In this document: one piece after another, positions 1-64,000 of the stretch
Numbering within the stretch: the stretch's first letter is position 1
Layout of the letters: every line of letters starts with the position of its first letter
From: Pigmentiphaga litoralis
GTDB lineage: Bacteria; Pseudomonadota; Gammaproteobacteria; Burkholderiales; Burkholderiaceae_B
DNA length: 64,000 bases
Assembly: GCF_013408655.1 (NCBI RefSeq)
Contig: NZ_JACCBP010000001.1
Location: forward strand, 3,224,001-3,288,000
Direction: 5' to 3'
Notes under the pieces: generated by a model
Databases searched by the model: none
What the model was told of the DNA's origin: nothing
What the model saw: only the letters and a program-made list of their open reading frames with translations
Position numbers and translations under genes: made by a program

Positions 1-540
1 ATCGAAGAAACGGTGCACGGCCTGTCCACCGGCCGCATGGACGTGGCGCTCGGCTACCTGCCGGCGCTGGAACGCAACATCCACAAGAAGGTGCTGTTCA
101 AGCAACGCTACCTGTGCGTGATGCGCAACGACCATCCGCTGGCGCACGCCGAACTGACACTGAAACGTTTCCTGTCGCAGCAGCACCTGCTGGTCGAATA
201 CGCCGGCAGCGGCCACGTGCTGCTGGAACGCGCACTGATCGAAGCCGGCGCCAAGGACCGCATCCGGGTGCGCATGCCGCAGTACCTGGCCGCGCCCCAT
301 CTGGTGCTGCGCTCCGACCTGATCTGGACGTGCCCCGAATCGCTGGTCGCCGAACTGCGCAAGCATTTCCCCCTGGCCGTCAAACCCCTGCCCCTGCCCA
401 TGGGCAATTTCGATGTCGCGCTGTACTGGCATGACCGCTTCCACAAGGATCCGGCCAACCAGTGGTTCCGGCAGCAGCTGATCGACTGCGTGCACGACAT
501 CCAGGTCGGCCCGCTGACCACGCCGCGCGCATCAGCCTGA
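1..540 (+). CDS. LysR-type regulator, C-terminal part (5' truncated by window)
   Basis: The reading frame is open from base 1 and ends at TGA 538-540, so the N-terminal helix-turn-helix lies outside the window. What is visible, about 179 residues, reads as the effector-binding domain of a LysR-type regulator: an LSTGRMDVALGYLP stretch, then the usual alternating strands ending in an amphipathic helix (NQWFRQQLIDCV). Its neighbour on the opposite strand is a catabolic operon ending at 558, so the two are convergent. Whether it controls that operon cannot be read from here. The family call is fairly firm from the fold pattern; the effector is unknown. Confidence 0.8.
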   Translation: MEETVHGLSTGRMDVALGYLPALERNIHKKVLFKQRYLCVMRNDHPLAHAELTLKRFLSQQHLLVEYAGSGHVLLERALIEAGAKDRIRVRMPQYLAAPHLVLRSDLIWTCPESLVAELRKHFPLAVKPLPLPMGNFDVALYWHDRFHKDPANQWFRQQLIDCVHDIQVGPLTTPRASA

Positions 541-557
541 TCACAGGCAGCACCCGG

Positions 558-1454
558 TCAGTCGACGATGGTGAACTCGAACTCGCCGATGTTCTCGATC
601 CACTGACGCACCACATCGCCCGCTTTCAAAAACTGCTTGCGCGCCATGCCGACCCCCGACGGCGTACCCGTCAGGATCAGGTCGCCCGGCGACAACGTGA
701 TGCGCGAGCTGAGCTGCGCGATCTGGTCCGCGATCGTGAACAGCATCTGCGACGTGTTCGAGTCCTGCATCAGTTCGCCGTTGACCCACAGCTTCATCGA
801 CAGGGCCATGGGGTCGCCAATGAACTGCGCGGGCGTGATCGCCGGGCCCATCGGACACGAGCCATCGAACGACTTCTGTCCGATCCAGTCCCAGCGGAAC
901 GGCGACGTGTCGGGCACGTTGGGCCGCGACACCCAGTCCCGCGCCGACAGGTCGTTGGTCACGACATAGCCCGCGACGTAATCCATCGCTTCGTCGACCG
1001 GCACGTCCTTGCAGGTGCGCCCTATGACGACGCCCAGTTCGATTTCCCAGTCCAGCATGGTGGACCCGGCCGGAATGCGCACCTTCGCATCCGGGCCCAC
1101 CACGGTCGCGCCGCCGGCCTTGATGTTGTGCCACGGCAGGTAGCCCTTGCCCTTCGGATCCCCTTCGAGCGGCATGCCCAGCACACGTTTCATCTCTTCG
1201 ACGTGGTCGCTGAAGTTGACCCCCGCGAAGTAGATGGTGCGCGGCGCGGGTAGCGGCGCAAGCAGCGTGGCCCCCGACACGTAGTCGCGCCCGGGCAAGT
1301 CGCGGCCCAGGGTCGCCAGCTTTTCGGTCGCGCGCGGCCAGTCTTCCAGCACGTCCTGCACGCCCGCGTAGCGCGGCGACGCGTAGATCTTGCCTTCGTG
1401 CAGCAGGCCGGTCTTGCGCGTGCCTTCGTGCTCGATCGTCACGAGCTGGATCAT
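558..1454 (-). CDS. Fumarylacetoacetate hydrolase (FAH) family protein
   Basis: This 298-residue protein has the FAH fold signature. Acidic metal ligands are seen as E137 and E139 (WEIEL) and D168 (TNDLSARD), with a conserved K194 (GQKSFD) and the TGTPSGVG loop near residue 263. An N-terminal motif NFSDHVEEM carries a conserved His. Family members hydrolyse or decarboxylate C-C bonds in beta-diketo acids of aromatic catabolism, using Mg or Mn in the cytosol. Its start codon overlaps the stop of the upstream VOC gene by ATGA (1451-1454), so the two are translationally coupled as the last genes of a three-gene operon. The exact substrate is not evident. Confidence 0.9.
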   Translation of the reverse strand: MIQLVTIEHEGTRKTGLLHEGKIYASPRYAGVQDVLEDWPRATEKLATLGRDLPGRDYVSGATLLAPLPAPRTIYFAGVNFSDHVEEMKRVLGMPLEGDPKGKGYLPWHNIKAGGATVVGPDAKVRIPAGSTMLDWEIELGVVIGRTCKDVPVDEAMDYVAGYVVTNDLSARDWVSRPNVPDTSPFRWDWIGQKSFDGSCPMGPAITPAQFIGDPMALSMKLWVNGELMQDSNTSQMLFTIADQIAQLSSRITLSPGDLILTGTPSGVGMARKQFLKAGDVVRQWIENIGEFEFTIVD

Positions 1455-1981
1455 GATGCCGATCCCTTGATCTTCAGTTCTTCCAGGCTGCCGATATCGG
1501 CGGCGTCGTCCATGGAAAAGCGGTCGCCGTAGTCGAACAGGTCGTCATGCTGGAAGCCGTTTTCGTACCACTGGATTTCCCACCAGTTGTGGTCCAGGTC
1601 TTCCAGGTAGAACGAATACACGCCATGCATTTCCTGCGGCGGCAGCACTTGCCGGATGCCGTACTTGTCTTGGTCGCGGACCGCCGCGGCATGCGCCTGA
1701 TCGACCTCGTCCCGCGTTTCGACGTCCAGCCCCCAGTGATTGAGCAGGTTGGTCGGGTGCACCTGGTCGCCGACTTCCACGCAAATCACATGGAAGCGCT
1801 GGGCCAGCCGGACGGCCATGGCGGGCTTGCCGTGGCGCACGCATTCGAGGCCCAGAAATTCTTCGTAGAAGCGGCGCGACGCCTTCAGGCTGAAGCACTC
1901 CAGCGTGCCGTGGCCCAGGCAGAATGGCTTGACGACGGACGGGTGGGTCGGGGGGTCGACGCGACAATTTTCTGGCAGCAT
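1451..1981 (-). CDS. VOC-family (glyoxalase/extradiol dioxygenase-like) protein
   Basis: A 176-residue vicinal-oxygen-chelate protein with two beta-alpha-beta3 modules. Metal-ligand candidates are H24 (LGHGTLE), H82 (NHWGLDV) and E135 (WWEIQ), the H-H-E triad of the superfamily. The ATG at 1981 begins the recognisable domain; longer upstream reading frame is the shadow of the reductase gene. It sits 23 bp behind the ferredoxin-reductase gene and overlaps the FAH gene by 4 bp. The combination reductase, VOC and FAH suggests oxidative catabolism of an aromatic or ring-cleaved acid. Whether it cleaves a ring (dioxygenase) or only isomerises is not decided by the sequence. Confidence 0.85.
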   Translation of the reverse strand: MLPENCRVDPPTHPSVVKPFCLGHGTLECFSLKASRRFYEEFLGLECVRHGKPAMAVRLAQRFHVICVEVGDQVHPTNLLNHWGLDVETRDEVDQAHAAAVRDQDKYGIRQVLPPQEMHGVYSFYLEDLDHNWWEIQWYENGFQHDDLFDYGDRFSMDDAADIGSLEELKIKGSAS

Positions 1982-2004
1982 GGCAGTCTCCGTTAGGGTG
2001 GAAT

Positions 2005-3048
2005 TCAGGCTTGTGGCAGCCCGTTGCGGTCGGCTTCGCTCAGGAAGGCATCCGCAAAGAATGCGTCTTCGGGCAGCCGGCAGGCGGTCGTGAAATCGTG
2101 GCGCGCGGACTCGACCATGATGGGCGCGCCGCAGGCATACACCTGCACGCCCGACATGTCGGGGAAGTCTTCCATCACGGCCTGGTGAACGAAGCCGGTG
2201 CGGCCCGTCCATGCGCAGGCGTCGGTGGCATTGCTCAGTACAGGGATGAAGGTGATGTGGTCGTGCGTGGCGGCCCAGGATTCGGCCAGGCTGGCCATGT
2301 ACAGATCGGCGCGCGTGCGGCCGCCCCAATACACGGTGATCGGCCGCCGTGTGCCCCGCTGCAGTGTCTGCTCGAGCAGGGACTTGATCGGGGCAAAGCC
2401 GGTGCCCGATGCCAGCATGACGATCGGCGCGTCGGAGTCTTCACGCAAGAAGAAAGAGCCCAGCGGCATTTCGATCCGGTGGATCTCGCGCAGCTTCATT
2501 GCAGTAAAGACGTGCTCGGTGAACTTGCCGCCCGGCATGCGGCGGATATGCAGTTCGACCTGGCGCACGCCGTCATTGCTCGGCACGTTGGCGATCGAAT
2601 AGCTGCGCCGCGTGCCGTCCGGCCGCAAGATGTCCAGGTACTGCCCCGCGCGAAACAGGGTCGGCTCGTTCATGGGCAGGCCCAGCGTGACGATCATGAC
2701 GTCATCACTGACAGGCTCCATCTTCAGCACCCGGCAGGGCATGAACTTGGACTTGATCGCGTCCTGCGGATCCAGTTCGTTGACTTCGACAACGAGGTCG
2801 CCCAGCGGCTTGGCGCAGCACAGCAGGGCAAGTCCCTCGGCCTTGTCTTCGTCGCTCAGGTAGTTGGGGTGCACGCCGCCGTAATCGACCTCGCCCGAAA
2901 CCACGCGGCCCCGGCAGGTACGGCAAACGCCCGACCGGCAGCTGTAAGGCATGAACAGGCCTGTATCCAGGCCCGCCTTGAGGATGGGGGTGTCCGCGGA
3001 ACAGGGGTAGGTGTGCCCGCTGGGATGCAGGGTGATCGTGTAGGACAT
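2005..3048 (-). CDS. 2Fe-2S ferredoxin:NAD(P)H reductase (oxygenase electron-transfer component)
   Basis: 347 residues in the order ferredoxin, FAD domain, NAD domain. The N-terminal plant-type 2Fe-2S site is C37, C42, C45 and C77 (CRSGVCRTC...LCC). The flavin motif RSYS is at 148-151, the nucleotide motif SGTGFAP at 214-220, and a YACGAP motif lies near 302. The layout matches phenol-hydroxylase, CDP-6-deoxyglucoseen or ring-hydroxylating oxygenase reductases. It is the first gene of an operon running left through the VOC and FAH genes. ATG 3048 was chosen because the domain begins directly there. No oxygenase subunit is present in the window, so its electron acceptor is elsewhere or one of the small neighbours. 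Confidence 0.88.
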   Translation of the reverse strand: MSYTITLHPSGHTYPCSADTPILKAGLDTGLFMPYSCRSGVCRTCRGRVVSGEVDYGGVHPNYLSDEDKAEGLALLCCAKPLGDLVVEVNELDPQDAIKSKFMPCRVLKMEPVSDDVMIVTLGLPMNEPTLFRAGQYLDILRPDGTRRSYSIANVPSNDGVRQVELHIRRMPGGKFTEHVFTAMKLREIHRIEMPLGSFFLREDSDAPIVMLASGTGFAPIKSLLEQTLQRGTRRPITVYWGGRTRADLYMASLAESWAATHDHITFIPVLSNATDACAWTGRTGFVHQAVMEDFPDMSGVQVYACGAPIMVESARHDFTTACRLPEDAFFADAFLSEADRNGLPQA

Positions 3049-3134
3049 AGGTCTTGGGCCTATCTTCCCCGTCGCGGGCTGGATCGCTCGCTGTCTCCCG
3101 GGGTTCTGCACGCAGTCTAAACACTCACGCCCAG

Positions 3135-3174
3135 TGCAGCTATTAACCGGAAAAAATCCCGAGAATTAACTGCA
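3135..3174. promoter_or_regulatory. Imperfect dyad upstream of reductase operon
   Basis: An interrupted inverted repeat, TGCAG(cta)TTAA and TTAACTGCA, flanks an A-rich centre about 90-125 bp upstream of the ATG at 3048. Position and size would suit a LysR-type operator and promoter, but no clear -35/-10 pair could be fixed. Confidence 0.35.
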
Positions 3175-3242
3175 TCAATAGTCCAGCATTGGCGCGCCTT
3201 GCGGGGCGACAGGTCAGTGAATACCCGCACCCTCTGGCACCC

Positions 3243-4364
3243 TCAGTAGCCGGTCATTTCCAGATACCCGCGGCCCGCCGGTGCGCCGCCCTGACCGGCC
3301 GTCAGCCGAACCGGCCCTTCCCAGTACGGGAACGATGTGCCCATCCAGGCGCGCGGCTGGGCCGCCTCCGCGGTCACGTCCACCTGCATGTCAGGCACCC
3401 GCACCCGCCATTGCGTCGGCACCTTGCGGCCCGTGTCCTGGCGCGACGATGCGCCAGGGTCCAACTGGATCTGGTCGCCGCGCAACGCGCGGGGCGTGCC
3501 ATCGGCAGCGATCCACGTACCGGCCCGATACGGTGGTCCGTCGGTCTGCCGCACCTGGAACAGCATGAGCTTGGCGCCGCTGTCCAGATGCAAGGAAAAC
3601 CAGTCCCAGCCCTGCTGGGTTGCAGCCAGTGGCTGGCTGCTCCACTCACGGTCGAGCCACGCCGTGCCTGTCACAGGGACGGTGTTGCCATCGACAACGA
3701 TGTCGCCCGTCACGGTGTAGAACGGCTGGCTGTAGTAGTACGACGCCTGGCCCAATCCGGATTTTTCGCTGTAGCCGCCATCGCCGTGCAGCACCAGCGG
3801 CCGATTCGTGGACAGTTGCAACTGGTACGAAAAGTCCTTGCCGGCCGCCTGCATGCTCAGCTGATCGATGTCGCGGCCGCCGGTGGTGTGCAATTGCCAG
3901 TCATCGATCCACGCGCGAAATGGCGCAGCCGTCACCCCTGCCTGGCCGATGCCGCCGCGCGCCAATGTTTCGGCGTAGCGGTGCCCGCCCGGACTGGTCA
4001 GGCCGGCATGCCCCATCCACACGTTCGGGCTGCCGAACCCCTGCACCTCCGCGCCCGGCCGCAGCGCCGACCGGAACAGGGTCCATTGCACGCCCCAGTC
4101 CTTGCCGGACGCGTCTTTCAGGTTCGCGGTCACATACCACCACTCGATCCGGTAGCCATCGTGCGGGCCATGGTCGGCGGGAAACCGCAGGGGCTTGCCG
4201 CGCTCCACCAGCGCGAAGGCGGCCGCATCGGCGCCCAGGCCGGCAAAGCCGCTGCGGGGCGCTTCGGCCGGCTTGTCGCATCCGGCCAGCAAGGCGGACA
4301 GGGCAAGCACCCCTGCAAGGCCCAACGCCGCACGCAGGCGGATGGCGCAATGCTTAACGTTCAT
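3243..4364 (-). CDS. AttH/COG5621-like secreted lipoprotein with lipocalin-like beta domains
   Basis: A 373-residue protein with a lipoprotein signal ending at LSALLAGC (Cys about residue 29), so it is probably anchored in the outer or inner membrane. The mature part shows the motifs of the AttH/CrtC 'predicted secreted hydrolase' family: RIEWWYVTANL, FRSALRPG, TAWLDREWSSQP and GWDWFSLHLDSG. It is rich in Trp and Tyr, as expected for a lipid-binding double beta barrel. Start ATG 4364 overlaps the end of the permease gene by 11 bp, giving ATPase-permease-lipoprotein order as in attEFGH-type operons. Known relatives are linked to hydrophobic-molecule handling; the catalytic role is unproven. 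Confidence 0.8.
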   Translation of the reverse strand: MNVKHCAIRLRAALGLAGVLALSALLAGCDKPAEAPRSGFAGLGADAAAFALVERGKPLRFPADHGPHDGYRIEWWYVTANLKDASGKDWGVQWTLFRSALRPGAEVQGFGSPNVWMGHAGLTSPGGHRYAETLARGGIGQAGVTAAPFRAWIDDWQLHTTGGRDIDQLSMQAAGKDFSYQLQLSTNRPLVLHGDGGYSEKSGLGQASYYYSQPFYTVTGDIVVDGNTVPVTGTAWLDREWSSQPLAATQQGWDWFSLHLDSGAKLMLFQVRQTDGPPYRAGTWIAADGTPRALRGDQIQLDPGASSRQDTGRKVPTQWRVRVPDMQVDVTAEAAQPRAWMGTSFPYWEGPVRLTAGQGGAPAGRGYLEMTGY

Positions 4365-6828
4365 CGGCAAACTGCCTCAACAGATCCGCGGGCTGGCGAC
4401 GCGCCAGCCGCCAGATGGGTCCGGCCGCGGCCAGCAGACTGGTCAGCAGGCCCAGCATGCCCAGCTGCACCAGCTGCAGGGTCGACACGTACAGCGGCAA
4501 CCGCCAGCCAAAGGCCTGAACGTTGACGACTGCAACCATGCACCATGCCAGCAGCAAGCCCAGTGGCATCGCAAGCAGGACGGTCAGGCACGCCAGCATC
4601 AGTGTCTGGCCCAGCGTGAGCCATCCCAGGCGGCTGCGCCGTACGCCCAGCGCCCACAGCGGCGCCAGCTGCCCGACGCGGCTGTGGCCCAATGTCAGCA
4701 GGCTGATGAATAGCGCGATGCCGGCCACCGCCAGCGTCAGCGTGTTCAGCGCGCCGGTGGCGGCAAAGGTGCGTTCGAACACATCGATCGACCAGCGCTT
4801 GATGGTGGTCTGGTCAATGACGCGGGTGCTGTCGAGCCCGTAGCGATCCTTGAGCGTGTCGGCCAGACTGGCCGCGCGGCCGGGTTCAAGCCGCATGCTC
4901 AGGTTGGTCATGACAGCCTCGGGCCAATGCTGGCGCAACCGGTCCGCGGCCAGCAGCACCTGACCCTTCGGATTGCCGTAGTCGGCGTAGATGCCGACGA
5001 TGGGCAGGCGCTGCTCGCCATCCCCCGATGGCAGCACCAGGGTGTCACTCAGGCCGACCTGCAGGCGGCGACCCAGCTGTTCACTGAGCATGACGCCCTG
5101 CCCTGCACCCAGCCGGTCCCATGCGCGGTCGGACTGTTCCAGCAGCGGCCACTGTTCGGGGAAAGCCGGTTGCACGACGATGCCCTGGGCCTGCACTGGC
5201 CAGCCTTGCAGGCGGAAATCGGTACGCCATTGCGGCTGGACTACTTTCACGCCGGGCTGGCCCGCGGCCCATGCCGCGATCTCGACAGACTGCGCCGGAT
5301 CGCGCGGCGTCAGGTACAGGTCGGCCGACAGGCGCTGGTCGAGCCATCCCAGGAAGGTCTGCCGGAAGCCCTCGGTCATGCTGCCCACCCCCACACTGGC
5401 GGACAGGGCCAGCAGCAAGGCCATCAAGGCCAGCGCCATGGCAGGCAATTGCTGACGGCTGTCGGCAATGAACCATTCGGTCAGCGGCCCGCGGCATACC
5501 CGCGCCAGCCCCGCCAACGCGGCATCGAGCAGGGCCGGCAGGAACAAGGCGCCGGCCAGCAGGATCGCGCCCATCATCAGCAAGGCGCTGAGCAGGCTGT
5601 TGCCAAAGCGCCAGCAACCGACGGCCACGATCGCCAGCACGATGGCCAGCATGGCCTGGCGGCGCAGCCACACGCCTTGCGCGATGCGCCAGGCCTGGGC
5701 CTGGGCAAGGGCGAGCAAGGGCAGACGCGCGGCGCGCAGCAGGCTGCTGCAGCCCGCCAGCAAGGCGCCCAGCAGACTGATGGCCACGCCTGCCACCCAC
5801 CAGCTGGGCGACAGGCTCAACTGACCCGACACTTCCGCGCCATACAGGCCCCGCAGGCTGGACGCGACATTGCCCAGCAGCACGCTGGCCAGCAGATAGC
5901 CACTGATCACCCCGGCCAGTCCCCCCAGGATCGCGAATGCGCCCAGTTCTACCGCCAGTGCACTGATCAGTGTGCTGAGGTTCACGCCGCAGGCACGCAG
6001 CGTCCGCAGCACCCCTCGGCGTTGCTCAAGGGCCAGACCGATCGACGCATGCACAATGAACAGGCCCACGATGAAGGCCAGCATGCCCAACGCAGTCAGG
6101 TTCAGGTGGAAGCTTTCGGTCAGCCGCTGCAGATCGCCGCCGTCTTCGGACGCGCGCCACTGCAAGGCGGCGGCAGCGGACGGCAGGGGCGGCTGGCGCG
6201 CGGCCAGATCCGCATCGACCAGCAGCCGCGACACCTGACCCGGCGCACCCAGCAGTGTCTGCGCGGCGCCAATGTCGACGACGATCACGCCGGGCGCCAG
6301 TTCGGCTCGGGGTACCAGCGGCGGCAGGCGTTGCCCATCGCTGGTCGTGGCCGGCTCGCCCGCTTTCAGGCCCAGGCGTTGCAAGGTGTCGGGGGCAATC
6401 CAGGCCTCGCCCGGCGATCCGATAAAGCCGGTCAGGTCAAACGCACGTTCGGCCTGGCCCGCCACCGACGTGCCCACCGGCAGGCTCAGCGGCTCGATGC
6501 CCAGCACTTCGACACTGGTCAGGGTCTCGCCTGCGAATCGAACCCGGCCTTCCAGCACCGGCGACACTGCCCACCCCTGACGGCGCAGCGCCACATACAG
6601 GTTCTGGTCAAAGCGCTGACCCTGGCGGGGGATGAGTTGCGACTGCGACGGCGCGGACAGCATCGCGCTGGCACGCGCATAGTCGGCCCGCGCCTGACCG
6701 TTGAGCGCTTCCACTCCCGTCCACAGCGACGTCGCCAGCCACAGGCCAGTCAGTATGCTGAAGAACTGCAGGGGGTGCCGCCGCCAGTGGCTGAGCAATG
6801 CAAGCAGGGTGATCCGCAGCGTGCGCAT
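4354..6828 (-). CDS. ABC transporter permease, double FtsX type
   Basis: An 824-residue inner-membrane protein with an N-terminal membrane segment (about residues 15-40), a large periplasmic MacB-like domain, then two FtsX four-helix blocks separated by a second periplasmic domain. This is the layout of the roughly 800-residue COG3127/YbbP permeases. The start overlaps the ATPase stop as ATGA at 6828. With the ATPase upstream and the lipoprotein downstream it forms one unit, expected to extract or export lipid-like molecules by a mechanotransmission mechanism rather than import. The substrate cannot be told from sequence. Confidence 0.87.
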   Translation of the reverse strand: MRTLRITLLALLSHWRRHPLQFFSILTGLWLATSLWTGVEALNGQARADYARASAMLSAPSQSQLIPRQGQRFDQNLYVALRRQGWAVSPVLEGRVRFAGETLTSVEVLGIEPLSLPVGTSVAGQAERAFDLTGFIGSPGEAWIAPDTLQRLGLKAGEPATTSDGQRLPPLVPRAELAPGVIVVDIGAAQTLLGAPGQVSRLLVDADLAARQPPLPSAAAALQWRASEDGGDLQRLTESFHLNLTALGMLAFIVGLFIVHASIGLALEQRRGVLRTLRACGVNLSTLISALAVELGAFAILGGLAGVISGYLLASVLLGNVASSLRGLYGAEVSGQLSLSPSWWVAGVAISLLGALLAGCSSLLRAARLPLLALAQAQAWRIAQGVWLRRQAMLAIVLAIVAVGCWRFGNSLLSALLMMGAILLAGALFLPALLDAALAGLARVCRGPLTEWFIADSRQQLPAMALALMALLLALSASVGVGSMTEGFRQTFLGWLDQRLSADLYLTPRDPAQSVEIAAWAAGQPGVKVVQPQWRTDFRLQGWPVQAQGIVVQPAFPEQWPLLEQSDRAWDRLGAGQGVMLSEQLGRRLQVGLSDTLVLPSGDGEQRLPIVGIYADYGNPKGQVLLAADRLRQHWPEAVMTNLSMRLEPGRAASLADTLKDRYGLDSTRVIDQTTIKRWSIDVFERTFAATGALNTLTLAVAGIALFISLLTLGHSRVGQLAPLWALGVRRSRLGWLTLGQTLMLACLTVLLAMPLGLLLAWCMVAVVNVQAFGWRLPLYVSTLQLVQLGMLGLLTSLLAAAGPIWRLARRQPADLLRQFADER

Positions 6829-7493
6829 CAGGCCTCCGCGGGCAGCACACGCCCGCCTTGCAAATGCACGCGGCGGTTCAGGCGCGCTGCCAGCCGGGCG
6901 CTGTGCGTCACCATCAGCAGCGTGCTGCCCGCCTCGGCCACCAGCTCCAGCAGCAGGTCCAGCACCGTGTCGCTGCTGGCTTCGTCCAGGCTGCCGGTCG
7001 GCTCGTCCGCCAGCACCAGCGACGGGCGGCCGGCCAATGCGCGGCCGATGGCCACGCGCTGCTGCTGTCCGCCCGACAGCTGCTCCGGGTAGCGTTGCAG
7101 CAACGTCGCCAGGCCCAACCGGTCGGCCAGGCGGGTATTCCACGCGGGGTCGTTGCGGCCTGCCAGCCGCGCCTGGAAAGCCAGGTTGGCGCCGACAGTC
7201 AGACTGCTGATGAGGTTGTATTGCTGGAAGACAAGGCCGATGCCTTCGCGGCGCCAGCGCGCCAGATCCGCTTCGTTGCGGCCGGTGAGCGGTTCGCCGG
7301 CGACTTCGATCCGGCCACTGTCGGGCCGGTCCAGTCCCGCGATCAGGTGCAGCAGGGTGCTTTTGCCGCTGCCCGATTCGCCCATCAAGGCCAGGCTGGT
7401 ACCGGTGGCGACCTGCAGGTCCACGCCGCGAAGTACCGGCAGCGTGCCCTGGGCGGTGGTGAAAGACTTGCCGACGTTCTCTACAACTAGCAC
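6828..7493 (-). CDS. ABC transporter ATPase (MacB/LolD type)
   Basis: 221 residues from a GTG start at 7493, preceded at about 8 nt by GGAG. No ATG lies nearer than one that would run into the upstream permease gene, and the GTG gives the usual family length. Walker A GESGSGKST is at 38-46, the Q-loop near 90, the signature LSGGQQQR at 139-146, and Walker B LADEPT at 161-166 followed by the D-loop. It energises the FtsX permease encoded immediately downstream with a 4-bp ATGA overlap. Its family exports lipoproteins, macrolides or lipids; specificity is unknown. Confidence 0.88.
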   Translation of the reverse strand: MLVVENVGKSFTTAQGTLPVLRGVDLQVATGTSLALMGESGSGKSTLLHLIAGLDRPDSGRIEVAGEPLTGRNEADLARWRREGIGLVFQQYNLISSLTVGANLAFQARLAGRNDPAWNTRLADRLGLATLLQRYPEQLSGGQQQRVAIGRALAGRPSLVLADEPTGSLDEASSDTVLDLLLELVAEAGSTLLMVTHSARLAARLNRRVHLQGGRVLPAEA

Positions 7494-7599
7494 CTGGGAA
7501 GCTCCGCGGACCGAAGCGTCAAGGATAACCCCAGGTGGTGGGCGGCCCGGAGTCAGGAACCGGCCCTGAATCAAGGGGTGACACTTAATCCGGGCAGGC

Positions 7600-8697
7600 C
7601 TAGAAGCCCAAGGCCACCGCCAGCGCGCCACCCAGCAGCCCGAAGGCCACCACGCCAATCGCGACCGTGGCCAGTTCACGCGGCCGGAACGACTTGGCGA
7701 CCATCGCAAGCGACGGCAGGCTGATCGGCGGCAAGGTCATCAGCAACGCACCCGCCGGACCCGCCGCCATCCCCAGCGACAGCATCGCCTGGATGATCGG
7801 CACTTCGCCAGCGGTCGGGATCACGAACAACGCACCCGCCACGGCCAGCGCCACGATCCAGATCAGATGATTGCCGATGTCCGGACCGATCACCGGGAAC
7901 AGCCACGCGCGCGCGGCGCCCAGCAGCAGCACCAGCACGATGTACTCGGGCACCAGCCGGATCGTCATGCGCCACAGGATCTGCCCCCAGCGCGTGAACG
8001 CCTGCTTCCAGTAGTCGCCAGCGGACAGGGTCGGATCGCCGGCAGTGCCTTCCAGCAGATGCGCCGTCCGTTCGCGCGCACCCGCCGCTTCCGCGGGCGA
8101 CACCATGCGGTTGATCAGGTACCCCAGGCCGAACACCATGCCGATGCCCAGCACCAGCCGCAGTCCGGCCCAATGCCATCCAAGCACCAGCCCCATGAAG
8201 ACCAGCGTGGCCGGGTTCAGCACCGAATTGCCCAGCCAGAACGCCACGGCCCCGCCCGGCGACGCCTGCCGCTCGCGCAGCCCCGCCACGACCGGCGCCG
8301 CGCAGCAGCTGCACATCATGCCGGGCAGCGACATCATGCCGCCCACGAACACACTGCCAAAACCCGCACCGCCCAAGGCCTTGGCGATCCAGCGCGGCGG
8401 CAACAGCGCCTGCACGGCAGAACCCAGCAGCAGTCCCAGCACCATGGCCTGCCAGATGGCCTTGCCGTAGACCAGCGCGTAATCCAGCGCCGCGGACCAC
8501 GACGGCGCGGGCGCGCTCGCGGCCGTTCCCATCAGGATCGAGTTGCCAATCGAATGGTTGCTGGCCGCAACGAACGCGCGGTTGTAATAGGGATACCACT
8601 TCACGTAGGCGAGACCGGCCACCGCGATAAGGACGAAAACGGCGATGCCGACGAGCGGATTGGGCGCGCGCCGCGCGTCGAGAGAAGTTGGGGTCAT
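7600..8697 (-). CDS. COG0701-family permease (ArsP/DUF318-like)
   Basis: A 365-residue integral membrane protein with about eight to ten hydrophobic helices. It carries the family hallmarks GMMCSCCAAPV in the first half and PTAGEVPIIQA in the second. Related proteins include ArsP, an exporter of trivalent organoarsenicals, and uncharacterised permeases. The Cys cluster would suit a thiol-reactive substrate. It stands alone on the minus strand, about 100 bp upstream of the ABC ATPase, with no ArsR-like regulator nearby, so an arsenic role is only a possibility. Confidence 0.8.
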   Translation of the reverse strand: MTPTSLDARRAPNPLVGIAVFVLIAVAGLAYVKWYPYYNRAFVAASNHSIGNSILMGTAASAPAPSWSAALDYALVYGKAIWQAMVLGLLLGSAVQALLPPRWIAKALGGAGFGSVFVGGMMSLPGMMCSCCAAPVVAGLRERQASPGGAVAFWLGNSVLNPATLVFMGLVLGWHWAGLRLVLGIGMVFGLGYLINRMVSPAEAAGARERTAHLLEGTAGDPTLSAGDYWKQAFTRWGQILWRMTIRLVPEYIVLVLLLGAARAWLFPVIGPDIGNHLIWIVALAVAGALFVIPTAGEVPIIQAMLSLGMAAGPAGALLMTLPPISLPSLAMVAKSFRPRELATVAIGVVAFGLLGGALAVALGF

Positions 8698-8780
8698 TGG
8701 AAGTATCAGGAGCGAAGGGAGGGCCGACGACCAGGGTCATTCGGCCGGGGGTGGCGTATTTTACGCCCGGCGCCGCGTCG

Positions 8781-9662
8781 TCACCCCTTGGCCACCTCTT
8801 CCAGCAACCAGTCGCGAAAGTCGCACAGATGCGGGTCGTACTCCAGCCTTTCGGAATACACCAGATAGAACGCCGAATCGATAAGCAGACGCTTGTCGAA
8901 CGGCGCCACCAGCCGGCCTGCGGTCAGGTCATCTTTCACCAGCGCGTATTGCCCCATCGCCACGCCCAGCCCTTGCAGCGCGGCCTGGTAGGCCAGCGCG
9001 ACGTTTTCAAACGTCAGGCCATGCGTGGGATCGATATCGCCGACGCCATTCGCGTCCAGCCATCGGCGCCAGTAATCCGGGCGCGCGGTCGATTGCAGCA
9101 AGGTGTGGCGCGCCAGGTCGCGTGGGGTGGTAATCGCATTGGGCCCGGTCAACAACTGCGGACTGCACACCGGCAACAGTTCGATATCCACCAGGCGGCG
9201 CGAGATCGCGCCCGGCCAATCGCCGTGGCCAATGCCGATCATGACGTCGGCGTCGCCCAAGGTGCGCAGCGGCTTGAACGACGTGGTGAACACCGTGTCG
9301 CGATCCGGATGGGCCACGTGAAATGCCGGCATGCGCGGCAGCAGCCAGCGCATGGCAAAGGTCATCTGGCACCAGATCTGCAGGGGCTTGGCGGCGGGCG
9401 GGGCCAGGGCTTTTGCGGTGGCCTGTTCGATGCGTTCGAACGCGCCGTGCAGATCGTCCCTGTACTGAAGACCGCCCGGCGTCAGCCGCACTTCACGATT
9501 GGCGCGCTCGAACAACCGCATTCCGAGAAAATCTTCCAGCACCTTGATCTGCCGGCTGACGGCGCCGGGCGTCACGTGCAGTTCGCGCGCCGTCTGCGTA
9601 AAGCTCAGGGTGCGCGAGGCGGATTCGAACATCCTGAGCGGGTTCAGCGGCGGCAGCTTCAT
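8781..9662 (-). CDS. LysR-type regulator (GcvA-like)
   Basis: 293 residues from ATG 9662. The N-terminal winged helix-turn-helix is clear (SFTQTARELHVTPGAVSRQIKVLEDFLG, about residues 20-48). The effector domain has the GcvA-like pattern PRLPAFHVAHP-type followed by DADVMIGIGHGDW. It is divergent from a Bug receptor gene with about 117 bp between the start codons. That arrangement strongly suggests that it regulates the receptor and hydrolase genes and itself. Confidence 0.9.
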   Translation of the reverse strand: MKLPPLNPLRMFESASRTLSFTQTARELHVTPGAVSRQIKVLEDFLGMRLFERANREVRLTPGGLQYRDDLHGAFERIEQATAKALAPPAAKPLQIWCQMTFAMRWLLPRMPAFHVAHPDRDTVFTTSFKPLRTLGDADVMIGIGHGDWPGAISRRLVDIELLPVCSPQLLTGPNAITTPRDLARHTLLQSTARPDYWRRWLDANGVGDIDPTHGLTFENVALAYQAALQGLGVAMGQYALVKDDLTAGRLVAPFDKRLLIDSAFYLVYSERLEYDPHLCDFRDWLLEEVAKG

Positions 9663-9779
9663 GGCGTCCTTATCGTTGAGTTTTGGTAAACCAAGTTGAC
9701 TATATATCGATTGTGACAGGACGTGAATCGCCGCAGTATGGTTGCGTCTATTGCGTTGCACCATCAGGAAACCGCCCCC
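9663..9779. promoter_or_regulatory. Divergent promoter region between LysR and Bug genes
   Basis: AT-rich 117 bp. It holds a perfect inverted repeat TTGGT-aa-ACCAA at 9683-9694, followed by TTGACTATATATC at 9696-9708 that could supply -35 or -10 elements. A Shine-Dalgarno-like AGGAAA precedes the Bug ATG at 9780. The inverted repeat is a reasonable LysR operator core. Confidence 0.5.
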
Positions 9780-10748
9780 ATGCCCACACCCCGTTTCGCT
9801 GCCTTGATGTTCGCTGCCCTGACTGTGCCGGGCACCGCATTTGCCGCCGACTATCCCGCCGGCCCGATCACCGTCGTTGTCCCGTACGCCGCGGGGGGAC
9901 TGGCCGACAACATTGCCCGGCCGGTGGCCGACGCGCTGGGTAAAGTGCTCAAGCAATCCGTGATCGTTGAAAACAAGGGGGGTGCCGGCGGTGTGGTCGG
10001 GACCGGTTTTGTCGCACGCGCCAAGCCGGACGGCTACACCTTGCTGCTGACGTTGTCGGCCATTTCCGGCCTGCCCGAAGCGGACCGCCTGCTGGGCCGC
10101 AAGCCGGCCTTCCAGCTCGATCAGTTCGTGCCGATCGCGCGCGTGACGGCGGACCCGAACCTGCTGGTGGTGAGTGCCGATGCCCCCTGGAAATCGGTGG
10201 CCGATCTGGTTGCGGACAGCAAGCAACATCCGACCGCACTGAACTATGGGTCGTCAGGCGTGTATGGCGCCATGCACATCCCGATGGAAATGTTCAAGGC
10301 GGCCAGCGGCGCGCAGATCACGCACGTGCCCTTCTCGGGCGGCGGGCCGGCCATGGTGTCCTTGCTTGGCGGCCAGATCCAGACGGCAGCCAGCGGCCCG
10401 GCCAATGCCGGCAACTTCATCAAGACGGGCAAGATGCGCGCACTGGCCCATTGGGGCAGCCAGCCCCTGCCCGCCTACCCCGGGCTGCCCAGCCTGAAGT
10501 CGCTGGGCTACGACGCGGAATTCGTTCAATGGTCCGCCCTGATGGCGCCGGCGCAGACGCCGCCCGCCGTGATCGACACCCTGCGCAACGCCATGCGTGC
10601 GGTCACCGCCGACCCCGCGCTCAAGCAGGTCTTCAGCAACCTGGGCAGCCCGATCGAATACATGGACGCACCCGAATTCGCGACCTACTGGAAGGCCGAC
10701 GCTGAACGCGTCGTGGCTGCCGTCAAGAAGATCGGCAAGGTGGATTGA
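9780..10748 (+). CDS. Bug-family (TctC-type) tripartite tricarboxylate receptor
   Basis: 322 residues from ATG 9780, with a Sec signal peptide ending TAFAA-DYPAGP. The mature protein shows the Bug signature: ITVVVPYAAGGLADNIAR, then VIVENKGGAGGVVG, the periplasmic two-lobed binding fold. Such proteins capture carboxylates or related small organic molecules in the periplasm, usually as orphan receptors in Bordetella relatives. No TctA or TctB membrane subunit is nearby. The gene is followed without a gap by a hydrolase gene and is controlled by the divergent LysR, suggesting that the ligand is the hydrolase substrate or a relative. Confidence 0.92.
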   Translation: MPTPRFAALMFAALTVPGTAFAADYPAGPITVVVPYAAGGLADNIARPVADALGKVLKQSVIVENKGGAGGVVGTGFVARAKPDGYTLLLTLSAISGLPEADRLLGRKPAFQLDQFVPIARVTADPNLLVVSADAPWKSVADLVADSKQHPTALNYGSSGVYGAMHIPMEMFKAASGAQITHVPFSGGGPAMVSLLGGQIQTAASGPANAGNFIKTGKMRALAHWGSQPLPAYPGLPSLKSLGYDAEFVQWSALMAPAQTPPAVIDTLRNAMRAVTADPALKQVFSNLGSPIEYMDAPEFATYWKADAERVVAAVKKIGKVD

Positions 10749-11663
10749 TTGACAACGACAACCCTTCCCCGCATTCCCGAGTCGCTGTACCGGTTGATGG
10801 ACGAGATCGGTCCCCGCTGGGGATCGAGCGTCCAGGCCAACGTTCGCACGATGATCGAGGCCTACTCCGAAGTCCTGAAAGACGCGCCCAAGGAAGGCAC
10901 CGCCCACCGTGACCTGCCCTACGGCGACGACCCGCGCCAACGCCTGGACGTGTATGCACCGAATGCCAGGAACGACGGGCTCCGCCCGATCCTGATGTTC
11001 GTGCACGGCGGCGCGTTTGTCGAAGGCGACAAGGATCGCACCGACGAGATCTACAGCAACGTGCTTTGGTACTTTGCACGGCACGGCATCGTCGGCGTCA
11101 ACGTCGAATTCCGCCTCGCGCCGACGCACACCTTTCCCAGCGGCACGCAAGACATCGGCGCCGCTGTTGCCTGGGTCAAGGCCCACGCCGCGGACTATGG
11201 CGGCGACCCGGACCGCATCTTCCTGATGGGCCACTCGGCCGGCGGCGCGCACTCCGCGCACTACGCCTACGACGCCCGCTACCACCCTGAAGGCGGTCAC
11301 GGCCTGGCCGGCCTGATCGTCGTATCCGGCCGCGTGCGCGCCGAAAACTCCGCCGAAAATCCCAACGCAAAGCGGGTCGAGGCCTACTACGGCACGTCGG
11401 TCGACGACATGGCCGCGGGTTCCGCGATCAGTCACGTATCGGCCGAATCCCTGCCCACGATGATCGCCGTCGCCCAGTACGAGAACCCGCTGATCGACGT
11501 GCACTGCGCCGAACTCTTTGCGACCCTTTCGCAAGTCCGACGGCGCGCGCCGCGCTTCGTCTGGCTGCCGCGGCATAACCACACGTCGATCATCGCGCAC
11601 TTCAACACGCACGAAGAGGTGCTGGGGAAACACGTGCTGGAATTCATTGAATCGGGAATCTGA
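10749..11663 (+). CDS. Alpha/beta hydrolase fold-3 (kynurenine-formamidase/esterase-like)
   Basis: 304 residues. The TTG start directly follows the stop of the Bug gene, with AAGG about 8 nt upstream, so it is translated by coupling. The oxyanion motif HGGAF is at 86-90, the nucleophile elbow GHSAGG at 161-166 (Ser163), and a C-terminal catalytic His is likely in RHNHTS near 277. The order matches the hormone-sensitive-lipase/BD-FAE esterases and arylformamidases. It is predicted cytosolic, acting on a small ester or amide delivered through the receptor upstream. It is the last gene before the AT-rich island. Confidence 0.85.
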   Translation: MTTTTLPRIPESLYRLMDEIGPRWGSSVQANVRTMIEAYSEVLKDAPKEGTAHRDLPYGDDPRQRLDVYAPNARNDGLRPILMFVHGGAFVEGDKDRTDEIYSNVLWYFARHGIVGVNVEFRLAPTHTFPSGTQDIGAAVAWVKAHAADYGGDPDRIFLMGHSAGGAHSAHYAYDARYHPEGGHGLAGLIVVSGRVRAENSAENPNAKRVEAYYGTSVDDMAAGSAISHVSAESLPTMIAVAQYENPLIDVHCAELFATLSQVRRRAPRFVWLPRHNHTSIIAHFNTHEEVLGKHVLEFIESGI

Positions 11664-11990
11664 CAGACCGATTGGAAATTTGAAGTGTGTTAAGCAAAGG
11701 CGGCATCACGCAAGGACGCCCGGTCTACCATCGACCGGCAATACACGCAACAAAAAATAAGCACTAAATCAAAATCGGGCTTTATCTACAAAATTTCGAG
11801 GCGTAGTTTCTCAACTTCTTCTCCAACAATCGACTTAGCACTCCAATAAGAATCCTAGTCTGTTCTCATTAAGCCTGACTTTAGCGACTTGCTAGGTCGC
11901 AAATTTGCTTCATGAGCCTCCGACTCGTATTCGTACGGTTAAAACTGCTGCTGCCGAAAAGCGGGAACGATCGAAGATAGCGGGGAAAAA
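11664..11990 (+). other. AT-rich intergenic stretch at left edge of island
   Basis: 327 bp without a supported gene. Base composition drops sharply compared with the hydrolase gene on the left and stays low to about 14790. AT-rich tracts near 11745-11800 could hold the promoter of the three-gene cluster that follows. No tRNA, integrase or convincing att repeat is visible. Confidence 0.5.
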
Positions 11991-12770
11991 ATGAGCAAAC
12001 TCTTGGTTGTTTTTTGCTTTCTCCTTACCGCATTGAGTTATCTGAGAGATGTGCATTCGCAGCCATGCCCTATTTTCAACTCGTCACCTCAGGCGTTGAG
12101 ATATCTCCGTGAGAATCAACAGATTTATCCGCGGACCACTGCGGAGTGTTTCGACCGGGCGCTTGTTACACCTCCTTCACTCGGAACTGCCATAGACGCC
12201 GAAACATGGCGCACCTATCTCTGGGAAGGAGCACAACTTCTCCATAGAATGGCTGATTCGTCGGATTTTGGACCGACTGCAAGAAGAGAATATAAAAATT
12301 CTGAGCTGAAAACTTTAGCGCTATACAGAGACAAGACCCTTGATAGGCTACGTGCGGAATCTACCAAAAAAAATCCGCTTGGCGTGGAGGCGTTGCAAAC
12401 TGATTACGCCAAGGGGGTCGACGCAGAATCGAATGTCTTCTGGCAATTGTCGTTGCAGGAAACTAAAGGCCTGCTGAATTTGCAGAACTTTCTTTCAAAT
12501 CTCGATCCGGCACATCTCTTAGATCTGACAGCGGTTCGATGGTTAGAAGCCGTCCGCACTTGCCCCAACTGGGTTCCCGCTGCTGTCAAACCACTGCCTG
12601 ATTATACCAATGGTTGGTGCAAGGCAGACTGCCGAGAACACTTCACAACTGTAGCCGACAAGCTCAATGTATGGATGTCAAACATCCCCGAGCGCGAAAC
12701 CCTGCAATCATATAGAGCACTGAAAAAGCGCGCGATAGAAACCAAGAAATTTTGCAAGAATGGCGAGTGA
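11991..12770 (+). CDS. Unknown exported protein, first gene of AT-rich cluster
   Basis: 259 residues. An N-terminal Sec signal (LLVVFCFLLTALSYL, cleavage likely after VHS-Q near 23) leads to a mostly helical soluble domain. Mature cysteines include C26 and a C-terminal group near residues 190-256 (TCPNW, WCKADC, FCKNG), which could form disulfides in the periplasm. No family was recognised. It is 11 bp before the next gene, and base composition is far more AT-rich than the flanking genome, indicating horizontal acquisition. By position it could be a periplasmic immunity or accessory protein for the peptidoglycan-active enzyme encoded third in the cluster; that is inference. Confidence 0.75.
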   Translation: MSKLLVVFCFLLTALSYLRDVHSQPCPIFNSSPQALRYLRENQQIYPRTTAECFDRALVTPPSLGTAIDAETWRTYLWEGAQLLHRMADSSDFGPTARREYKNSELKTLALYRDKTLDRLRAESTKKNPLGVEALQTDYAKGVDAESNVFWQLSLQETKGLLNLQNFLSNLDPAHLLDLTAVRWLEAVRTCPNWVPAAVKPLPDYTNGWCKADCREHFTTVADKLNVWMSNIPERETLQSYRALKKRAIETKKFCKNGE

Positions 12771-12781
12771 GGGATTGAGCG

Positions 12782-13663
12782 ATGACAAAAATTTTAATTC
12801 TACTATTGCTTGTATTTCAAAATTCAGCTCTTTCCGCGGGCGAAGCCGTGAAAACTGAGGTAGCCGAACAAATCGTCGGAAAAACATTGAACATTGCCCT
12901 TGCGGAAAACGTTAGTGACGGCGTACAGGTCACACTGTCAATGGACGAAACCGACTACATTCCTGGACCAATCTCTGGACGAATAATAGTCAAAAACACA
13001 AGAAATGAGCGATTAACCATTAGCGACTGGAATGTTTATATCATCGGATCATTATCTTCGCTGTACAGCCAAAGTAAGATAACCACTGGCGAGATTAAAG
13101 TGGAGCCGAACTCTGCATACACATTGGATGTTTACCTTCGGCCGGGCAGAAAACCCACCATGTTTGAACATATAACTTTTCGTTCAGGCCCGACCAAGAT
13201 GACAGTCAACCTAATCTATTTCGCGGACGGCATGAAAAGTGGTCAAACCAACTACTCCTTGCAAGCCGAGCTTAAAACATCGCCCTTTTACACTATTGCT
13301 GGGGGCTTTTTTGGCGCGTTGTTGCTGATCGTATTTGTCATAGTTTCCAAAATAATCTATGTCGCTCAGAAAAACGAGCTGACTGCATTAATTTCTAAAC
13401 TTCCATTCTTATGTGTCAAGTGGTTCATCGTTTCCATTGCGTACGCCGTGAACGGGTTGATAGTTACTATTCTTTTAATTACCCTTTCTGCGGGATTAAT
13501 GGCTTTCCAGCTTCCGATATCTTTCAAGCTACAAGATTTCAGCGGGGGTCTTATCGTCGGTCTTTTCAGCATTACTTTGGGAAAGTTTCTGGCGGATAAG
13601 CTGGCGGTGGCCATCCCAAGTCGTTCGCTCAACGATACAAATTCAACTCAGGCGGTTCAATAA
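12782..13663 (+). CDS. Unknown membrane protein with exported beta domain
   Basis: 293 residues. A signal peptide (ILILLLLVFQNSALSAG) precedes a beta-rich, Ig-like periplasmic domain of about 140 residues with a PISGRIIVKNTRNERLTI pattern. Three hydrophobic helices follow (about 178-198, 217-240 and 250-275) and a polar tail. No family was recognised. The start lies 11 bp after the preceding gene, so the pair is co-transcribed. Codon use is AT-rich like its neighbours. A membrane protein with a periplasmic domain next to a wall hydrolase is compatible with immunity or a receptor function, but nothing in the sequence proves either. Confidence 0.75.
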   Translation: MTKILILLLLVFQNSALSAGEAVKTEVAEQIVGKTLNIALAENVSDGVQVTLSMDETDYIPGPISGRIIVKNTRNERLTISDWNVYIIGSLSSLYSQSKITTGEIKVEPNSAYTLDVYLRPGRKPTMFEHITFRSGPTKMTVNLIYFADGMKSGQTNYSLQAELKTSPFYTIAGGFFGALLLIVFVIVSKIIYVAQKNELTALISKLPFLCVKWFIVSIAYAVNGLIVTILLITLSAGLMAFQLPISFKLQDFSGGLIVGLFSITLGKFLADKLAVAIPSRSLNDTNSTQAVQ

Positions 13664-13744
13664 AGCTATCCCAATCTACGTTTTTTGCGTTTACTTGTTT
13701 GGCAGTAGCTCCTCAACGTCAACATTTTTTGAAAGAGCAAAATC

Positions 13745-14518
13745 ATGAAAACAACGCATATTCCAACAGCTGTTTTAAACGAGCTAACTTTCACTGGCGA
13801 ACAGTCAACTGGCTCGTCAGGACTTGCAGTAAAACGACTTCAGGAGTGGCTTTGCTATCATGACTGCTCGACACCAATAGACAGCGATTTTGGCCCAGCA
13901 ACTCAAGCCGCATTAAAGAATTTCCAATTGGCTAAAGCATTTGATCCCACAGGAATTTTAACGGAAGAAACCTGGAACATTTTGGTGTCTCCTATGGCAA
14001 GCGCACTTTCGGATGGAGTTGGACAAAATCTCGGTGATCGTGTTGGAAGTATCGCTGCAAATCATCTAGCAGTTCATCCCCGGGAGTTTGGAGGCGATAA
14101 TTGTGGGCCTTGGGTTCGTATTTATACGGGCGGGCACGAAGGTGCTAAGTGGAAGTGGTGCGCTGGATTTGCCAGCTTCGTTGTTCATCAAGCAGCGGAC
14201 GAACTGGAAGTTCCATCTCCGATTAGGGGTTCATTAAGCTGCGATGAGCTTGCGACGCAGGCAAAAGACGCCGGAAGGTTTGTACAAGGATCAGGACTAT
14301 TTGTTAATTCCGATAGGAAGCTTCAGCTCGGAAACTCGTTTATTTTTTTAATTCGGGAGTCGGCTAACGATTGGAGTCATGCTGGCCTTGGGTTTTCCCT
14401 CACTGGTCAGGTTTTTAGTACGATAGAAGGGAACACCAACGACGTAGGCAGTGCGGAAGGATACGAGGTTTGCGCCAGGACTCGGTCTGTATCGAAAGCC
14501 GACTTCATTGGCTTGTAA
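13745..14518 (+). CDS. Peptidoglycan-binding domain fused to CHAP-like amidase/endopeptidase
   Basis: 257 residues without a signal peptide. Residues 20-80 form a PG_binding_1 domain (GLAVKRLQEWL, DSDFGPATQAALKNFQ, GILTEETW). Residues 110-257 look like a CHAP/NlpC-type cysteine hydrolase: catalytic Cys139 in KWCAGFASF, His212 in DWSHAGLGF, and a polar third residue in IEGNTN (228-231). The predicted activity is cleavage of peptidoglycan stem peptides. It is third in the AT-rich cluster, 81 bp after the membrane protein gene. Lack of an export signal suggests delivery by a secretion apparatus, by lysis, or a non-wall substrate. The fold of the C-terminal part is inferred from motifs. Confidence 0.78.
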   Translation: MKTTHIPTAVLNELTFTGEQSTGSSGLAVKRLQEWLCYHDCSTPIDSDFGPATQAALKNFQLAKAFDPTGILTEETWNILVSPMASALSDGVGQNLGDRVGSIAANHLAVHPREFGGDNCGPWVRIYTGGHEGAKWKWCAGFASFVVHQAADELEVPSPIRGSLSCDELATQAKDAGRFVQGSGLFVNSDRKLQLGNSFIFLIRESANDWSHAGLGFSLTGQVFSTIEGNTNDVGSAEGYEVCARTRSVSKADFIGL

Positions 14519-14953
14519 ATGGACTCGATCGTCTCAAGTAACTCTGGCGGCCGTGTTAATCCGAACAACAGACAGCATTGGCTGATGTTCCGAATTGTGC
14601 TAATTCAACTTAGGTCTGCGTATATAAGGGCGTTGATTCCCGCCGGTCTTAGCGTGAAGAAGATTGATGCGCGCAACCCTGCGACCGTGAGCCCCGTAAC
14701 AGACTCAAACTTTTGGACGATATCTCTCAACCGATTGACGGAATAGTCTAAGCACGCTGCCTCGCGGTCTGGCGGCGCATCTTCACTGTCGGGGCACCTC
14801 TTACACCATTCGATTACCTCCTTGGCCAGCGTGTCGGCCGAGTGGATGGGTGCGTCCTGCAGATTCCATTCGACCGCACCAGGAGTCCCGTGCCAGCGAG
14901 CGCGCGGCTCGTCCCATCTGCTCAGTTTTGCGACTCACCAAAGGGAGTTGGCA
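14519..14953 (+). other. Intergenic transition from AT-rich island to GC-rich DNA
   Basis: 435 bp without a supported gene. The left part is AT-rich and contains only a 75-codon frame abutting the previous stop, with no ribosome-binding site and no recognisable domain. Composition rises to the genome norm after about 14760. The last bases provide AGGGAG ahead of the ATG at 14954. Confidence 0.45.
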
Positions 14954-17812
14954 ATGACGATGCTGTTGATCAAGGGATCTACCGGGGCGGAAGTTGGCAG
15001 GTTGGCCGAGGCGCTGTTGCGCGAACTCGGTGACGACGCTGGCGACTTTCCGAATCTTGCAGGCATGGAAACGATCGATGCGGACTTCGACGCCGCGATC
15101 CGCCGATGGCAGGCGGGGGTCGGGCTGATTGCCGATGGCGTCGTCGGTCCGTTGTGCCAGGTGCTGCTGGAAATGATTCCGCCGCAGGGCGGCAAGTTCG
15201 CCAGCACGCCGCTGACCGTGGCTGCCGTCAGCCGGTTGTTCCCGGCAACCAAGCCGGCCAACATCGCGCGCTACCTGCCCTACATCGAAGCGGCGCTGGG
15301 CGTGTGCGACCTGACCGATCCGCCGATGGTGCTGGGGGCGCTGGGCACGATCCGGTCCGAGTCCGAGGGCTTCGTGCCCATTACCGAATTTCCGTCCAAG
15401 TTCAACAGCGACCCGGGCGCGGCGCCGTTCAATCGGTATGACGGCCGGCTGGGCAACGATGTGCCGGGTGACGGCTTTCGCTATCGCGGCCGCGGTTTCG
15501 TCCAGTTGACGGGCAAGTTCAACTATCGGAAATACGGCGCCAAGATCGACTTTCCGCTGGAGACGCTGCCCGACCTGGCAAATGCGCCCGAAGTGGCCGC
15601 CTTGCTGTTGGCGACCTTTCTGGGCGACGTGGCCGGCAAGTTCCGGCCCGCGTGCGAAAAGGGCGACCTTGCCACCGCGCGCAAGTGCGTCAATGGCGGC
15701 AGCCACGGGCTGGACCGGTTCCGCAGCGTGTTCGCGCTGGCCAAGACGGCATGGAGCACGGAGACGCATGGCGTGGGCGCAGGCAAGTCGCCCACGTTCG
15801 CGTCGCGCCGAACGTCGTTGACCAGCGCCAAGACCAAGAAGGACACCGACGACCTGCGTGACCGGCTGTACCAGCCGGGTGCGATCAGCCTGCCCAATGA
15901 ATTCCCGTCTTCCAGTGACGTGCAGACCTATCTGGCGCGCTACACGCAGGTCGGACTGATACTGGACCAGGGACGCGAAGGCGCGTGCACCGGCTTCGGA
16001 TTGTCTTGCGTCATCAACTATCTGCGGTGGATCAAGTCCGGGCATCCCGACAAGGATTTCATCTCGGTCAGCCCGCGCATGCTGTACACCCTGGCCCGCC
16101 GCTACGACGAATACGAAGGCGAGAACTACGAAGGATCGAGCTGCCGCGGCGCGATCAAGGCGTGGTTCAGCCACGGGGTCTGCCTGGAAGACGACTGGCC
16201 CTACTCTCCCGAAAAATCCAACCCGCCGCATTACGGCTACGCCAAGCGCGCGGCCAGTACTACGCTGGGCGTCTATTACCGTGTCGAGACGCGGTCCATC
16301 ACGGACATGCAGGCGGCGCTGCGACAGCACGGCGCGGTCTTCGTATCGGCATTCACGCACGATGGCTGGCTGGATGTGCCGGATACGGGCGGTTGCCCGA
16401 CCAGCCATCAGGACCTGCCCGAGATCGAATTCGATGGCCGCCCCTCGCAGGTCGACGGCCATGCGTTTGCGCTGGTCGGCTTCGATGCGCGCGGGTTCAT
16501 CGTGCAGAATTCCTGGGGCCCGAGTTGGGGCGCGGGCGGCTTTGCGATCCTGTCGTATCGCGACTGGCTGGCCAACGCGATGGATGCGTGGGTGGTGGCG
16601 CTGGGCGTCGCGGGCGTCATCGAGGGCCGGCTGGTCGCATCGAATCGCGATGGCAGTGGTGTCGCCGGCGCAAGTATCGACAAGAGCAAATGGTGGGATG
16701 CCTCGGTGGCCTATCAGCACAGCATTGTGCTGGGCAATGATGGCCGCGTGATGCGGTATGTAAGCGAAGACGAAAAGCCGCGCAAGCTGCAGCAGCAGGT
16801 CTATGCCCTGCCCGACCAATGGTTCCGCACGACACCCGCGCAACAGAAGAAGCGGCTGGTGCTGTATGCGCACGGCGGTCTGAACAGCGAAAAGGCGGCG
16901 ATCGACCGGGCCAGCGCCATGGGCCGGTACTTCGTCGCCAACGGCTGCTACCCGCTTTTCCTGGTCTGGAAAACCGGGCTGCTGGAATCGTTGCAGGGCA
17001 TGCTGTCCGAATCGGTGCGGACCCCGGCGGCCCGGGGCGATCTGGCCGGCACGTGGACGGATGCATCGGACGCCCTGATCGAAAAGACCTTTGCCCGCCC
17101 CCTGGCGCGCCCGATATGGTCAGAGATGAAAGAAAACGCGGAGCTGGCCTTTGCCCCGCGGCGCGGCGGCGAACTGCTGCTCGACGCGCTGGCGGCTTTG
17201 GTGGAGACCTGGGGCGATCAATTCGAATTGCATCTGGTCGGGCATTCGGCCGGGTCGATCATCCTTGGCCATTTGCTCAGTGCACTGCGCATGCGGGGCG
17301 CCCTGGCCGATCGCGTCACCTCGATCCATCTGTACGCGCCGGCATGCACCGTGCCGTTTGCCAACAAGCATTACGCCAGCGACTCGCGCTTCATGAACCG
17401 TCTCTTTCTGGACGTGCTGTCGGATGAGGTGGAACGCGCCGATACGGTGTCCGCCATCTACCGCAAGTCGCTGCTGTACCTGGTGTCCAATGCGCTGGAA
17501 GCGGATCTGCGCACGCCCATCCTTGGCCTGTCGAACATCTGGAACCCGGACTACTCAGGATGGGACGGATCATCGGATACCGCCGAGGCGCTGTCGGCAT
17601 GGCGCAAGGCCTTCGATGATGCCGAGGGCAAGGTGCTGGATGTAGTCGACACGGCCAAGGTGCGCGTGGGCACTGAAGCCAACGGACAAGCGGCCCAGCA
17701 GAAGGCCGCGCACGGCAGCTTCGACAACGATGTTGCCGTGGTCGCCCGCACGCTGGAGCGCATTACCGGGGGCGCACTGTCCACACCGGTCGACGAACTG
17801 CGGGGGTTCTAG
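14954..17812 (+). CDS. Four-module hydrolase: peptidoglycan-binding, GH19, papain-like protease, serine hydrolase
   Basis: 952 residues; ATG 14954 has AGGGAG 6-7 nt upstream. Residues 3-75 are a PG_binding_1 domain. Residues 85-270 are a GH19 chitinase/lysozyme: candidate acids E136 (RSESEGF) and E145 (ITEF), the family motif YRGRGFVQLTG at 177-187, and VNGG near 246-249. Residues 310-555 are a C1A papain-like domain: Q339 and C345 (DQGREGACTGFG), H503 (DGHAFALVGF) and N519 (QNSWGPSWG). Residues 630-850 are an alpha/beta hydrolase: YAHGG at 638-642 and GHSAGS with Ser765. No signal peptide or membrane helix is seen. Its stop overlaps the patatin start (TAGTG). All catalytic residues are intact, so four activities against wall, protein and ester bonds are plausible in one chain. 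Confidence 0.85.
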   Translation: MTMLLIKGSTGAEVGRLAEALLRELGDDAGDFPNLAGMETIDADFDAAIRRWQAGVGLIADGVVGPLCQVLLEMIPPQGGKFASTPLTVAAVSRLFPATKPANIARYLPYIEAALGVCDLTDPPMVLGALGTIRSESEGFVPITEFPSKFNSDPGAAPFNRYDGRLGNDVPGDGFRYRGRGFVQLTGKFNYRKYGAKIDFPLETLPDLANAPEVAALLLATFLGDVAGKFRPACEKGDLATARKCVNGGSHGLDRFRSVFALAKTAWSTETHGVGAGKSPTFASRRTSLTSAKTKKDTDDLRDRLYQPGAISLPNEFPSSSDVQTYLARYTQVGLILDQGREGACTGFGLSCVINYLRWIKSGHPDKDFISVSPRMLYTLARRYDEYEGENYEGSSCRGAIKAWFSHGVCLEDDWPYSPEKSNPPHYGYAKRAASTTLGVYYRVETRSITDMQAALRQHGAVFVSAFTHDGWLDVPDTGGCPTSHQDLPEIEFDGRPSQVDGHAFALVGFDARGFIVQNSWGPSWGAGGFAILSYRDWLANAMDAWVVALGVAGVIEGRLVASNRDGSGVAGASIDKSKWWDASVAYQHSIVLGNDGRVMRYVSEDEKPRKLQQQVYALPDQWFRTTPAQQKKRLVLYAHGGLNSEKAAIDRASAMGRYFVANGCYPLFLVWKTGLLESLQGMLSESVRTPAARGDLAGTWTDASDALIEKTFARPLARPIWSEMKENAELAFAPRRGGELLLDALAALVETWGDQFELHLVGHSAGSIILGHLLSALRMRGALADRVTSIHLYAPACTVPFANKHYASDSRFMNRLFLDVLSDEVERADTVSAIYRKSLLYLVSNALEADLRTPILGLSNIWNPDYSGWDGSSDTAEALSAWRKAFDDAEGKVLDVVDTAKVRVGTEANGQAAQQKAAHGSFDNDVAVVARTLERITGGALSTPVDELRGF

Positions 17813-20800
17813 TGAAGCGGCTCGACACCTTGGTGGACCGGCGCCGCAAGATCCTGCAGGACCCGGACCTGCCGGAAGGGCATGACAACAAGTGGGGCCT
17901 GGCGCTGTCAGGGGGAGGCATCCGCAGCGCGACCTTTGCGCTGGGCCTGGTCACCGCACTGGCCAAGAAAAAGATGCTGCTGCGCTTCGACTTGCTGTCG
18001 ACGGTGTCGGGCGGCGGGTATGCGGGGGCGACGATAGGCCGGCTGTTCGATCGGGTGCGGGCCAAGGCAGCCGTGGTGGATGCCGACAAGGGATCGACGG
18101 GCGATGCGGCCCGCGCGGTGCAGGAAGGCCTGGCGCGCGACGAAGCCACATGGACGACGTGGTGGCTGCGCGCCAACGGGCGGTATCTGATTCCCAGCGG
18201 CGTGCTCGATGGCACGTTGATCGTGGCGCTGTATGTGCGCAACGTGTTGGCCGTGCATTTCGAATTGGCGCTGCTGGCCCTGCTGGCGGGCATCTTCCTG
18301 GCCTGCGTGAACCTGTTCGCGTGGACAGGGCTGGCGGCGCTGGGATGGATAGGCGGGGATACCTTCTTCGACGCCTTTCGCTGGCTGTCGCCGTGGCTGC
18401 CGGTGCCGTGGATTGCGCTGGCCGTGTTCACCGTGATCGGGGCCATCCAGACGTCGGCCTTCTGGTGTTTTCCGTATGTGCGGAAACGAGGCGCGTCGCA
18501 CCGCGCATTCGCCGTCGTGATCACGGCCATGATCGCGATCGTGGCCCTGCACCCGCTGTTCGACACGGCCCCCGGGCGCCCCGGCAGTGTGGTGCGCGAA
18601 GGGCTGTGGGTGACCATGGTCGCGCTGATGTTCTGCTGGCTGCTGGGCGCGCTGTATGCGCAGCGCATCTGGATCAAGGCGCGCCGCCGGCTGCCGGATG
18701 CCAGTTCGGCCGCGGCCGATGTGCTCAGTGTACTGACGCAGCGCCTGTCGAATACCTTTCGATGGGGCATTGCCTTTCTGGCGCTGGGCATTGTCGAACG
18801 ATTCGCGTGGCATCTGGCGTTCGAGCCCAGTGGCTTTGACACCGCCACGGTCGGCATCGTGCTGACCATCGTGGCGCCGGCCTTGCGGGCCGCCCTGCCC
18901 TTTGCATCGCGCTTGACGAATCCCACCGCAGGCGTGCGCCTCGGGCTGCTGATTGGCCGCGGACTGGGCTATCTGATCGTCGCGCTGCTGGCGGCGTTCT
19001 GGATGTCGCTGGCCTATCGCGCGGTGCTGGGCGCGTACTTCGATCGCACCACGCTGGCCTTCTGGCCGGCGCTGACCGTGGCGGTGTTGCTGATGCTGCC
19101 GATGGCGATCTACCTGGCGGTGACCGGACGCAATATCGAATTCCTGAATCTGTCGTCGCTGCATTCCTTCTACCGCGCGCGCCTGGTGCGCAGCTATCTG
19201 GGCGCGGCCAATTACCGCCGCTTCGAAGCGGCGGGCCCGCTCGACGAAGGCACGCTCACCCCGGTCCCTGCCGACCTGCCGCTGGGCAAGGTCGTGAGCG
19301 AAGTCGAAGAAGTGCATCTGGATGATGACGTCGCGATCAACGACTACCGGCCCATGGATGCCGGAGGTCCGGTGCACCTGATCACCATGTGCGTGAACCA
19401 GACCAATGATCCGCGCGGCGGCATCTTCAACCGCGACCGCCAGGGCCTGCCGCTGACCATCGTGTCGGGCGGCTACATGCGCGAGGGCATCGAGAACTGG
19501 TCCGAGATGCGGCGCGAAGAACCGTTGAGCCTGGGAACCTTCATCGCCATTTCAGGCGCAGCCATCGCGCCGGCATTGGGTGCGCTGACGCGGGGCGGCA
19601 TCTCGGCGCTGGCCATGTTCGCGGGCTTGCGGCTGGGGTATTGGTGGAGCAACGAGCGCCGCAATGGCGAGGACACCCGGTCGGTGCACGCGTGGACCGG
19701 CAAATCGCGACGCATACTGAACGAATTGCGCGGCCGCTTCCAGGGCACGCAAGGACCCGACTGGTTCCTGACCGACGGCGGGCATTTCGAGAACACGGGC
19801 GCCTACGCGCTGCTGGCCGAGCGCTGCCGGGTCATCGTCGTTTCCGACGCGGGCGCGGATCCGACCTATGCATTCGGCGACCTTGAGAATCTGGTACGCA
19901 AGGCGCGGATCGACCTGAATGCCGACATCCGTTTCATGCGGCCCCGCAATCCGCCCGACCTGCGCCTGAGTCCGCCCGTGGCCGAACTGGCGCAGTTCGG
20001 CACCATTGATGATCTGGCCTCGTCCAAGAGCAATGCGTGCATGGCGCTGGCCACCGTCATCTACGCCGAAGATCCGCTGCACCCCGGCATCCTGATCTAC
20101 ATGAAGCCGAATTTTTTCATCGGCCTGCCGGTGGACCTCGTCAACTTCAAGGCCGCCAATCCCTACTTTCCGCAAGAGCCGACGTCGGATCAGTTCTTTT
20201 CGGAGTCGCAATGGGAAAGCTACTTCCTGCTTGGACAGGAGATGGGCAAGGCGTTGTCGATCGATCTGTTGAACTGCATTGCCGCGGCGCCCGATGCCTA
20301 CTTCGTGCAAGACACGAGCTCGACCCTCGACAAGGCGTTGACGCGTGACAAGAACGCCGTGCCGGCCGGCGCGCCTGCGACACCGATGCAGGCGATCTCG
20401 CGCATTCCGGCGCGTATCGCCGTGTCGACGGTAAAGGCGACAGTCGGACTGACCGCGGTCGCGGCCATCGGTGCATCGGCCTGGCAGGGCCTGGAAGCCT
20501 GGCGCACCGCGCGGGAAAAGAGCGTCGATACCGAACGCACGGCGCTTTCCAGCCTGTCGTCGACCTGGCTGGAAACGCAGCGAGCTCGCGCCTCGGACAC
20601 GCCGCAACGCGTCGAAGCCGTGTCGCGTCTGGCGACCACGCTGCTGTATACCGCCGACCGTATCTGCGCCCACGGGCAGGCCGAGTGGTTCCAGCAGCCC
20701 GGGCTCGCGCGCGAAATCGCGATCGACGCTTTTGCGGAATGCCGCAAGCTCGATGTGCTGGCGTCGCGGTCGTGCGCCGTGCTGCTGCAGTCGGTCGGCA

Positions 20801-21726
20801 ATCCGGCCAGCCGCACCGTGAACACCTGCCTTGGCCCCCTGCTTGAACGGCCGCCGCAGCGCTACGAAACCTACTGGGCCTACGACTACACCACCCGGGC
20901 ATCGCCGCATCTGCTGCACCCGTGCGACCGGTACCGGCAGGACCTGCGCCTGGAAGCCATGCCGGTCACCATCACCGATGCGGTCGACCCACCCGCGGCC
21001 GGATGCCGGCTGGGCACATTCGCGTTCGGCGTGCCCGGCGAGGCCATCGTCCGCACGGTGATGGCGGGCGTCAACGACGGCTTCCAGTACCTGCAACGCC
21101 TGGCCGGCCTGAACACGCACGATCTGTGGCTGAGCCGGTTCGCGCGGGACAGAGGCAGCGACATTGCCATCGCGGACAGCAGTCCGGCTGCCGCAGCGCC
21201 TGCGCCGTCGGCCCTGGAGCCGTTTCCCGCCACCGACGCCAGGGTCGTCGCGTCTGCCAGCGTGCCCGCACCAGCGGCCCTGCCCGCCAGGCCCATCGCC
21301 CCGCCTCCACCCACCGTCATCGATGCCGAAGCGCGCGCTGCGTGCAGTGATGTCGCCATCTTCGTGCAGGTCTACGACCGCGAATCGTATGACGCGGCCC
21401 TGCGGCTGCGAGGACCGTGGTCGGCCATTCAGGCGCGCTTCCAGCCGATCGAGAACGTGCAGCAATCGGCCGAGGCGCGCGGCCGCCCCAACCTGACACC
21501 GGTTACCGAACCGACGATCCGCTATCACCGCAACGATGCCGCGGCATGCGCCGCTTACCTGTGGCCCGTGGCGCGGCAGACGTTGACCTTGCCGGGGCCG
21601 GTCACGCCTCGCCCGCTGGCGGCGCGCTTTCCCAGCACGCCGTCCACCATCGAAGTCTGGCTGCCGCCCCGGACAGCCATCACCACCCGGGAGGCGGCTG
21701 CAAAAACTTTAACAAACGGTCGATAG
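17812..21726 (+). CDS. Large membrane patatin-like phospholipase
   Basis: 1304 residues from a GTG start overlapping the previous stop by one base, with GGGGG 5 nt upstream. The patatin oxyanion motif SGGGIRSA is at 33-40, the nucleophile Ser66 in TVSGGGY, and the catalytic Asp655 in TDGGHFENTG. Between Ser and Asp sits a long insert with about eight hydrophobic helices (about 133-435), and another helix lies near 868-890. The last 400 residues form an unrecognised Cys-containing domain interrupted by an Ala/Pro linker (about 1125-1165). It is predicted to hydrolyse phospholipids at the membrane. The overlap with the four-module hydrolase gene indicates co-translation and joint function. Confidence 0.85.
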   Translation: MKRLDTLVDRRRKILQDPDLPEGHDNKWGLALSGGGIRSATFALGLVTALAKKKMLLRFDLLSTVSGGGYAGATIGRLFDRVRAKAAVVDADKGSTGDAARAVQEGLARDEATWTTWWLRANGRYLIPSGVLDGTLIVALYVRNVLAVHFELALLALLAGIFLACVNLFAWTGLAALGWIGGDTFFDAFRWLSPWLPVPWIALAVFTVIGAIQTSAFWCFPYVRKRGASHRAFAVVITAMIAIVALHPLFDTAPGRPGSVVREGLWVTMVALMFCWLLGALYAQRIWIKARRRLPDASSAAADVLSVLTQRLSNTFRWGIAFLALGIVERFAWHLAFEPSGFDTATVGIVLTIVAPALRAALPFASRLTNPTAGVRLGLLIGRGLGYLIVALLAAFWMSLAYRAVLGAYFDRTTLAFWPALTVAVLLMLPMAIYLAVTGRNIEFLNLSSLHSFYRARLVRSYLGAANYRRFEAAGPLDEGTLTPVPADLPLGKVVSEVEEVHLDDDVAINDYRPMDAGGPVHLITMCVNQTNDPRGGIFNRDRQGLPLTIVSGGYMREGIENWSEMRREEPLSLGTFIAISGAAIAPALGALTRGGISALAMFAGLRLGYWWSNERRNGEDTRSVHAWTGKSRRILNELRGRFQGTQGPDWFLTDGGHFENTGAYALLAERCRVIVVSDAGADPTYAFGDLENLVRKARIDLNADIRFMRPRNPPDLRLSPPVAELAQFGTIDDLASSKSNACMALATVIYAEDPLHPGILIYMKPNFFIGLPVDLVNFKAANPYFPQEPTSDQFFSESQWESYFLLGQEMGKALSIDLLNCIAAAPDAYFVQDTSSTLDKALTRDKNAVPAGAPATPMQAISRIPARIAVSTVKATVGLTAVAAIGASAWQGLEAWRTAREKSVDTERTALSSLSSTWLETQRARASDTPQRVEAVSRLATTLLYTADRICAHGQAEWFQQPGLAREIAIDAFAECRKLDVLASRSCAVLLQSVGNPASRTVNTCLGPLLERPPQRYETYWAYDYTTRASPHLLHPCDRYRQDLRLEAMPVTITDAVDPPAAGCRLGTFAFGVPGEAIVRTVMAGVNDGFQYLQRLAGLNTHDLWLSRFARDRGSDIAIADSSPAAAAPAPSALEPFPATDARVVASASVPAPAALPARPIAPPPPTVIDAEARAACSDVAIFVQVYDRESYDAALRLRGPWSAIQARFQPIENVQQSAEARGRPNLTPVTEPTIRYHRNDAAACAAYLWPVARQTLTLPGPVTPRPLAARFPSTPSTIEVWLPPRTAITTREAAAKTLTNGR

Positions 21727-21831
21727 TCAGCTTCCTGTCAGCCATGGTATTGCTGTGGGCGGTACCCGCTCCACGCACCGAGGATCCTGCCAACCCCGCG
21801 CCCGACCGAGGGCCATCAGAGGAAAGTCGCC

Positions 21832-22689
21832 ATGTCTGTCCCGTTCGTTACGCCGTCCGTCCTGCCCACCGCTTCGGTTCACCCCCGCAGTACCCGCAAC
21901 CGCCCGGCGCTCGCCGCCGTGCTGGTCGCCGCCCTGGCCTTCGGCACGACAGCCCTGGCGCAGTCACCCGGCTACACCTATACCCCCGACGTCGGACAGG
22001 CCGGCAAGGATGTGGTCTGGGTCCCGACGCCGCAACCGGTCGTGGACAAGATGCTGGAACTGGCCAACATCACCCCGAAGGACACCGTGCTGGATCTGGG
22101 GTCGGGGGACGGGCGCACCGTCATCACGGCAGCCAAACGCGGGGTGAAAGCCCATGGCGTCGAATACAACCCCGACATGGCCGCCCTGGCCCGCGCCAAC
22201 GCCGACAAGGAAGGCGTGTCGAAGATGGCGACCTTCCAGACCGCCGACCTGTTCGAGATCGACCTGTCGCAAGCCACGGTCATCACCATGTTCCTGTTGC
22301 CCACGATCAACGAGCGGCTGCGTCCCAAGCTGCTTGAACTGCCGGCCGGCACGCGCGTCGTCTCCAACTCCTTCCCCATGGGCGACTGGAAGCCTGACCG
22401 TTCCGAAACCGTCAGCCAGGGCTGCTCCAACTACTGCACGGCCCTGATGTGGGTGGTGCCCGCCAAGGCGGCCGGCACATGGCAGCTGGACGGCCAGCGC
22501 CTGACATTGAAGCAATCGTTCCAGAACCTGGAAGGCACGCTGGGCACGAATGCGATCAGCGACGCCAAGCTGGAAGGCAAGAAAATCGCCTTCACTTCCA
22601 ATGGCATCCGCTACGAAGGCATGGTCGAAGGCAATGCCATGACCGGCACCGCCGGCGGCGGCAAGAGCTGGTCGGCACGGAAGAGCTGA
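21832..22689 (+). CDS. Exported SAM-dependent methyltransferase-like protein
   Basis: 285 residues. The N-terminus has a charged stretch then a hydrophobic core (ALAAVLVAALAFGTTALA) with signal-peptidase cleavage likely before Q45. The mature part is a class I Rossmann methyltransferase: VLDLGSGDGRT at 86-96 for SAM binding, an acidic VEYNP strand end near 114, then a C-terminal beta-rich domain with a GMVEGNAMTGTA repeat pattern. SAM is not known to be available in the periplasm, so either the signal is an anchor or the protein binds something else. It stands 105 bp after the patatin gene in the same direction and is followed by a strong hairpin. Confidence 0.8.
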   Translation: MSVPFVTPSVLPTASVHPRSTRNRPALAAVLVAALAFGTTALAQSPGYTYTPDVGQAGKDVVWVPTPQPVVDKMLELANITPKDTVLDLGSGDGRTVITAAKRGVKAHGVEYNPDMAALARANADKEGVSKMATFQTADLFEIDLSQATVITMFLLPTINERLRPKLLELPAGTRVVSNSFPMGDWKPDRSETVSQGCSNYCTALMWVVPAKAAGTWQLDGQRLTLKQSFQNLEGTLGTNAISDAKLEGKKIAFTSNGIRYEGMVEGNAMTGTAGGGKSWSARKS

Positions 22690-22696
22690 TCGGCCC

Positions 22697-22726
22697 GCGC
22701 GGGATAGCCTCAGGGTTATCCCGCGC
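22697..22726 (+). terminator. Hairpin after methyltransferase gene
   Basis: Perfect 10-bp arms GCGCGGGATA and TATCCCGCGC with a 10-nt loop, 8 nt after the stop codon. No clear T-run follows, so it may be a processing or stabilising hairpin rather than a full intrinsic terminator. Confidence 0.55.
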
Positions 22727-22734
22727 ATTCTTGG

Positions 22735-22993
22735 TACAATCCCCAGGTTCCATGCGGCGTTCGCTACAACGCCGCTCCCCATTCGCCCGGATCGCGCCGG
22801 GCCGCCCCCGCGACAGGTGCTCGCCCGGGCTCCGAGTGCCGGCCCGCAGCGCACGAACCAAAAATAGTGCTGCGCCGGACGCTGACGGTATTTCCTTGAA
22901 ATCCCAAAGCTGGTGCAGGAGACAGATCAACGAGTCCCAGGCAATTGCCTGACGGCTCGTCCTTGTCGTATCTGTTCAGAAGGTAGTCAATCA
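22735..22993 (+). promoter_or_regulatory. Promoter and long structured leader of mqo
   Basis: This is part of a 304-bp gap (22690-22993) without a gene. A good -10 (TACAAT, 22735-22740) is followed by about 250 nt of GC-rich leader. It holds a perfect hairpin GCGGCGTT/AACGCCGC (22754-22775) and an interrupted dyad at 22930-22960 whose core CAGGCAATTGCCTG (22938-22951) is fully palindromic. The dyad lies just ahead of GAAGG (22979-22983) and the ATG. The leader could carry regulation by structure or an operator; no known riboswitch class was recognised. Confidence 0.4.
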
Positions 22994-24640
22994 ATGTTGA
23001 AGCGAATGATCCCGGCCATGCTGGGCCTGGTTGCGTCGGTGGCCGTCCTGCCGCTGCATGCGGCCGAAACCAAGAAGGTCGATGTGCTCCTGATCGGCGG
23101 AGGCATCATGAGTTCCACCCTGGGCGTCCTGCTGCACGAACTGGAGCCGGGCTGGAGCATGGAAATGGTCGAGCGCCTGGACAAGGTCGCCATGGAAAGC
23201 TCGAACGGCTGGAACAATGCCGGCACCGGCCATTCGGCACTGGCCGAACTGAATTACACCCCGCAAGACAAGACCGGCAAGGTCGACATCTCCAAGGCCA
23301 TCGAGATCAACGAAGCCTTCCAGGTGTCCCGCCAGTTCTGGTCGTCGCAGGTGAACCGCAACGTCCTGAAGAACCCGCGCACCTTCATCAACTCGACGCC
23401 GCACATGAGCTTCGTCTGGGGAGATGAAGACATCGCGTTCCTGCGCAAGCGCTACGAGGCCCTGAAGGCCAGCCCCCTGTTCGCGGGCATGCAATATTCC
23501 GAAGACCCGGAGCAGATCAAGAAGTGGGTCCCGCTGATGATGGAAGGCCGTGACCCCGCGCAGAAGATCGCCGCGACCTGGACGCCCATCGGCACCGACG
23601 TCAACTTTGGCGAGATCACCCGCCAATTCGTTGGCCACCTTGAAGGCACGCCCAACTTTTCGCTCAAGACGTCCAGCGACGTGAAGGACATCACGCGCAA
23701 CAAGGACGGCACGTGGCGGGTCGAATACAAGAACCTGAAAGACGGCCAGACCTCGCAGACCGACGCCAAGTTCGTGTTCATCGGCGCGGGCGGCGGCGCG
23801 CTGCACCTGCTGCAGAAGTCCGGCATTCCGGAAGCCAAGGACTACGCCGGCTTCCCGGTTGGCGGCTCGTTCCTGGTGACCGAGAACGCCACCGTGGCCC
23901 AGCAGCATCTGGCCAAGGCCTACGGCAAGGCCGCCGTGGGTGCGCCCCCGATGTCGGTGCCCCACCTGGATACGCGTGTGCTCGACGGCAAGCGCGTGAT
24001 CCTGTTCGGCCCCTTCGCGACCTTCTCGACCAAGTTCCTGAAGGAAGGCTCGTACCTGGACTTGTTGACAAGCACAACGATGCACAACGTCTGGCCCATG
24101 ATGCGCGTGGGCGTGGCGCAGTATCCGCTGGTCGAATACCTGGCCGGTCAGCTCATGCAATCCGATGATGACCGCTTCAACGCCCTGAAGGAATACTTCC
24201 CGAATGCGAAGAAGGAAGACTGGCGCCTGTGGCAAGCCGGTCAGCGTGTGCAGGTCATCAAGCGCGACAAGGAAAAGGGTGGCGTGCTCAAGCTCGGCAC
24301 CGAGATCGTGACGTCGGCCGACGGCAGCATCGCCGGCCTGCTGGGCGCCTCGCCCGGTGCGTCGACCGCCGCCCCGATCATGCTCGACCTGGTTGGCAAG
24401 GTCTTCAAGGACAAGGTCGCCTCGCCCGACTGGCAAGCCAAGCTGCGTGACCTGGTGCCCAGCTACGGCACGACGCTGAATGGCAGCCCGGCCCGCGTGC
24501 AACAGGAATGGAACGCGACCGCGTCCACCCTGCAACTGACGACGCCGCCCACCATCGACCTGACCCCGCCGCCCGCACCGCCCACCGGCAACGTGCCGCA
24601 GCGCAAGAAAGAGCAGACCGACGCCGACCTGGCGTTGTGA
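22994..24640 (+). CDS. mqo: Malate:quinone oxidoreductase with N-terminal signal
   Basis: 548 residues. After a hydrophobic N-terminus (about residues 7-24, ending LPLHAAE) comes the FAD dinucleotide motif [11 protein letters not shown] (31-41), then Mqo landmarks: [36 protein letters not shown] and the C-terminal [15 protein letters not shown]. The enzyme oxidises malate to oxaloacetate and passes electrons to quinone. The C-terminus is extended by a Pro-rich tail. Mqo is classically a peripheral protein on the cytoplasmic face, so the signal-like N-terminus is notable. Monocistronic, convergent with the cupin gene. Confidence 0.92.
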
Positions 24641-24649
24641 TGTGAAATT

Positions 24650-24677
24650 GGGGAAACGGGGCTACCCCCGCTTCCCC
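24650..24677. terminator. Bidirectional hairpin between convergent mqo and cupin genes
   Basis: GGGGAA-a-CGGGG and CCCCG-c-TTCCCC pair with one mismatch around a CTAC loop, 10 nt after the mqo stop and overlapping the last codons of the cupin gene. No long T-run is present. Confidence 0.5.
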
Positions 24678-25099
24678 CAGATCGCGTCCCAGGCGCGGCC
24701 GGCCATGTCCACGACCTGGCCGTCTTTCTCGTAGAACTTGTTGGGCACCTGGAACATCGCCAGGGTCACGCAGCCATCGGGTGACCACGCGGAGTGCCGG
24801 CTGCCGGGTTCGCGCCAGACGAACTCGCCGGGGCCCACGGCAACGCCCTCGGCCGGGCCTTCCAGATCCACCAGGGATCCTTCCAGCAGATACGTCTGTT
24901 CGATCAGCACATGCTCGTGGTCGGGCAGGGTCGCGCCCGGCGCGAAGCGCATCAGCGAGGTCAGCAGGCCCGATGCGGCATCGAACAGCAGAACCTTGAT
25001 CTCACAGCCCGGAAAGCGCGTCGCCTGCCACGGCATGTCGGCAGGACGAACGATGTGGGTATGTCCGGGAACGTCTTGCGGCGCGGCTGGCGATGACAT
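24662..25099 (-). CDS. Cupin-domain protein (ChrR-like)
   Basis: 145 residues of a single cupin. Metal ligands are visible in motif 1 (LPDHEHVLIEQTYLLEGSLVD; two His and a Glu) and in motif 2 (PGSRHSAWS, His). The pattern is that of ChrR-type cupins and small dioxygenase-like proteins that bind Zn, Fe or Mn. The substrate is unknown. It is divergent from nothing obvious, and about 75 bp separates it from the TetR gene end on its right, in the same direction. Confidence 0.85.
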   Translation of the reverse strand: MSSPAAPQDVPGHTHIVRPADMPWQATRFPGCEIKVLLFDAASGLLTSLMRFAPGATLPDHEHVLIEQTYLLEGSLVDLEGPAEGVAVGPGEFVWREPGSRHSAWSPDGCVTLAMFQVPNKFYEKDGQVVDMAGRAWDAIWGKRG

Positions 25100-25174
25100 G
25101 GGGTCGACCTTCTGAAGGGAAACGACAGGGTGCGAAGCGCGGAACGACCGCGCCTGGAAAGTATAGGCGCGGCG

Positions 25175-25798
25175 CTAGCGCGGCCCGCCCGCCACGGAAA
25201 TCACCAGCCGCGTCGCCGGACCGACCAGGTGGCGCAGGCCTGCCGACGCATCGGCTTCGATCGTTTGCAAGATCAACTCGTTGATGCCGCCAACAACCGC
25301 CATCGCCATGTCGGCGGGCAGCCTGCGGCCGTCCGCGTTGACCGTGGCCGATTGCACGAAGGCCGCGATCTGCGCATTGGCCTGCCGCCGCACCTGCAGG
25401 CCCGGCAAGCCGCAGCCCAGGATCTCGACGAACAGGGTCTTGAGCAGACGCGGATCCTGCGCCAGGAAATCCAGGTAGGCCGTCAATGCCGTCTCGACCT
25501 GGTCCTGCCAAGGGCGCGACAGATCGACGGCGCCCTGCAGCGCCGCCAGCGCCTGCTGGCTGGCCATTGCGTAGAGCGCAAGCAGGCAGTCCGCCTTGGT
25601 CTCGAAATGCTCGTAGAACGTCCGGCGCGACACGGCGGCCTCGCGCACGATGTCGGCGATGCTCGTGTCCGCATAGCCCTTCGCGGCGAGGGCCTGCGCC
25701 ATGCCACCCAGCAGGCGCAAGTAGTGCTCATGCGGCACGGCAGCCGGCAGGGAAGCGTCGGGTGGGTCAGTCTTTACGCGGGACGCAGCAGAAGCCAT
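25175..25798 (-). CDS. TetR-family repressor
   Basis: 207 residues from ATG 25798. The N-terminal helix-turn-helix is typical (DTSIADIVREAAVSRRTFYEHFETKADCLLAL, about residues 44-75), followed by a helical ligand-binding domain. It is divergent from the metal-dependent hydrolase gene. Two identical-arm palindromes in the shared 119-bp promoter region, one containing the hydrolase -35 box, indicate autoregulation and repression of the hydrolase. The inducer is unknown. Confidence 0.9.
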   Translation of the reverse strand: MASAASRVKTDPPDASLPAAVPHEHYLRLLGGMAQALAAKGYADTSIADIVREAAVSRRTFYEHFETKADCLLALYAMASQQALAALQGAVDLSRPWQDQVETALTAYLDFLAQDPRLLKTLFVEILGCGLPGLQVRRQANAQIAAFVQSATVNADGRRLPADMAMAVVGGINELILQTIEADASAGLRHLVGPATRLVISVAGGPR

Positions 25799-25820
25799 TG
25801 GGGCAACATCGTGAGTGGAT

Positions 25821-25838
25821 TGGTACTTGACAGTACCA
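25821..25838. promoter_or_regulatory. TetR operator 1
   Basis: Perfect 18-bp palindrome TGGTAC-N6-GTACCA. Its six-base centre is TTGACA, the -35 box of the rightward promoter, so repressor binding would block RNA polymerase directly. Confidence 0.75.
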
Positions 25839-25855
25839 GAAGTCGGTCGCATGAT
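25827..25855 (+). promoter_or_regulatory. Promoter of metal-dependent hydrolase gene
   Basis: Consensus -35 TTGACA (25827-25832), a 17-bp spacer and a weak -10 CATGAT (25850-25855). It lies between and inside the two palindromic operators, about 60 bp before the ATG at 25918. Confidence 0.6.
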
Positions 25856-25857
25856 GT

Positions 25858-25875
25858 TGGTACGCGATCGTACCA
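25858..25875. promoter_or_regulatory. TetR operator 2
   Basis: Second palindrome with arms identical to operator 1, TGGTAC-GCGATC-GTACCA, centred 37 bp downstream and just after the -10 box, where the transcript would begin. Confidence 0.75.
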
Positions 25876-25917
25876 TTCGCACTGACATCATGCCGCGCGT
25901 CATGAAGGAGCCTTTCG

Positions 25918-26739
25918 ATGACCGATCTTGTCGTCCGCCGTTTGTTGATCGACCTGCAGCCGCCCATTCCGCGCACCTGGTGTGGCGGCGATGCGTTCGC
26001 AACCGCCTTCTTCAATGCCTTGTCGATGAGCTTTCCGTTCGGCGAGCAATTCTTTATCGACGCCTTGCGCGGCGTGCTGGCCACCCTGCCCCCCGATGCG
26101 CATGCGCGCTGGCAGCCCGAGGTCAAGGGTTTCATCGGCCAGGAAGCCACGCACCGGCGCATCCACAGCCTGTTCAACGCCCACCTGGAACAGCAGGGAC
26201 TGGTGGACGGCTGGACGCCACGCGCCGCCAAGCGCGCGACGCGGCTTGTAGGAATGGACTCCCGCCATGCGCTTGCGGTGACTGCCGCCAACGAACACTT
26301 CACGGCCATGTTCGCGGACTGGCTGCTGGCCCACCCCGACGTCCTGGATGGCGCCGAGCCGCGCCTGAAAACGATGTGGCTATGGCACGCCGCCGAAGAG
26401 TCCGAACACAAGACCACCGCGTTCGATCTGTACCGTGCGGCGGGCGGATCGGAAAAAGCCCGCAAGCGCTGGTTTGCGGTCACCACGTCGATGTTCCTGC
26501 GCGACCTGCTGCGCCAAACCGTTGCGAATCTCAACAAAGAAAAGCAATTGTGGAAACGGTCGACGTGGGCCAGCGCCGCGCGCCTGTTGCTCGGCCGCAA
26601 GGGGTTGTTCGGCGCGAATCTGACAGCGTGGCGACGGTATTTTTCCAGCGACTTCCATCCGTCGGAACACGAGAGCGGGCTGGCCCATGCCTGGCTGCGC
26701 GACAACCGGGACGCCTACGTTCCGGTCGGGGCGCGATAG
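25918..26739 (+). CDS. PF10118-type metal-dependent hydrolase
   Basis: 273 residues with AAGGAG 7 nt before the ATG. The protein is helical and carries four His/Glu clusters in the order of the family: E43 (FGEQFF), E76xxH79 (GQEATH), E126-H127 (NEHF) and H157..E160-E161..H164 (WHAAEESEHK). These suggest a diiron-like or dinuclear metal site in a four-helix bundle. Family members are annotated as predicted metal-dependent hydrolases but the reaction is unknown. Expression is expected to be controlled by the divergent TetR through two operators, implying induction by a small molecule such as a lipid or xenobiotic. Confidence 0.85.
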   Translation: MTDLVVRRLLIDLQPPIPRTWCGGDAFATAFFNALSMSFPFGEQFFIDALRGVLATLPPDAHARWQPEVKGFIGQEATHRRIHSLFNAHLEQQGLVDGWTPRAAKRATRLVGMDSRHALAVTAANEHFTAMFADWLLAHPDVLDGAEPRLKTMWLWHAAEESEHKTTAFDLYRAAGGSEKARKRWFAVTTSMFLRDLLRQTVANLNKEKQLWKRSTWASAARLLLGRKGLFGANLTAWRRYFSSDFHPSEHESGLAHAWLRDNRDAYVPVGAR

Positions 26740-26799
26740 CCTGCTAGCATGGTCAGGACCGCGCTTGGATCAGACGAGCGCATTGCCCAGGAGCTCTTC

Positions 26800-27210
26800 A
26801 TGACACCGATCCCGACTCCCCGCACGACTGCACGACGCCACCTGATCCACTGGGCCGCCGCCGCCCTGACCGCCTGCGCCACCCTGCCAGCCTTCGCGCA
26901 CCACGGGTGGTCGTGGGCCGAGGGCGAGCAGACCGAACTGTCGGGCACGATCCAGACGATTTCGATGGCGCCGCCGCACCCCACCTTGAAGGTCAAGGCG
27001 ACCGATGGCGTCGTCTGGCAGATCGACCTGGGCAACCCGAACCAGACCGAACGGTCCGGCTTTACGGGTCAGTCGGCCAAGGCCGGTGACACCATCAAGG
27101 TGCTCGGCAACCGGTCGCAAAATCCCAAGGACATGGTGATGAAGGCAGTGCGCATCACGCTCGATGGCCGCAACTTCGACATGTATCCGGAGCGGATCCA
27201 GGCGAAGTAG
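26800..27210 (+). CDS. DUF6152-type small exported protein
   Basis: 136 residues; AGGAG lies 7 nt before ATG 26800. A signal peptide (cleavage at AFA-HHGW, about 33) leads to a short beta-rich OB-like domain starting HHGWSWAEGEQTELSGTIQTI, the usual opening of DUF6152 proteins found in copper- or oxidase-related settings. The HH pair at the mature N-terminus could bind metal. Its gene converges with the ABC ATPase gene with only 2 bp between stop codons. Confidence 0.75.
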   Translation: MTPIPTPRTTARRHLIHWAAAALTACATLPAFAHHGWSWAEGEQTELSGTIQTISMAPPHPTLKVKATDGVVWQIDLGNPNQTERSGFTGQSAKAGDTIKVLGNRSQNPKDMVMKAVRITLDGRNFDMYPERIQAK

Positions 27211-27212
27211 CA

Positions 27213-28802
27213 TCAGGCCGCTTCGCACATCTCGCGCGCCCACTTGCCCGCCGCCACCAGCGACCGGGTGTAGGCGTTGCGCGGCTCCGAGAACACGGCG
27301 TGCGTGTCACCCTGCTCCACCACGCGGCCCTGATGCAGTACCAGCGTGCGTTCGGCCACGCTCTGCATCACCGCCAGGTCGTGCCCGATGAACACCAGGG
27401 TCAGCTGCCGTTCCTTGCGCAACCTGTCGATCAGCGCCAGCACCTGCGCACGCACCGTGGCGTCAAGCGCCGACACCGGTTCATCGCAGATCAGCAGACG
27501 CGGGTCGGTCGCCAACGCCCGTGCAATCACCACCCGCTGCCGCTGGCCACCCGATAGTTCGTGCGGATACCGCTTGAGCAGGCCCGCATCCAGGCCGACC
27601 TCGGCAAGCAACCCCGCGCTGCGCCGAACGATATCCGCAGGCGTGCCGAGCCGATGAATGGTCTGGGGTTCCGCCAGGGCCTGCCCGACCGTACGGCGCG
27701 GATTCAGACTGCCCGACGTGTCCTGGAACACGAACTGGCATGATCGCGCGAATGCCAGCCGATTCGCCCGATCGGCGGGGTCGCGTCCCATAACCCGGAG
27801 CGTGCCCGCAGCGACCGGCAGCATGCCCATGATGGCGCGGGCCAGCGTGCTCTTGCCCGAGCCCGACTCGCCAACAATTCCGATCGCCTCGCCCATGCCG
27901 ACCTTCAGGTCGATGTCGTGCACCACGCGGCGGGACCCGTAGGCGATGCAGACGCGGTCCAGTTCGACAGCGCATGCCGTCGCGGCCAAGGCAGGTGCGG
28001 CCGCAGGCATCGGTTGTGGCCGGGCGGCCAGCAAGCCACGCGTATACGGATGAACAGGCCGTCGCATCACCTCGCCGACGGCAGCACATTCAAGCACCTC
28101 GCCGTGACGCATCACAGCGATACGATCGGCCATCGCGCCGACCGCATCCAGGTCGTGCGTCACGAACAGCATCGCCATGCCCCGCGTGCGCTGGATGCGC
28201 CGCAGCAGCTGCAGCACCTGGACCTGCGTGCTGATGTCGAGCGCGGTGGTGGGCTCATCGGCAATCAGCAATTCCGGCTCGGACGCCAGCGCCATGGCGA
28301 TCATGACCCGCTGCTGCTGGCCACCCGACAGCTCGAAAGGATGGCGGGCCAACTGACGGTCCGGCGTGGAAAGTCCCACCTCGGCAAGCAGCGCCTGCGC
28401 ACGACGCTGCGCGTCGGCCACGCGAAGCTCGGGCCGATGCGCGCGAAGGGTTTCGATGATCTGCACGCCCACGGTCATCAGCGGATTCAACGAATTCATC
28501 GGGTCCTGGAACACCATGGCGATGCGTCGGCCCCGCAGCGCACGCAGGCTGGCGTCGGGCGCACCGACCAGTTCGAGTCCGTCGTAACGAATCGACCCCG
28601 ACAGCTTAGCCACGGCTGGCAACAGGCCAAGGATGGCCAGCGATGTCATGGACTTGCCGCTGCCGGACTCACCGATCAGACCGACCGATTCTCCACGCGC
28701 GATCTGCAAGGACAGGTGGTTGACGACCGTCTTTGTGCCGCAGCGGATCGACAGCCCGGAGATGTCCAGCAGGGGCGTCTGCAATGAAGGGGAATGCGGC
28801 AT
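27213..28802 (-). CDS. Double ABC ATPase of peptide/opine/nickel importer (DppD-DppF fusion)
   Basis: 529 residues with two complete nucleotide-binding domains. The first has GLIGESGSGKS near 42-51 and LSGGQQQRVMIAMAL; the second has GIVGESGSGKSTLA in the middle of the chain and LSGGQRQRVVIARAL, each with its Walker B DEP. The oligopeptide-type C-terminal extension is seen after each half (VHPYTRGLLA, RNAYTRSLVAA). It powers the two permeases encoded immediately upstream (4 bp gap). As the last gene of the phosphonate-region operon it completes a full importer. Confidence 0.92.
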   Translation of the reverse strand: MPHSPSLQTPLLDISGLSIRCGTKTVVNHLSLQIARGESVGLIGESGSGKSMTSLAILGLLPAVAKLSGSIRYDGLELVGAPDASLRALRGRRIAMVFQDPMNSLNPLMTVGVQIIETLRAHRPELRVADAQRRAQALLAEVGLSTPDRQLARHPFELSGGQQQRVMIAMALASEPELLIADEPTTALDISTQVQVLQLLRRIQRTRGMAMLFVTHDLDAVGAMADRIAVMRHGEVLECAAVGEVMRRPVHPYTRGLLAARPQPMPAAAPALAATACAVELDRVCIAYGSRRVVHDIDLKVGMGEAIGIVGESGSGKSTLARAIMGMLPVAAGTLRVMGRDPADRANRLAFARSCQFVFQDTSGSLNPRRTVGQALAEPQTIHRLGTPADIVRRSAGLLAEVGLDAGLLKRYPHELSGGQRQRVVIARALATDPRLLICDEPVSALDATVRAQVLALIDRLRKERQLTLVFIGHDLAVMQSVAERTLVLHQGRVVEQGDTHAVFSEPRNAYTRSLVAAGKWAREMCEAA

Positions 28803-28806
28803 GACG

Positions 28807-29736
28807 TTACTCCGGGTTCGCCCGTGCAAGACGCGGATCGATCTTGCGGTGCATGGCGACGGTCAACAGGTTGATAAGCACAACGAATGCAGCGAGCGTC
28901 ACGACGGCGGCCTGGATGACCGGGTAGTCGCGGCCGCGGATCGCGTCGAGCGTCAGGCTGCCGATCCCCGGCAGGCCGAACAAGGCCTCCATCGTCAAGG
29001 TGCCGCCAATCAGGCCACCCAGAATGACACCGGAAAGCGCCACGACCACCGACAACGAATTTGGCAGCATGTGGCGCCAGGCCACACGCCAGCGCGACAG
29101 TCCCTTGGCATGCGCGGTGCGCACGAACGCGGCCTGCGCGGTCTCTTTCAGTTCCTCGTACAAGGGCTTGACGATCTGCCCGGCAATGTCGATGCCGATG
29201 ATGACGATGGGCAGGAACATCTGGCCCCGGATCGGCAGCCATTTGAGCCAGACCGAAAACACCAGGATGCAGAGGATGCCCAGACAGAAAGTCGGCACGG
29301 CGATCGACCACAGGTTCAGGGACTCGATCCACGGGCCTATCCTTGACCGGGGAAAGGCCAGCCCGGCGACCGCCAGCGTGACGCCCAGCAGAAGGCCCAG
29401 CGCCAGGCCCCCTCCGGAAAGCACCAGCGAGGTGGGCAGCGCGTTGGCGATCATGTCGCCCACGGGCGCGCCGAAACGCATGGACTCGCCCATGTCGCCG
29501 TGCAGCGCATGCCAGGCCCACCGGCCAAATTGTTGCGGCAGGGATGCATCCAGGCCCAGCGACACACGCATCGCTTCGAGCTGGGCGGCATCGTAGTCGC
29601 CTCGCGCTGCGTAGAAATCGGTCACATCCCCCGGCACTGCCCGCACCAGCAGGAAGATGACGAAGGCGATGCACAGCACCTTGGCGCCCTGGCGCAGCGC
29701 AAACGCCGCGGTCCGTTTCATGGCGGGATCCATCAT
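28807..29736 (-). CDS. ABC permease, DppB/OppB type
   Basis: 309 residues from ATG 29736, one base after the previous stop (an alternative ATG follows at 29733). About six membrane helices and the permease coupling motif EELKETAQAAFVRTAHAKGLS are present. The N-terminal LLVRAVPGDV segment and the GDMGESMRFG loop are typical of DppB-like proteins. It forms a heterodimer with the DppC-type protein encoded upstream for ATP-driven uptake of peptides or similar solutes. Confidence 0.9.
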   Translation of the reverse strand: MMDPAMKRTAAFALRQGAKVLCIAFVIFLLVRAVPGDVTDFYAARGDYDAAQLEAMRVSLGLDASLPQQFGRWAWHALHGDMGESMRFGAPVGDMIANALPTSLVLSGGGLALGLLLGVTLAVAGLAFPRSRIGPWIESLNLWSIAVPTFCLGILCILVFSVWLKWLPIRGQMFLPIVIIGIDIAGQIVKPLYEELKETAQAAFVRTAHAKGLSRWRVAWRHMLPNSLSVVVALSGVILGGLIGGTLTMEALFGLPGIGSLTLDAIRGRDYPVIQAAVVTLAAFVVLINLLTVAMHRKIDPRLARANPE

Positions 29737-29737
29737 G

Positions 29738-30619
29738 TCAATGCTCCAGCAAACGTTCGGCACGCAGGGGATCGAAGCGCCTGCGCAAACGATCGCCCGT
29801 GACCGCAAGCGCCAGGCTCAATGAGGCCAGCGCGATGACGGGACACATGAGCGATGCCGGCGCGGCCTCGGCAAATTCGACGGCACTGGCAATGATCCGG
29901 CCCCAGGTGGGGATTTCGGGGGCGGCGCCCAGGCCGAAAAAACTCAACACCGATTCGGTGACCACTGCGCGTGGCAGGATGATCGCCACCTGGGTCAACA
30001 AGGCCCCGAGCATGTTGGGCAGCACATGCCGTACCGCAATGGCCCAGGGGCCTGCGCCAATTACCCTTGCGGCGGCGACGTAGCCCGATGCCATTTCCCG
30101 TTCGTACACGGCGCGCGCCAGATAGGCGAACAGCGGCATGAACGCAACGCCTACCGCCACGATGACCGAGCGGGTACCGATGCCCAACGCGACCATCAAT
30201 GCGAGCGATAACAGAATGGCTGGCATGGTTCGCACGATATCGAACCCGGCGTACACCACGGCGCGTGTTCGGCCGCCGATCACACAGCCGATAAGGCCGA
30301 TCCCGGCCCCGCCGGCCAAGGCCAGCAGGGTCGCAAGAATCGACACCGTCAACGTCAGCCGCGTGCCCGATATCAGGCGTGCCGCCGTGTCGCGGCCGAA
30401 GCTGTCGGTGCCCAGCCAATGCCCTGCGCTGGGTCCAAGATTGCGTGCCAGGAAGTCCTGCGCGAAGGGATCCTGCGTCAGCAGCGACGGACCGAACACC
30501 GCCACCATGACGCTGGCTGCCACCACGGCATAGGCCAGCCAGTGCCATTGCCAGCGCCGCTTGCGCGGCTGCACCGCGGGTGACCGCGACAGGTCGGCCG
30601 AGGGCATGACCGCGCTCAT
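29738..30619 (-). CDS. ABC permease, DppC/OppC type
   Basis: 293 residues; ATG 30619 overlaps the stop of the binding-protein gene as ATGA (a longer start at 30631 is possible). It shows the OppC N-terminal domain (FGPSLLTQDPFAQDFLARNL, HWLGTDSFGRD) and the EAA-like coupling loop YVAAARVIGAGPWAIAVRHVLPN. About six helices. It is the partner of the DppB-type permease. Confidence 0.9.
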   Translation of the reverse strand: MSAVMPSADLSRSPAVQPRKRRWQWHWLAYAVVAASVMVAVFGPSLLTQDPFAQDFLARNLGPSAGHWLGTDSFGRDTAARLISGTRLTLTVSILATLLALAGGAGIGLIGCVIGGRTRAVVYAGFDIVRTMPAILLSLALMVALGIGTRSVIVAVGVAFMPLFAYLARAVYEREMASGYVAAARVIGAGPWAIAVRHVLPNMLGALLTQVAIILPRAVVTESVLSFFGLGAAPEIPTWGRIIASAVEFAEAAPASLMCPVIALASLSLALAVTGDRLRRRFDPLRAERLLEH

Positions 30620-32145
30620 GTTGTCAGCCATGTCCGCGCCAGGCCACCATCCACGCGGTTCTGGCTCCAGGTAAAGCCGGTGCGATAGCCCTGCACGCGC
30701 GTGCCGACGCCAATCATGTCGGCCGAGTGGCCCAGTCCGACGAAGTACTGGTTGTCGAGGACGCGCTGCCATGCGGCCAGATAGTTGGATCGCGCGAGCG
30801 CACTGCTGGACGACGCCGAGGCCACGCCGATCAGCCGGTCCAGTTCCTTGTCCTGGATGCCTCCCCACAACATCGGGCTGGGACCATCCGACAGGAAGCG
30901 CGCGTAGCGCAGATAGACGTCGGAACGCGGGCCGGAATTCATGGGCGTGATGTCCCAGTCATACTGGCCGAGTGCGCGTTGCGCGCCGATGTCGTCCAGC
31001 GCCTGGTGATCGATCTTGAACCCGAGCTGGCGCACCATCTGGGCCGCCACCTGCGAATAGTCGTTCTGCCAGGACACCATCTTGAGGGTGTGATCGCCCG
31101 GCACGACACCGGCTGTCTGCAGCAAGGCCCGCGCCTTCGCCAGGTCAGGCGCCGCATACGGATCGCGTTGCTCGACACCCGCGTCCCAATAGAAGGTCTT
31201 GGGACGCACGGGCTGGTTGCTGGTCAGCGCATCGCTGCCGCCAACGAAGTTCATGAAGGTGCGCTTGTCCATCGACATCGCGATCGCCTGGCGCACGCGA
31301 GCATCCTGCATCAGCGCGCGCGGCTTGCGATTGTTGAACGACATGAAGTACCAGGCCGTGTCACCCAGCGGCTGCGTCGCGATGCGATCGCTGCGCAGTG
31401 ACGCGACCTTGTCCTGACGCACATAGCCGATATCGAGATCGCCCGAACGCAACAGAAGACTGTTGTCCTGGTCGCCGCGCAGGTCGAACTGCACCGCATC
31501 CAGGTAGGGCAGTCCGGCCTGCCAATACTGCTTGAACGCCGGCGCGGTGAACCGCACATTGGGCTGCCACTGGCCGAAGGTGAACGGGCCCGTGCCGATC
31601 GGCTTGCGTATCGTGGCGTCCCAGCCTTCGGACTCGGGTGCCACGATCCACAGTTCCGACAGCAGGTTCAGCAGGGGCGCATAGCTTTCCGACAAGGCCA
31701 CCACGACGGTGGTGTCGTCGGGGGTGGTGATGGTTTGCACCAGCTTCATGGCTCCGCTCAGCCAGCCGCTCTTGACCTTGTCGCGGACGCGTTCCATGTT
31801 GGCCTGCACATCGCGTGCCGTCATCGTGCGACCGTTGTGGAACTTGACGTTGCGGCGCAGATGGAAGGTGTAGGTCTTGCCATCTTCAGAGACGTCGTAG
31901 CGTTCCGCCAGGAAAGGCTTGGCCGTGCCATCGTCCCCGATGCTGGTCAGCGTCTCGGCATAGACCTGCTGCACCGCGATCGAACCGGAGTGACGATGCG
32001 GGTCCGCGGTATCCAGGCCCAGCAAGGCCAGTTTGAGGGTGCCGCCACGGCGCGGGGCGCCGCCTGCAGCAGGTTGGGCATAGGCGGGAAGCGCCAGGGT
32101 CGTGGCGGTGCAACCCATGGCGATCAGGAAATGTCTGCGGTGCAT
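30616..32145 (-). CDS. Peptide-type ABC solute-binding protein (SBP family 5)
   Basis: 509 residues. The N-terminus MHRRHFLIAMG with a hydrophobic stretch ending AYAQPA is a signal peptide that includes a twin-Arg-like pair. The mature protein is a family 5 binding protein: LKLALLGLDTADPH, FLAERYDVSEDGKTYTFHLR, VKFHNGRTMTARDV, PIGTGPFTF. Family ligands include peptides, opines, nickel chelates and glutathione. The gene lies 24 bp after the PhnA-like hydrolase gene and overlaps the permease gene, so the importer probably brings in a phosphonate- or phosphate-containing compound for that enzyme. The ligand is inference from context. Confidence 0.9.
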   Translation of the reverse strand: MHRRHFLIAMGCTATTLALPAYAQPAAGGAPRRGGTLKLALLGLDTADPHRHSGSIAVQQVYAETLTSIGDDGTAKPFLAERYDVSEDGKTYTFHLRRNVKFHNGRTMTARDVQANMERVRDKVKSGWLSGAMKLVQTITTPDDTTVVVALSESYAPLLNLLSELWIVAPESEGWDATIRKPIGTGPFTFGQWQPNVRFTAPAFKQYWQAGLPYLDAVQFDLRGDQDNSLLLRSGDLDIGYVRQDKVASLRSDRIATQPLGDTAWYFMSFNNRKPRALMQDARVRQAIAMSMDKRTFMNFVGGSDALTSNQPVRPKTFYWDAGVEQRDPYAAPDLAKARALLQTAGVVPGDHTLKMVSWQNDYSQVAAQMVRQLGFKIDHQALDDIGAQRALGQYDWDITPMNSGPRSDVYLRYARFLSDGPSPMLWGGIQDKELDRLIGVASASSSSALARSNYLAAWQRVLDNQYFVGLGHSADMIGVGTRVQGYRTGFTWSQNRVDGGLARTWLTT

Positions 32146-32169
32146 GGTCGGTTCCATTCGTCGAGCGGA

Positions 32170-33456
32170 TCAGGTCGTGGGATCAAGAGGCAAGGCGCAT
32201 CCATCCATGCCGTCATGCGGCAGGCCAAGATGGCGAAGCAGTGTCGGGGCAATATCGATAAGACTGGCGGCATGCATCGACGCGCGCGACGCCGCGAAGC
32301 CACCGCCGTCGAACACAAGAAACGGGCGCTGCTCGTAGCGGCCCAGGCCGCCGTGCTGGCCGTGGCCAAGGTAGTTCTTGGCTTCGTCCGGATCGTCGAC
32401 AACGTAGGCGAAGCCTGCAACGCCGTAGTCGTTCGTGCGATCGTCATGGGCCATGTCGACAGCGATGGCGCAACAGGGATCCCCGACGGGAAGCCCCAGG
32501 GCTGACAACGCGGCCCCGTGATGCACGCCGCCACACCAGGGCTGCGCGCTCAGCCAGTCGACCAAGGCAGGAATGCGATCCTGCGCGTCCGGTGCCACGC
32601 CCAGCACGAAGGCCGTGCCATTGGGCGCAAGCACGACGTCCCGGCTGTCCATCGATTGCTTCAGGCCGGCTTCGACCAGCCATCGCGTGACGGGGACGTG
32701 CTCGCACACGGTTTCCATGCCGTGGTCCGAGCCGACGGCAAGCAGCACATCGTCGCCCTGGGCTCGCAGGGCGTCGACCTCGGTCAGCACACGGGCCACA
32801 CAAACATCCGCGTTGGCGATGCCGCGCCGGTGCGCCGGAGAGCCAAGAGGATGGCCGTGCCCGCTGTGGTCGGGTTCGGACAGCCACAGCACCGACAGGC
32901 GAGGCGCCGTGCCGTCGCGCAGGTGCGAGCAGAAGCGTTCGGTCATGACGGTGTCGCCGGCCGCGCCGCTGCGAATGGTCAGCGCCGCCGAGTCGTCGAG
33001 CGGCTGCCGGCCCGGCCCGTACGAGCCCGCGCGGTGGTGGACTTCGCCATGGCCGTCGGGGTCGAAAAAGTATGCTGCCCCGGGCGATACGTTGGACATG
33101 ATCCACGCCCCGCCGTGCCCGGCCATGCGTTCAGCCAACGTCGGCATGCGGAGTGTGCCGCCCGTTGCGGCGACCAGGTGGGATCGAAAGGCGGGATCGC
33201 CGACCGATCTGCACCGCAGGCCATCGGGTTCCTGCAGGACGACCGTATTGCCCAGCAGACCGTGCCGGGCGGGCAGGCAGCCTGTGGCAATGCTGGCGGA
33301 ACTGGTGCGGGTCGTGGAGGGGAATACCCCCCGTGCCTGGGTGAATGCGCAGCCCTCTGCGAGCAGCGCAGACAACCTTGGGGCCAGGCTCGGATCGATC
33401 AGGTCGCGACGCAGGCTGTCGCAGATGATCAATATCGCTTTGGATGCTTTTTTCAT
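32170..33456 (-). CDS. Alkaline-phosphatase-superfamily hydrolase, PhnA/NPP-like paralogue
   Basis: 428 residues with no signal peptide. Metal and nucleophile residues parallel PhnA: D13 (LIICDSLRRD), predicted nucleophile T49 in FPSTTRTSSASIATG, the SEPDHSGHG pair, GSDHGME, and a late His in HGQHGG. This places it with nucleotide pyrophosphatase/phosphodiesterases and phosphonoacetate hydrolase. It heads an operon with a full peptide-type ABC importer. ATG 33456 begins the domain; ATG 33480 is an alternative. A C-P or P-O bond in the imported compound is the likely target; the precise substrate is unknown. Confidence 0.82.
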   Translation of the reverse strand: MKKASKAILIICDSLRRDLIDPSLAPRLSALLAEGCAFTQARGVFPSTTRTSSASIATGCLPARHGLLGNTVVLQEPDGLRCRSVGDPAFRSHLVAATGGTLRMPTLAERMAGHGGAWIMSNVSPGAAYFFDPDGHGEVHHRAGSYGPGRQPLDDSAALTIRSGAAGDTVMTERFCSHLRDGTAPRLSVLWLSEPDHSGHGHPLGSPAHRRGIANADVCVARVLTEVDALRAQGDDVLLAVGSDHGMETVCEHVPVTRWLVEAGLKQSMDSRDVVLAPNGTAFVLGVAPDAQDRIPALVDWLSAQPWCGGVHHGAALSALGLPVGDPCCAIAVDMAHDDRTNDYGVAGFAYVVDDPDEAKNYLGHGQHGGLGRYEQRPFLVFDGGGFAASRASMHAASLIDIAPTLLRHLGLPHDGMDGCALPLDPTT

Positions 33457-33473
33457 GCGACCATAATAAATAT

Positions 33474-33486
33474 TTCGCATGTCCGT
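33474..33486. promoter_or_regulatory. 13-bp shared element, copy 1
   Basis: TTCGCATGTCCGT, identical to bases 35011-35023 and in the same orientation relative to the downstream minus-strand hydrolase gene. It lies 18 nt before ATG 33456. Probably an operator for the locus LysR regulator or another shared control site. Confidence 0.5.
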
Positions 33487-33537
33487 TTGATTACAGCGGA
33501 ATAATATTGCTATTATTCTTTCTATAATAATCTGGAT

Positions 33538-33587
33538 AAAAAAAATGCACGCGAGGCCCTGCCTCAAAGGCAGCAGACCCACGTGCA
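33538..33587 (-). terminator. Intrinsic terminator of phnA
   Basis: Read leftward after the phnA stop, a hairpin with outer arms TGCACG/CGTGCA and inner arms CTGCCT/AGGCAG around CAA is followed by a run of eight T (bases 33545-33538 on the plus strand are A). It is a classical intrinsic terminator, about 80 nt beyond the phnA stop. It separates phnA from the importer operon. Confidence 0.8.
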
Positions 33588-33669
33588 TCAATGCATTCAA
33601 GCGTCAGTGGAATCGGCTAACGGAAACCGATATTGTGCGGTTCAAGCGCTATTAACGACATAATAAAAT

Positions 33670-34932
33670 CTACTGTAGATTGACGTCCTCATTAACTGAA
33701 ATGCCGTTCAACACATAATCAAAAATATCGAAGTTGCGCAGCCTGCTGTGGCCGGCGCGCTGCTCGTAGGTGCCGTTCAGCGGATGCGACACCAGGAACG
33801 GCACCGCCTGTTCCGAAAATCCGCCATGCGATCGCAGCGGGTGCCGCCCAAGGTTGGACAGATCATGTTCGTCAGCGCGCGAGCCGATCACGTGGTCGTG
33901 TTCCGACACCGCCAGAAAGTCGCCTTCCCTATCGGCGGGCAATTCCAATTGCTCTGCGGCCTCCTGTCTGGCCAGCACGGTCTTGACGCCGGACAGTGCC
34001 TGGCTGAACGCAATCATGGCGGGCACGTCGGCAGCGTCCCGCGCGTACACACGCACGAAGGATCCCAGCGCGCCATGGTGACGCACGAACGGATCGGTGA
34101 TCGGGCAGATGACCCGGGCGCTGCCTTTGCCAAATTCCGCTTCCAGGCGATCCTGCAGGAAGATCACGTTGGCCTGCCCGCTGTCGGCCGTCTTCCGGCT
34201 CATGCCGTGATCGGCCACGCATCCCACGACCGCGCCCAGGTCCACGAACGCTTGAATACGCGTATCGACCGCGCGCAAGAAGGCGTCCGACTCGGGATCG
34301 CCCGGTGCATGCTTGTGCTGGATGTAATCCGACAGCGACAGATACAGCAACTGCGCACGGCCGGCGCGCAGCAGGGCCAGTCCTGCATCGAGCACATACA
34401 ACGACAGGTCGCCGGAATACATGTCTGGGGCCGGGCGGCCGACCAGCGCTTCCACGTCATCGATGCCGTGCTCTTCCAGCGTGCACCCGGCAGCTTCCTG
34501 GGTCGAGAAGCTGATCCCTTCCATCTCGTGGCCAAGGATCTTGCGCAGCTTGTCCTTGGCGGTAATGGAAGCCGTCGGCACACCGGACTGCGACAGCAAG
34601 GCCAGCAGCGTCTGGCCGCGCAGCAAGGTGGCGTCGGTCACCATGATCTCGCGGCCGGTGTCGGGCTCCAGATAGTAGTTGCCCGAAATGCCGTGCACCG
34701 ATGGGGGCGCGCCCGTCACGATCGACACGTTGTTCGGATTGGTGAACGAGGGCATCACACAATCTGCCGTCCCGACAAAACCGTTCCGCACGAAAGAGGC
34801 GATCGTGGGGCACACGCCATCACGAATGCCCTGCTCGATGTATTCCGGATCGCATCCATCGATGCAGATCACGACAGTCGGGCGGGTGGGCAACGCATAA
34901 CGGCGTTGATGCAGTTCAATGTAGGGAGTCAT
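33670..34932 (-). CDS. phnA: Phosphonoacetate hydrolase
   Basis: 420 residues, the usual length. D25 (VICIDGCDP) and T64 (PSFTNPNNVSIVTG, the Thr nucleophile position of PhnA) are visible, followed by SLSDYIQHKH, VADHGMSRK and a RSHGGFSEQ His. The N-terminal VVICIDGCDPEYIE and VSIVTGAPPSVHGISGN are hallmark segments. The enzyme is a Zn-dependent cytosolic C-P hydrolase turning phosphonoacetate into acetate and phosphate. ATG 34932 was chosen because it begins the conserved region; ATG 34972 in frame is possible. Divergent from a LysR gene, as in known phnA-phnR loci, and ended by a strong terminator. Confidence 0.9.
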   Translation of the reverse strand: MTPYIELHQRRYALPTRPTVVICIDGCDPEYIEQGIRDGVCPTIASFVRNGFVGTADCVMPSFTNPNNVSIVTGAPPSVHGISGNYYLEPDTGREIMVTDATLLRGQTLLALLSQSGVPTASITAKDKLRKILGHEMEGISFSTQEAAGCTLEEHGIDDVEALVGRPAPDMYSGDLSLYVLDAGLALLRAGRAQLLYLSLSDYIQHKHAPGDPESDAFLRAVDTRIQAFVDLGAVVGCVADHGMSRKTADSGQANVIFLQDRLEAEFGKGSARVICPITDPFVRHHGALGSFVRVYARDAADVPAMIAFSQALSGVKTVLARQEAAEQLELPADREGDFLAVSEHDHVIGSRADEHDLSNLGRHPLRSHGGFSEQAVPFLVSHPLNGTYEQRAGHSRLRNFDIFDYVLNGISVNEDVNLQ

Positions 34933-35010
34933 GTCGGGCAGCGCCTTGCAGCGAGTGAGCAGTGTGGCTAGCATGATAGGCACTGCGCCACGCACATGTT
35001 GTGATGAAAA

Positions 35011-35023
35011 TTCGCATGTCCGT
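35011..35023. promoter_or_regulatory. 13-bp shared element, copy 2
   Basis: Second copy of TTCGCATGTCCGT, in the 132-bp region between phnA and the divergent LysR gene. An ACATG (34994-34998) and CATGT (35015-35019) pair also gives this interval dyad symmetry, as expected for a LysR-type operator. Confidence 0.5.
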
Positions 35024-35064
35024 GAGTTCTGCTCACGCGTTCCGTTACTTCGCAGGCGATCTCC

Positions 35065-35943
35065 ATGACGACACTTCCTCCGCTTCCCGCGATCCGCGCC
35101 TTTCTGGCCGCCTGCCGGACGGGAAGCTATACCGCCGCGGCGGATGAACTGGCGCTGACCCATGGCGCCATCAGCCGCCAGATCAAGGTGCTCGAAGACT
35201 GGCTGGGTCAGCCCCTGTTTGAAAAAGCGGGCCAGCGCATGCAGGCGACCGCGCACGCACAAGCCTTCGCGCGCGAAATGGGTGAAGCGCTGGAGCGCAT
35301 CGACGATGCGGCGCGCCGCTACGGCCGCGGCACCGCCACGGCGCAATTGCGGGTCAGTGCGCCCGCGACCTTTGCGATGCGCTGGCTGCTGCCGCGCCTG
35401 CCGCGGTTTCATGCGCGCCATCCTGGCAGCCACGTCCAGGTCACCACGGCCACCACCCAGCAGATGACGCTGGCAGGAAGCTTCGACCTGACTATCCGCC
35501 GGTCGGCGCCACCCGCCGCGCATTACTCCGCCCTGCCGTTTTTCGAGGAATGGCACACCCTCCTCGCCGCGCCGTCCCTGCTGGCACGCCAACCGCTCGA
35601 TACGCTTGATCAGTTGCAGAACCACTTGCTGCTGGAAACCGAAACCCGGCCGGGGCACTGGCAGCAGTGGCTGACGGCTGCGGGATTCACCGGCCGGGAA
35701 CGCATGCACAGCCAACGCTTCGACCACTTCTACGTGACGCTGTTTGCCATGATCGACGGACTAGGGGTCGGCATCGGCCCGCTGCCCACGCTGTCGCTCG
35801 ATGTCGATACCGGACGGTTGCACGCCCCGTTTCCGGACCTGCGTACCGCATCGCGGACGTACTACGCGCTGACCCCCAACAGCGTCCAAAAGACGGTGCT
35901 GCATCGCCAGTTCGAAGCCTGGCTGCTGGAGCAGAAGACATGA
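35065..35943 (+). CDS. LysR-type regulator divergent from phnA (PhnR-like)
   Basis: 292 residues. The HTH is clear (SYTAAADELALTHGAISRQIKVLEDWLG), and the effector domain has the GcvA-like PRLPRFHARHP segment. In known phosphonoacetate loci a LysR regulator, PhnR, activates phnA in response to the phosphonate independent of phosphate starvation; the same divergent layout suggests the same role here. It overlaps the next gene by ATGA. Specific assignment as PhnR is by context. Confidence 0.88.
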   Translation: MTTLPPLPAIRAFLAACRTGSYTAAADELALTHGAISRQIKVLEDWLGQPLFEKAGQRMQATAHAQAFAREMGEALERIDDAARRYGRGTATAQLRVSAPATFAMRWLLPRLPRFHARHPGSHVQVTTATTQQMTLAGSFDLTIRRSAPPAAHYSALPFFEEWHTLLAAPSLLARQPLDTLDQLQNHLLLETETRPGHWQQWLTAAGFTGRERMHSQRFDHFYVTLFAMIDGLGVGIGPLPTLSLDVDTGRLHAPFPDLRTASRTYYALTPNSVQKTVLHRQFEAWLLEQKT

Positions 35944-36410
35944 ACCTGCTCGACACCCTCGCCGCCTGGCCCGGCGCCGTCTGGCTGACCCGATCGGGTA
36001 CGGCCTATCTGTTCGTCAACGCCGCGCACATCTTTGGCATCGGCCTGCTGATTGGCGCGATCCTGCCGCTGGACCTGCGGCTGGCCGGCCTTTTTCGTTC
36101 GTTTCCCGTACAGGTGCTCGCGCCCTTCCTGTCCCGCGCCGCGGCGTGTGGCCTGGTGCTCGCATTGCTGACGGGCGCGTGGCTGTTCTCGGTCAAGCCT
36201 GCCGAGTATGTCGGCAACACCGCGTTCCTGTTCAAGATGGGCCTGCTCGCGTTCGCGCTGTTGAACGTCGCGGTGCAGCATGGCAGTCGGCATTACCGGC
36301 ACGCGTTGGCGGGTGGACCGGTGCACGGCGTGGTGCGCGGTGTGGCGCTGGTATCCGCGGCGAGTTGGGTGGCCGTGCTGGTGGCGGGGCGGTGGATCGG
36401 GTTTCTTTGA
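35940..36410 (+). CDS. Small four-helix membrane protein, unknown
   Basis: 156 residues with about four hydrophobic helices (VWLTRSGTAYLFVNAAHIFGIG, the SRAAACGLVLALLTGAWLF region, FLFKMGLLAFALLNVAV, LVSAASWVAVLVAG). Two conserved-looking His (NAAHIFG, QHGSRHYRH) recall heme-binding or DUF6644-type membrane proteins. Coupled to the LysR gene by a 4-bp overlap, so it is expressed with the regulator. Function is not known; a minor transport role is possible. Confidence 0.75.
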   Translation: MNLLDTLAAWPGAVWLTRSGTAYLFVNAAHIFGIGLLIGAILPLDLRLAGLFRSFPVQVLAPFLSRAAACGLVLALLTGAWLFSVKPAEYVGNTAFLFKMGLLAFALLNVAVQHGSRHYRHALAGGPVHGVVRGVALVSAASWVAVLVAGRWIGFL

Positions 36411-36533
36411 AGCAACGCGCCAGCCGTGCGGCACACCCATTCAGCTACTGGTCAGACACTCGCCACGCCCCCGCCACATCCGATCCGCATGCTCTTCCCC
36501 TTGCGGATGGCCGCAAATCACGGGGAGAAGAAC

Positions 36534-37442
36534 ATGATGTCGATCAAGACTGGGGTAGTGGGGGCGGTACTGGGATGGTCGCTGGCGATGTCCGGCATGG
36601 CGCACGCCGACGTGCCTACCTCGCGCGAATACAAGGTGCTGCTCAGCCCGTCGCTGTTCGCGAATCAACCAAAGAACGCATCGAACGCCTATCTGGCGGA
36701 CCTGAAAGCGGCGCTGGCCTCGGCGGGCTTTGACCGCACCGTGACCGGCACGTTTGCCAAGAACGATGAACGCACGGTGCGCTTCTATGACTCCCCCGGC
36801 AGCTGCGAGCTGCGCGCGCAATCCTATTCGTTTCGCGAACGGGTGGACAGCAAGCGGGAATCGACGCTCAAGTTCCGGTCGACGTCGCAGTCAGCGGCCG
36901 CAGGCGTGACCATCAAGGGCAGCGAGAGCAACGCGTCGTCCAAGTTCGAGATGGACAAGACAGCGTCGGTGGTTGCGTATTCGCGGTCGACCAAGCAGGA
37001 CTTTTCGACCGGCAAGAACCTGAACAAGATGAAGGACATCAAGGACCTGTATCCGACCGCGACCGGCCTGAACGTGACGGCCGATGCCACGATGGCGATC
37101 GTCAGTGGGCTGACGATCTACGAGAAGACCTACGACGGCGCGACCAGCGACATCGGCCAGCAGGCGGCCGAGTTCTCGGTCTCGCTCTGGTACCTGAACG
37201 CCAGCGCGACCACACCTGCCGTCGCCGAAGCGTCATTCAAGGTCGAGGAAGGCAATGGCGACTTCACCACCAAGGTCACGCAGCGGTCCGAACTCATCTT
37301 TACGACGATGACGCAGATGAGTTCGTGGGTGGCCCCGACGGCTATCCCGAAAACGAATTGGGTCTATCAATACAACCCTTCGTTCTGCAACAGCCCGGCG
37401 CCTGCCGGCGCCGCGGCATCGTCGACGGCCATGCCGTTCTGA
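36534..37442 (+). CDS. Unknown exported protein with CYTH-like segment
   Basis: 302 residues; GGGGAG precedes the tandem ATGs at 36534 and 36537. A signal peptide is cleaved after AHA (26). The segment VRFYDSPGSCELRAQSYSFRER followed by ESTLKFRS (about 82-116) resembles the CYTH fold pattern of a YYDTP-like strand, an arginine-rich strand and a TLK strand. Ser/Thr and Lys are abundant in the mature protein. CYTH proteins handle triphosphates or polyphosphate, so an exported version next to a phosphonate locus would be of interest, but the match is weak. Otherwise unrecognised. Confidence 0.65.
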   Translation: MMSIKTGVVGAVLGWSLAMSGMAHADVPTSREYKVLLSPSLFANQPKNASNAYLADLKAALASAGFDRTVTGTFAKNDERTVRFYDSPGSCELRAQSYSFRERVDSKRESTLKFRSTSQSAAAGVTIKGSESNASSKFEMDKTASVVAYSRSTKQDFSTGKNLNKMKDIKDLYPTATGLNVTADATMAIVSGLTIYEKTYDGATSDIGQQAAEFSVSLWYLNASATTPAVAEASFKVEEGNGDFTTKVTQRSELIFTTMTQMSSWVAPTAIPKTNWVYQYNPSFCNSPAPAGAAASSTAMPF

Positions 37443-37453
37443 CCAAAGACACG

Positions 37454-37473
37454 ATGAAGGGATAACCCTTCAT
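37454..37473 (+). terminator. Hairpin after the exported protein gene
   Basis: Perfect 8-bp arms ATGAAGGG and CCCTTCAT around ATAA, 11 nt after the stop codon. Only a short T-containing tail follows. Confidence 0.5.
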
Positions 37474-37499
37474 TGATGCACGCACGGTCATGCAGCCTT

Positions 37500-37538
37500 G
37501 TACGCAGCGTCATAGGCACGGGTGCCGGCGCTGCGTAC
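37500..37538. promoter_or_regulatory. Nested hairpin upstream of porin gene
   Basis: Outer perfect 10-bp arms GTACGCAGCG and CGCTGCGTAC enclose an inner GGCA-cggg-TGCC stem. It lies 165 bp before the porin ATG within a 261-bp gap without genes. It may be a second terminator, a leader structure or a protein-binding palindrome. Confidence 0.4.
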
Positions 37539-37703
37539 AGTTCGGGCTGTCGTGACCGCCGCGCTGGCGCATCATTCATCCAAACAAAGACAGCGCGGCT
37601 CCCATCACAAGTGGTTGTGGTCACGGCGATCCACGCACGGCGTCCCTAGAACGCTGGCGTGGGGCCTCGCTTCGCCCCTCTCATTCTTGTCGACGGAGAC
37701 ATC

Positions 37704-38756
37704 ATGACTTCTCGCGTTACCGCGACGCTCGCGCTCGCCTGCGCCACCCTGACCACCACCGCGTTCACCAGCGCCCATGCGCAAAGCAACGTCACGTTGT
37801 ACGGCATTGTCGACTCCGGGTTCGTATATCAATCCGATCCGGTCACGGGCAGCGGCAGCAAGAAAAGCATCACTGGCGGCGGGCAGTCGGGCTCGCGCCT
37901 CGGCCTGCGCGGTACCGAAGACCTGGGCAGTGGCAACAAGGCGTTCTACACCCTGGAGATGGGCATCAATGCCGACGACGGCACGTCCACCCTGGGCGCG
38001 CTGTTCGGCCGCCAGGCCTTCGTGGGGATCGAGAACAACAAGCTGGGTTCCTTGAGCCTGGGCCGTCAGTACACCCCGTTCTATTCCATGACCTTCCTGA
38101 CCAGTGACACCTTTGGCGTCGGCATGACGGGCGCGGCCATCAACCTGCAGAACGGCTTTACGCGCAGCAACAACAGCGCCATCTACAAGACGCCCACCTT
38201 CGCGGGCCTGACGGCATCGATCATGTATGCCGCCGGCGAAAGCACGCTCAGCACGTCGGCAGGCCGGTCGTACGCGGCGGCCGTGCTCTACCAGAACGGC
38301 GCATTGAAAGCATCGCTGGGTCACTACAACACCAACAACGCCACCGGCACGGCCAGCAGCTACGGCACCATGCTCGGCGCGAACTATGACCTGGGCCCGG
38401 TGATCCTGTATGGCGACATCCAGCGGCTGCGTTCCGACCTGAACGGCGTGCCCGGCGTGACCAAACAGGACACCAACGTGAACCTGTACAGCCTGGGCGC
38501 CCGCGTGCCGATCGGCAAGCACACCGTGTACAGCGCGGTCACCTACGCCGACGATCAACGCAAGATCGCCAACGCCGACGCAAAGGCCACGCATATTGCG
38601 CTTGGCTATACCTACCAGCTGTCCAAGCGCACCAATCTGTATAGCTCGGTTGCGAAGATCAACAATCGCAACGGCGCGCAGTACCAGATCATCAACGCGA
38701 CCACGCCGGGCTACGGGCAGTTCGGGTTCGATCTGGGCATCCGGCATTTGTTCTGA
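37704..38756 (+). CDS. Outer-membrane porin (Gram-negative porin family 4)
   Basis: 350 residues. A signal peptide ends SAHA-QSNVTLYG, the usual N-terminus of Burkholderiales/Neisseria trimeric porins. Recognisable elements are GGGQSGSRLGLRGTEDLGSGNKAFYTLE and GLGRQ-like SLGRQYTPFY of the L3 region. Alternating beta strands end in GIRHLF with a terminal Phe for BAM recognition. It forms a general diffusion channel. It is close upstream of the tannase-family lipoprotein (26 bp), so co-expression with a substrate-processing enzyme is likely. Confidence 0.93.
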   Translation: MTSRVTATLALACATLTTTAFTSAHAQSNVTLYGIVDSGFVYQSDPVTGSGSKKSITGGGQSGSRLGLRGTEDLGSGNKAFYTLEMGINADDGTSTLGALFGRQAFVGIENNKLGSLSLGRQYTPFYSMTFLTSDTFGVGMTGAAINLQNGFTRSNNSAIYKTPTFAGLTASIMYAAGESTLSTSAGRSYAAAVLYQNGALKASLGHYNTNNATGTASSYGTMLGANYDLGPVILYGDIQRLRSDLNGVPGVTKQDTNVNLYSLGARVPIGKHTVYSAVTYADDQRKIANADAKATHIALGYTYQLSKRTNLYSSVAKINNRNGAQYQIINATTPGYGQFGFDLGIRHLF

Positions 38757-38782
38757 ACGACAACGAGGTACGGGAGGAAGAC

Positions 38783-40417
38783 ATGAAGATCACAATGTTG
38801 ACGATGGCGGCTGCGATGCCGATCCTGATGGCCTGCGGCGGCGGCGATGACGACGCTTCGACAGGCACGCCACCCGCTGCCAACGCAGCGCCCCTGGCCC
38901 CCGACTGCACCGCGCTTGCGCGGGTGGTCACGCCGAATACCGTCATCAAGAGCAGTCTGATGGTCAGCGCAAACTCGGTGCAGTCGGACGGCGTGGTCAT
39001 GCCCGCTCACTGCGTCGTCACCGGCGAGATCAATCCGCGTATCGGCGTCAACAACGTCCGCTACGGCATCAACTTTGAACTGCGGCTGCCGCTCGAATGG
39101 AACAAGCGCTTCCACTTCCAGGGCGGCGGCGGCGTGGACGGTGTGCTGCGCCCGGCGCTGGGCACCCTCAGGGCCGGCGTCGTGCCTGCGCTGTCGCAGG
39201 GCGCGGCGGTCGTCAGCAGCGACATGGGCCATACCGGCACCAGCACCCGCGACGCGACCTTCGGCCTGGATCCGCAGGCGCGTATCGACTGGGGCTATGC
39301 GTCGATGGACAAGGTCACGGTGCTGGCCAAGGACCTGATCACGCGCTTCTACGGCACGGCGCCGGCCTACTCGTATTACATCGGCAGCTCGGGCGGGGGA
39401 CGCCAGGGCATGATCATGGCCCAACGCTTTCCCACGTACTTTGACGGCATCGTGTCCGGCGCGCCCATCCTGGAACAGCACATCAACCAGATCAGCTCGA
39501 TGCAGATGCTGCAGCGGTTCACGGCCATTGCTCCGAAAGACGCCAACGGCCGCCCCATCCTGAGCCGGTCGTTTTCAGACGCGGACCTGAAGCTGATTGC
39601 GGACGGTGTCGTGGCCCAATGCGATGCGCTGGACGGCGTGGCTGATGGTCTGATCGAAAACTATCCTGCCTGCACCTACAACGTGGCAGCGTTGCAATGC
39701 AATGGCGCGAAGGCGGATACCTGCCTGTCGCCGGAACAGGTCAGCGCATTCACCGCGGTGATGGGCGGACCCAAGGACTCGTCGGGCAAGCAGCTCTACC
39801 CTGCCCCGCCGTGGGATACGGGCATCGGCGAACCCGAATGGCGGTCCGATCAGATCGGCACGGCAACCGGTCCGGTTCCCAACTCACGCAAGAGCACCAA
39901 CGAGTCGATCAAGTACGTGTTCATGACGCCCGCCAAGCCGGACTTCGACTACCTGAAGTTCAACTTCGATACCGATCCCGCCACCATGCTTGCGTCGGCC
40001 GCGATCACCGCGTCCAACTCGACCGATTACACCGGCTTCAAGGCGCGCAAAGGCAAGCAGATCGTGTATGTCGGAATGTCCGATTATCTGAACAATCCGA
40101 GCGGGGTCAACCGCTGGTATCGCGAACTGGTGGCCGCCAATGGCGGGATGGACGCGACCAAGCAGTTCGTGCGCTTCTTCAATGTGCCGGGCATGGCCCA
40201 TTCGGATGGCGGCAAGTCGCTGGATGAATTCGATCCGGTCACTGCGATCCATCAGTGGGTCGAAAAGGGCATTGCGCCGGAATCGATGCTGGCGAAAGGC
40301 GCCAGATTCCCGGGGCGCGAACGGCCGATCTGCGCCTATCCCAATATCGCCAGGTACGTGGGTAGCGGCAGCGTCGACAGCCCTGCCAGCTTCCGGTGCA
40401 CCGCGCCGGCAGGCTGA
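38783..40417 (+). CDS. Tannase/feruloyl esterase family lipoprotein
   Basis: 544 residues. A lipobox (ILMAC, Cys18) predicts a lipoprotein. The serine nucleophile is S203 in YIGSSGGGRQG, with D434 (YVGMSDYLNNP) and H473 (VPGMAHSDGG) as the other triad members. Calcium-binding-like CDALDGVADGLIENYPAC is present. The family CS-D-HC motif, in which Cys next to Ser and Cys next to His form a disulfide, is here SS-D-HS: both cysteines are Ser. The enzyme would hydrolyse aromatic esters such as gallate or ferulate esters at the cell surface or in the periplasm. It is co-oriented with the porin. Confidence 0.87.
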   Translation: MKITMLTMAAAMPILMACGGGDDDASTGTPPAANAAPLAPDCTALARVVTPNTVIKSSLMVSANSVQSDGVVMPAHCVVTGEINPRIGVNNVRYGINFELRLPLEWNKRFHFQGGGGVDGVLRPALGTLRAGVVPALSQGAAVVSSDMGHTGTSTRDATFGLDPQARIDWGYASMDKVTVLAKDLITRFYGTAPAYSYYIGSSGGGRQGMIMAQRFPTYFDGIVSGAPILEQHINQISSMQMLQRFTAIAPKDANGRPILSRSFSDADLKLIADGVVAQCDALDGVADGLIENYPACTYNVAALQCNGAKADTCLSPEQVSAFTAVMGGPKDSSGKQLYPAPPWDTGIGEPEWRSDQIGTATGPVPNSRKSTNESIKYVFMTPAKPDFDYLKFNFDTDPATMLASAAITASNSTDYTGFKARKGKQIVYVGMSDYLNNPSGVNRWYRELVAANGGMDATKQFVRFFNVPGMAHSDGGKSLDEFDPVTAIHQWVEKGIAPESMLAKGARFPGRERPICAYPNIARYVGSGSVDSPASFRCTAPAG

Positions 40418-40459
40418 TCGTTGATGGCAAGGCGGCTGGCCCGCAAGGGCGGCCGACAC

Positions 40460-40490
40460 GGGCTGCCGGCATTCACACCGCCGGCAGCCC
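40460..40490. terminator. Bidirectional hairpin between convergent genes
   Basis: Perfect 11-bp arms GGGCTGCCGGC and GCCGGCAGCCC around a 9-nt loop. It spans the stop of the molybdopterin gene and lies 43 bp after the tannase stop. No T-run. Confidence 0.5.
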
Positions 40491-42680
40491 TTCCAGGATC
40501 TTGTCCAACGTGACCGGATAGTCCCGCACCCGGACGCCGGTCGCGTTGTACACGGCGTTGGCAATCGCGGCGCCCACGCCGCAGATCCCGAGTTCGCCGA
40601 CGCCCATGGCTTTCATGGGCGACATGGTCGGATCTTCGTCATCCAGGAAGATGACGTCCTGATGCGGAATGTCGGCATGCACGGGCACTTCGTACCCGGC
40701 CAGGTCGTGATTCACGAAAAAGCCCAGCCGGGTATCGACCACCATGTCTTCCATCAACGCGGCGCCAACACCCATCGTCATCGACCCGATCACCTGACTG
40801 CGCGCCAGCTTGGGATTCAGGATGCGGCCGGCATGGCAGACTGCCAGCATCCGGCGCACGCGCACTTCGCCCGTCGCGGCGTCCACAGCCACCTCGACAA
40901 AGTGCGCACCGAACGTTTGCTGCGCGAACCGCTGCGCCAGGTCCCCATAGGTCATCGCCTCTTCGGCAACCAGTTCACCGCCTTGTGCGGCCGCATGCAG
41001 CGGCGCGCTTCGGGCGCCATCAGTGACGGTACCGTCGGCAAAGGTCGCCGAGCCGGCATCGAATTCCAGCGCCGCGGTGATGCGTTCGCGCAGGGTCACG
41101 CAGGCGGCATACACACCCGACGTGGCGGACGCCGCGCCCCACTGCCCCCCGGACCCGGACGACACGGGAAAGGTCGAATCGCCCAGCCGCACCGTGACGC
41201 GATCAACGCCGACGCCCAGCATTTCGGCAGCGGTCTGCGCAAGGATGGTGTAGCTGCCGGTGCCGATATCCGTCATGTCCGTCTCCACCGTCACGTGCCC
41301 CTGCGCATCCAGGCGCACGCGGGCGGCTGACGTGGTGATCGGGGCGCCACGAATGGCTGCGGCAACGCCCAGGCCTATCCGCCAGCGCCCCTCACGCACC
41401 TGCGCCGGCTTGGCCTGCCGATGCGACCAGCCGAACTGCGCCGCACCCGTAGTCAGGCATTCGATCAGCTTGCGGGTGGAAAACGGGCGGTCAGGATTGG
41501 CCGGGTCCACCTGCGTATCGTTGACGATGCGGAACTGCACCGGGTCCATGCCGATTGTCTCGGCCATCTCGTCGATCGCAATCTCCAGCGCCATCAGGCC
41601 CGAGGCTTCTCCCGGCGCGCGCATGGCATTGCCTTCGGCCAAGTCCAGCACGGCAATCTTCAGGTCCGTCATCCGGTTCGCGCCGGCGTACAGCAGCTTG
41701 GTGGCTGCGGTCGCGGTCTCGAGGCTGCCACCCGGCAGATTGCCCGACAGGCTTTCATGACCGATCGCGGTGATCCTGCCGTCGGCGCTCGCACCGATCC
41801 GAATGCGCTGCATCGTGGCCGGACGGTGCGTGGTGTTGTTGAACATCAAGGTCCGCTGCAACGCCACCTTGACCGGACGGCCCGCCGCGCGCGCCGCCAG
41901 CGACGCCATCACCAGATCGGATGCAGCCGTCCCCTTGCCGCCAAAGCCTCCGCCGATATAAGGCGTGATCAGCCGGATGCTGTCGGGCGGAATGCCCAGG
42001 ATCATGCCCAGGTCGCGCTTGCCCCAGGCCACCAGCTGCACCGTGCACCAACAGGTCAACTGGTTTCCGGACCACGACGCAATCGTGGCATGTGGCTCCA
42101 TCATCGCGTGGGCCTGATCGGGCGTGCGGTAATGCGCGTCCAGCTTGAACGGCGCCGCCGCAAAGGCCCCTGCAAAGTCGCCCACTTCGGTATGCGCGGG
42201 TGATCGCACCTTTGCCGGGTCAGGCGCGGTTGCGCGCGCAGCCTCTGCGGCAAGGTCGAAGGCGCCGGACCCCGGCGCGTACCGCACCTGGACCAAATTG
42301 GCTGCGGCGCGCGCCTGCTCGAACGTTTCCGCCACCACCACCGCGACCGCCTGGTGATAGTGATCGACGTCCGGCCCGGCCAGCGCCCGGTCGACGTAGA
42401 AGCCCCCCACCCCGAGCTTGCCTGCGTTGTCGGCCGTGACGATGGCCAGCACGCCCGATGACGCTCCGGCGGCCGTCAGGTCCATCGATTCAATGCGCCC
42501 CTTGGCAATGGCTGCGCCCACGATCACGCCGTAGGCGGGCGGCCCACCCACGTCCTGGTTTTCGTAGGCGTACCGCGCCGTGCCGGTGGTCTTCAATGCG
42601 CCGTCAACGCGGTCCACCGGTTGGCCGATGACGACTTGTCGATCCGTGACATTGGGCCCGGCGGGTGTATCGAATTTCAT
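40473..42680 (-). CDS. Xanthine dehydrogenase family molybdopterin-binding subunit (YagR/CoxL-like), orphan
   Basis: 735 residues. Motifs of the large molybdenum hydroxylase subunit are present: GTARYAYENQ, PYIGGGFGGKG, ALQRTLMFN, MRAPGEASG, and the C-terminal GVGELGICGVGAAIANA whose Glu is the expected catalytic residue. Such subunits need a 2Fe-2S partner and usually an FAD subunit, encoded just upstream in yagTSR-type operons. Here the upstream neighbours are a toxin-antitoxin pair, so the gene is an orphan. It may use partners from elsewhere, for instance the FeS protein at 61212. ATG 42680 starts the conserved N-terminus. Confidence 0.88.
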   Translation of the reverse strand: MKFDTPAGPNVTDRQVVIGQPVDRVDGALKTTGTARYAYENQDVGGPPAYGVIVGAAIAKGRIESMDLTAAGASSGVLAIVTADNAGKLGVGGFYVDRALAGPDVDHYHQAVAVVVAETFEQARAAANLVQVRYAPGSGAFDLAAEAARATAPDPAKVRSPAHTEVGDFAGAFAAAPFKLDAHYRTPDQAHAMMEPHATIASWSGNQLTCWCTVQLVAWGKRDLGMILGIPPDSIRLITPYIGGGFGGKGTAASDLVMASLAARAAGRPVKVALQRTLMFNNTTHRPATMQRIRIGASADGRITAIGHESLSGNLPGGSLETATAATKLLYAGANRMTDLKIAVLDLAEGNAMRAPGEASGLMALEIAIDEMAETIGMDPVQFRIVNDTQVDPANPDRPFSTRKLIECLTTGAAQFGWSHRQAKPAQVREGRWRIGLGVAAAIRGAPITTSAARVRLDAQGHVTVETDMTDIGTGSYTILAQTAAEMLGVGVDRVTVRLGDSTFPVSSGSGGQWGAASATSGVYAACVTLRERITAALEFDAGSATFADGTVTDGARSAPLHAAAQGGELVAEEAMTYGDLAQRFAQQTFGAHFVEVAVDAATGEVRVRRMLAVCHAGRILNPKLARSQVIGSMTMGVGAALMEDMVVDTRLGFFVNHDLAGYEVPVHADIPHQDVIFLDDEDPTMSPMKAMGVGELGICGVGAAIANAVYNATGVRVRDYPVTLDKILEGLPAV

Positions 42681-42880
42681 GGAGACCTCGCGAGTGACAG
42701 GCCGAGGAGCAAGGTCACTCCGTCAAGCCGGAAGAAGGCGGCGCGGACGGGGGTGCGAGTGCCGTGGTCCGCGCTGCGCGAGCGGTGCCCGCCGGTCCAT
42801 CATACGGGCGGAACGGGCGGGCATTGGGTGGCGGGAACTGCTTGGGGTTATGAATGCGGCTCAGGAGTGGGAACACCATC

Positions 42881-43192
42881 CTAGAAAAGATCGTCCTCAC
42901 GTTGATGCCGCAAGGCAAGAACAGTCACGATGCCATGGGGCTCGATTTCAAACAGCGCAACGTATCCGGAAGACCCGAAAGGAACGATCAGTTCGCGCAG
43001 GTAAGGATTCTTGCCTGGATACGCTTTCCGACAGTTGAAGGGGGCTAACGAAAGATGTGCGATGCCGTGCCTGACGGCATCCAGCGCCCGATCTGCGATG
43101 ACCTCGTTGCCCTCGTCACGCTCCAGAATGAAGTCGTAAAGCCGAAGCAGATCACGCTCTGCTTCTTGCGTGAAGCGGACCTGGTAGTTCAT
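42881..43192 (-). CDS. RelE/ParE-family toxin
   Basis: 103 residues with the ParE/RelE fold pattern: an N-terminal YQVRFTQEAERDLLRLYDFI helix pair, then basic strands (RKAYPGKNPYLRELIVP) and a C-terminal VLALRHQREDDLF strand. The start overlaps the antitoxin stop as ATGA, the usual antitoxin-toxin order. ParE-type members poison gyrase and RelE-type members cleave mRNA at the ribosome; the LALRHQRED end favours ParE/RelE type II toxins generally. It is inserted between an orphan molybdopterin subunit and a ModA-like gene. Confidence 0.85.
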   Translation of the reverse strand: MNYQVRFTQEAERDLLRLYDFILERDEGNEVIADRALDAVRHGIAHLSLAPFNCRKAYPGKNPYLRELIVPFGSSGYVALFEIEPHGIVTVLALRHQREDDLF

Positions 43193-43464
43193 GTCGCGGT
43201 CTTGCGAGCCCGAGCCTTGGTCCGTGCGAGCGTCAATTTCTCCAACACTGAGTCAGCCGACACATAGTCGCCCGACTTGGCTGCGCGATCCCGAGATGCC
43301 AAGCCGCGAGCGACGAAGGCAGCCTCAGCCTGGCGCCGCTCGACCTGATAACGGATCGCCTGCTCGGCGAATTTGGACAGCGTTTCGCCTTCGCCAAGCA
43401 CACCTTCGGCGGCCTCACGAAGTTGGGGGTCAACCCGTAACGGTGGGAACGTAGCGGTCTTCAT
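43189..43464 (-). CDS. Antitoxin of RelE/ParE pair
   Basis: 91 residues. The N-terminal TFPPLRVDPQLREAAEGVL stretch and the GETLSKFAEQAIRYQVERRQ helices look like a ribbon-helix-helix antitoxin. The C-terminal tail is basic and probably wraps the toxin. It precedes and overlaps the toxin gene by 4 bp; autoregulation by the complex is expected, but no operator was fixed. Confidence 0.8.
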   Translation of the reverse strand: MKTATFPPLRVDPQLREAAEGVLGEGETLSKFAEQAIRYQVERRQAEAAFVARGLASRDRAAKSGDYVSADSVLEKLTLARTKARARKTAT

Positions 43465-43575
43465 ATCAGCTCCATGCGATGCTTTTGCGATGCAATTGTA
43501 ACTCGCATCGATCGCTTCAAGGCATGGAGTGAGACAAAGACATCACGCGGAAAAGTACGACGCGCAGATTCGGGA

Positions 43576-44343
43576 TCAATGCTTCCCGACCGACTCCATG
43601 CCCTTTTCCTTCATCAGCATCGCCGTCTCCGGACCCGTCAACAGATCCAGAAACGCCTGCGCCGCCGCGGCGTGCTGCGAGGTCTTCGCCGCCGCGCCGG
43701 TGTAGGTCGTGTAATTCTGGATCGATGCGGGCAGCGGGCCGACCAGCGTCACCCCCTTGACCGGAACGATCTCGCTGATCTGGTGGATGCCCAACGTGGC
43801 GTCGCCCTTGACCAGCCGATCCGCCACATAGCCGCCAAACACCAGCACCGCCTTGGGTGCGATCTGGTCGGCGATGCCCCATTCCTTGAACAACTGCGCC
43901 AGATAGATCCCGCTCGACCCACCCGACGCCGGGTCGATGTACGCGACGTTCTTGGCATCGAGCAGGGTCTTCTTGAATTCTTCGACCGTGCCGATTGCCG
44001 GCATCGGCGCGCCCGCCGGCACCATGACGCCCACCCCTACGCGCGCCAGATTGGCCACGCTGTTGGCCGCCACTTTGTCCTTCGCGACCAGGTCCTTGAT
44101 CAGGCTGGGCGTCAGGACCACCACATCGAACATCGCGCCCGCGTCGATCTTCTTGGCCAGGCCCCCGGCTGTGTCGTTCTCGACGGTGACCTTGTGGCCG
44201 GTGCGCTGCTCGAACACAGGGACCATCGCGACGACCACCTGCCGGAACGCCCCGGTCGTCAGGACCTTGATGTCGTCGGCACGCGCACCCGCCGCGGACA
44301 GACAGAGGGCGACGCCGGTAAGGGTAGAGAGCAGAACTCGCAT
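43576..44343 (-). CDS. ModA-like substrate-binding protein, orphan
   Basis: 255 residues with a signal peptide (cleavage after ARA-DD). The mature N-terminus DIKVLTTGAFRQVVVAMVPVFEQRTGHKV and the FDVVVLTP segment match the molybdate/sulfate binding-protein class. No modB or modC genes follow, so it is an orphan receptor or signalling protein. Ligand could be an oxyanion or an organic acid. The presence of molybdopterin enzymes in the window makes a molybdate role tempting but unproven. Confidence 0.8.
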   Translation of the reverse strand: MRVLLSTLTGVALCLSAAGARADDIKVLTTGAFRQVVVAMVPVFEQRTGHKVTVENDTAGGLAKKIDAGAMFDVVVLTPSLIKDLVAKDKVAANSVANLARVGVGVMVPAGAPMPAIGTVEEFKKTLLDAKNVAYIDPASGGSSGIYLAQLFKEWGIADQIAPKAVLVFGGYVADRLVKGDATLGIHQISEIVPVKGVTLVGPLPASIQNYTTYTGAAAKTSQHAAAAQAFLDLLTGPETAMLMKEKGMESVGKH

Positions 44344-44384
44344 TGCAGTGTCCTTCAGGTTGTCATACTGGCCGAGCGGAGTGC

Positions 44385-45515
44385 TCAGCCCAAGGTAAAC
44401 GCTTCGTGTACCGATGATTGCAAGGAACCACCAAGCACCGGCCCCCCGCCCGCCACATAGATCCAGTCGCCGATCGCCGTCGCGGCGACGGCGTGGCGGG
44501 GGCTGATCATGGGGGCGTGGCGTTGCCAGGTGTTGGTTGCCGGGTCGTAGCTTTCCAGTTGCCCGTAGATGGCAGCCACCACGGGCACGCCGTTCTGCAG
44601 GATGCCGCCTTCGCCGCCCATACAGAAAATCCGGTTGCGATAGACAACCATGCCATGACCGGACCGCGCGGTGGGCATGGGCGCGCGCAGGTCCCAGGTG
44701 TCTTTCTGCACATCGTAGACATGGTGCAGGTCGGTGTTGAACTGGAAATTGTTGAAGCGGCCGCCGACCACGTGGATCGCGTTGCCGAAGGCGACACAGC
44801 CGACATGATCGCGGGCTGCGGGCAAGGGGCGGTGCAGTTCCCACTTGTCGGAGGCGGGATCGTAGACTTCGTGCCACGCAATGCTGGCGCGTTCCGGCGC
44901 GGGATCGGTGGCGCCGCCGATCAGGTGCACCTTGCAGTTCATAACCACGGCGGCCGCTGCGCCGCGCGGTCTGGGCAAGGGCGCCATGTCGAACCAGCGG
45001 TCGTCTTTCACGTCATAGAAGAACGCCTTGGTGTCGCAGCGGCGGTTCTGTTCGATGAAGCCGCCCAATGCATAGACCCGGCCGGCGTCGGCCACCACGG
45101 CGATATGGTTCGCGCCGCGGGGCACCTGCGCGGCGTCGTACCAGGCATTCTTTGAAGGGTCATACACCGTGTGATACGCGCGGTCGAACCGCCCTTCGCC
45201 GTAGCCGCCCACGACATGCATGCGTCCTTGCCACGCGGTCGCCCAGGCCATTTCGCTGCGCGGGATGGGCATGGCGGCGCGAGCTTCCCATCGGCCCAGG
45301 GGGCCTGCCGGCGCCGGGCTGTCGAAGACGCGCTGGGCTTCTTCGGACGGCGTCAGGTGGTGCGGCGCGCCGCCTTTCGACATGCTGTGATACGCGTGGT
45401 CGGACGGCGGGACGGGTTTGAGCGGGGCCAGGGGCGATGGCTGCGCCTGCGCGTGGACCCAGGCGGGCAGGGTAATCACGGAGGCGGCGGACGTGATGAA
45501 GGCGCGGCGATGCAT
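44385..45515 (-). CDS. Exported kelch-repeat beta-propeller protein
   Basis: 376 residues from ATG 45515, with GGAG 6 nt upstream. The N-terminus MHRRAFITSAASV with a hydrophobic core ending HAQAQ is a Tat-like signal. Six kelch repeats follow, recognisable by paired GG (HVVGGYGEG, YALGGFIE, HLIGGATD, HVVGGRFN, FCMGGEGG, YVAGGGP) and downstream W residues. Propellers of this sort bind proteins or act as sugar oxidases; no catalytic motif was recognised. It is 41 bp upstream of the ModA-like gene in the same direction. Confidence 0.85.
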   Translation of the reverse strand: MHRRAFITSAASVITLPAWVHAQAQPSPLAPLKPVPPSDHAYHSMSKGGAPHHLTPSEEAQRVFDSPAPAGPLGRWEARAAMPIPRSEMAWATAWQGRMHVVGGYGEGRFDRAYHTVYDPSKNAWYDAAQVPRGANHIAVVADAGRVYALGGFIEQNRRCDTKAFFYDVKDDRWFDMAPLPRPRGAAAAVVMNCKVHLIGGATDPAPERASIAWHEVYDPASDKWELHRPLPAARDHVGCVAFGNAIHVVGGRFNNFQFNTDLHHVYDVQKDTWDLRAPMPTARSGHGMVVYRNRIFCMGGEGGILQNGVPVVAAIYGQLESYDPATNTWQRHAPMISPRHAVAATAIGDWIYVAGGGPVLGGSLQSSVHEAFTLG

Positions 45516-45739
45516 GGAGCGCTCCAGGGAACGGGTGGCGTCCAAGCTACCGTCAAATCAGGGGGAAAAGCAATGGAATTGACGCGCCCCGACCTGCCGG
45601 CTGACGGTCCCGCTTTTTTGTGACCGGGGAACGTCTCTCTGGTAAGCAGGCATGTCGGCGCCGCCCCTGCGGTAGCCATCCGCGAGGGACGTAGGCACAC
45701 TGTCGGACACTCCAGGCAGGCACCCACACCGATCCAGCT

Positions 45740-47521
45740 ATGCGCCCCAGTATTTCGACGTCTTCCGTATCCCCCCTGCCCCACACCACGCCGCGCTTGT
45801 GGCTGCACGTCGCGCTTGGCGCTGCGCAAGGCGCCGGACTGTGGGGGCTGATCGAGCTGGCCGACCCGTCGCTGGCATTGCCTTATGGTCCCTTGCTCGT
45901 GGCCCTGATGTACGCCACGGCGGTCGCGCCATCGGCGTGGCATTTTTCGCATGATGGCTTTGCGAACGCGCGCACACGTATCGGCTTTGCCCTGGCAATG
46001 GCCGTGCTGTTTGCCGCGCTGGGCGCGCATGCTGCGCCGCGCGTGATCCATCCCCTCCATGACGTGTTTCCGGTGTCATTTGCATTCGTCAGTGCACTGC
46101 TGGCTTTTGTGATGGTGTGCCTGGCCTGCGGCGTGGACGTGCCACGCCGGCGCATCGTGTACGACCGTCTGTTCGAGATCGCCTGGCGCAACGCGATGCT
46201 GGTGGCGGTGGCCGTCGCCATCACGGGCCTGTTCTGGTTGCTGCTCTGGTCCGCGGCGTCATTGATGGAGAGCATCGGGCTGACCATCGTGCAGCGCGTG
46301 GTGAATCACGATGCCTTCCAGTATCCCGTGACCGGCGCGGTGCTGGGCCTGTCGATCGGCCTGGGTCTGACGCGGCCCGAGATGCATGCGACGCTGCGGC
46401 GCTTCTGGTTTGCATTGACGGTGTGGCTGCTGCCAGTGGCGTTGGCGTTCGCCGCCGTGTGGGTGGCCGCGCTTGTCTTTACCGGGGTCGAACCGCTGTT
46501 CGCGACCAAGCGCGCTGCAATGTATCTGCTATGGTTCTGCGCGCTGGCGGTCAAGTTCGTCAATGTCGCCTACCGGTTCGAGGGCGAGGCACCGGCCTAT
46601 CGTCCGGGACTGGCGCGCGCGCTGCAATGGCTCTGGCTGACGATCCCGGTATTCCTGGCGCTGGCTGGATGGGCGCTTCTGGAACGCACCTTGCAACATG
46701 GACTGACGACCGACCGGCTGTGGGGCGGGCTGGTCTGGGTCCTGCTCGCCATGTACGGCGTGGGGTATGCCATGTCGTTGTGGCGACCGGGCCGGTGGAT
46801 GCACACGGTGCCCTCCACCAACATTGCCGTCGCGATCGTCGGGGTGGTCCTGGCCGCTGCGTTGATCAGCCCGGTGGCCGATACGCGCAGGCTGGTGACG
46901 GCCGATCAGGTCGACCGGCTTGAACACGGCAAGGTCACGCCCGAAGACTTCGATTGGCAATACCTCGCCAGGAAGACGGGCCCGTATGGCCGCGATGCGC
47001 TGACCCGGCTTGCCGCGCAAGACACTGGCGACACCCGGCAGCAGGACATCAAACGCCTGGCCGCGGCGGCCTTGGCCGACTCTGACACCGTGCGGCAACC
47101 GCCCCCGCAATTGGCGGATGCGCGCCTGGACGCCACGCGCCGGATTCCGGTCAAACCGGATGGGCAGACGCTTGACGAGACCACTGCCCGATGGCTTGCC
47201 GATCCGGCCTACAAGGAAGAGGACTTCAACAGCATCTGTCTGGTCGAGCCGCAACGCTGCGCCCTCTGGATGGTGGACATCGACAACGATGGCGAACGCG
47301 AGCTGGTCGTGATGTCGGACGATCGGGGCAGCGTGCAGGCACTGCTTTATATCCGGTCGGCCACGGGCTGGCAGCGCCAGGGCCGCCTGGGCAGCTATGG
47401 TGGCCGCCAGAACCTGGCGGGCTGGCTGGCCGCGATCGACCGCGGTGACGTGCAGCGGGTGCCGCGCCGCTGGCCCGACTTGAAGGTCGGCAATCAAGTC
47501 CTGGAGGTCTATCCGTATTGA
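45740..47521 (+). CDS. DUF4153-family membrane protein
   Basis: 593 residues. The N-terminal 390 residues contain about ten hydrophobic helices in the DUF4153 pattern (LWLHVALGAAQGAGLWGLIE, RIVYDRLFEIAWRNAMLVAV, LLWFCALAVKFVNVAYRFEG). The C-terminal 180 residues are soluble and start after a TADTR/QVDRLEHGKVTPEDFDW segment. The function of the family is unknown. It is flanked by opposite-strand genes and appears monocistronic. Confidence 0.85.
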   Translation: MRPSISTSSVSPLPHTTPRLWLHVALGAAQGAGLWGLIELADPSLALPYGPLLVALMYATAVAPSAWHFSHDGFANARTRIGFALAMAVLFAALGAHAAPRVIHPLHDVFPVSFAFVSALLAFVMVCLACGVDVPRRRIVYDRLFEIAWRNAMLVAVAVAITGLFWLLLWSAASLMESIGLTIVQRVVNHDAFQYPVTGAVLGLSIGLGLTRPEMHATLRRFWFALTVWLLPVALAFAAVWVAALVFTGVEPLFATKRAAMYLLWFCALAVKFVNVAYRFEGEAPAYRPGLARALQWLWLTIPVFLALAGWALLERTLQHGLTTDRLWGGLVWVLLAMYGVGYAMSLWRPGRWMHTVPSTNIAVAIVGVVLAAALISPVADTRRLVTADQVDRLEHGKVTPEDFDWQYLARKTGPYGRDALTRLAAQDTGDTRQQDIKRLAAAALADSDTVRQPPPQLADARLDATRRIPVKPDGQTLDETTARWLADPAYKEEDFNSICLVEPQRCALWMVDIDNDGERELVVMSDDRGSVQALLYIRSATGWQRQGRLGSYGGRQNLAGWLAAIDRGDVQRVPRRWPDLKVGNQVLEVYPY

Positions 47522-47546
47522 TGCGCCGGCGCGCAAACGATGCCCG

Positions 47547-48464
47547 CTACTTGCCGTTCAGGAATCCCTGCACCATCCGCACCGTGGCGTCCGGCTGCTC
47601 TTCCATCAGCCAATGGCCCGAGTCCGCAATCACGCCTTCGGTCACATCGCTGGCGGCATGACGCATCACCGTTGCCATCATCGGGCCGAAGGATTTGTCG
47701 CCACCTATCGCAAGCACGGGCATCGCCAGTTTGCCTTGGGCAACGAACCGCGCGTTGTCGATCGCGTCCTGGTCAAAGGCCGCGAACTGCGCAAAGCCTG
47801 CGTGCATGGCGCCGGGCTGGGCATACAGCGCCGCGTAATGCGCGCGGGACGCCTCGCTGAAGCGTGCCGGGGATGCCGAGAACTCATTCCAGAACCTGTC
47901 CAGATAGATGCGTTCGCGACCCGCAACCAGCCGCTCCATGTCGGGCCCGCCAAAACGGAAATGCCACAACAGTGGATTCTTGAGGATGGTTTCCCAGGGG
48001 CCGACGCCGGGCAAGGGTGCGTCCATCAACACGAAGCGCGATACACGATCCCGGTGTTCGGCAACGAAGGCATACCCCACCATGTTGCCGATGTCATGGG
48101 CGACGACCGCGGTTTGCCCGACCTTCAACGCGTCGAGCACGCCCGCAATGTCCCTGCCCTGCGTTGCCTTGTCGTAGCCTGCCGCCGGCTTGTCGGACAG
48201 TCCCATCCCGCGCAAGTCGGGCACGATGACGCGATGCGTGCTGGCCAGTGCGGCCGCCAGCGGCGCCCACATGTCGCCGGTCTCGCCATAGCCATGCAGC
48301 AGCACGACCGCTGCCGGCCCCGTGCCACCCACGCGAACATGCAGCGTCGTGCCATTGGTCGCGATGCGTTGATCGACAAAGGACGGCGGGAAGGGCGTAA
48401 GCTGCGCAAGGGCGGGCGCGGCAGCGCTCATTGCGAGCACGCCTGCAAGGAAGGAAAGACGCAT
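47547..48464 (-). CDS. Exported alpha/beta hydrolase (epoxide hydrolase/haloalkane dehalogenase-like)
   Basis: 305 residues from ATG 48464, with AGGAG 7 nt upstream. A signal peptide ends APALA-QLTP (20). HGYG is at 57-60; the nucleophile elbow AHDIGNMVG has Asp124, as in epoxide hydrolases and dehalogenases, and a late His sits in DSGHWLMEE. Export to the periplasm is unusual for dehalogenases but common for this annotation class in Burkholderiales. It is divergent from a LysR regulator at 48581, which probably controls it. Confidence 0.85.
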   Translation of the reverse strand: MRLSFLAGVLAMSAAAPALAQLTPFPPSFVDQRIATNGTTLHVRVGGTGPAAVVLLHGYGETGDMWAPLAAALASTHRVIVPDLRGMGLSDKPAAGYDKATQGRDIAGVLDALKVGQTAVVAHDIGNMVGYAFVAEHRDRVSRFVLMDAPLPGVGPWETILKNPLLWHFRFGGPDMERLVAGRERIYLDRFWNEFSASPARFSEASRAHYAALYAQPGAMHAGFAQFAAFDQDAIDNARFVAQGKLAMPVLAIGGDKSFGPMMATVMRHAASDVTEGVIADSGHWLMEEQPDATVRMVQGFLNGK

Positions 48465-48580
48465 CGTTGATCTCCTGGCCACGGCGCACCAGCGCGCCCT
48501 GACCCGTCATGATGATCTGCGTTGAACGTCCGGACTAGGCGGCGAAAACAGATTCTGGTTTCCGGGAACGACGAACGATC

Positions 48581-49588
48581 ATGAAGCTCGACGGCATCTC
48601 CGCTTTCGTATCGACGGCCGATGCCGGTTCCATCAGCGAGGCCGCGCGCCGGCTGGCGCTGCCCAAATCGGTCATCAGCGCACGACTGGCAGAGCTGGAG
48701 CGGTCGCTCGACGCTCACCTGGTGCAGCGCACGACCCGCAAGCTCACGCTGACCGAAGATGGGCAGGCCTTTTTGGTGCGGGCGCGGCACATTCTGACCG
48801 AAGTGGCCGACGCACAAGCCGAGATCGCCGAACGGCGCGGAACATTGGTCGGATCCTTGCGCCTGTCCGCGCCCGTCAGCTTCGGCATTCTGCACCTGGG
48901 CCCGGCCCTTTACACCTTCCTGCAACATCATCCCGGCATCGACCTGACCCTGGATCTTGACGATCGTTTTGTCGAGGTTGCCGCCGACGGCTTCGACGCG
49001 GTGCTTCGCCATGGCCCGGTCGCCGACAGCCGGCTGATCGCCCGGCGCCTGGTGACGACGCGCCGACGGCTGGTGGCGTCGCCCGCCTATCTTGCGGCGC
49101 ATGGACGGCCGACCTGCGTGGATGAACTGTGCGATCACGCCGGCATTCTTTACACGAATCGCGAGGCCGACTGGCGCTTTCACATCGATGGGGCCTGGAC
49201 CGTTGCCCGGCCGCGCCGTGCGCTGCGTGTCAACAATGGCATCGTGATGCGCGACGCGGCCCTGGCCGGTCTGGGGCTGAGCTTGCTGCCCACCTTTTTT
49301 ATCGATGCCGAATTGCGAGCCGGAACCTTGATGGCAGTGGACGTGGGCGCCACGGCAGAGGGGGCCGAGCTGTACCTTGCTTACCCCGGCGATCGGCGCG
49401 CCTCGGCCAAGGTGCTGGCCCTGACGGAAAGCTTGCGACGCAGCTTTGGCGATCCGCCGTATTGGGATCGCGACGGCTTGCCGGGCGATGACGGGACGCA
49501 GCACCTTACTGGCGCGCAGGACCTTACCGGCGCGGGGAACCTTACCGACTCGACAACCGCTTGGCCGCGAGGTCCACGAACGCCCTGA
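48581..49588 (+). CDS. LysR-type regulator with repeat-derived C-terminal tail
   Basis: 335 residues. The HTH region (SISEAARRLALPKSVISARLAELERSL) and an AaeR/PrtR-like effector domain are normal to about residue 300. The last 30 or so residues (LTGAQDLTGAGNLTD) derive from an 18-bp tandem repeat and are absent from typical family members. The gene's 3' end overlaps the 3' end of the convergent LysR gene by 47 bp. The upstream neighbour is the exported alpha/beta hydrolase, divergently transcribed. Confidence 0.87.
   Translation: MKLDGISAFVSTADAGSISEAARRLALPKSVISARLAELERSLDAHLVQRTTRKLTLTEDGQAFLVRARHILTEVADAQAEIAERRGTLVGSLRLSAPVSFGILHLGPALYTFLQHHPGIDLTLDLDDRFVEVAADGFDAVLRHGPVADSRLIARRLVTTRRRLVASPAYLAAHGRPTCVDELCDHAGILYTNREADWRFHIDGAWTVARPRRALRVNNGIVMRDAALAGLGLSLLPTFFIDAELRAGTLMAVDVGATAEGAELYLAYPGDRRASAKVLALTESLRRSFGDPPYWDRDGLPGDDGTQHLTGAQDLTGAGNLTDSTTAWPRGPRTP
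49501..49554. repeat. 18-bp tandem repeat, three units
   Basis: Three 18-bp units sharing ACCTTAC and a CGGCGCG-type tail, diverging in the third. They encode the tail of the LysR protein and run into the end of the convergent LysR gene. Confidence 0.75.
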
Positions 49589-50420
49589 CCTTGGCCGGCG
49601 CGTGGCGCCCTGCCGGATACACCACATGAATGGGCAGCGGCGGCTCTTCATGATCGGCCAGTACGATCACCAGCCGGCCGTCTGTCAACGCGGATGCGAT
49701 CTGGTATTCCGGCACCCGCGCCACGGCCATCCCGGCGATCGCGGTGGCAATGACGGCCTCATTGGTGTTCGACTGCAACCACGTCTGCACCGTGACTTTA
49801 TGGTCCCCGGCAAAGCGCCATTCCGGCGACACCCAGGCACCCGTGGACGCGGCAACACGATGGTTGCGCAGGTCCGCCGGGACCGTGGGCGTGCCATGGG
49901 CCGCGAAGTACGAGGGCGCGCCGCAGACGACGCGCCTGACTTCGCCGACCTTGATGGCCGTGTAGCCCGAGTCCGGCAAGTGGCCGATGCGCACGGCCAC
50001 GTCGATGCCCTCTTCCACCAGATTGACCGGCCGATCCACGAACAGGGTTCGTGCATTGACGGCCGGATGGGCGCGCAGGAATTCATGAACGACCGGCAAG
50101 ACGTGCATGTGCCCGAACAGCGCCGCGGCGGTAAGGGTCAAGGTACCCGAGGGCGTCGCGTACGAACCCGCGGCAGAGGCCTCGGCTTCGGTGATCTGCG
50201 CCAGGATGCCGCGGCAGTCGTCCAGGTATTGGCTGCCCGACTCGGTCAGCTTGACCGATCGTGTCGTGCGCACCAGCAGCCGCGCGCCGATCGCGTCTTC
50301 CAGCGCGGCAACGGCGCGCGTGACCGCCGGCGGGCTCATGTGCAACTGCCGCGCGGCTTCGGAAAAGCTCTCGGTTTCCGCGACCTTCACGAAGATCCGC
50401 ATTGACTGCCAACGATCCAC
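49542..50420 (-). CDS. LysR-type regulator
   Basis: 292 residues from a GTG start at 50420, preceded by AGGAAGG. The GTG start is chosen because family members begin MDR.QAMR.FV, matched by the codons from 50420; ATG 50402 would lose six residues. The HTH SFSEAARQLHMSPPAVTRAVAALEDAIG is followed by a CrgA/DsdC-like effector domain (GTLTLTAAALFGHMHVLP). The nearest possible target is the PNPOx-family gene 50 bp away on the same strand side, or a distant gene. Confidence 0.87.
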   Translation of the reverse strand: MDRWQSMRIFVKVAETESFSEAARQLHMSPPAVTRAVAALEDAIGARLLVRTTRSVKLTESGSQYLDDCRGILAQITEAEASAAGSYATPSGTLTLTAAALFGHMHVLPVVHEFLRAHPAVNARTLFVDRPVNLVEEGIDVAVRIGHLPDSGYTAIKVGEVRRVVCGAPSYFAAHGTPTVPADLRNHRVAASTGAWVSPEWRFAGDHKVTVQTWLQSNTNEAVIATAIAGMAVARVPEYQIASALTDGRLVIVLADHEEPPLPIHVVYPAGRHAPAKVRAFVDLAAKRLSSR

Positions 50421-50471
50421 TTTGCCTTCCTGTGCTATCGGTTTCCGGCATGTTACGCGTAAGGTCTCGGA

Positions 50472-51389
50472 TCACCCAGCGACCCTGCTGCGCAGAGCGA
50501 GCGCCCCAGGCCGTCGCACGATACGCCGCGGGCGAAAGGTCCACAGCCGTTCCGCCCCTTCAAAGGCCGCCATGTCCGGCGAGTCCAGGATCACCCTGGC
50601 ATCGCCCGTCATCTGCAGGATGTTTCCGTTGACGAAATCAACGAACAGCAAGCCCGCCTGCCCGTTCAACACAAGATTGCCTAGCGTCGAAAAGAACTGG
50701 TTGCCGCTGAAATCCGGAATCGTCAGCAAACCGCTGTCGTCCACATGCACGAAACCGACCGGGCCACCCCGGTGCGACACATCGACCTGACGACGGGATT
50801 CCAGGTCGGCATACGACGCGACAAAGAACGTTTCCGCCGCGCGGATCATGTTGGCTGCTTGCGCATCCAGCCTGTCAAGGTTTTCGACACTGCCGGTGTA
50901 CGGCTGCGCCGGATCCCGTACCGGGGCGACATCGCGCACCTTGATATACCGCGGGCAATTGCCGAAACTCTGATCAACCTGCACCCGCCACCCCTGAGCC
51001 GTTGGCTCGACCACCCCGTTCATCCGATTGCGGCGGCGCGTATGCATTTCGATGCCCAGCAGACCAATCGGGTCGCCTGCCCGCAGTCCTGCCTGCGCCG
51101 GATCGTTGACATCAGTAACTGTTGCGATATCGAGCGCAGTCGACGTCGGCGATGACATGAACCCCGGCTTGCCCGCAAGCATCGTGGCCCAGGCGTTCCC
51201 CTCCTCGTCGACACTACCCGCCACTACGAACGGCAGCTGAGCGAAGAACTCGCGATGCTGGTCGAGCATGTGATCGCGCACGATGCGCGGACCGATCGCC
51301 TCCATCCGGTCGGCCACCCCCAGTTGCTCCTGAAGGGCCTTTTCACCTGCATGCCAGGTGGGCAGCGTGGACAGGGTAGTTGTCATCAT
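50472..51389 (-). CDS. Pyridoxamine-5'-phosphate-oxidase-family (FMN-binding split barrel) protein
   Basis: 305 residues; ATG 51389 has AAGGA about 6 nt upstream. Split-barrel features are seen (FVVAGSVDEEGNAWATMLAGKPGFM; DVSHRGGPVGFVHVDDSGLLTIPDFSGNQFF; LFVDFVNGNILQMTGDARV). This larger form resembles the COG3576-type flavoprotein class often found near GSTs and ferredoxins. It lies 56 bp downstream of a GST gene and is probably co-transcribed, suggesting a role in detoxifying or oxidising small electrophiles. Confidence 0.82.
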   Translation of the reverse strand: MMTTTLSTLPTWHAGEKALQEQLGVADRMEAIGPRIVRDHMLDQHREFFAQLPFVVAGSVDEEGNAWATMLAGKPGFMSSPTSTALDIATVTDVNDPAQAGLRAGDPIGLLGIEMHTRRRNRMNGVVEPTAQGWRVQVDQSFGNCPRYIKVRDVAPVRDPAQPYTGSVENLDRLDAQAANMIRAAETFFVASYADLESRRQVDVSHRGGPVGFVHVDDSGLLTIPDFSGNQFFSTLGNLVLNGQAGLLFVDFVNGNILQMTGDARVILDSPDMAAFEGAERLWTFRPRRIVRRPGALALRSRVAG

Positions 51390-51445
51390 CAACGTCCTTG
51401 AAGGGGTGCAACAGGTGCTTGGCCAGAAGCCGTTGGCCGGATACG

Positions 51446-52057
51446 TCAGGCCGACAGCCCGATTGGCGTCTTCTTGAAAGGGACGAAGCCCGGCAACGCC
51501 TCGACCCGGCGCAGCAAGGCATTCACGGCCGGGTAGCCCGACAGATCCACATTGCCCTCCGGTGCCTGCGCGACGTAGCTATAGATGGCCACATCGGCAA
51601 TCGTCGGCCCCTCGCCCACCAGCCACTCGCGATCCGTCAGGTGCTGCTCCATCTTGGACAGGATCGCGTGGGCGCGAGCGATGACCTCGTCCGCATGGAA
51701 CTTCGCGTTGAACACCGTAATGAGCCGCGCCGCTGCCGGCCCGTATGCCACCTCACCGGCCGCAACCGACAGCCAGCGCTGCACCGCCGCCGCACCGCGC
51801 GCGTCGTCGGGCAGCCAGTCGGTGCGGCCTGTCTTTTTGGCGAGGTAAACGAGGATGGCGGTCGAGTCCGAGATCACGACACCGTCGTCATCCAGCACGG
51901 GCACCTGGCCGAAGGGGTTCATGGCGAGGAACGCGGGCTGCTTGTGCGCGCCGTTAGGCAGGTCGACTTCGATCAATTCGTGGGGGATGTCGATGAGCGA
52001 CGCGAACAGGACGGCGCGATGGGCATGGCCGGACAGGGGGAAGTGATAGAGCTTCAT
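51446..52057 (-). CDS. Glutathione S-transferase
   Basis: 203 residues from ATG 52057. The N-terminal thioredoxin-like domain ([42 protein letters not shown]) contains the cis-Pro and SNAIL-type (DSTAIL) motif. The C-terminal helical domain has the [24 protein letters not shown]-capping and hydrophobic staple. A perfect inverted repeat about 80-110 bp upstream probably binds its regulator. It is likely co-transcribed with the PNPOx-family gene. Confidence 0.9.
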
Positions 52058-52377
52058 GGGTCGTCTCCGAAAGGATCGGGAGAGGCCCCGTTCCATGACC
52101 CAGACGATACTTAGGGTGGCGGGTAAATAGAATACGCTTTATCTGGAGTGGTTAATTCCAGATAAAGGAATAATTGGCGCGCTAGGCGATGGGAATGTTG
52201 GAACTTATGAACTCGCGAGTCAGCTTTGCCATCCCCTTTTTTCCTAAAGAAGCTGGCTTTGATTCCGTTATTAGCTAGGGCCGAGCAACGCCGCTCCGAT
52301 CAATGCGATAGGACCTTTTTCCTAGCTACGGCGGCCGGTCGTCAACCGACATAAGAATAGTTTCGTTAGGGGCGAAA
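52058..52377. other. Intergenic region between GST and lipoprotein genes
   Basis: 320 bp without a gene. It holds the operator-like palindrome at 52138-52166 and a spaced inverted repeat TAGCTAGG (52272-52279) and CCTAGCTA (52321-52328). GGGGCGAAAATG gives the start of the lipoprotein gene. Composition is more AT-rich than the flanks. Confidence 0.5.
52138..52166. promoter_or_regulatory. Perfect inverted repeat upstream of GST gene
   Basis: 10-bp arms TTTATCTGGA and TCCAGATAAA separated by GTGGTTAAT. Size and symmetry suit a LysR-type or similar dimeric operator, located 81-109 bp upstream of the GST ATG. Confidence 0.6.
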
Positions 52378-52971
52378 ATGCGTGTCAGACAATTAATCGC
52401 GGCAGCCGTAATTGGACTGGCCGTCGTGCTGGCCGGTTGCGCGAGTGAACCGCAAAAGCATGTTGATACTTGCAAGGAATTAGCTACAAACGCAGTGGCA
52501 CATATCGAGTGCGTACAAGGCAGGCTTCGATCAGACCCATTTACTCCGCAAGACGTGCAGTCGCGAATCGACTTTATGGCTGTATCGGCACGCAGCCTTG
52601 ACGCAAGGATGGCAGCTGGAGAAATCACGCGCGAAGAGGCACAAGCAACATATGAAACGTTAGGGCGGGAGTTGGACAGGCCACCGGCACCGGGCAGCTC
52701 GACGGTTTACCTGTCCAAAGAAACCTTGGACGTCATCAGGCTTCCGGCCGACACGCCAGCCTTCAGTCGATTTATTCAACCGGCGCCATCTGCACGAGGC
52801 GCATACACCAACCTTCTCACCGAGAGCAAGACCGAGCCAAGTGGAAGCAGCGCGCCTTGCGTTTTGTCGACATGTGGCTCAACCTCCGTCAAAGGGTATT
52901 ACCGGAAAGACGGGACGTACGTTCGTCCGCATACGCGGTCATCGTCCGGGTCTGGAAGGGGACGACGGTAG
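52378..52971 (+). CDS. Small lipoprotein with C-terminal YRKDGTYVRPH motif
   Basis: 197 residues with a lipobox LAGC (Cys21). The helical middle carries QSRIDFMAVSARSLDARMAAGEITREEAQATYETL. The C-terminus KGYYRKDGTYVRPHTRSSSG is a short motif seen at the ends of many bacterial cell-envelope and SH3-like proteins. No function is assigned. Codon use and composition are somewhat more AT-rich than the neighbours, suggesting transfer. It is a stand-alone gene. Confidence 0.75.
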   Translation: MRVRQLIAAAVIGLAVVLAGCASEPQKHVDTCKELATNAVAHIECVQGRLRSDPFTPQDVQSRIDFMAVSARSLDARMAAGEITREEAQATYETLGRELDRPPAPGSSTVYLSKETLDVIRLPADTPAFSRFIQPAPSARGAYTNLLTESKTEPSGSSAPCVLSTCGSTSVKGYYRKDGTYVRPHTRSSSGSGRGRR

Positions 52972-53017
52972 TAAACCCAGTCTTCATGGCAAGCCTGCGG
53001 AAGCAAGCCCGTGGGAC

Positions 53018-53944
53018 TCAGCGCCCGCCATGTTCCAACTTAGCGTCCAAATCCCGATCCACCAAACAATCAATGAACGCCCGCAGCGCCCGCGGCACAT
53101 GCCGTCTGCTCGGGTAGTACAGAAACAGCCCCGGCCGCACGATCGACCAATCGGCAAGCACCTGGACCAACTCCCCCTCGGCCAGGTGTCCATCGACGCG
53201 CTGCCGATCGAACGCATAGGCAATGCCCAGGCCCTGCACCGCCGCGGCCACGCCGATGTCCGAATCGTTGGTGACCAGCGGACCCTCGGCCGCGATCTCG
53301 ACGCGTTTGCCGCGTTTGGCGAATTCCCATCGATACGCGCGGCCATCGATGCCCAGCCGCCAGTTGATGCACGCATGGTCATGCAAATCAGCCGGGGTCT
53401 GCGGCACGCCGTGCTGCGCAAGGTAGGCCGGTGACGCGACGGCGACCATCCTGACGTCCGGCGTCAGGCGCACCGCGATCATGTCCTGTTCGACCCGGCC
53501 GCCGACACGGATGCCGGCGTCGAACCGGCCGGCGATGAGGTCGCTCAGGTTGTCATCGACAACGATGTCGAGTGTGACGTCGGGGTGGGCGCGATGGAAG
53601 CGGCCAAGGCGCGGTGCGATGACCTGCCTGGCGGCCATGCCCAGGGTGTTGATGCGAAGCGTGCCGCGCGTCTGGCCCGCTGCCGCGGTGACTTCGGCGA
53701 CGGCAGCGTCCATGTCCCGGAACAGCGGGGCGATGCGCTCATACAGTTGCGCGCCGCTGGTCGTGGGCGCCACGCTGCGGGTGGTGCGGTTCAGCAGTCG
53801 CGTATCCAGGCGCGCTTCAAGCAGGCGGATGGTCTGGCTCAAAGCCGAAGGGGACACGCCCAGGAATTCAGCGGCACGGGCAAAGCTTGCTCGCTCGACG
53901 ACCGCTGCAAATGCCTTCAGCTCGGCAAATTCGGATCCGCGCAT
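53018..53944 (-). CDS. LysR-type regulator
   Basis: 308 residues. The HTH SFARAAEFLGVSPSALSQTIRLLEARLD and the effector domain (GTLRINTLGMAARQVIAPRLGRFHRAHPDV) are typical of the CrgA-like branch. It is divergent from the NTF2-like gene (54044) with about 100 bp between starts and probably regulates it. Confidence 0.9.
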   Translation of the reverse strand: MRGSEFAELKAFAAVVERASFARAAEFLGVSPSALSQTIRLLEARLDTRLLNRTTRSVAPTTSGAQLYERIAPLFRDMDAAVAEVTAAAGQTRGTLRINTLGMAARQVIAPRLGRFHRAHPDVTLDIVVDDNLSDLIAGRFDAGIRVGGRVEQDMIAVRLTPDVRMVAVASPAYLAQHGVPQTPADLHDHACINWRLGIDGRAYRWEFAKRGKRVEIAAEGPLVTNDSDIGVAAAVQGLGIAYAFDRQRVDGHLAEGELVQVLADWSIVRPGLFLYYPSRRHVPRALRAFIDCLVDRDLDAKLEHGGR

Positions 53945-54043
53945 TATGGTGCGTTCTCTTCATTGGGTTTGTGGATTCTAGGTGATTCCCTACATGAGAG
54001 CCAAGGCGCATTCTGATGGCGACATCAACAAGGAGCCATCACC

Positions 54044-54373
54044 ATGAGCACGCTCAAGTTTCCCGCACCTATCGCTGCGTACTTCGCAGCCGACACCCTT
54101 AGCCCTGAGGCCGTTGCCCGCTGCTTTGCCGTGAACGCAGTCGTGAAGGACGAAGGCCACACCCACACCGGCCGGGATGCCATCCGGGCTTGGAAAGCCG
54201 ACGCGTCCGCCAAGTACACCTACACGACGGAACCGTTGTCCATCACCCAGCAAGACGGACAGCATCTGGTTCGCAGCCGGGTCACTGGCAACTTTCCCGG
54301 CAGCCCCATCGACCTCCGCTATCGCTTTCATCTGGAAGGCGATCTGATTGCGTCGTTGCAGATCGCGTCATGA
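54044..54373 (+). CDS. NTF2/SnoaL-like small protein
   Basis: 109 residues, a single cone-shaped alpha+beta domain (PAPIAAYFAADTLSPEAVARCFAVNAVVKDEGHTHTGRDAIRAWK). In this family the pocket holds a small hydrophobic ligand or catalyses isomerisation or cyclisation. It is divergent from a LysR gene. The reaction is not known. Confidence 0.85.
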   Translation: MSTLKFPAPIAAYFAADTLSPEAVARCFAVNAVVKDEGHTHTGRDAIRAWKADASAKYTYTTEPLSITQQDGQHLVRSRVTGNFPGSPIDLRYRFHLEGDLIASLQIAS

Positions 54374-54544
54374 CATTCGCTCTGCCACTGCGCGTGTGGG
54401 ATGACCAGGCGCATGTGATCGATGGCGGCACGGTGCCCGCGGTGTAGATCGCGCGGGACATGCGAAGGCGAACCGGGTAAGGTCAGGAAAGCAAGCGATG
54501 GGCGGCCTTCCCGGTCGCCTCGACAACGCCGCAGGAGACGCCCC

Positions 54545-55699
54545 ATGAGGTCCTTCGCGTTCCAGACCGTGCCGCAGATCGTTCTTGAATACGGGGCCGC
54601 CCGCCGCTTGAGCGACATTCTGGGGACCCGGTTCAGCCCGTCGCGCGTGTGCCTGGTGACCGACCGTTTTCTTCATGAAAGCGGATTGCTCGGCCCCATG
54701 CTGGACAGCCTGCGCGCCACCGGATGGCAGGTGCTTGTCGTGGACGATGTGGTGGCCGATCCGCCTGAAGACGTAGTGATGGATGCCGCTCGCCGCGCGG
54801 CCGAGCATGGCACGCAAGTGGTCTTAGGCGTGGGTGGCGGGTCATCCATGGATGTGGCCAAACTTATTGCCGCGTTGCTGGCGTCTCCGCAACCGTTGAC
54901 CGAGATGTACGGCATCGGCAACATCACCGGCCACCGCTTGCCACTGATACAGGTGCCGACCACGGCCGGCACGGGATCGGAGATGACCAACATCTCGATC
55001 GTGACCACCGGCGCAACGACCAAGTCGGGCGTCGTTGCGCCGCAGCTGTATGCCGACCTGGCCGTGCTGGATGCCGAACTGACATTGGGTCTGCCGCGCG
55101 CGATCACCGCTGCGACCGGCATCGACGCGATGGTGCATGCGATCGAGGCGTACACGTCGGCGCACAAGAAGAACCCGCTGTCGGACGCGCTGGCCCGCCA
55201 GGCCTTGGGATTGCTGTCGACGCACTTGCTGCGCGCCTGTGACGACGGCCAGGATCGCGACGCGCGGGAGGCGATGCTGCTCGGCGCGATGCTGGCGGGG
55301 CAGGCGTTTTCGAACGCGCCGGTGGCGGCCGTGCATGCGCTGGCCTATCCGCTGGGCGGGCGTTTTCATGTGCCGCATGGGCTGTCGAATGTGTTGGTGT
55401 TGCCGCATGTGCTGCGCTTCAACATGCCGGCGGCGGCGTCGGCCTATGCGGAGCTGGCCGGGATTGTTGCGCCCGATGTGCAGGGCTCGCAGGAAGAGCG
55501 CGCCGATGTGCTGGTGCGCTGGAGCGAGGGCCTTGCTGCAAAGTGCGGCATCGCGACCCGGTTGCGCGACGTGGGCGTGGCCGAGACCGACCTGGACATG
55601 CTGACGGATGACGCGATGTTGCAGACGCGATTGTTGATGAACAATCCGCGGCCGGTGGAGCGGGAAGATGCCAGGGCGATGTACGCGGCGGCGCTGTAA
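54545..55699 (+). CDS. Iron-containing alcohol dehydrogenase / maleylacetate-reductase-like
   Basis: 384 residues with AGGAG ahead of ATG 54545. The nucleotide motif GVGGGSSMDVAK is at 95-106, followed by TTAGTGSE (139-146). Metal ligands are D194, H198, H264 and H278 (GIDAMVHAIEAY; VHALAYPLGGRFHVPHG). This is the family III Fe-ADH pattern, which includes lactaldehyde and maleylacetate reductases. It reduces or oxidises a small alcohol or keto acid with NAD(P). It is 171 bp after the NTF2-like gene in the same direction and may share its control. Confidence 0.88.
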   Translation: MRSFAFQTVPQIVLEYGAARRLSDILGTRFSPSRVCLVTDRFLHESGLLGPMLDSLRATGWQVLVVDDVVADPPEDVVMDAARRAAEHGTQVVLGVGGGSSMDVAKLIAALLASPQPLTEMYGIGNITGHRLPLIQVPTTAGTGSEMTNISIVTTGATTKSGVVAPQLYADLAVLDAELTLGLPRAITAATGIDAMVHAIEAYTSAHKKNPLSDALARQALGLLSTHLLRACDDGQDRDAREAMLLGAMLAGQAFSNAPVAAVHALAYPLGGRFHVPHGLSNVLVLPHVLRFNMPAAASAYAELAGIVAPDVQGSQEERADVLVRWSEGLAAKCGIATRLRDVGVAETDLDMLTDDAMLQTRLLMNNPRPVEREDARAMYAAAL

Positions 55700-55714
55700 G
55701 AACCCGCACGCTGT

Positions 55715-57163
55715 TTATTGCGTCGACGCAAAGGCGGTATCAAGCAAGGCGGATGCGGCAGCCAACGCGTCACGCTGCTTCGTAAGCCATGCCGCGTCGG
55801 CAGCGATACGCGCCAGACCCGCCGTCATCATGCGATCGACTTCCGCAGGTTGAGGTCCCCCCAGGCAGGCTGCCCTGGCCACCAGGTTGGCCGACGACAA
55901 CGATGTCTTGAAGGCATCTTCATCAAGCGGCAGGACGGCTGGCAAGATGCCCGCTTGACGGGCACTGTCTGCATACAGGCTTCGTGCCACGTCATACGGA
56001 AAATGGGCGGGACGCCATCCGTTTGCCTTGCCATATCGGACGAGCGCCGACGCAAAATGATGCCCCACATGAAAGGGCACGTTGTGCAACTGTTGCAGCA
56101 CATCGGCCAGTTCCGGCGTAGCGGAATATTCGGCGTCCACTTCCTGCCGCGCCACCGCCTCATCAAAATCAAGATGCCGCACCAGGCGAGCGACGTCATT
56201 CATCAATTGCGTGTACTGCGCCATCGCAAGATTGGGCTCACTTCGTTTGGAGTCCGGCATGCCGTGCGGCACGTTGTGCGAGCGCAGGGTGTAGGTCATG
56301 GCCGTTCCGATCAGTACGCTGGCCTGCTGGCGCACATGGTTCAGCAGGGTCGGGTTCACCTTGTGCGGCATGCTGGAGCTGGTGCCCGTCAATCCGGGGC
56401 CTTCGGCAATCGTGAACCACGGCGTGGTACGCGCGTACTGCGATTCCAGATCAGACGCCAGGGTTCCGACGATGATCGCTGCCGAGGTCGCGGCGCTGAC
56501 CACCTTTGCCCCTGCGCCAATGATCGACAACTCATTGGCAAACAGTGAATTTTCAATGACGCACGCAAAGCCCAGCAGGTCCGACAGTCGCTGCCGATTG
56601 AGCGGAAAGCTCGACGTCGCCACCGCGCCCGCGCCAAGGGGCGACTGATTGACGGTGTCGTAGGCCTGCTTGAGGTTATCGAATTCAACGTCGAGCGCCG
56701 CAGTGTAGGCACTGATGTAATGCCCGACAGGCACGCCTGCCGATTGCCGGCCCTGCGTGTAGACCGGTAGCAGTGAACGCTTGTGGCGTTGGCCAAGGTC
56801 CATCAACGCCTGCCGCGCCGCGTTCAGCACATCCAACGCGCCCAGAATGGCAGGACGCAGCAACAGTCGCCGGCTCGTCGCCACGATATCGACGCGGCTT
56901 CGACCGCAATGCAGCGTCGATACCTCGATCCCCCCGATAGCGATCAACTGGGGTTCGATCTGCTGATAGTCCCCGGTGCGCACAACACCGGGCCGCAGCA
57001 TGGCCAGGTCAAGGGCGGCAATGGTCCTGGCGTTGTTCCGCGCCGTTGCCATGTCGATGATGCCGGCTTCAAGCAGCGCGACATTGGCGGCCTTGTTCAT
57101 CTGGCTGAGCCAGTGATACTCGTCGTCAAGCGGGCCCACCCGGTCTGATGCCTCCTGATTCAC
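55715..57163 (-). CDS. Argininosuccinate-lyase-like fumarate C-N lyase
   Basis: 482 residues from a GTG 5 nt after the Bug stop, with GGAG upstream. Family segments are GRSRVDIVAT (87-96, cf. ASL GRSRNDQVAT), SPLGAGAVATSSFPLNR and the signature GTSSSMPHKVNP (260-271), whose Ser loop is the usual catalytic base. At the TH.Q segment, where ASL has His, this protein has YTQGRQ (Gln). The enzymes split fumarate from amino compounds (argininosuccinate, EDDS-type complexes). Pairing with a Bug receptor suggests catabolism of an imported N-succinyl-type compound rather than arginine synthesis. Confidence 0.85.
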   Translation of the reverse strand: MNQEASDRVGPLDDEYHWLSQMNKAANVALLEAGIIDMATARNNARTIAALDLAMLRPGVVRTGDYQQIEPQLIAIGGIEVSTLHCGRSRVDIVATSRRLLLRPAILGALDVLNAARQALMDLGQRHKRSLLPVYTQGRQSAGVPVGHYISAYTAALDVEFDNLKQAYDTVNQSPLGAGAVATSSFPLNRQRLSDLLGFACVIENSLFANELSIIGAGAKVVSAATSAAIIVGTLASDLESQYARTTPWFTIAEGPGLTGTSSSMPHKVNPTLLNHVRQQASVLIGTAMTYTLRSHNVPHGMPDSKRSEPNLAMAQYTQLMNDVARLVRHLDFDEAVARQEVDAEYSATPELADVLQQLHNVPFHVGHHFASALVRYGKANGWRPAHFPYDVARSLYADSARQAGILPAVLPLDEDAFKTSLSSANLVARAACLGGPQPAEVDRMMTAGLARIAADAAWLTKQRDALAAASALLDTAFASTQ

Positions 57164-57168
57164 GGCGC

Positions 57169-58137
57169 TTACTCCGGCGTGATGCCCGCGGTGCGAACGG
57201 CCTGGTGCGAGCGTTCGGTCGCCTGTTTGATATAGGCCTTGGCCGACGCACTGGTCGACCCTTCGATTTCATACCCCTGCTCGCGCATCCGGGCCACCAC
57301 GTCTGGCATCCGCATGGCCGCCATGGCCGCGGTGGATACCTTGTTCAAGACATTTGCCGGCGTGCCCCCAGGCGCTACCAGGGCAGTCCAGCTGACGGTA
57401 AGGAACCCGGGAATGAACTCCGCGACCGTCGGCACGTCGGGCAGCGCCGGATGGCGCTTCGCACCTGTCACTGCCAGCACGCGCACTTTGTCGCCTGCCT
57501 GCATATACGGGCCGACGGACGCCTCGAAGCCAAACATCATGTCGACATGTCCGGCCAGCACGTCATTGAAGGCCGGGGCGATGCCCTTGTACGGAACATG
57601 CAGGAAACGCGTGCCCGTCGCAGACTGGAACAACTCAGCGGCCAGATGCGAAGGCCCCCCTTTGCCCGCCGACGCATAGCTGATCTTTCCCGGATTCGCT
57701 TTGGCGTACGAGATCAATTCCTGCAGGGTGCGCGCGGGCACCTTGGGATTGACCACGATCATCATCGGCGTGTAGGTCAGCAAGGAGATCGGCTCGAACT
57801 TGTCGGGATCGAAGCTGAGGTGGGCCTGCACCAATTTGTTGACGACCAGCGGGCCTTCACCTGCCAGGAACAAGGTATGGCCGTCAGGCGCAGCGCGAGC
57901 CACGAATTCGGCCCCGATGTTCCCGCTTGCGCCTGGCCGGTTCTCGACAATGACCGGTTGACCCAATGTGACGGCAAGCTGTTCTGCCAGCGCGCGGCCC
58001 AGCGCGTCCACTCCGCCGCCGGCTGGAAACGGGACGACCAGCTTAATGGGCTTGGTCGGATAGGCCTGAGCATGAACAAACGAGACGGGGCTCAGCAGGA
58101 CAACGAGAAGCGTGGCAAGCAAGGTTCTGCGGATCAT
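57169..58137 (-). CDS. Bug-family (TctC-type) tripartite tricarboxylate receptor
   Basis: 322 residues with a Sec signal (LLVVLLSPVSFVHA-QAYPTKP). The mature N-terminus PIKLVVPFPAGGGVDALGRALAEQL and VIVENRPGASGNIG are the Bug signature. It lies 5 nt upstream of the lyase-like gene, so the two are co-translated. The receptor probably binds a carboxylated substrate destined for that lyase. No TctA/TctB subunits are in the window. Confidence 0.92.
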   Translation of the reverse strand: MIRRTLLATLLVVLLSPVSFVHAQAYPTKPIKLVVPFPAGGGVDALGRALAEQLAVTLGQPVIVENRPGASGNIGAEFVARAAPDGHTLFLAGEGPLVVNKLVQAHLSFDPDKFEPISLLTYTPMMIVVNPKVPARTLQELISYAKANPGKISYASAGKGGPSHLAAELFQSATGTRFLHVPYKGIAPAFNDVLAGHVDMMFGFEASVGPYMQAGDKVRVLAVTGAKRHPALPDVPTVAEFIPGFLTVSWTALVAPGGTPANVLNKVSTAAMAAMRMPDVVARMREQGYEIEGSTSASAKAYIKQATERSHQAVRTAGITPE

Positions 58138-58203
58138 GGTGTCAACCCAATGTGAGGTGAAAAAAACGTTGCATGTCCCGGACCCTGTACCAGGCCCGGC
58201 CCG

Positions 58204-61200
58204 CTATCGTGCTGGCGCATGTCCCGCGCGCAGTTCTCTTGCCCGGTCGCGCACGCCCGTCCAGGGTGCCGCGCTGTCGGTGTGCCGCTGTTGCAAATAC
58301 AGCGCCAGCGCTTCGATCTGCACGTCGTCGAGCACGTCCGCGTACCCGGGCATGACGCCGAGGTCGGGATGGGCGGGGGATTGAATGCCTTGCAAGATCA
58401 CTTGCAGCAGGTTGTCGGGCGAATCGCTGTGCAGACTGGTGGCCAGCGCGAGCGAAGGGCGCGCGGCCTGCGAGGCGGGCCCTTGACCGGGGTCGTGACA
58501 GACCGCACAGGCACCTTGATAGAGACGAGCCCCCAGGCCATGGAGCAGGTCGGCGCGGTCGTTGCCGCGTTGCTCCAGTTGCGTCACCGTCAACACTTCC
58601 CGCTTGACGTCGGGCTCGGCTTGCAGCGACACCAGATAGGTCGACATGGCGGCGATATCCGCATCGGGCAGTGCCGCCATGCTCTGGACCACGGGCGCCA
58701 TGGGGCCCGCGGCGACGCCGTGCCGCGCCGAATAGCCGGTGCGCAGATACTGAAAGAAGTCGGTCTCGGTCCAGGGCAACGGCGAACGGGAGCGGCCGTT
58801 CAGTGCGGGCGCTTCCCACCCTTCGGCCGTTCCCCCGGCAAGGAAATCCGCCATGCCGCGTTTTTCGGCGCCCAGCGGGTTGCGCGGGGTGTGACAGGCG
58901 CCGCAATGACCTGCCCCTTGCACCAGATACGCGCCGCGATTCCATGCCAGCGATTGCGTCGGGTCGGGCTGGTAGACGCCACGGTCAAGGAACAGGGTGT
59001 TCCAGCCCGCCATCACGCCGCGCACGTTGTAGGGAAACGCGAGCGCCGTAGCGGGTGGCGTGTAGGCCACCGGCTCGCGCGTCATGAGGTAGGCGTACAA
59101 GGACTGGATGTCGCCATCGCTCATCTTTGCAAACGACGTGTAGGGGAACGCGGGATACAGATGTCGACCGTCGCGGTGGATGCCTTCGCGCATGGCGCGT
59201 TCGAACGCTGGCAGTGACCACGCACCGATGCCGGTGTTGCGGTCCGGGGTGATGTTGGTGGAGTAGATGGTGCCGAAGGGGGTGTCGAGCGCCAGCCCGC
59301 CCACATTCGGCACACCGCCAGGTGCGGTGTGGCAGACCACGCAATCGCCGGCGGCCGCGACGCGCCGGCCGCGTTCGATGGCCTGCTCGGAATACAAGCC
59401 TGGATCGAATACCGCCGGCGGGATCGCGCTGCGCCACGGCGACGCGGCAAGCAATCCTGCCGCCGCCAGGCCCAGGCCGCCTGCCAAGACGGCCGTCCAC
59501 GCACGTGCTTTGTTTTCGGGCCGGGTGGCGAGCAGCCGGCGGTTGCCAAGGGTCTGGAATGGCGGCGAACGCAGGCGCACGCCGGTGGCGTCGAAGATGG
59601 CGTTGGCAATCGCCGCCGCGGCGGGTGCGTCGATGGCAGGACGCCAGCCGAGGTCGCCGGGGCTGGCCGAAGCGGGGCCTGACTGCGTCACGTCCACCGC
59701 CATGGGCACGATGGGTAGGTGCGCGGCCTCGTCGGGAAGAGACGTATCGGTATCGAAGGTGGGAGGCGTCTGGATCATTCGCTGGGCCGCCTGCCGGACC
59801 CGGGTCTCGAGCTGCGTCCCGATCTGCGTACGGTCAGACGCGTGAACGGGCGTCCCCTCCAGCGGCGGCGCCGACATCGTTGCGGACTCTTGTCCGGCAA
59901 CGACACGGGTCACGCTGACGCCCCCGTCAGGGTCCACCGCGACATCGACGACCCAGGCTGCGACGGACTGCGCAGGCTCGCCCGCGGCGTCCGGCTGGCT
60001 GACAAACGCAAAGCCGCGTCCCCGCCTCACGTCGTCTGACGCGTCAAGATTCGCGCCCCATTGCGCGCGTCGCGCCACGTCGCGGATGACGCGGACGCTG
60101 CGTGGGTGATCGATGCGGGCCAACCGGAAATCGACCGGGCTTACGCCCTGATCCCGCGCCAGTTCATCGATGAAGGATTCGGCGGCGAAGACGTTGGCGT
60201 GAACGATGTCGTCCGTGGAAATTTGCGGTATCGGCACGTCGATGCGCCCGGGCGAGAAGATCGCTATACCGTCGACCTGGTAGGGCATGTCGATGGCCGG
60301 CCCAACACGCACGACAGGAGATTCGTGCGACAGCAATCTGGCCAGGGATGGCCTGCGCCACGGCACGCGGTCGGTGTCCACCGTGACGTGCCGGCTAGGC
60401 CCGGCCGGATGCAGGGTCGCACCGACTGCGATCTGCGTGGACGCGGCAGGTGCGCCACCCGCACAGGCAACCCGGACCGGCCGGCCGACAGCCTGCGACA
60501 GCAAGGCCGCATCGGCGGCGGCGTCCCAGACGCCAAGGCCGCGTTGCGTACCCTGATCCCGCATGACGTTGCCGCGAACGCTGTCGCCGCGAATGCCGTC
60601 GGACCGCAAGCCGTCGTGTCGCATGCCATCGCGCTGGAAGTCGTCGCAGTCATTACTGCCGCCCTTCACGTCATCGGAAAGCTTGCCGTTCCCATGCACC
60701 CGCACCGCATCGACAGTCAGCGCCAGCAGGTCCGCCAGCTCCAGGGCCAAGCCGGCCGGTGCGGGCGTTGCGGTCCACACGTCCACCCTGCCTTCACGGA
60801 CCCACGCCAGTGCCCACGTGGCGTCCGCATCCGAAGGGACCGGCCAGGAATAGGTGCGGGACCCGGCGCGCAACACGGCCCCTTCACCCGCCAAGGGCAT
60901 GGGCCGCGGCTGCCATTGCGGCGCCAGCCGCGCCAGCGCATCCTGGGCGTGGACAGACGTCAACGCGACCACGCCAACGAAATTGCCGAGCGTGACGACG
61001 CGCAGAACCCCAGGCAGGCGTTCGGCTGCGACGACATCCAGTCCCGCCATGATCGGTCCGGTATAGGCCGTGCCGTTCCACGTCAGCGCGGGCGGCCGCA
61101 GCACGGCCCCGGCCATCACACCCTGCGGCATCACACCCTGCGGCATCCCACCCTGCGGCATCCCACCCTGCGGCATCACCCCACCGTTCCCCGGCCCCTC

Positions 61201-61215
61201 GCCGATCGCGCTCAT
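58204..61215 (-). CDS. Degenerate molybdopterin domain fused to triheme cytochrome c
   Basis: 1003 residues; ATG 61215 overlaps the FeS-subunit stop (ATGA). Residues 10-560 resemble a molybdopterin hydroxylase large subunit, but the catalytic GAGES Glu motif of relatives is replaced by GDLGWRP (520-526) and much of the domain is shortened. A membrane helix (about 571-592) leads to three heme sites: CVVCH (625-629), CGACH (771-775) and CAVCH (903-907), as in NicB- or IorB-linked cytochrome subunits. It is predicted to carry electrons from the FeS subunit to the quinone pool or periplasmic oxidases. Two 15-nt-type repeat arrays lie inside the gene. Confidence 0.85.
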   Translation of the reverse strand: MSAIGEGPGNGGVMPQGGMPQGGMPQGVMPQGVMAGAVLRPPALTWNGTAYTGPIMAGLDVVAAERLPGVLRVVTLGNFVGVVALTSVHAQDALARLAPQWQPRPMPLAGEGAVLRAGSRTYSWPVPSDADATWALAWVREGRVDVWTATPAPAGLALELADLLALTVDAVRVHGNGKLSDDVKGGSNDCDDFQRDGMRHDGLRSDGIRGDSVRGNVMRDQGTQRGLGVWDAAADAALLSQAVGRPVRVACAGGAPAASTQIAVGATLHPAGPSRHVTVDTDRVPWRRPSLARLLSHESPVVRVGPAIDMPYQVDGIAIFSPGRIDVPIPQISTDDIVHANVFAAESFIDELARDQGVSPVDFRLARIDHPRSVRVIRDVARRAQWGANLDASDDVRRGRGFAFVSQPDAAGEPAQSVAAWVVDVAVDPDGGVSVTRVVAGQESATMSAPPLEGTPVHASDRTQIGTQLETRVRQAAQRMIQTPPTFDTDTSLPDEAAHLPIVPMAVDVTQSGPASASPGDLGWRPAIDAPAAAAIANAIFDATGVRLRSPPFQTLGNRRLLATRPENKARAWTAVLAGGLGLAAAGLLAASPWRSAIPPAVFDPGLYSEQAIERGRRVAAAGDCVVCHTAPGGVPNVGGLALDTPFGTIYSTNITPDRNTGIGAWSLPAFERAMREGIHRDGRHLYPAFPYTSFAKMSDGDIQSLYAYLMTREPVAYTPPATALAFPYNVRGVMAGWNTLFLDRGVYQPDPTQSLAWNRGAYLVQGAGHCGACHTPRNPLGAEKRGMADFLAGGTAEGWEAPALNGRSRSPLPWTETDFFQYLRTGYSARHGVAAGPMAPVVQSMAALPDADIAAMSTYLVSLQAEPDVKREVLTVTQLEQRGNDRADLLHGLGARLYQGACAVCHDPGQGPASQAARPSLALATSLHSDSPDNLLQVILQGIQSPAHPDLGVMPGYADVLDDVQIEALALYLQQRHTDSAAPWTGVRDRARELRAGHAPAR
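60538..60633. repeat. Degenerate 15-nt repeat in cytochrome-fusion gene
   Basis: Repeated codons for DGxR-like units (RDGMRHDGLRSDGIRGDSVR, residues about 195-215) with drift. The bases share CCGT/CGCATG-type blocks at roughly 15-nt spacing. Confidence 0.55.
61114..61173. repeat. Exact 15-bp tandem repeat, four units
   Basis: Four units of CATCACACCCTGCGG, two of which read CATCCCACCCTGCGG. They encode repeats of the MPQGG/V pentapeptide near the N-terminus of the cytochrome fusion (about residues 14-34). Confidence 0.9.
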
Positions 61216-61697
61216 CGTCGATGTCGCGCAGCAAGCCGCGCGGCGCAAAGGATTTCCAGGTGGGTGCCGCAGCGGCACAGGTTGTAGTGCAGTTCGCGCC
61301 GCAGCGTTTCATCCGAAGGGCACGGATCCCTTCGAAGCAAGGCTTCCACCGTCATCACCATGCCGTTCAGGCAATAGCCGCATTGCGCCGCCTGCTCGTC
61401 AATGAAGGCCTGCTGCACCGGCCCTGGCCGATCCCCGCGACACAAGCCTTCCAAGGTCGTGATGTCGCGCTCCAGGACATGCCCCAGCGGCACGACACAG
61501 GACCGTGCCGCGACACCATCGACCAGTACCGTACAGGCCCCGCACTCGCCCAGGCCGCATCCATACTTGGGACCATTCAGTTCCAGGTCATTGCGCAGCA
61601 CGTACAACAACGGGGCGTCCAGCGCAGCGCCTTCCACGTCGTGAACCGCCCCATTCACCGTGATGCGCACGGGCGTTGTGCCAGCAGCCGGGGTCAT
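61212..61697 (-). CDS. 2Fe-2S subunit of molybdopterin hydroxylase
   Basis: 161 residues. The plant-type cluster is C47, C52, C55 and C67 (CGLGECGAC); the second cluster is C106, C109, C141 and C143 (CGYC, CRC). The layout fits isoquinoline 1-oxidoreductase/nicotinate-dehydrogenase small subunits. The gene starts 10 bp after the large-subunit stop and overlaps the cytochrome-fusion gene start (ATGA), so the three proteins are one complex. Confidence 0.92.
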   Translation of the reverse strand: MTPAAGTTPVRITVNGAVHDVEGAALDAPLLYVLRNDLELNGPKYGCGLGECGACTVLVDGVAARSCVVPLGHVLERDITTLEGLCRGDRPGPVQQAFIDEQAAQCGYCLNGMVMTVEALLRRDPCPSDETLRRELHYNLCRCGTHLEILCAARLAARHRR

Positions 61698-61707
61698 CGT
61701 GATTCCC

Positions 61708-64000
61708 TCATGAACGCATTGCCGCCAACACCCTGTCCGGCGTGAACGGCACATGGCGCAGCCGGACGCCGATGGCGTCGTGGATGGCGTTGGCGACAGC
61801 GGCGGCGCTGGGCACCGACCCCGACTCGCCCGCACCCAGGGGCGGATTGCCGTTGGCGGGCATGGTCAGCACGTCGATGTCCGGGACGTCAGCAAAGCCC
61901 AGGATCGGATAGCCGCCCCATTCGGTGGCGCTGACGCCGACGTCGTTGAACAGCACGTGTTCTTTCAGCACCCGGCTACAGGACTGAATGACGTTGCCAT
62001 GGATCTGATGACGCACGCCGTCGGGGTTGATCACCAGGCCACAGTCATAACCGACCCAGACCTTGCGAACGCGCACCACACCGGTCCGCGTATCAACGTC
62101 CACATCACACACCCACGCGCACCAGGCGGCGCCGTGGCCCGGGTAGGACCCGTGCACGTATTGGTGCTGCGCAAAGCCACGTCCGCGATACACACCCGTG
62201 TCGCGGGCGACCTGTTTGGGGGCCTGCCTGCGTGCGGTCCACCCTGCGCGTTCGGCCACCGCCCGGGTCAGCGCGATCGCCCGGGGATCGTTCATGAACC
62301 GCAGGCGGAATGCGACCGGGTCGGCGTCATGCATCGCCGCCAGCTCGTCAATGAAGGATTCGTGCGCGAACACATTGGGCATGGCCGATACGCCGCGCAT
62401 CCACGCCGCGCGGACGATCGTGTGCATGTCGTGGACGCCCACACGAATGCGCGCGCAACGGTATTGCGGCACCGCCGTGCGATCGCCTTTGTGTTCGACC
62501 GGGGATTCCGGCGGCGTGCGGCCGGTGTAGGCCAGTGCAAGGATGGGCGCATTGTTCGACGGATAGGACACCGAAAAGTCGTAGACCAGTTCCCCATCCG
62601 GATCCAGGCCGCCCGTCACTTCGAGCAGTTGGGCGGTGCCTTTGGGCTCCCACGCATGCTCTTCGTCGCGCATCAGCTGCACGCGCACCGGCCGCCCGAT
62701 GGCATGCGCAAGCAGCGCCGCTTCGGCTGCGGCGTCGTCCGCGCAATTGCGGCCATAACATCCCGAGGCTTCCATCCGCACGATACGGATCCGGTCGGTT
62801 GGCAGGTCCAGCAAGGTCGCGATATCGGCATGCAGCACATGCGGCAACTGCGTGCCGCTCCACACCGTCAACCTGTCGTTTTCAAAACTGGCCAGGCCGC
62901 ACGACGGGCCGATGGACCCATGCATCTGGTACGGCCACACATATTCCGTGCGCAAGGGACCCTTGTCGTCATAGACCGCGGCATCGACATCGCCCACGTC
63001 CTTGAGCGGCCGGTTGCGCGACGGATTGGCGCGAAGCGTGCCGGCCAGATCGGCCATGTCGGGCAAGGCTGGCCACGGCCGCCACGACACCTTGAGCGCC
63101 CGCGCCGCCTTGATGGCGATTTCTTCGCGTTCCGCAACGACGGCAACAAAGTCGCCCCTGACCACGACCTGCACGATGCCGGGCAGATGCGACACCGACT
63201 CGGTATCGACGGCCAGCAGGCTCTTGCCGGTCAGCGGCCCGATGTCGCGGCCGCGATAGGGCGGGCGCACCACGCGCGCATGGAGCATGCCGGGCAACCG
63301 CATGTCGTGCACGTAGGTCAGCTGGCCCATCGCCTTGCGCGGAATGTCCACGCGTGGATGCGCCTGACCAACAAGGCGATAGCGCGCCGGATCTTTCACT
63401 ACCACATTCTGGTCGAGCGGGATCTCGAGCTGGCACCCTTCAATCAGATGGCCGTAGGTCCAGGGCGTCGCTTCGCCCTTGCGAAGGATGCGTCCCGCAA
63501 CCACATCGAGTTCGTCCATGCCGCAGCCGATCATTTCCGCCGCGCGCGCCACCAGCACTGCCCGGGTCTGCGCAGCGGCCCGGCGCAGCGGGACGGCGGC
63601 CATCTGGATCGATGCGCTGGCCGTCGTGCCGCCCTGGTCCGGCGTGCGGTCCGTGTCGCCAAGCACCATCTGGACATCGGCAGGCAGCACGTCGAGTTCT
63701 TCGGCAACGATCTGGGTCAGCGCGGTGCGCAGCCCGGTGCCCAGATCCACATGTCCATTGAAGGCCGTCACCTTGCCGTGCGCGTCGATCGACACGAATG
63801 CGTCAACACGATTGTCGGGCACCAGACTGATGCCAACCAGCGGCGCCGGCTTGCCCGGCCCCGGCAGCGGGTTGCGCTGGATGAGGACGTCGGCGGGCCC
63901 CGGCGCCGTGCGTCTGCCCAGCAGCACCCGCAAAAAGAAGTTGCGCGGGGGCGCAGCCGCCGCCGACGCGTCGGGCGAGTCGTCGACCGGGAAAGTCAGG
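61708..64000 (-). CDS. Molybdopterin-binding large subunit (5' end outside window)
   Basis: At least 764 codons; the frame remains open at 64000, so the start is off-window. Motifs are present in order: FFLRVLLGRR near the N-terminal side, GKVTAFNGHVDLGTGLRTALTQI, YGRNCADDAAAEA, and the C-terminal PLGAGESGSVPSAAAVANA with the catalytic Glu intact. This is the IorB/NicB-like aldehyde- or N-heterocycle-hydroxylase subunit. Partners downstream are the 2Fe-2S protein and the heme fusion. Confidence 0.88.
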   Translation of the reverse strand, partial: LTFPVDDSPDASAAAAPPRNFFLRVLLGRRTAPGPADVLIQRNPLPGPGKPAPLVGISLVPDNRVDAFVSIDAHGKVTAFNGHVDLGTGLRTALTQIVAEELDVLPADVQMVLGDTDRTPDQGGTTASASIQMAAVPLRRAAAQTRAVLVARAAEMIGCGMDELDVVAGRILRKGEATPWTYGHLIEGCQLEIPLDQNVVVKDPARYRLVGQAHPRVDIPRKAMGQLTYVHDMRLPGMLHARVVRPPYRGRDIGPLTGKSLLAVDTESVSHLPGIVQVVVRGDFVAVVAEREEIAIKAARALKVSWRPWPALPDMADLAGTLRANPSRNRPLKDVGDVDAAVYDDKGPLRTEYVWPYQMHGSIGPSCGLASFENDRLTVWSGTQLPHVLHADIATLLDLPTDRIRIVRMEASGCYGRNCADDAAAEAALLAHAIGRPVRVQLMRDEEHAWEPKGTAQLLEVTGGLDPDGELVYDFSVSYPSNNAPILALAYTGRTPPESPVEHKGDRTAVPQYRCARIRVGVHDMHTIVRAAWMRGVSAMPNVFAHESFIDELAAMHDADPVAFRLRFMNDPRAIALTRAVAERAGWTARRQAPKQVARDTGVYRGRGFAQHQYVHGSYPGHGAAWCAWVCDVDVDTRTGVVRVRKVWVGYDCGLVINPDGVRHQIHGNVIQSCSRVLKEHVLFNDVGVSATEWGGYPILGFADVPDIDVLTMPANGNPPLGAGESGSVPSAAAVANAIHDAIGVRLRHVPFTPDRVLAAMRS

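Follow-up and report, generated by a model that had tools for sequence, protein, structure and literature searches.

The window analysed here is a stretch of 64,000 nucleotides of a Pigmentiphaga genome. On its forward strand lie two adjoining genes, the first encoding a hydrolase chain comprised of four parts and the second a membrane patatin (Table 1). The original prediction, made from the sequence, described one protein with four enzyme parts and intact catalytic residues, whose stop overlaps the start of a giant patatin (S66, D655) by one base. Both descriptions are borne out, the former by the domains as well as by residue conservation in 78 to 79 of 79 relatives.

Table 1. Features of the two genes in the window (ABH, alpha/beta-hydrolase).
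Feature	Positions	Strand	Remarks
952-aa hydrolase chain, four parts	14954..17812	+	ATG start, TAG stop
N-terminus of chain, peptidoglycan-binding-like (about residues 5-75)	14966..15178	+	PG_binding_1 17.3 bits, residues 19-67, under cut-off
GH19 endolysin-like domain (residues 81-269; E136, E145)	15194..15760	+	
Papain-like protease domain (residues 318-553; Q339, C345, H503, N519)	15905..16612	+	
ABH domain (residues 580-950; S765, probable His H920)	16691..17803	+	
1304-aa membrane patatin	17812..21726	+	GTG start, one-base overlap with upstream stop (TAGTG)
Patatin first half (GGG-R oxyanion motif, S66)	17887..18240	+	PF01734 residues 30-144, 29.4 bits; invariant columns
Eight predicted membrane helices between the patatin halves (about residues 136-445)	18217..19146	+	alignment-averaged hydropathy
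Patatin second half (D655 in DGG)	19309..20301	+	invariant columns
Ninth predicted membrane helix (about residues 869-894)	20416..20493	+	alignment-averaged hydropathy
C-terminal region with conserved cysteines, possibly beyond the inner membrane	20494..21723	+	side inferred from helix count

The GH19 part of the chain has the fold and both catalytic glutamates of its family. Residues 81-269 share these with GH19 phage endolysins (4ok7, 9eoi, 8p8e), from which the chain differs in being chromosomal and in having GH19 as one of four parts. E136 and E145, together with H920 of the ABH domain, are identical in all 78 relatives that have letters at these positions, the remaining cell being a gap. 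The active-site Gln, Cys, His and Asn of the papain family (C1) are identical in 79 of 79 aligned relatives, as is S765; the residue counts leave out locus L095, where the chain lies in two frames. In a structure model of the chain the papain part is weak (mean pLDDT 61.4, 20 rows), and the papain fold therefore also leans on sequence. Xylellain, a cysteine protease of Xylella (3ois), is listed with 291 aa and lacks the other three parts of the chain. Judged by their residues, the parts of the chain are putative enzymes, and the suggested joint attack on wall, proteins and lipids is plausible. The expected lack of a signal peptide holds as well: by a simple hydropathy rule, no signal-peptide-like start is found in the aligned starts (80 sequences, L093 being without an N-terminus) or among 115 alternative upstream starts.

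The patatin combines an oxyanion GGG-R motif, a nucleophilic Ser and an Asp in DG[GA], with the nucleophile in an S-T-V-S-G motif rather than GxSxG. Its alignments A2 and A4 comprise 19 and 56, respectively, of 120 relatives plus the window's row. About eight membrane helices had been predicted; eight are now predicted between the catalytic halves, with the ninth following after the second half. Because the number of helices between the halves is even, both halves would lie on one side of the membrane. Seven C-terminal cysteines (C952, C977, C988, C1006, C1038, C1178 and C1246) are invariant in 20 patatin sequences and suggest an outside location of this region, so that the catalytic domain probably faces the cytosol. 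A patatin with nine helices most likely resides in the producer's own membrane. Patatin-like phospholipases, which include immune effectors such as CapV, share the GGG-R motif and the Ser-Asp dyad with the window's patatin; the latter differs by the eight helices between its catalytic halves and by its cysteine-conserved C-terminus. A further difference is that no cyclase family is found among the window neighbours scanned. Between the window and P. litoralis (genome G006), dN/dS is 0.069 for the chain and 0.060 for the patatin, compared to 0.062 for the nearby mqo (our own Nei-Gojobori script); both chain and patatin are under purifying selection.

A widespread family of four-part chains

A search of 5.8 billion proteins yielded 8000 scored candidates for the chain, 6533 of them with E-values up to 1e-3. 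The 120 listed relatives (19 of which, plus the window's row, make up alignment A1) are 58-97% identical across 93-100% of the chain. A scan of genomes from 84,980 species gave 160 relatives, and 80 loci were kept. The chain is encoded at all 80 loci and as an uninterrupted single frame at 77; contig ends truncate it at L069 and L093, and at L095 it is split into two frames. Relatives thus carry the whole chain, which rules out an assembly-error fusion or a family whose relatives are single-domain enzymes, the first of the refutations named with the original prediction. Whole chains, fixed residues and the lack of signal-like starts suggest that all four parts are selected. The chain is a genuine fusion and represents a real and widespread family without a name: the source databases call it merely 'C1 family peptidase' in most of the rows that have a name. 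In the Desulfobulbus metagenome-assembled genome that holds the split chain (L095:9809-12658), the two frames reflect a mutation or a sequencing error.

The match of the GH19 part to phage endolysins would also agree with a domesticated phage lysis enzyme that became fused by chance with other hydrolases. Among 99 matching phage records none covers 80% of the chain, however, and the 20 matches listed lie around the GH19 region only. Viral contigs contributed one locus with only the C1-ABH part, and no patatin, and the chain is whole at nearly all its loci. We consider such an origin unlikely, to the point of giving it hardly any weight. Plasmids are no better as a source of the whole chain, since none of 14 records covers 80% of it; a phage or plasmid origin is unsupported, and in this the chain differs from the polyvalent proteins of phages and conjugative elements. 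The patatin has 20 matches in plasmid records, none covering 80%, and no locus in viral contigs.

Pairing with the patatin and genomic neighbourhood

The full chain is present in 2 of 11 genomes of the genus Pigmentiphaga, namely the window's own genome and G006, and the overlap with the patatin is retained in the latter. Translational coupling of the two genes would follow from this arrangement. Among the 80 chain loci, 11 of which have less than 4 kb of downstream sequence, a directly adjacent patatin is found at one (P. litoralis); a patatin relative lies 2.5 kb from the chain at L077 (290 bits), and at L070 there is a distant one at 4.9 kb (56 bits). The upstream esterase has a relative, 70-73% identical, in six other Pigmentiphaga genomes; in four of them a TctC gene (about 82%) lies alongside, and the pair is absent from the stretches fetched. 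The pairing is a local feature that is not conserved past Pigmentiphaga. The second refutation named with the original prediction, a pairing confined to close strains, largely applies, with direct adjacency in two Pigmentiphaga species only and no partner recurring elsewhere.

We note that, of 19 chain-bearing genomes chosen from the 80 loci and representing few genera, 13 carry a patatin relative at another place, the best in each scoring above 300 bits against the window's patatin. In a sample of 300 genomes of the order, with two candidates scored per genome, the window's own genome is the only one with such a patatin, by either scoring. Given two candidates per genome and few genera, the co-occurrence is only suggestive and is confounded by relatedness.

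Gene families common to the chain loci (mechanical gene calls) occur at 12 of 79 loci at the most, in varied positions. The 138 immediate flanking genes, a set from which genes above 900 aa, among them the P. litoralis patatin, and a piece of the L095 chain are excluded, fall into 118 Pfam families, the 25 commonest of which look mostly like housekeeping families. As to the recurring delivery or defence genes proposed as a check, VgrG, PAAR and tail families are not among these 25, and neither VgrG nor PAAR occurs among the window neighbours scanned. PADLOC assigns mad2 to 9 of the 138 genes (best 1.5e-18) as its commonest family, PDC-S48 to 3 and all others to 2 or 1, with NucC in one, among the first 25 of 35 families; a defence-island setting thus has no clear link to the chain.

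Such surroundings, mostly housekeeping and without a recurring partner, would also suit a role in scavenging, with the chain idle in living cells and digesting debris for nutrients after siblings lyse, and the patatin as a coincidental lipid-remodelling neighbour. This appears quite improbable, as both Pigmentiphaga genomes retain the overlap of chain and patatin, with both genes under purifying selection, and as selection for such a trait in single cells would be difficult.

Directly upstream of the chain, positions 11664-14671 of the window form a mostly AT-rich stretch of about 3 kb (43-49% GC versus about 65%), which is absent from P. litoralis. Its genes encode proteins of 259 aa, of 293 aa with membrane helices, and of 257 aa with a peptidoglycan-binding plus an endolysin-like part. 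In a Desulfobulbaceae metagenome-assembled genome (L094:10507-12772), three genes separate the chain from a second papain gene. Two of them, a 263-aa gene and the frame after it, are related to each other (E 6e-15); the third, of 240 aa, has no clear family. A caspase frame lies upstream.

Related combinations of hydrolases

A second, large family is built around the same lipase-like ABH core. In genome G013 (L181:8065-11043) an ABH domain is located between an amidase and a caspase on one chain of 993 aa, and 1177 of 8000 scored candidates match this family. All 120 listed chains (P0246-P0365, query included) have the caspase, the ABH domain and the GHSAG motif, 113 match the amidase model, and none has a signal-peptide-like start. 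They are mostly named 'caspase family protein' where the source gives a name, and neither the family nor the side-by-side combinations of similar enzymes described below were found in literature searches. With the ABH core common to both families, it is the wall hydrolase and the protease that are exchanged.

The papain-ABH half also occurs without GH19, in other genomes and on plasmids that are mostly rhizobial. An amidase adjoins it on one plasmid (L205), a peptidoglycan-binding protein with a sub-threshold CHAP match lies near it on another (L212), and a peptidoglycan-binding protein is adjacent to it at L128. An SGNH-caspase fusion is found adjacent to or near it (L214, L213); on the Rhizobium plasmid of L213 (1123-6251) this fusion is accompanied by genes for a YEATS-associated helix protein and a trypsin. 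Three plasmid regions (L203, L204, L208) have no such partner by annotation. Two Rhizobium plasmids (L206, L211) carry a fusion of GH19 with an M15 peptidase; near one of these fusions lie a papain-like gene and a patatin that belongs to another family. On a Caballeronia plasmid (L209) the GH19 part comes after an amidase gene.

The patatin was considered in 36 contexts, 14 from the 300-genome sample, 20 from the 19 chain-bearing genomes (several per genome), and the window and P. litoralis; some are known through HMM scans and queries only. A wall- or lipid-type partner lies directly beside it in 7 of the 36: the four-part chain (twice), a peptidoglycan-binding GH19 protein (L122), a peptidoglycan-binding protein (L125) and SGNH proteins (L126, L164, L165). 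The other 29 show no match to the HMMs used, and 5 of the 36 have less than 1.5 kb on one side. Two patatin relatives share one frame with an oxidoreductase (L172:5440-10122 and L207:4662-9350), annotated as GMC in L207 and with a FAD-binding-like N-terminus, by eye, in L172. GMC, di-heme peroxidase or PAP2 genes occur near several plasmid patatins.

Our literature searches, covering few subscription papers, returned no named system with the combination of chain and patatin, in agreement with the original prediction. Closest among published ideas are the conflict systems that Kaur et al. 2020 (PMC7159879) call 'System 3', in which proteases are coupled to other destructive enzymes. A likeness to it is seen at L095, the locus of the split chain, which has Endonuclease_NS and caspase genes. 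Differences are that the NucA and trypsin core is absent among the window neighbours scanned (9.7 to 26.7 kb), that no EAD or NTPase part is recognised in them, and that 'patatin' and 'SGNH' are absent from the main text of PMC7159879.

Delivery or dismantling of the own cell

For the chain without a signal peptide, the original prediction considered delivery by a secretion machine. As regards type VI secretion this is contradicted in the present host, whose genome lacks the marker TssK (PF05936); TssK is present in 14 of 22 chain-bearing genomes and missing in 8, the window's included. TseP (PDB 8xcl), by its title a dual functional T6SS effector, therefore differs in setting, and compared to what its entry describes the chain adds papain and lipase-like parts. 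The idea retains a basis in a contractile cluster of the eCIS type in the window's genome and in P. litoralis. The cluster of P. litoralis (L223) has confirmed sheath, gp19 tube, Pvc16_N and AAA genes, and that of the window's genome (L221 and L222 on contig C1, about 4.236-4.259 Mb) a spike, gp25 and a DUF4280-like gene. By eye, genome G088 has a sheath gene with a Pvc16-like neighbour. No eCIS genes, nor the flanking priA, were found in 400 kb at a guessed place of G007, a member of the genus without the pair.

The main rival to the reading preferred below is accordingly an effector against competitors, with the chain packed into eCIS-type particles of the host, or acting as T6SS cargo elsewhere, and wrecking the envelope of a rival cell. 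Both Pigmentiphaga genomes with the pair have the cluster; nothing else links the two. The distance between cluster and pair is 0.93-1.0 Mb, neither chain nor patatin has a match in the fetched cluster loci, and the queries from the cluster match nothing at the 80 chain loci. No immunity-like partner recurs in the shared gene families of these loci, TssK is absent from more than a third of the chain-bearing genomes, and a nine-helix patatin would be an unlikely cargo. We regard delivery into rivals as rather unlikely.

Our preferred reading, held tentatively and as somewhat short of probable, is that of cytosolic 'demolition' enzymes. The chain would be held in the cytosol out of contact with the wall, where a wall hydrolase is harmless while the inner membrane is intact; upon failure of the inner membrane it would digest wall, protein and lipid. 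In Pigmentiphaga, the inner membrane of the producer would be the target of the presumably coupled patatin, which would act from the cytosolic side and perhaps trigger this failure, letting the chain reach the wall in the way that a holin lets an endolysin through. A membrane-embedded patatin would suit an attack on the producer's membrane better than export. In the simplest account, demolition would proceed in two steps, the patatin acting first and the chain second, and other factors would supply the first step where the genes are apart; since the patatin is adjacent at one of 80 loci, the holin-like role is not general.

The demolition reading builds on the observed architecture and conservation, the one-base overlap, the purifying selection and the amidase-ABH-caspase sister family, from which we infer self-directed lysis and its trigger. 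Caspases are typically intracellular, which together with the shared ABH core counts in favour of demolition in the cytosol. Further points on this side are the patatin relatives in many of the chain-bearing genomes chosen, the lack of TssK in 8 of 22 such genomes and the side-by-side occurrence of related enzymes in other combinations. Against it stand the rarity of the adjacent patatin, the mostly housekeeping flanks and the lack of a clear PADLOC defence link. A cytosolic location does not seem to apply to every partner, as the papain gene of L206, by eye, starts like that of a Tat-exported protein. With an eCIS-type cluster in the window's genome, an action directed outward is an alternative, and the chain, having no visible safety switch, would be a hazard to the cell that makes it.

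Whatever its mechanism, the chain is a candidate natural source from which hydrolases for wall, protein and lipid could be obtained in coupled form. More speculatively, the demolition reading may extend to an undescribed class of enzymes for self-demolition, single cytosolic polypeptides that unite wall hydrolase, cysteine protease and lipase and would serve the programmed dismantling of the cell. The class would comprise two widespread forms, GH19-papain-ABH and amidase-ABH-caspase, as well as split versions (SGNH-caspase, M15-GH19 and the membrane patatin). If this holds, many environmental proteobacteria would carry single-chain demolition enzymes with papain and caspase as interchangeable parts, bacterial caspases would be tied to a direct attack on wall and lipid, and bacterial programmed death would become testable with one gene.
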